Shown here one piece after another: positions 1 to 13,374 of a stretch of 13,374 nt of DNA. Both the position numbers and the translations under genes were made by a program. The DNA is from a bacterium. GTDB taxonomy: Bacteria; UBP15; UBA6099; DSWB01. The stretch spans positions 1-13,374 of the forward strand of contig JAGUYV010000213.1 in the NCBI GenBank assembly GCA_020061125.1, read 5' to 3'. The notes below the pieces were generated by a model. It worked only from the letters and a program-made list of their open reading frames with translations. It did not search any database and was not told where the DNA came from. Position 1 is the first letter of the stretch. Each line of letters opens with the position of its first letter.

Positions 1-907
1 ATGAAAACAGCGCGAAGATCAGGACTGCGGCAAACACGATGGCGGCGGCGCGCAGCGCAACGGACCGCCGCCGGCCGCTCGGCAATACGGGCGCTGACAG
101 AACCGCGAAAATTCCAAGCGACACCAGGCTGGACGCCCACGCGCTGCGCGTGAATGAAGCGATGAGAATGAACGCCAGACTCGCCAGCACGACGAAGCCA
201 AATGCGGCGCGCGCGCGGCGGCGCGCTCCCAGATACAGGGCCAGCGCCGGGGGCAGCAGCAGCGCCGCGTAGCCCGCCGCATAAACGGGATTGCCGATTG
301 ACGACGATATCCGGCCCTCGAACTGATCAATCCACGAATGCAACAGGTACCCGTGTGAGTCAAATCCTGAAAAAACGGAGTAGAGGGGATTGGCCAGCAG
401 ATAGTCCCAGGGGAACCAGTCCAGGCTGCGCAATTCGAGCAGGCCGAGTAGCGCCACGGCAGGCGCGGCGGCCAAAGCTCCAGTGAGCGCGGTCTGAATG
501 CGTGAGCGGGTGTCGAGAAAGAGCCGCGCTGAAAAAAATAGAATCGCGGCACATGCCCACTCCAGCAACGCGTTCATCGCCAGAAATTTGTGCTGCGCAA
601 AAAATAAGCAAGCCATAAGCCAGGCCAGAAACATGGCCCATGGGATGTTGGCCGCGGAGCGGGGCCGCAGGGCGCCGCGGTTTGTCGCCGCTGCGCCGAG
701 CCAGGCAAGAACCGCGCCCGCGCAAAACATCTGCACAAGCATAATCTTGATCGGCTTGAACGGGTCAAACGCCGTTCCAAGAAACACCAGAGGCACAAGG
801 AAAAGGAGCAAAGCGAACAGCGCGGGCCATGCGCGATGCAGCAACACGGCGTCCGGTGAACCGGTCGTTTGTTCGGTGTGTGCGGGAAGGGGTTGAGGAT
901 AATTCAC
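1..907 (-). CDS. O-antigen ligase/polymerase (Wzy_C) family membrane protein, 3' end outside window
   Basis: This frame stays open for 302 codons and leaves the window at position 1, so the C-terminus is missing. It encodes a polytopic inner-membrane protein with many hydrophobic stretches (about residues 27-45, 55-74, 87-104, 113-131, 140-157 and further on). Near residues 45-54 it has a TAFDPFKPIK motif. After a periplasm-like loop comes the stretch GRISSSIGNPVYAAGY (198-213), the typical Wzy_C signature. Known members join or polymerise lipid-linked glycans: WaaL ligases, Wzy polymerases, and PglL/TfpO protein O-oligosaccharyltransferases. The GTG start at 907-905 is the only good start between the in-frame TGA at 934-932, which is also the stop of the preceding gene, and the first membrane segment. 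The 24-base gap suggests it is the fourth gene of the pilus operon, which favours a pilin O-glycosylating role, but the family alone cannot separate these activities. No strong ribosome site is visible. Confidence 0.85.
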   Translation of the reverse strand, partial: MNYPQPLPAHTEQTTGSPDAVLLHRAWPALFALLLFLVPLVFLGTAFDPFKPIKIMLVQMFCAGAVLAWLGAAATNRGALRPRSAANIPWAMFLAWLMACLFFAQHKFLAMNALLEWACAAILFFSARLFLDTRSRIQTALTGALAAAPAVALLGLLELRSLDWFPWDYLLANPLYSVFSGFDSHGYLLHSWIDQFEGRISSSIGNPVYAAGYAALLLPPALALYLGARRRARAAFGFVVLASLAFILIASFTRSAWASSLVSLGIFAVLSAPVLPSGRRRSVALRAAAIVFAAVLIFALFS

Positions 908-931
908 GGAGCGGCGGTTCCGGGTTGCGGA

Positions 932-1828
932 TCAGTTTTGCTGCTTGCCGTTGTTTTTTGGAGAAGGAAGCGGCAGCCCGCCCGGCGAATGCTGTTTCCA
1001 CTGAATCTGCGGCGCAGCGCCGGGATCGAACATCTCGTCCTCGGGCGGAGCGGCTTTGTCCACGATGTTGCTGAAAGTGCGTTTGCCGTCCACGGACAGT
1101 TCCGCGTCTATGTCCCCGTATCGGCGCTTGATTTGCAGGACCAGAGGTTCCGCCATGGGGTCCGAGTTCCCAAGCGTGACCTTGTTCATGGATTTCGCGT
1201 CAATGCCGGATACATAGTATTTCGTGCCCGGAACGAAATCACCCTTTTTCAGAATTTCGTTGTTGATGATCACGAAGTGCTCGCCGCTGTGGCTCGTGGA
1301 AATGGCGGAAAGCGTGAAAGAAGGCGGCTTGACGGCGATGGGTTGCGGGAATGTGAGCGGCATCTGGAATTCTTCGATGATGGGATTGAGATTGTCCTCG
1401 GGAATGACTTGAACGGTCTGCACCGGCTCCTCCTGCTCGTCCGGTTCTTGATCGAGAATGGGAGCGAAGGGATCGAGACGCCCCACCCGGCCGGAAAGCA
1501 AAGCGGTGTCGCCCGAAGCCGCGGCCACGGGCGTGGTGGCCATGGCGGTGGCGGACGGTGGAATGGATGACCGCGAAGAATCCTCTTGATGTTCCGGCGC
1601 GGGCGCCGCAGGCTTAAGCGCCTGTTCCGCCGCGGCCCGCTGTTTCTCAAGCTCGCCCTGGGCCTTTTCCAGGGTGAATCCGTCGGGCACGCGCACCGTG
1701 GGGGAGCCGCTTTGCGAGGGCAGCAAAAACCATACGCCGACGATGGACGCAATGAGCACGAATACGATCATCAGCCCGGAGGGCGTCATGCCCCACCGTT
1801 CGGCCAGATCCCTCACGGCTTCACTCAA
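932..1828 (-). CDS. PilP/GspC-like inner-membrane protein of a type IV pilus or type II secretion machine
   Basis: The protein has 298 residues with a single membrane segment near residues 18-36. Next come a charged, alanine- and proline-rich linker and the motif GRLDPFAP (117-124), which matches the R-D-P-F motif of PilP and GspC. A small beta domain (about 169-235) carries the pattern VIINNEILKKGD...G..Y.V..I....V.L of the GspC homology region/PilP domain. In known systems this part reaches from the inner-membrane PilN-PilO (GspL-GspM) complex to the secretin. A polar 60-residue tail follows the domain. The membrane anchor is GspC-like, since classical PilP is a lipoprotein, and no lipobox is seen here. 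The start given is a TTG that overlaps the pilO stop by 8 bases. A GTG four codons on (1816) is a good alternative, because AAAGGA directly abuts the TTG but lies 12 bases before the GTG. The position directly after pilO supports the call more than sequence similarity does. Confidence 0.75.
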   Translation of the reverse strand: MSEAVRDLAERWGMTPSGLMIVFVLIASIVGVWFLLPSQSGSPTVRVPDGFTLEKAQGELEKQRAAAEQALKPAAPAPEHQEDSSRSSIPPSATAMATTPVAAASGDTALLSGRVGRLDPFAPILDQEPDEQEEPVQTVQVIPEDNLNPIIEEFQMPLTFPQPIAVKPPSFTLSAISTSHSGEHFVIINNEILKKGDFVPGTKYYVSGIDAKSMNKVTLGNSDPMAEPLVLQIKRRYGDIDAELSVDGKRTFSNIVDKAAPPEDEMFDPGAAPQIQWKQHSPGGLPLPSPKNNGKQQN

Positions 1829-2429
1829 TCCTTTCTTCGTAATAACAAACCAGTTCCATGGCGATGCCGAGTCTGGTATCCAGCGGATCCAGAGAAGTCA
1901 GGCGCACGGACTGGACCTGAATCGCCTGGTTGCTCAACCATAACTGGGCGGAAAAATCGGAAAACGACTGGAACGATCCCGTGGCTTCGAATGTTACGGG
2001 GAGCCTGCGCACAGACACAGCGGCGCCGCCATCGAGAACCAGCCGCGCTTCCTCGGGCGGGTTTTCGTTAATGACAACATCCGTAAGGTCCATGCCCGCG
2101 GCCATGTCCGGCAGGCCCGCGGCCACGAAATCGCGAAGAGAATCCGCATTGAAGAGGGCGTTTCCGGTAAGGGACAAGGTATTCCGGTGCGATGGCGCCA
2201 CCATGGCCGCGCCCGCGGCCATGGCTTCCAGTTCCTTGATGCGCGCGGATTGGATGCTCACATTTTTTTGCAGGGATGCGCCGGTCGCGCGGGCCCGTTC
2301 AAGCTGCCGTTTCTGCGAACCGTAAACAAAGTGAAACAGCACCGCGGCGAACGCCAGGGCCAACACCGCCGCGGCCAGAACGCGCTGGCGCGGCGTGGTC
2401 GAAATAATAAAGGCCTTCAAATCGTTCAC
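1821..2429 (-). CDS. pilO: PilO-like type IV pilus inner-membrane protein
   Basis: The 202-residue bitopic protein has a short cytoplasmic N-terminus, one membrane helix at about residues 17-36, a probable coiled coil (about 38-72, rich in Q, R, E and A), and a C-terminal alpha/beta domain. That domain has the PilO-like pattern of a predicted beta strand (LPVTFEATGSFQSF), an alpha-helical F..QLW stretch and a closing strand (RLGIAMELVCYY). This size and layout match PilO/GspM, which pairs with PilN/GspL in the periplasm. The start is a GTG whose last two bases overlap the preceding TGA (GTGA, 4-base overlap), with GGAG about 9 bases upstream inside the previous gene, so translation is likely coupled. 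PilO sequences are weakly conserved, so the name rests on architecture and on the neighbours PilM-PilN and PilP-like. Confidence 0.78.
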   Translation of the reverse strand: MNDLKAFIISTTPRQRVLAAAVLALAFAAVLFHFVYGSQKRQLERARATGASLQKNVSIQSARIKELEAMAAGAAMVAPSHRNTLSLTGNALFNADSLRDFVAAGLPDMAAGMDLTDVVINENPPEEARLVLDGGAAVSVRRLPVTFEATGSFQSFSDFSAQLWLSNQAIQVQSVRLTSLDPLDTRLGIAMELVCYYEERIE

Positions 2430-3997
2430 TGCGAATTCTCCGTAGCGTTCCAGCGGGCTGTGACTGTGACCCGGTTCACGCCTATATCATTGATCTGCTG
2501 CGGCTCCACACTGCTGCGCCCCACATTTTTGAACCGGGTTCCCAGCATATCCGTGAAATCCTTGATGGATGCGGGATCCTGGGTAATGGCGTTGATTGTG
2601 ACGGCGAAATCCCGTTGTCCCTGCGAATCGTTTTTATCCTGGATGCGGGCGTCGAGATCCAGAAGCTGCATGGTTTTGGGCACGGATTCGGACAACTGCA
2701 TAGCCAGGGTGTTGACGGGCGCGGTGATTTTTTTGTCTCCGTTGACCGCCGGGATGCTCTTGAGGCGCTCTGCGCGCGGCTCAAGTTCGGCGATTTTCGA
2801 CTGATTCACATTATGCAGTTTCTGAATCTGGGCGTTGGTCTGTTGCTGCTTGACCACTTCACCCCTTGTCCGCGTAAACATAGCGCCCATGGCTGCGGCG
2901 ATGAGCAACACGACCAGACAGAACCACAATGCCAGTTTGCGCAACTGGGCCATTTCTGCGATTTCCGTGGGCAACAGATCCACGGAAAACGGCAGGCGGC
3001 CGATTTCCACGCCTCGCATGGCCAGACCCACGCTGGTGAGGAAATTCATGTCCACCTGTTCCATAAGTTCGGACGGGAATTCGTCCACATTCACCTTGAT
3101 GTCTGCGAAGGGCGTGTGCATTTCTATGGGAACATCGTCCACATGCTCGGTCAGCACATGGTAGAGATCCATGCCGCCTGCCGCGCCAAGGCTAAGAAGC
3201 ATCCTGTTGAGATGGCCGCCGCGGCTGTGCTCGGTCTGGTAAAAATGCATTGCCAGCATGACTTCGGACAGAATTTTGTCCAGAAATCCATTTTGCATCT
3301 GCATGGGATCCAGGGCCGGCATTTTCACGGTGCGCGAGTACCGTATGGTGTCGCCGCTGAACACATTCATGGAGATGCCCTGGTAATCATAGACCACGGA
3401 CATGAGGTCTTCCGTGGCCACGGGCGGCATGCCGTTGCGCAGCAGCCGCAGGATGGCGAATGAGCTCACATCCAGAGCCGCGCATTCCAGCCCCGCGTGC
3501 TCCAGCGTCTGATAATACGAATAGCACAGATCGCGCGCGGCGATGACGAGCATGATGGACACTCGGCGGCGGCCGTGTTCCTCGAATTCTTCGAGCGGGT
3601 GATAGTAAACGATTTTGTCTTCGCTTCCGAAAAGCACATAGCGGTCAATTTCGGATTCAATAAGGCGCTGGAGCCTGTCGTGGGGCATGGCGGGCAGGGT
3701 GATGAGACGGGACGCCACCTTGGACCCGCGCACCGCGGCCACCACGGTCCGGTGAGAAAACTTCCGCTTGTGAAAGAGTTCGCGAAGCGCGCGGCCCACG
3801 GTTTTGGAATCCGTAATCAGCCCGTCTTCCATGCACCCCTTGGGTGTTGGCGCTATGCCGAAATTGCGCAGAAAATACTCACGCCCCACACGCTCGATTT
3901 CCACCACGCGAATGGAGTCCGGCCCGATGTCCACGCCAATGACCGGCTCGAAGCTCTGTTGCAGCGATTCTTTTTTCAGATCCGCCAGACTGTCCAA
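2426..3997 (-). CDS. pilM: PilM-PilN fusion protein (GspL-like), type IV pilus/type II secretion platform
   Basis: The 523 residues combine two proteins that are usually separate. Residues 18-330 form an actin-like PilM domain: it opens with VIGVDIGPDSIRVVEI, the first nucleotide-binding strand-turn of the FtsA/PilM family, and later has LDVSSFAILR and the glycine-rich LSLGAAGGMD. The stretch FSVDLLPTEI (337-346) resembles the N-terminal INLLP motif by which free PilN binds PilM. A membrane helix (about 354-373), a Q/N-rich coiled coil (376-415) and a PilN-like ferredoxin-fold domain (about 425-515) follow. The fusion therefore has the order of GspL. It would sit in the inner membrane and link cytoplasmic assembly ATPases to the periplasmic PilO/PilP complex. 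The start is TTG: an in-frame TAG lies two codons upstream, GGAG (4008-4005) is 7 bases before it, and the next methionine is inside the PilM fold. It is the first gene of the operon, and its stop overlaps pilO. Confidence 0.85.
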   Translation of the reverse strand: MDSLADLKKESLQQSFEPVIGVDIGPDSIRVVEIERVGREYFLRNFGIAPTPKGCMEDGLITDSKTVGRALRELFHKRKFSHRTVVAAVRGSKVASRLITLPAMPHDRLQRLIESEIDRYVLFGSEDKIVYYHPLEEFEEHGRRRVSIMLVIAARDLCYSYYQTLEHAGLECAALDVSSFAILRLLRNGMPPVATEDLMSVVYDYQGISMNVFSGDTIRYSRTVKMPALDPMQMQNGFLDKILSEVMLAMHFYQTEHSRGGHLNRMLLSLGAAGGMDLYHVLTEHVDDVPIEMHTPFADIKVNVDEFPSELMEQVDMNFLTSVGLAMRGVEIGRLPFSVDLLPTEIAEMAQLRKLALWFCLVVLLIAAAMGAMFTRTRGEVVKQQQTNAQIQKLHNVNQSKIAELEPRAERLKSIPAVNGDKKITAPVNTLAMQLSESVPKTMQLLDLDARIQDKNDSQGQRDFAVTINAITQDPASIKDFTDMLGTRFKNVGRSSVEPQQINDIGVNRVTVTARWNATENSQ

Positions 3998-4114
3998 TGC
4001 CTAACTCCGGGTTCCGCGCCTATTATGGTAATGCATGGCCTAAACCCAAAAGCAAATCCGTTTTCGCACAACATCTGTTCGCATGCCTTGTTCGCAGCAT
4101 ACTCGTTGCTCATA

Positions 4115-4144
4115 ATTTTACTATTAACCTGACACTAGTGTCAA
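4115..4144 (-). promoter_or_regulatory. sigma70-like promoter of the pilus operon
   Basis: On the minus strand a perfect -35 box TTGACA (4144-4139) is followed after 18 bases by TAAAAT (4120-4115), one base from consensus. Transcription would start near 4108 and leave a leader of about 110 bases before the TTG start of the PilM-PilN gene. The -35 box lies inside a 14-base palindrome, which suggests control by a dimeric regulator. Confidence 0.6.
4130..4143. promoter_or_regulatory. candidate operator: perfect 14-base palindrome
   Basis: TGACACTAGTGTCA is a perfect inverted repeat with no spacer. It overlaps the -35 box of the leftward promoter, so a protein bound there should block RNA polymerase. 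It also lies about 70 bases upstream of the possible rightward glycosidase promoter and could affect both. No regulator gene is in the window and I do not recognise the site as belonging to a named family. Confidence 0.45.
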
Positions 4145-4213
4145 TATTTATGTCATTTGAATAAAACCGCCAGAAGTTATACATTTGAGGATAGTTTGTC
4201 AAAGGTCGTACTT

Positions 4214-4243
4214 TTGAACAATTTACACCGGCCATTCCATATT
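4214..4243 (+). promoter_or_regulatory. possible promoter of the GH106-like glycosidase gene
   Basis: TTGAAC (4214-4219) and CATATT (4238-4243) are separated by 18 bases, each four of six bases from consensus. A start near 4250 would place the hairpin at 4256-4279 at the very 5' end of the mRNA. The alternative TATAAT at 4330-4335 has no recognisable -35 partner and would give a leader of only about 18 bases. Confidence 0.35.
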
Positions 4244-4255
4244 GCCGTTTCATAA

Positions 4256-4279
4256 AACATCGCATAGGGGAGCGATGTT
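4256..4279. repeat. inverted repeat/hairpin in the glycosidase leader
   Basis: AACATCGC (4256-4263) and GCGATGTT (4272-4279) are perfect complements around the 8-base loop ATAGGGGA. It sits about 80 bases before the start codon. No T-run follows, so it is not a terminator. It could be an operator half-site pair or an mRNA-stabilising hairpin. Confidence 0.4.
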
Positions 4280-4359
4280 CCCGAAGACGGCTTGTGCTTT
4301 TGCCTGTGGCGGCGGCGCGTACGAGTGTATATAATGCGAATGTGCGGAGGTGTTCCAAA

Positions 4360-7300
4360 ATGAAAACCCGGATTGGGATTTACTTTATGCTGCTGTGGTG
4401 TTTCGCTCCTGTGGCTGTGTGCGAAGCGGCCGCGCTCGATGATTTCCAGAAGCAATTCCAGTCGCCCCCGGCAGAATACGGCGGCGCGCCGTTCTGGTCC
4501 TGGAACGAAACGCTGGAAAAACAAGAATTGCAGGTGCAGATAGACGAATTCGCGAAACAGGGCATGGGCGGCTTTTTCATGCATGCGCGCGAAGGGCTGA
4601 TCACCCCGTATATGGGGCCGGAATGGATGGAGGCCGTGCGCTTGAGCGTGGACCGCGCCTCGAAACTCGGCCTCAAGGCGTATCTATACGACGAGGACCG
4701 CTGGCCGTCCGGGTTTGCGAGCGGCAAAGTGCCGGCCATGAATGACGATTTCCGGCAGAAGGGCCTCGTGGTGGTCGAAGCGGGGGAACCGTTGACCGCA
4801 GAGCGGCTCCAGGAACTCGGCGCGCTCGTGGCCGTGTTCGAAGCCGAACTTGACGGGGTCATGGTCAAGTCATTCAGCAAGGCGACCATGACCGGGGGCG
4901 TCGCGGCCGCGCCCGCTCCGGGCCGGGAACTCCTGTACTTTTTCATGCAGACGGCTCAACTCAATGAGTGGTATAACGGCGAAACCTACATTGACACCCT
5001 GAACCCGGCGGCCGTTGACGCCTTTATATCCGTGACCCATGAGGAATACCGCAAGGCCGTGGGCCACGAGTTTGGCAAAACCGTGCCTGCCATCTTCACG
5101 GACGAGCCGGAATTTGTGTCCCGCCGCCATTTTTCTCACGAGGTCGCGCCGTGGACCCAGGCGCTGCCCGCGCAGTTCGAGAAGGAACACGGATACTCGA
5201 TTCTGGATAAATTGCCCCTGCTGTTTTACAATGGCGGCCCGGCCACGGACCCCGTGCGCCTGGACTTCTGGACCACGGCCACGGAGATGTTCCGCGACGC
5301 GTATTTCAAACGCATCTACGAGTGGTGCGAAAAGCACAACATCAAATTCACCGGGCATCTCATGCTCGAAGACACGCTCCCGGACCAGGTCTGGCGCGTG
5401 GGCGCCACTATGCCCCATTACGAGTACATGCAGATGCCGGGCATGGATCACCTGGGCCGCAACATTGACAACCTGCTCACCGCCAAACAGGTGAGCAGCG
5501 CCGCGCACCAGTTCTCGCGCCCGCTCATCCTCACGGAAACTTACGGTTGCAGCGGCTGGAACTTGAGCTTCGAGAACATGAAATGGATCGCCGACTGGCA
5601 CTACGCACTGGGCGTGAATTTCATGAACCAGCACCTGTCTTGGTACTCCATGAGAGGCACGCGCAAGCGCGACTATCCCGCCACGATTCTGTACCAGTCC
5701 CCGTGGTGGAAGGATCACAAAGTCATCGCGGATTACATCAAGCGCGCCACATACGCTACGGCCCAGGGCCGTTTCGTGGCCGAAACCCTGGTGCTGCACC
5801 CGGTGACCACGGCCTGGGCGCAGTTCTCGCCTCTGGAGAAATCACGCGTCACCGCTCTCAACCAACACTTCACGGATTTGCTGCATGCCTTGAGCGGACG
5901 GCAGGTGGACTACGATCTGGGCGATGAAATCGTAATAGCCCGCCACGGTTCGGTGAAAGACGGGAAGTTTATTGTGGGAGACATGACATATGACAATGTG
6001 ATCATTCCCGATGCGCGCGTGCTGCGCGGTTCCACTGTGAAACGGCTCAAGGAATTTCTTGACCAGGGCGGCACGGTGATATCCCTCGGCTCCATGGCAT
6101 ACCTGGCTGACGCGGAAGAGCCGGTTACACTGGACAAAGCCGTAGTTTCGGCGGACATACCCGCAGCGCTGGACGCGCTCATCCCGCGCCTCAAAAGCCA
6201 CGCCGCCATGACATTCACCTGTGCCAGCCCCCCATGCGCACAGGGCGACAAGGTTTACCTTCACCAGCGCGAGGTCCAAGGTTCCTCGTTCTTCATGTTC
6301 GTGAACACGGACCAGGAAAATCCCGTGAACGCGCAAGTCGTACTGCCCCTGTCCGGCAGGGTGCGCGTCTGGGATCTGTTCAGCGGCACGGCGCTGGATT
6401 ATCCGAATGCCAGCCGGGACGGGCATGCCGTTGTGCCGGTGAACCTCGGCCAGGCCGGTTCGCTGCTCATCTCCGTGTCCCCGGACGAACCTCAAACACC
6501 TGTGACGGCCCACCCCAAAAAAACCGTGCGCGCTGTGGTTCTGCCGGACGCCTGGACTATCGCGGGCCGTGGACCCAACGCGCTCACAATTGACACTGTC
6601 AGTTACAAGCGCAAGGGAGACACCGCGTGGATCCCCAATGTGTCCACGCATACGGCGCAGGATTCCATGGAATCTCTGGGCACGGATTTCGAATTCTCGG
6701 TGCAGTACAAATTCGGCCTGGGTGCGGAACCCGCCTCGCTCGGTCCGCTTTTTCTGGTGCTCGAACAGCCCGAAGGCAAACAGATTATTCTGAACGGAAA
6801 ACCATTGAAATACGACCCGGAACAGGGATGGTGGATTGACAAATCGTTCCGGAAAATTGACATTTCGAGCGCCGTGGCCAAAGGGAAAAATGTTCTTGAA
6901 GTCAGGGGCGTGTTCCACCGGCCCAAGAAGCCCGGTACGCGCATCTACCTGCCCGGAGGCACGGAAATCGAAAGCGCGTATGTGATTGGCGATTTTTCCG
7001 TGGCGCAAACAAAAAGCGGCCAGTTCCTGATTGTGCCGCCCAACAATACCCTGTTCTATGGGGACATGGCGGAAAAAGGCTATCCGTTCTATTCCGGAAC
7101 CCTGGCCGTGGAGCAAACGGCGGACATTGAGAAGCCCGTGCCCGGAGAGCGCGTGTTTCTGGAAATACGCGGCCTCGAAGCCATTACCGCGCGCGTATTC
7201 GTGAACAGCGCGGACGCCGGGCTTGTGGCCTTTCACCCGCATGAGCTGGACATCACGGATTTCGTCAAACCGGGTAAAAACGCCATTCGCATAGAGATTA

Positions 7301-7458
7301 CGAACAGCAACAGAAATCTGCTCGGGCCACATCACGCCGTTGAGCGGGAGCCGCTGAATGTTGGCCCCGGCACTTTCGAGGGCAGCATTCTGTTGAACAA
7401 CTACTATTTCATTCCGTTCGGCATAAGCGAAGGCGTAAGCCTGTCCTACAGGCATTGA
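4360..7458 (+). CDS. secreted GH106-like glycoside hydrolase (probable alpha-L-rhamnosidase)
   Basis: The 1032-residue protein begins with a signal peptide (MKTRIGIYFML... ending near CEAAA, about 25 residues). The ATG at 4360 is chosen because GGAGG (4346-4350) lies 9 bases upstream and the signal peptide follows at once; a longer upstream reading is not supported. The N-terminal catalytic region has motifs of the GH106/alpha-L-rhamnosidase type: PFWSWNE (44-50), GMGGFFMHAREG (68-79), YDEDRWPSG (110-118), IFTDEPEF (245-252), GHLMLEDTL (332-340) and LTETYGCSGW (391-400). E249/E251 and E393 are candidate catalytic acids. A region around 500-600 (VIIPDARVL, GGTVISLGS) looks like a glutamine-amidotransferase-like domain. 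The last 400 residues are beta-sandwich, including GH2-like carbohydrate-binding jelly rolls (LDITDFVKPGKNAIRIEI near the end). It should act in the periplasm or outside the cell on rhamnose-containing glycans. It stands alone, with no transporter or other glycosidase beside it, so the substrate is inferred from family only. Confidence 0.85.
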   Translation: MKTRIGIYFMLLWCFAPVAVCEAAALDDFQKQFQSPPAEYGGAPFWSWNETLEKQELQVQIDEFAKQGMGGFFMHAREGLITPYMGPEWMEAVRLSVDRASKLGLKAYLYDEDRWPSGFASGKVPAMNDDFRQKGLVVVEAGEPLTAERLQELGALVAVFEAELDGVMVKSFSKATMTGGVAAAPAPGRELLYFFMQTAQLNEWYNGETYIDTLNPAAVDAFISVTHEEYRKAVGHEFGKTVPAIFTDEPEFVSRRHFSHEVAPWTQALPAQFEKEHGYSILDKLPLLFYNGGPATDPVRLDFWTTATEMFRDAYFKRIYEWCEKHNIKFTGHLMLEDTLPDQVWRVGATMPHYEYMQMPGMDHLGRNIDNLLTAKQVSSAAHQFSRPLILTETYGCSGWNLSFENMKWIADWHYALGVNFMNQHLSWYSMRGTRKRDYPATILYQSPWWKDHKVIADYIKRATYATAQGRFVAETLVLHPVTTAWAQFSPLEKSRVTALNQHFTDLLHALSGRQVDYDLGDEIVIARHGSVKDGKFIVGDMTYDNVIIPDARVLRGSTVKRLKEFLDQGGTVISLGSMAYLADAEEPVTLDKAVVSADIPAALDALIPRLKSHAAMTFTCASPPCAQGDKVYLHQREVQGSSFFMFVNTDQENPVNAQVVLPLSGRVRVWDLFSGTALDYPNASRDGHAVVPVNLGQAGSLLISVSPDEPQTPVTAHPKKTVRAVVLPDAWTIAGRGPNALTIDTVSYKRKGDTAWIPNVSTHTAQDSMESLGTDFEFSVQYKFGLGAEPASLGPLFLVLEQPEGKQIILNGKPLKYDPEQGWWIDKSFRKIDISSAVAKGKNVLEVRGVFHRPKKPGTRIYLPGGTEIESAYVIGDFSVAQTKSGQFLIVPPNNTLFYGDMAEKGYPFYSGTLAVEQTADIEKPVPGERVFLEIRGLEAITARVFVNSADAGLVAFHPHELDITDFVKPGKNAIRIEITNSNRNLLGPHHAVEREPLNVGPGTFEGSILLNNYYFIPFGISEGVSLSYRH

Positions 7459-7479
7459 GAGGTTTGTTCGCCGATAATC

Positions 7480-7504
7480 AACGCCATCAATGACCCGGCG
7501 TTTT
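7480..7504 (+). terminator. weak possible terminator after the glycosidase gene
   Basis: AACGCC (7480-7485) pairs with GGCGTT (7497-7502) around an 11-base loop, and the right arm runs into only four T's. It lies 22 bases after the stop codon. The stem is short and the loop large, so this is tentative. Confidence 0.25.
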
Positions 7505-7530
7505 ACGCTCCGCAGCGATTTTCGGTTGAG

Positions 7531-7603
7531 AGCGGAAAACGGGACTCGAACCCGCGACCCCAAGCTTGGGAAGCTTGTGCTCTACCAACTGAGCTATTTC
7601 CGC
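7531..7603 (-). tRNA. tRNA-Gly (anticodon CCC)
   Basis: The reverse complement folds into a full 73-base cloverleaf. The acceptor GCGGAAA pairs with TTTCCGC and is followed by a T discriminator. The D arm is GCTC...GAGC with loop AGTTGGTA. The anticodon stem CAAGC/GCTTG has loop TTCCCAA, giving anticodon CCC for codon GGG. A five-base variable loop and a T arm with loop TTCGAGT complete it. CCA is not encoded. The anticodon arm is an extended palindrome, because both loop edges could also pair (T-A, T-A). It lies alone, antisense to the flanking protein genes, with its own promoter. Confidence 0.95.
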
Positions 7604-7620
7604 ACGCTTCAATCAATCCC

Positions 7621-7649
7621 ATTATTGCCACTGGTTTTTGATTCGTCAA
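7621..7649 (-). promoter_or_regulatory. promoter of tRNA-Gly
   Basis: On the minus strand TTGACG (7649-7644) and AATAAT (7626-7621) are separated by exactly 17 bases, each one base from consensus. The -10 box lies 17 bases before the mature tRNA 5' end, which would leave a precursor leader of about 10 bases. Confidence 0.65.
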
Positions 7650-7704
7650 GTGTCCGGTCCGGCATTGCATTGCTAAGAATAACGACTGCGCATTTTCAAA
7701 AAAA

Positions 7705-7733
7705 CTGAACTTGCATCCGGTTTCGATTATAAT
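7705..7733 (+). promoter_or_regulatory. possible promoter of the divergent carbonic-anhydrase-like gene
   Basis: A perfect TATAAT (7728-7733) lies 17 bases after CTGAAC (7705-7710), a weak -35 box. Transcription from about 7740 would give a leader of roughly 57 bases. The region is distinctly AT-rich compared with the neighbouring coding DNA. Confidence 0.45.
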
Positions 7734-7796
7734 TTGTTATCATCTTGTCCCGTGCGGGTTAAAGCGGGAAATCTTGAGACACGACGCGGAGGCGCC

Positions 7797-8714
7797 ATGT
7801 TTGCAAGGGACATCAAAATCTCCTGGGGCCATTACGAACAAATCAACATCAGCGACATTCACAACGATGTAAGCCGGGTGTTCATCAGGGAACTGACCAA
7901 TAGGCCCAGACACTTTATTATTGATGTGTACCTTTGCAGCGACGCCAGAAACCATTTCATCAGACAAATCCTTTCGCACATTCCTTATGTAAATGTTCTG
8001 AATTCCGCCGGAAATGTGGTATACAACCCTCACCACCGGCCCTCGGTGATTATCGCTCACGGAGATTCGGCTTACACCGGGTGCGGAGCCATTGATTATG
8101 CCAAAGCGCATTCCAGGGACGACCTCCACGGATATCCGGCCATAGCCTCTCTGGAGCCTGACCCCCTCCAGAACGCCCACGCGCAGCTTGCAAAAATATA
8201 CCCGGAATGGCGCGCGGGCATCATTTACTTCGATCATGAAAAGGGCGTCGTATCCATGATTGAAGGGAATCACGACAACCGCGGCATCGGGCTTGCCCTG
8301 TATTCGGAGCTGCGCAAGAGCCTCAAACATGGCTTTGCCGAAAGCGAACTCAAGCACATGGCCACGGGCCAGAACCCCGACATCATTTTCCTCAACAATA
8401 TTTTCACGGACATGACCGCGTTCAACGCATTCACCATCAACCTGCAGCGCGACTCGTTCGACGGCATCGTTTACGATTCCCTGAAGTACGCCATGGATCA
8501 CGCCTTGAGGGGTGAGGGCAGTTTCAAGGACACGCGGGTTGTGGTGTTGGCCTTCCGCCGGGACGAGCCAATCCCCGACGAATTGCATTCTCTGCTGAAC
8601 AGGGAAGTATTTGTCCGGGAATATCTGAACCGCGGCGGAAAAATTTATGTAGTTACGGTCGGCGATCTTCCCAGCATGAAAACCGTGTATCGCGTAACCA
8701 ACCACCTGGATTGA
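7797..8714 (+). CDS. divergent beta-carbonic-anhydrase-like protein with C-terminal extension
   Basis: The 305-residue protein is probably cytoplasmic, as no signal peptide is seen. Its first about 155 residues follow the beta-carbonic anhydrase pattern. CSDAR (47-51) matches the zinc-binding and catalytic CxDxR. NSAGN (69-73) matches the RNAGN motif. VIIAHGDSAYTGCGA (84-98) matches the GHxxCGG strand and second zinc site. GIIYFDHEKGVV (141-152) matches the closing strand of the fold. The oddity is the second zinc site: three residues before C96, where histidine is expected, there is Y93, and the nearest histidine is H88, eight before. Residues 160-305 form an extension I do not recognise, ending in a VVVLAFRR / KIYVVTVGD alpha/beta-like pattern. 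The ATG at 7797 follows GGAGG (7788-7792) at a short 4-base spacing; an upstream TTG in the same frame has no support. The canonical enzyme is the next gene. It may bind zinc differently, may have lost activity, or may act on another small molecule. Confidence 0.7.
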   Translation: MFARDIKISWGHYEQINISDIHNDVSRVFIRELTNRPRHFIIDVYLCSDARNHFIRQILSHIPYVNVLNSAGNVVYNPHHRPSVIIAHGDSAYTGCGAIDYAKAHSRDDLHGYPAIASLEPDPLQNAHAQLAKIYPEWRAGIIYFDHEKGVVSMIEGNHDNRGIGLALYSELRKSLKHGFAESELKHMATGQNPDIIFLNNIFTDMTAFNAFTINLQRDSFDGIVYDSLKYAMDHALRGEGSFKDTRVVVLAFRRDEPIPDELHSLLNREVFVREYLNRGGKIYVVTVGDLPSMKTVYRVTNHLD

Positions 8715-8769
8715 CACGCGGCGCAGAAGACGAAGCATCGATTTTTTCCATGTGTTCATTCTATTGTCA

Positions 8770-8778
8770 TGATATACT
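8770..8778 (+). promoter_or_regulatory. possible extended -10 promoter of the carbonic anhydrase gene
   Basis: TGATATACT is an extended -10 element (TGn followed by TATACT at 8773-8778). No good -35 box is found 16-18 bases upstream, as expected for extended -10 promoters. It would give a leader of about 85 bases before the carbonic anhydrase start. Confidence 0.4.
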
Positions 8779-8870
8779 TGATTCGTATCACCTAATGAAC
8801 CTGGCCCTCGCCAAGCGCACAGCGCACCGGTTCGCGGGACTTCACAAATGCTTCCAGGAGAGATTCCGGA

Positions 8871-9455
8871 ATGATTAGCAAATTGTTGAAAGGCAACAAG
8901 GAGTTTGTGCGGGACATATTCAATGTGGAGCATTTGGAGCGCTTCGCCAAAGGGCAGCATCCGCACACATGCTGGATCGGATGTTCGGATTCGCGGGTGC
9001 CGGAAAATCTGATCACGGGAACCGGCGATGGAGAGTTGTTCGTTCACCGCAACATCGCGAACATCATTCCCGCGCACCAGACCGAGGAAGGCGCGGTTCT
9101 GGAATACGCCGTGGAAGTGCTGCATGTGAAGCAAATCGTGCTATGCGGGCATTACGGATGCGGAGGTCTCACCGAACTGCTGCACGGCGTGGACCATCGC
9201 ACTCACATCGGACACTGGTTGAGACACGGCGAGGAAGCTCTGCACCGGTTGCAGAAGCGGCCCGGATTCCATGATTTGCCCCGCGATGAAGCCCTCAATC
9301 TGCTCGTCGAGGAAAACCTGCACCTTCAGCGTTCCAACGCCTTGTCCTATCCCTTCGTTAGGCAGGCAGTGAAAAATCATGATTTGCAGATTCACCTGCT
9401 GATATACGATCTCCAAACCGGACGGCTGCACAAACTCGAGGAACGCGCTCATTAA
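8871..9455 (+). CDS. beta-carbonic anhydrase
   Basis: The 194-residue cytoplasmic enzyme reversibly hydrates CO2 to bicarbonate, using one zinc per subunit. The zinc ligands are C38, H94 and C97, and the catalytic dyad is D40-R42 in CSDSR (38-42). Other family motifs are GDGELFVHRNIAN (52-64), EEGAVLEYAV (72-81) and CGHYGCGG (92-99). The C-terminal IYDLQTGRLHKLE is the usual closing strand. The length is normal for the bacterial class. The ATG follows AGGAGA (8856-8861) at 9 bases. A 27-codon reading frame beginning at 8795 overlaps this start by 8 bases. The neighbours are a divergent relative upstream and a ferredoxin downstream. Likely roles are bicarbonate supply for carboxylases or pH balance. 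Confidence 0.96.
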   Translation: MISKLLKGNKEFVRDIFNVEHLERFAKGQHPHTCWIGCSDSRVPENLITGTGDGELFVHRNIANIIPAHQTEEGAVLEYAVEVLHVKQIVLCGHYGCGGLTELLHGVDHRTHIGHWLRHGEEALHRLQKRPGFHDLPRDEALNLLVEENLHLQRSNALSYPFVRQAVKNHDLQIHLLIYDLQTGRLHKLEERAH

Positions 9456-9485
9456 TTGGGATATTCCGAAACGAGAAATTATAAT
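9456..9485 (+). promoter_or_regulatory. possible ferredoxin promoter
   Basis: TTGGGA (9456-9461) and a perfect TATAAT (9480-9485) are 18 bases apart. The elements start right after the carbonic anhydrase stop codon and would give a leader of about 27 bases, with GGAGG inside it. Confidence 0.45.
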
Positions 9486-9518
9486 ATACCGACATTTTGA
9501 CCGGAGGTTTTTTTCGAG

Positions 9519-9695
9519 ATGCCCCGATTCATCACCGACGACTGCGTGGCCTGCGGCGCGTGCGAAGCCGCATGCCCCGAAGAAGCCATCCATGAGGGAG
9601 ATCCCAAATACATCATTGACCCCGAGGCGTGCGTGGACTGCGGAGAATGCGAAGAGGTCTGTCCCAACGATGCAATTATTCAAAAACAGGCATAA
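9519..9695 (+). CDS. 2[4Fe-4S] ferredoxin (clostridial type)
   Basis: The 58-residue electron carrier has two complete cluster motifs, CVACGACEAACP (C9, C12, C15, C19) and CVDCGECEEVCP (C38, C41, C44, C48). The spacing C-x2-C-x2-C-x3-C-P is that of low-potential bacterial ferredoxins, and the acidic residues between and around the motifs (EE, DP, EE) are typical. The ATG follows GGAGG (9503-9507) at 11 bases. It lies 63 bases after the carbonic anhydrase, with its own TATAAT box. Partner enzymes are not visible; pyruvate:ferredoxin oxidoreductase or a hydrogenase elsewhere would be usual. Its presence hints at anaerobic or facultative metabolism, but this is weak evidence. Confidence 0.95.
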   Translation: MPRFITDDCVACGACEAACPEEAIHEGDPKYIIDPEACVDCGECEEVCPNDAIIQKQA

Positions 9696-9726
9696 CAATT
9701 AGATTTTTTATTACAGAATCGCCTTG

Positions 9727-9755
9727 TTGCTTTTTTCACAATCTACTGATATAAT
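9727..9755 (+). promoter_or_regulatory. promoter of the discoidin-repeat lipoprotein gene
   Basis: A perfect TATAAT (9750-9755) is preceded by TG at 9747-9748, making an extended -10, and by TTGCTT (9727-9732) at 17 bases. The leader would be about 100 bases long. Confidence 0.5.
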
Positions 9756-9862
9756 TATGTTTGAAATCTCTGGGTTTGGTGAATGATTACTGTAACAGAC
9801 GACCAAACGATTGTTTTCAAGCCAAGCCCAGGGATATCAACATAGAAGCGGAGAGAGAAGCC

Positions 9863-11260
9863 ATGAAGATCATGCGGCAATGGATCATGCTTGCGGCGGT
9901 TCTTGCGGCGGGGGGCATGCTGATCAGTTCCTGCGGCGGGGGCGGAGTCTCCGTAACGGGCGGGCAGTCCGCACAGGTTCAGACTCCCGAACAGGAATAT
10001 CCGCAGCTTGTGGACGCTCCGGAAGCCATGGACGCGATTGCGGCCGCGGCGCGCGGCGAGTTCCCTTTTGATGATGAAATCCTCGACGACGCACAGGAAC
10101 CCATGGCGCAATCCATGCGTAAGATGCAGCAGATCCCTCCCGCGGGCGCTTCCGGCGGCCCGGACATGAATTCTTACTACATTCCCTCAAAAGCCTTCGA
10201 CGGAGATTACAGGTCCTGGTGGGCCGGCAAAACTGGCGCCAAGAAATGGGATTTGTATTACGCTTTTCAGCAGTCTCACCATCTTGACTTCATCAACATC
10301 AACTTTTACGGTCCGGATTACATTCCCGATAAACTGGATGTTTATGTGAGCGCAGACGGGTTGCAGTGGGACCGCGTGGCGCACCTCATCAATCACAAAA
10401 AGCAGCCTTTGAACCCGTTCGTGGCCATCGGCCGGGAGGTGCGCTACATCTGGATTGATATGCAGGGCAACCCAAAAATCGGCTTCCCGCTGGTGCGCGA
10501 CATCGAGTGGCAGCCCATTGCCGAGCGCGTGGGCGCTTACGCCATTCCGGGACAGAACGACAATTGGTATTTTGCGTCAAACGCATTTGATGCGGATCCC
10601 GAAACCCTGTGGGCAGGCAAACAGGGCGCGGGCGAATGGACCATGTTTTACGGATTTCCCCAGGCCCGGTTCATCGGCGTTGTGGCCGTGGACATTTTCA
10701 GTGTGAACCACCGGCCCGCGGATATGGAGCTGTTCACCAGCAACGACGGCAAGGAGTGGACAAGCCTCGGTTCTTTCGGCAGCGTGTGGCCGCCCAGGAA
10801 GTTTGCGGGCGAGGTGTGCAAGTATTTCAAGATCGTCATGACCGGCAACCCTCCCAGCGGATTCCCCATAATCAGAACCATCACATACAACCTGCCAGCG
10901 GGCGCGTATGCAAAACCCAACGAAAATTCTTACTATGTCGCCGCCAACGCCTTCGACGGCGTACCCAACACATGGTGGGTGGGACAGAGAATGGCCGGAG
11001 CTTGGGACCTGTACTACGGCTTCGAAAGTCCCAGGGCCGTGGGGACCGTGAGAGTGAATTACTACAGCGTGAACCACATGCCCGCGACCACCGAGCTGTT
11101 CACCAGCACCGACGGCGTCACATGGACCTCTGCGGGCATGATGCCAACCGGCGCATCCCCGTCCCTGGCTGTGAACGCTTCGGTGAAGTATCTCCGGTTC
11201 TCAATGAAGGGCAATCCGTATGTGGGATATCCGCTCGTCAAGGATATCGCAATACAATAA
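9863..11260 (+). CDS. lipoprotein with three tandem discoidin-like (F5/8 type C-like) repeats
   Basis: The 465-residue protein starts with a lipoprotein signal: a hydrophobic stretch, then ISSC with C24 as the lipidated cysteine, then a GGGG linker. A low-complexity acidic and alanine-rich region (about 30-100) leads to three homologous units at about 102-218, 233-345 and 354-465. Each contains SYY/NWYF..(S/A)NAFD, a W(A/V)G motif, an aromatic YY/FYGF strand, a DVYVSADG / LFTSNDG / LFTSTDG..W strand and a closing MxGNPxxGFPL/YPLV. This resembles jelly-roll discoidin or F5/8 type C carbohydrate-binding domains. There is no catalytic domain. It probably sits on the outer membrane or cell surface and binds glycans or other surfaces. 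The ATG follows GGAG (9850-9853) at 9 bases; an upstream in-frame start lacks the signal arrangement. Family placement rests on pattern, not on an alignment. Confidence 0.82.
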   Translation: MKIMRQWIMLAAVLAAGGMLISSCGGGGVSVTGGQSAQVQTPEQEYPQLVDAPEAMDAIAAAARGEFPFDDEILDDAQEPMAQSMRKMQQIPPAGASGGPDMNSYYIPSKAFDGDYRSWWAGKTGAKKWDLYYAFQQSHHLDFININFYGPDYIPDKLDVYVSADGLQWDRVAHLINHKKQPLNPFVAIGREVRYIWIDMQGNPKIGFPLVRDIEWQPIAERVGAYAIPGQNDNWYFASNAFDADPETLWAGKQGAGEWTMFYGFPQARFIGVVAVDIFSVNHRPADMELFTSNDGKEWTSLGSFGSVWPPRKFAGEVCKYFKIVMTGNPPSGFPIIRTITYNLPAGAYAKPNENSYYVAANAFDGVPNTWWVGQRMAGAWDLYYGFESPRAVGTVRVNYYSVNHMPATTELFTSTDGVTWTSAGMMPTGASPSLAVNASVKYLRFSMKGNPYVGYPLVKDIAIQ

Positions 11261-11298
11261 TCGCGGCCGCGTTCAGCCGCCGGAATTTTCAAAAGCAC

Positions 11299-11325
11299 AA
11301 GCCGCCGGTTCATCCGGCGGTTTTT
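11299..11325 (+). terminator. rho-independent terminator after the lipoprotein gene
   Basis: CCGCCGG (11302-11308) and CCGGCGG (11314-11320) form a 7-base-pair GC stem around loop TTCAT, extended by A-T and G-T pairs and followed by TTTTTCTTT. It lies 40 bases after the stop codon, between two convergent genes. On the minus strand the hairpin is followed only by a mixed CTTGTGCTTTT, so it is weaker for the dehydrogenase transcript. Confidence 0.88.
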
Positions 11326-11364
11326 CTTTGGCACGATGTGAGCCGGATAAAATACACCAAGATC

Positions 11365-12321
11365 TTATTGCGAAAATTGAATGAGAATTTTGAAAACGCC
11401 GGGCTTCTGCGCGTGATGAATTGCCTGCAAGGCGTCGCGGGCCGCATAAGTGGCGTCAATGAGCGGTTCGGGATTTATGTCGCCGCCGCGCAGGGCGTTC
11501 AGGGCCGGTGCGAACGGGCCGCAGCGCGACCCGAGAACCTGTATCTCATTGACGACCCAGCGGGAGGTGTCCGGACAGGGGCTGCCATGATAGGTGCTCT
11601 TGAGCACAATGGTTCCGCGCGGGCGCACCAGATCCGCGGCCGCTTCCAGGCCCGACGGCGATCCGCTGCACTCCACCACGATGTCGAAACTCTGCTGCGG
11701 CTGCGAGGAAAAAAATGCCGTGCGCACGCCCATGCTTTGCGAGATTCGCGCCATCTTGTCTTCATGTTTTCCGAGCAGCACAACGCCGTCGGAAACGGTG
11801 CACAGAACGCCCGCGGCAAGAGCGCCCAGCTTGCCGTCGCCTATGACGGCGATGCGGTGCTTCATGCGCACATCGAGCTGTTCGAGGATCTCGAAGCATG
11901 CGGCCAGCGGTTCGGTGAACACGGCCCGGGTGTCGGGAATGGACTTGCGGATTTCGTGCAGATTGCCGATCGGCACGGTGACATATTCCGCGAAAGCGCC
12001 GTCCCGGCCCGCGATGCCTGTGACCGTCCGGTTGAAGCAATGGCGCTCCAGCCCGCGTTCGCACATGGCGCACGCGCCGCAGGACGCGTTGATCTCCGCC
12101 ACCACGCGGCGGCCGATCCATCGCCGGTTCGCGCACTCCTCCACGACCCCGGTGAACTCGTGTCCGAGCACACCCTCAAAGCCCATGTACCCGCGCACGA
12201 TTTCGAGATCCGTGTTGCAGATTCCCGCCAGTCGAACGCGCACCAGCGCTTCATCCGCTCGGGGCCTAGGCCGCGGCCGGTCCTCCAGGTTCAGTTGTCC
12301 ATCGAAGGTCAGCGCCAGCAT
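11365..12321 (-). CDS. zinc-dependent medium-chain alcohol/polyol dehydrogenase
   Basis: The 318-residue cytosolic oxidoreductase belongs to the medium-chain dehydrogenase/reductase superfamily. Catalytic zinc ligands are visible as C35 (GICNTDLE), H54-E55 (GHEFTG, 53-58) and E137 (FTEPLAA). Four structural-zinc cysteines, C81, C84, C87 and C95, have the standard spacing. The nucleotide-binding turn is GDGKLG (161-166), after the strand IAVI. An acidic residue at the expected end of the second strand is not obvious (VVLLGKHEDK), so NAD versus NADP is open. It is somewhat shorter than the usual 340-350. The substrate is not evident; the E137 type is common in sorbitol, threonine and similar dehydrogenases. 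The ATG lies 10 bases after the phosphodiesterase stop with no clear ribosome site, which suggests translational coupling. Confidence 0.9.
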   Translation of the reverse strand: MLALTFDGQLNLEDRPRPRPRADEALVRVRLAGICNTDLEIVRGYMGFEGVLGHEFTGVVEECANRRWIGRRVVAEINASCGACAMCERGLERHCFNRTVTGIAGRDGAFAEYVTVPIGNLHEIRKSIPDTRAVFTEPLAACFEILEQLDVRMKHRIAVIGDGKLGALAAGVLCTVSDGVVLLGKHEDKMARISQSMGVRTAFFSSQPQQSFDIVVECSGSPSGLEAAADLVRPRGTIVLKSTYHGSPCPDTSRWVVNEIQVLGSRCGPFAPALNALRGGDINPEPLIDATYAARDALQAIHHAQKPGVFKILIQFSQ

Positions 12322-12331
12322 GGGTGACAGT

Positions 12332-13165
12332 TCAGCCCGCGTTCGATGGAGCGGGCGGTTTGGTCTTGGGCATGTTCTTGTCCGTCTGCTTGACCAGCAT
12401 GTCCGGGAAGTTGGTGATGATGCTGTCCACCTTGTACTTGATCATCTGCTTCATGGAAAGCGGATCGTTGACGGTATAGACATTCACCTGCAGGCCAAGG
12501 GCGTGCGCCTGCTTGACCATGTCCGCAGTCACGAGCGTGTACTTTGGATTGATGGCGTCCGGGTGGCAGGACTCCACGATCTTTTCTATGTCCATGGGAT
12601 CGCCGAACAGCGCGCCGGTCTTGATGGCCGGTTCCAGGTCCTTGATTTTCGCCAGATATTCGTGATGAAAACTCGACACGATGACCTTGTCAATCATGCC
12701 ATGTTTCTTCACCAGCTCCACGATTTTCTCCTCGCAGCCCGCGCCCTTGATCTCGATGTTCACAAGGATGCGCGGCCTGGCCCATTCCAGAACTTCATCC
12801 AGGGTGGGGACGCGCTCGCCCGCGAATTCCGGCTTCATCCAGGAGCCTGCATCAAGCAGCCGGATCTGTTCGAGCGTCATGGATTCGATATTACCCTCTC
12901 CGTCCGTGGTGCGATCCACCTCTTTGTCGTGCATGATGACGACATGACCGTCCGCGGACATGTACACATCCAGTTCGACCATGTCGGCGGTTTGCTCATG
13001 CGCGATGCGGAATGCGGCCATGGTGTTCTCGGGCGCATACCCGCTTGCGCCCCTGTGCCCCACGACCATGATACTTCGCCCGGGCAGGGGACTCAAAGCC
13101 AGCGCGGGCAACGCGGCCGCAAGAGCCACCCCCATTATCATGATGTTGGTGACAATCAGCTTCAT
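12332..13165 (-). CDS. secreted glycerophosphodiester phosphodiesterase
   Basis: The 277-residue protein hydrolyses glycerophosphodiesters, which are deacylated phospholipid headgroups, to glycerol-3-phosphate and an alcohol. It has a signal peptide of about 23 residues ending near ALA. A TIM-barrel GDPD domain begins with GHRGASGYAPENT (36-48). H37 and H79 (MHD) are the likely acid-base pair, and E46, E64, D66 and E138 (NIEIK) are the likely metal ligands. SSFHHEYL (164-171) and VNVYTVND (227-234) are the later family motifs. The final motif is TNFPDML, where D often stands for N. The ATG at 13165 is chosen because GGAGG (13179-13175) lies 9 bases upstream and the signal peptide follows; an upstream start at 13201 is unsupported. 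It acts in the periplasm and heads a two-gene unit with the dehydrogenase. Confidence 0.94.
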   Translation of the reverse strand: MKLIVTNIMIMGVALAAALPALALSPLPGRSIMVVGHRGASGYAPENTMAAFRIAHEQTADMVELDVYMSADGHVVIMHDKEVDRTTDGEGNIESMTLEQIRLLDAGSWMKPEFAGERVPTLDEVLEWARPRILVNIEIKGAGCEEKIVELVKKHGMIDKVIVSSFHHEYLAKIKDLEPAIKTGALFGDPMDIEKIVESCHPDAINPKYTLVTADMVKQAHALGLQVNVYTVNDPLSMKQMIKYKVDSIITNFPDMLVKQTDKNMPKTKPPAPSNAG

Positions 13166-13212
13166 GGATGCATGCCTCCGTGCGCGGACACAGTGCCGCA
13201 TGATATGAGTTG

Positions 13213-13240
13213 ATTATAGCCTGAACGGCGCGTGCGGCAA
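13213..13240 (-). promoter_or_regulatory. promoter of the phosphodiesterase-dehydrogenase unit
   Basis: On the minus strand TTGCCG (13240-13235) and a perfect TATAAT (13218-13213) are 16 bases apart. The leader would be about 40 bases, and the elements begin directly after the stop codon of the preceding gene. Confidence 0.55.
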
Positions 13241-13245
13241 AAGGA

Positions 13246-13374
13246 TCAGGGATTGCGCGAGCCGGGCGGGTCCGCGGCGAACCAGCACACGGGCGCGGAT
13301 GCGTAACCGAGAATGATCGCCATCACGGGCAGTCCGGAATCGTTGAAAAAGTACCCTGCGAAAGCGGCGGCCAG
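13246..13374 (-). CDS. C-terminal end of an unidentified membrane protein
   Basis: Forty-two residues and a TGA stop are seen; the start lies beyond the right edge. The fragment is hydrophobic: a membrane segment interrupted by FFNDSGLPV, then another ending in a short polar tail (ADPPGSRNP). An N-D-S-G motif in a final membrane hairpin is known to me from some large predicted bacterial membrane proteins of unclear function, but the fragment is too short to name. It is on the same strand as the phosphodiesterase gene, and a promoter separates them. Confidence 0.6.
   Translation of the reverse strand: MAAAFAGYFFNDSGLPVMAIILGYASAPVCWFAADPPGSRNP

Follow-up and report, generated by a model that had tools for sequence, protein, structure and literature searches.

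Beta-carbonic anhydrases (beta-CAs) built as pseudo-dimers with a single active site are already known, namely CsoSCA, CsoSCA2 and DabA. CsoSCA, with Cys173, His242 and Cys253, has a defunct C-terminal domain (PMC12646314; PMC11086599), and CsoSCA2 is a widespread compact relative of it (PMC9164163). In beta-CAs a conserved glutamine or histidine stabilises the transition state, as exemplified by Gln33 of P. aeruginosa CA and Gln151 of pea CA, and in DabA2 the equivalent residue, Leu658, is located in the second domain, with the zinc site in the first (PMC13144422). Here, a gene designated P0001, located on a contig from an uncultured bacterium (JAGUYV010000213.1, analysed over its full 13,374 nucleotides and referred to as the window), was compared with these systems. 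Its product belongs to no Pfam family and, judged from sequence, is probably one chain in which two fused beta-CA domains form a pseudo-dimer with a single active site, at which CO2 would be hydrated.

The P0001 gene (7797..8714, + strand) encodes a two-domain beta-CA-like protein of 305 amino acids, translated from an ATG downstream of GGAGG, and is 58% identical from start to start with its homologue. The CSDAR, SAGN and GCGA landmarks reported in the first-pass annotation are present, as is the ordinary beta-CA gene described next to it, P0002 (8871..9455, + strand; Pro_CA, PF00484, E=4.8e-46), which is co-directional with P0001 across a gap of 156 bp and is followed by a gene for a two-cluster 4Fe-4S ferredoxin (9519-9695). 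Searches of P0001 against Pfam returned nothing up to E=10, including PF00484, PF08936 (CsoSCA) and PF10070 (DabA), and those against NCBIfam gave no meaningful match. Terminator and promoter scans around the locus gave results close to chance level. A 464-codon antisense ORF (7740-9134, - strand) covers both CA genes, and one of 377 codons lies opposite the homologue of P0001; these are probably a by-product of codon usage. Elsewhere in the window, a 1054-amino-acid protein resembling GH106-type alpha-L-rhamnosidases, with a galactose-binding-like region towards its C-terminus, is encoded at 4294-7458 (+ strand), and a likely lipoprotein carrying three discoidin (F5/8 type C) domains at 9761-11260 (+ strand). 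In the region 932-3997 (- strand), two small ORFs, of which one is weakly similar to T2SS protein M, follow a PilM-type pilus assembly gene; together they make up a type IV pilus or secretion cluster.

The N-terminal repeat of P0001 (residues 1-158; 7797..8270, + strand) matched a beta-CA alignment in hhalign with E=7.1e-4 and has a complete predicted zinc site. In alignment A2, composed of 28 rows (P0001, its homologue and core pieces of 26 ordinary beta-CAs), the sole positions invariant in 28/28 rows are C47, D49, R51, H88 and C96. The CSDAR motif (7935..7949, + strand) supplies the predicted zinc ligand C47 and the D49-R51 dyad, while H88 (8058..8060, + strand) and C96 (8082..8084, + strand) are the remaining predicted ligands, so that the Cys-His-Cys ligands and the Asp-Arg dyad are arranged as CxDxR...H...C, as in the beta-CA class. 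The spacing of the second motif departs from GHxxCG, being H-X7-C in place of H-X2-C. Since the P0001 strand PSVIIAH aligns with IVVxGH, H88 corresponds to the usual zinc histidine of GHxxCG, and the altered spacing reflects a five-residue insertion between it and xxCG, GDSAY (8061..8075, + strand), which stands ahead of TG-CGA and is a gap in 26/26 ordinary beta-CAs. Y93, which had been proposed to replace the zinc histidine, falls inside this insertion and is phenylalanine in the homologue, on which ground it was rejected as a metal ligand; on this alignment the motif had seemed abnormal through a misreading of its register. The related suggestion of a catalytically altered protein likewise lacks good support, since P0001 retains the full set of five metal and dyad residues. 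The N-terminal half does lack the helix normally found between AGN and the following strand, and this, together with the H-X7-C spacing, could spoil the site.

The C-terminal half (residues 159-305; 8271..8711, + strand) includes a 145-residue tail that the first-pass annotation had noted as an extension of unknown nature; hhalign, MAFFT and a model match identify it as a degenerate beta-CA repeat, most likely a dead second beta-CA domain. Against a 28-sequence beta-CA alignment, residues 159-305 and 1-158 gave hhalign E-values of 6.5e-4 and 7.1e-4, respectively, each with a score of 27.6; these E-values are modest, and two sequences, P0001 and its homologue, underlie them. None of 200 column shuffles per half reached the hhalign score (shuffle maximum 21.9), and none of 186 ORF decoys reached 27.6, the best scoring 24.4. 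When P0001 was used as a single sequence the scores dropped to 24.2 and 23.4, near that of the best decoy, and the two-sequence alignment therefore matters to the profile match. HMMER with the CA alignment gave a weak result, and no direct match was found between the two halves of P0001. Left free, MAFFT placed arm-plus-core pieces of CAs onto the C-terminal half, pairing the beta-CA N-terminal arm and GQxP with ALYSELRKSLKHGFAESELKHMATGQNPDIIFL, the helix following AGN with GIVYDSLKYAMDHAL, and the strand preceding GH with TRVVVLAF. By this placement N201 (8397..8399, + strand) stands at the position of the first cysteine ligand and F253-R254-R255-D256 (8553..8564, + strand) at that of H-x-x-C, such that the ligand positions are occupied by N201, F253 and D256 and all zinc ligands are lost.

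Structural modelling lends some further weight to the second-domain reading. When CA rows were offered to both halves, MAFFT piled all of them on one half or spread them, and the rows were therefore supplied for the N-terminal half only. The resulting AlphaFold model has a mean pLDDT of 52.6, which is low confidence, although in the C-terminal half residues 221-290 reach block means of 61-83; the CA rows over the N-terminal half may have primed it. VIA-align matched residues 193-305 of the model to beta-CA entries over approximately 103 residues with Z of about 6-7.5, where chance is possible at Z<8, and among the matches was 8thm (residues 458-576), the C-terminal part of a CsoSCA. Foldseek with the same model returned nothing below E 0.001. 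The likeness of the modelled C-terminal half to beta-CAs thus supports, but does not decide, the second-domain reading, since Z-scores of this size may arise by chance and Foldseek gave no E-value below 0.001. An initial model, constructed from the two sequences without CA rows, was uninformative (pLDDT 39), with one beta-CA entry matched at Z 3.4. Searches of PDB sequences with P0001 or alignment A1 yielded chance matches only, which were discarded, and CA matches to the A2 profile, among them 3ten, 3vqj and both domains of 1ddz, arise by construction.

A single homologue of P0001 was found (L003:578-1489), with 58% identity over 302 residues, in the metagenome-assembled genome Dive96_bin1.91 (G001), the Dive96 sample having been taken at a vent on the Southwest Indian Ridge (PMC9769843). 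No homologue was present in five further genomes from this order, and no further relatives were found in plasmids, phages, viral contigs, GTDB contigs or 386 whole genomes; matches at E 0.001-0.03 in these searches were rejected as short unrelated fragments. P0001 and its homologue differ at codon positions 1, 2 and 3 by 0.30, 0.21 and 0.59, respectively, indicating that selection acts on P0001 as a protein. These observations, together with the absence of any Pfam or NCBIfam match, bear out the earlier suggestion of an undescribed subfamily: P0001 most likely represents an unnamed lineage, separate from CsoSCA, that is known from two uncultured bacteria only. In G001, which is 95% complete, no Pro_CA gene was detected, and the homologue, situated close to the end of a contig, has no CA neighbour, the next ORF being unrelated. 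Conserved pairing with a normal CA, for which the first-pass annotation had proposed a homologue search, was rejected on these grounds, the pairing being absent from the sole homologue's genome and hence seen in this window only (n=2; homologue near contig end).

The same genome as P0001 also encodes an 871-amino-acid protein (L040:4174-6789; G000:C2:7173-9788) that has a signal-like segment at its N-terminus and combines a beta-CA domain (Pro_CA E=6.4e-38) with a methyl-accepting chemotaxis signalling domain (E=1.7e-44). No beta-CA/chemotaxis-domain fusion turned up in a literature search, and the protein is a candidate CO2/bicarbonate chemoreceptor.

The distribution of the catalytic glutamine suggests how the two halves of P0001 might cooperate. 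We equate the conserved glutamine of beta-CAs with that of the GQxP motif, which precedes the first cysteine by nine residues, with numbering equivalence presumed via Cys42 and Cys160. A glutamine is present at this position in 21/26 ordinary CAs of the panel. In P0001 it occurs only in the dead half, as Q192 of GQNP (8370..8372, + strand), again nine residues ahead of the first-cysteine position, the corresponding residue of the live half being R38; the live half lacks it in both homologues. A one-site pseudo-dimer would be expected to leave such an asymmetry, as the dead half would lend its glutamine and the live half would need none. In the N-terminal half, zinc would be bound by C47, H88 and C96, water would be held by the D49-R51 dyad, and the site would hydrate CO2. 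The C-terminal half, having lost its three ligands, would take the place that the partner subunit has in an ordinary beta-CA dimer, closing the active-site cleft and lending Q192 across domains, with P0002 presumably an independent gene. It is possible, if doubtful, that a one-site, two-domain beta-CA originated independently in this small uncultured lineage, with the dead half kept for its glutamine; a changed substrate, or control through the dead half, is also possible. RuBP acts on the cyanobacterial CsoSCA, which serves as the model for such control.

An alternative that retains the one-site pseudo-dimer fold is that P0001 has a different small molecule as its substrate, for example COS or CS2, its pocket having been reshaped by the GDSAY insertion and the loss of the helix. 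The segment from AGN to C96, in which P0001 departs from beta-CAs, lines the beta-CA active site, and CS2 and COS hydrolases have the same fold (3ten, 3vqj); however, the residue set for CO2 hydration is complete, glutamine included, and the neighbouring genes hold no pointer to sulphur chemistry, making a different substrate rather unlikely. It is unlikely, too, that P0001 is a divergent CsoSCA2, i.e. a non-carboxysomal CsoSCA, as opposed to a separate lineage. Both have the same architecture, a widened His-Cys spacing and, following CxDxR, a comparable helix and IP-[FY] segment (PMC9164163), and the modelled C-terminal half matches the CsoSCA C-terminal domain. Against this, the Pfam CsoSCA model gave no match up to E 10, and hhalign scores against 28 cyanobacterial CsoSCA sequences were at shuffle level.

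The first-pass annotation also raised the possibility that P0001 regulates the product of the second gene or acts as its partner, and the two genes are adjacent and co-directional, 156 bp apart. That P0001 is a catalytically dead regulatory or partner subunit of the neighbouring CA is very unlikely, given that the five metal and dyad residues are all kept and that neither a Pro_CA gene nor a CA neighbour was detected in G001, the only other genome with a P0001 protein. The lack of a detected Pro_CA gene in G001 to supply the activity counts in favour of an active P0001, which is, on present sequence comparisons, more likely a CA than a regulator of its neighbour. That P0001 is no relative of beta-CAs at all, its landmarks being a chance resemblance in another fold, would accord with the absent Pfam match, the modest E-values and the low-confidence model, but is highly improbable in view of the five catalytic residues in order, with AGN and GQxP, and the shuffle and decoy controls.

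Read as a one-site pseudo-dimer, P0001 can be set against the known systems. Ordinary beta-CA dimers (PF00484, e.g. P0002) have the same CxDxR, AGN, His, CG and GQxP landmarks, but carry a site in each subunit, H-X2-C spacing and no fused second domain. Tandem beta-CAs (Porphyridium 1ddz; L039:2490-3899) also have two fused beta-CA domains per chain; the zinc motif, however, is present in both domains of L039, and both domains of 1ddz match the profile, whereas in P0001 only one domain keeps the zinc motif. The natural tandem ORF of L039 lies directly behind a third, single-domain CA gene (L039:1769-3899; G031:C257). DabA2 (DAB2 complex, PF10070) resembles P0001 in its non-H-X2-C spacing and in the location of the glutamine-equivalent residue in the second domain (PMC13144422), but is much larger, is membrane-coupled and has leucine for glutamine, whereas P0001 keeps glutamine and has no PF10070 match. 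P0001 shares the plan of CsoSCA and CsoSCA2, with a predicted active domain preceding a defunct one that has lost the zinc ligands. It resembles CsoSCA in combining both domains in one chain, in its type I dyad and in its widened His-Cys spacing (His242/Cys253 in H. neapolitanus; PMC12646314), and differs in having H-X7-C instead of H-X10-C, in its 305-amino-acid length without the 144-residue N-terminal domain of CsoSCA, and in lacking profile similarity to the 28 cyanobacterial CsoSCA sequences. It is built like CsoSCA2, a comparison that draws on the description of CsoSCA2 and on cyanobacterial CsoSCA sequences. No BMC or RuBisCO large-chain genes were found in the seven genomes of the order, and no PF08936 in 290 relatives. 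Current family models miss P0001, and carbonic anhydrases in uncultured lineages may be under-counted as a result. Because its catalytic glutamine is retained only in the dead half, P0001 offers a clean test of that half's purpose, and it would add a compact, carboxysome-independent one-site pseudo-dimer to CsoSCA, CsoSCA2 and DabA2, whose selective advantage is ill understood.
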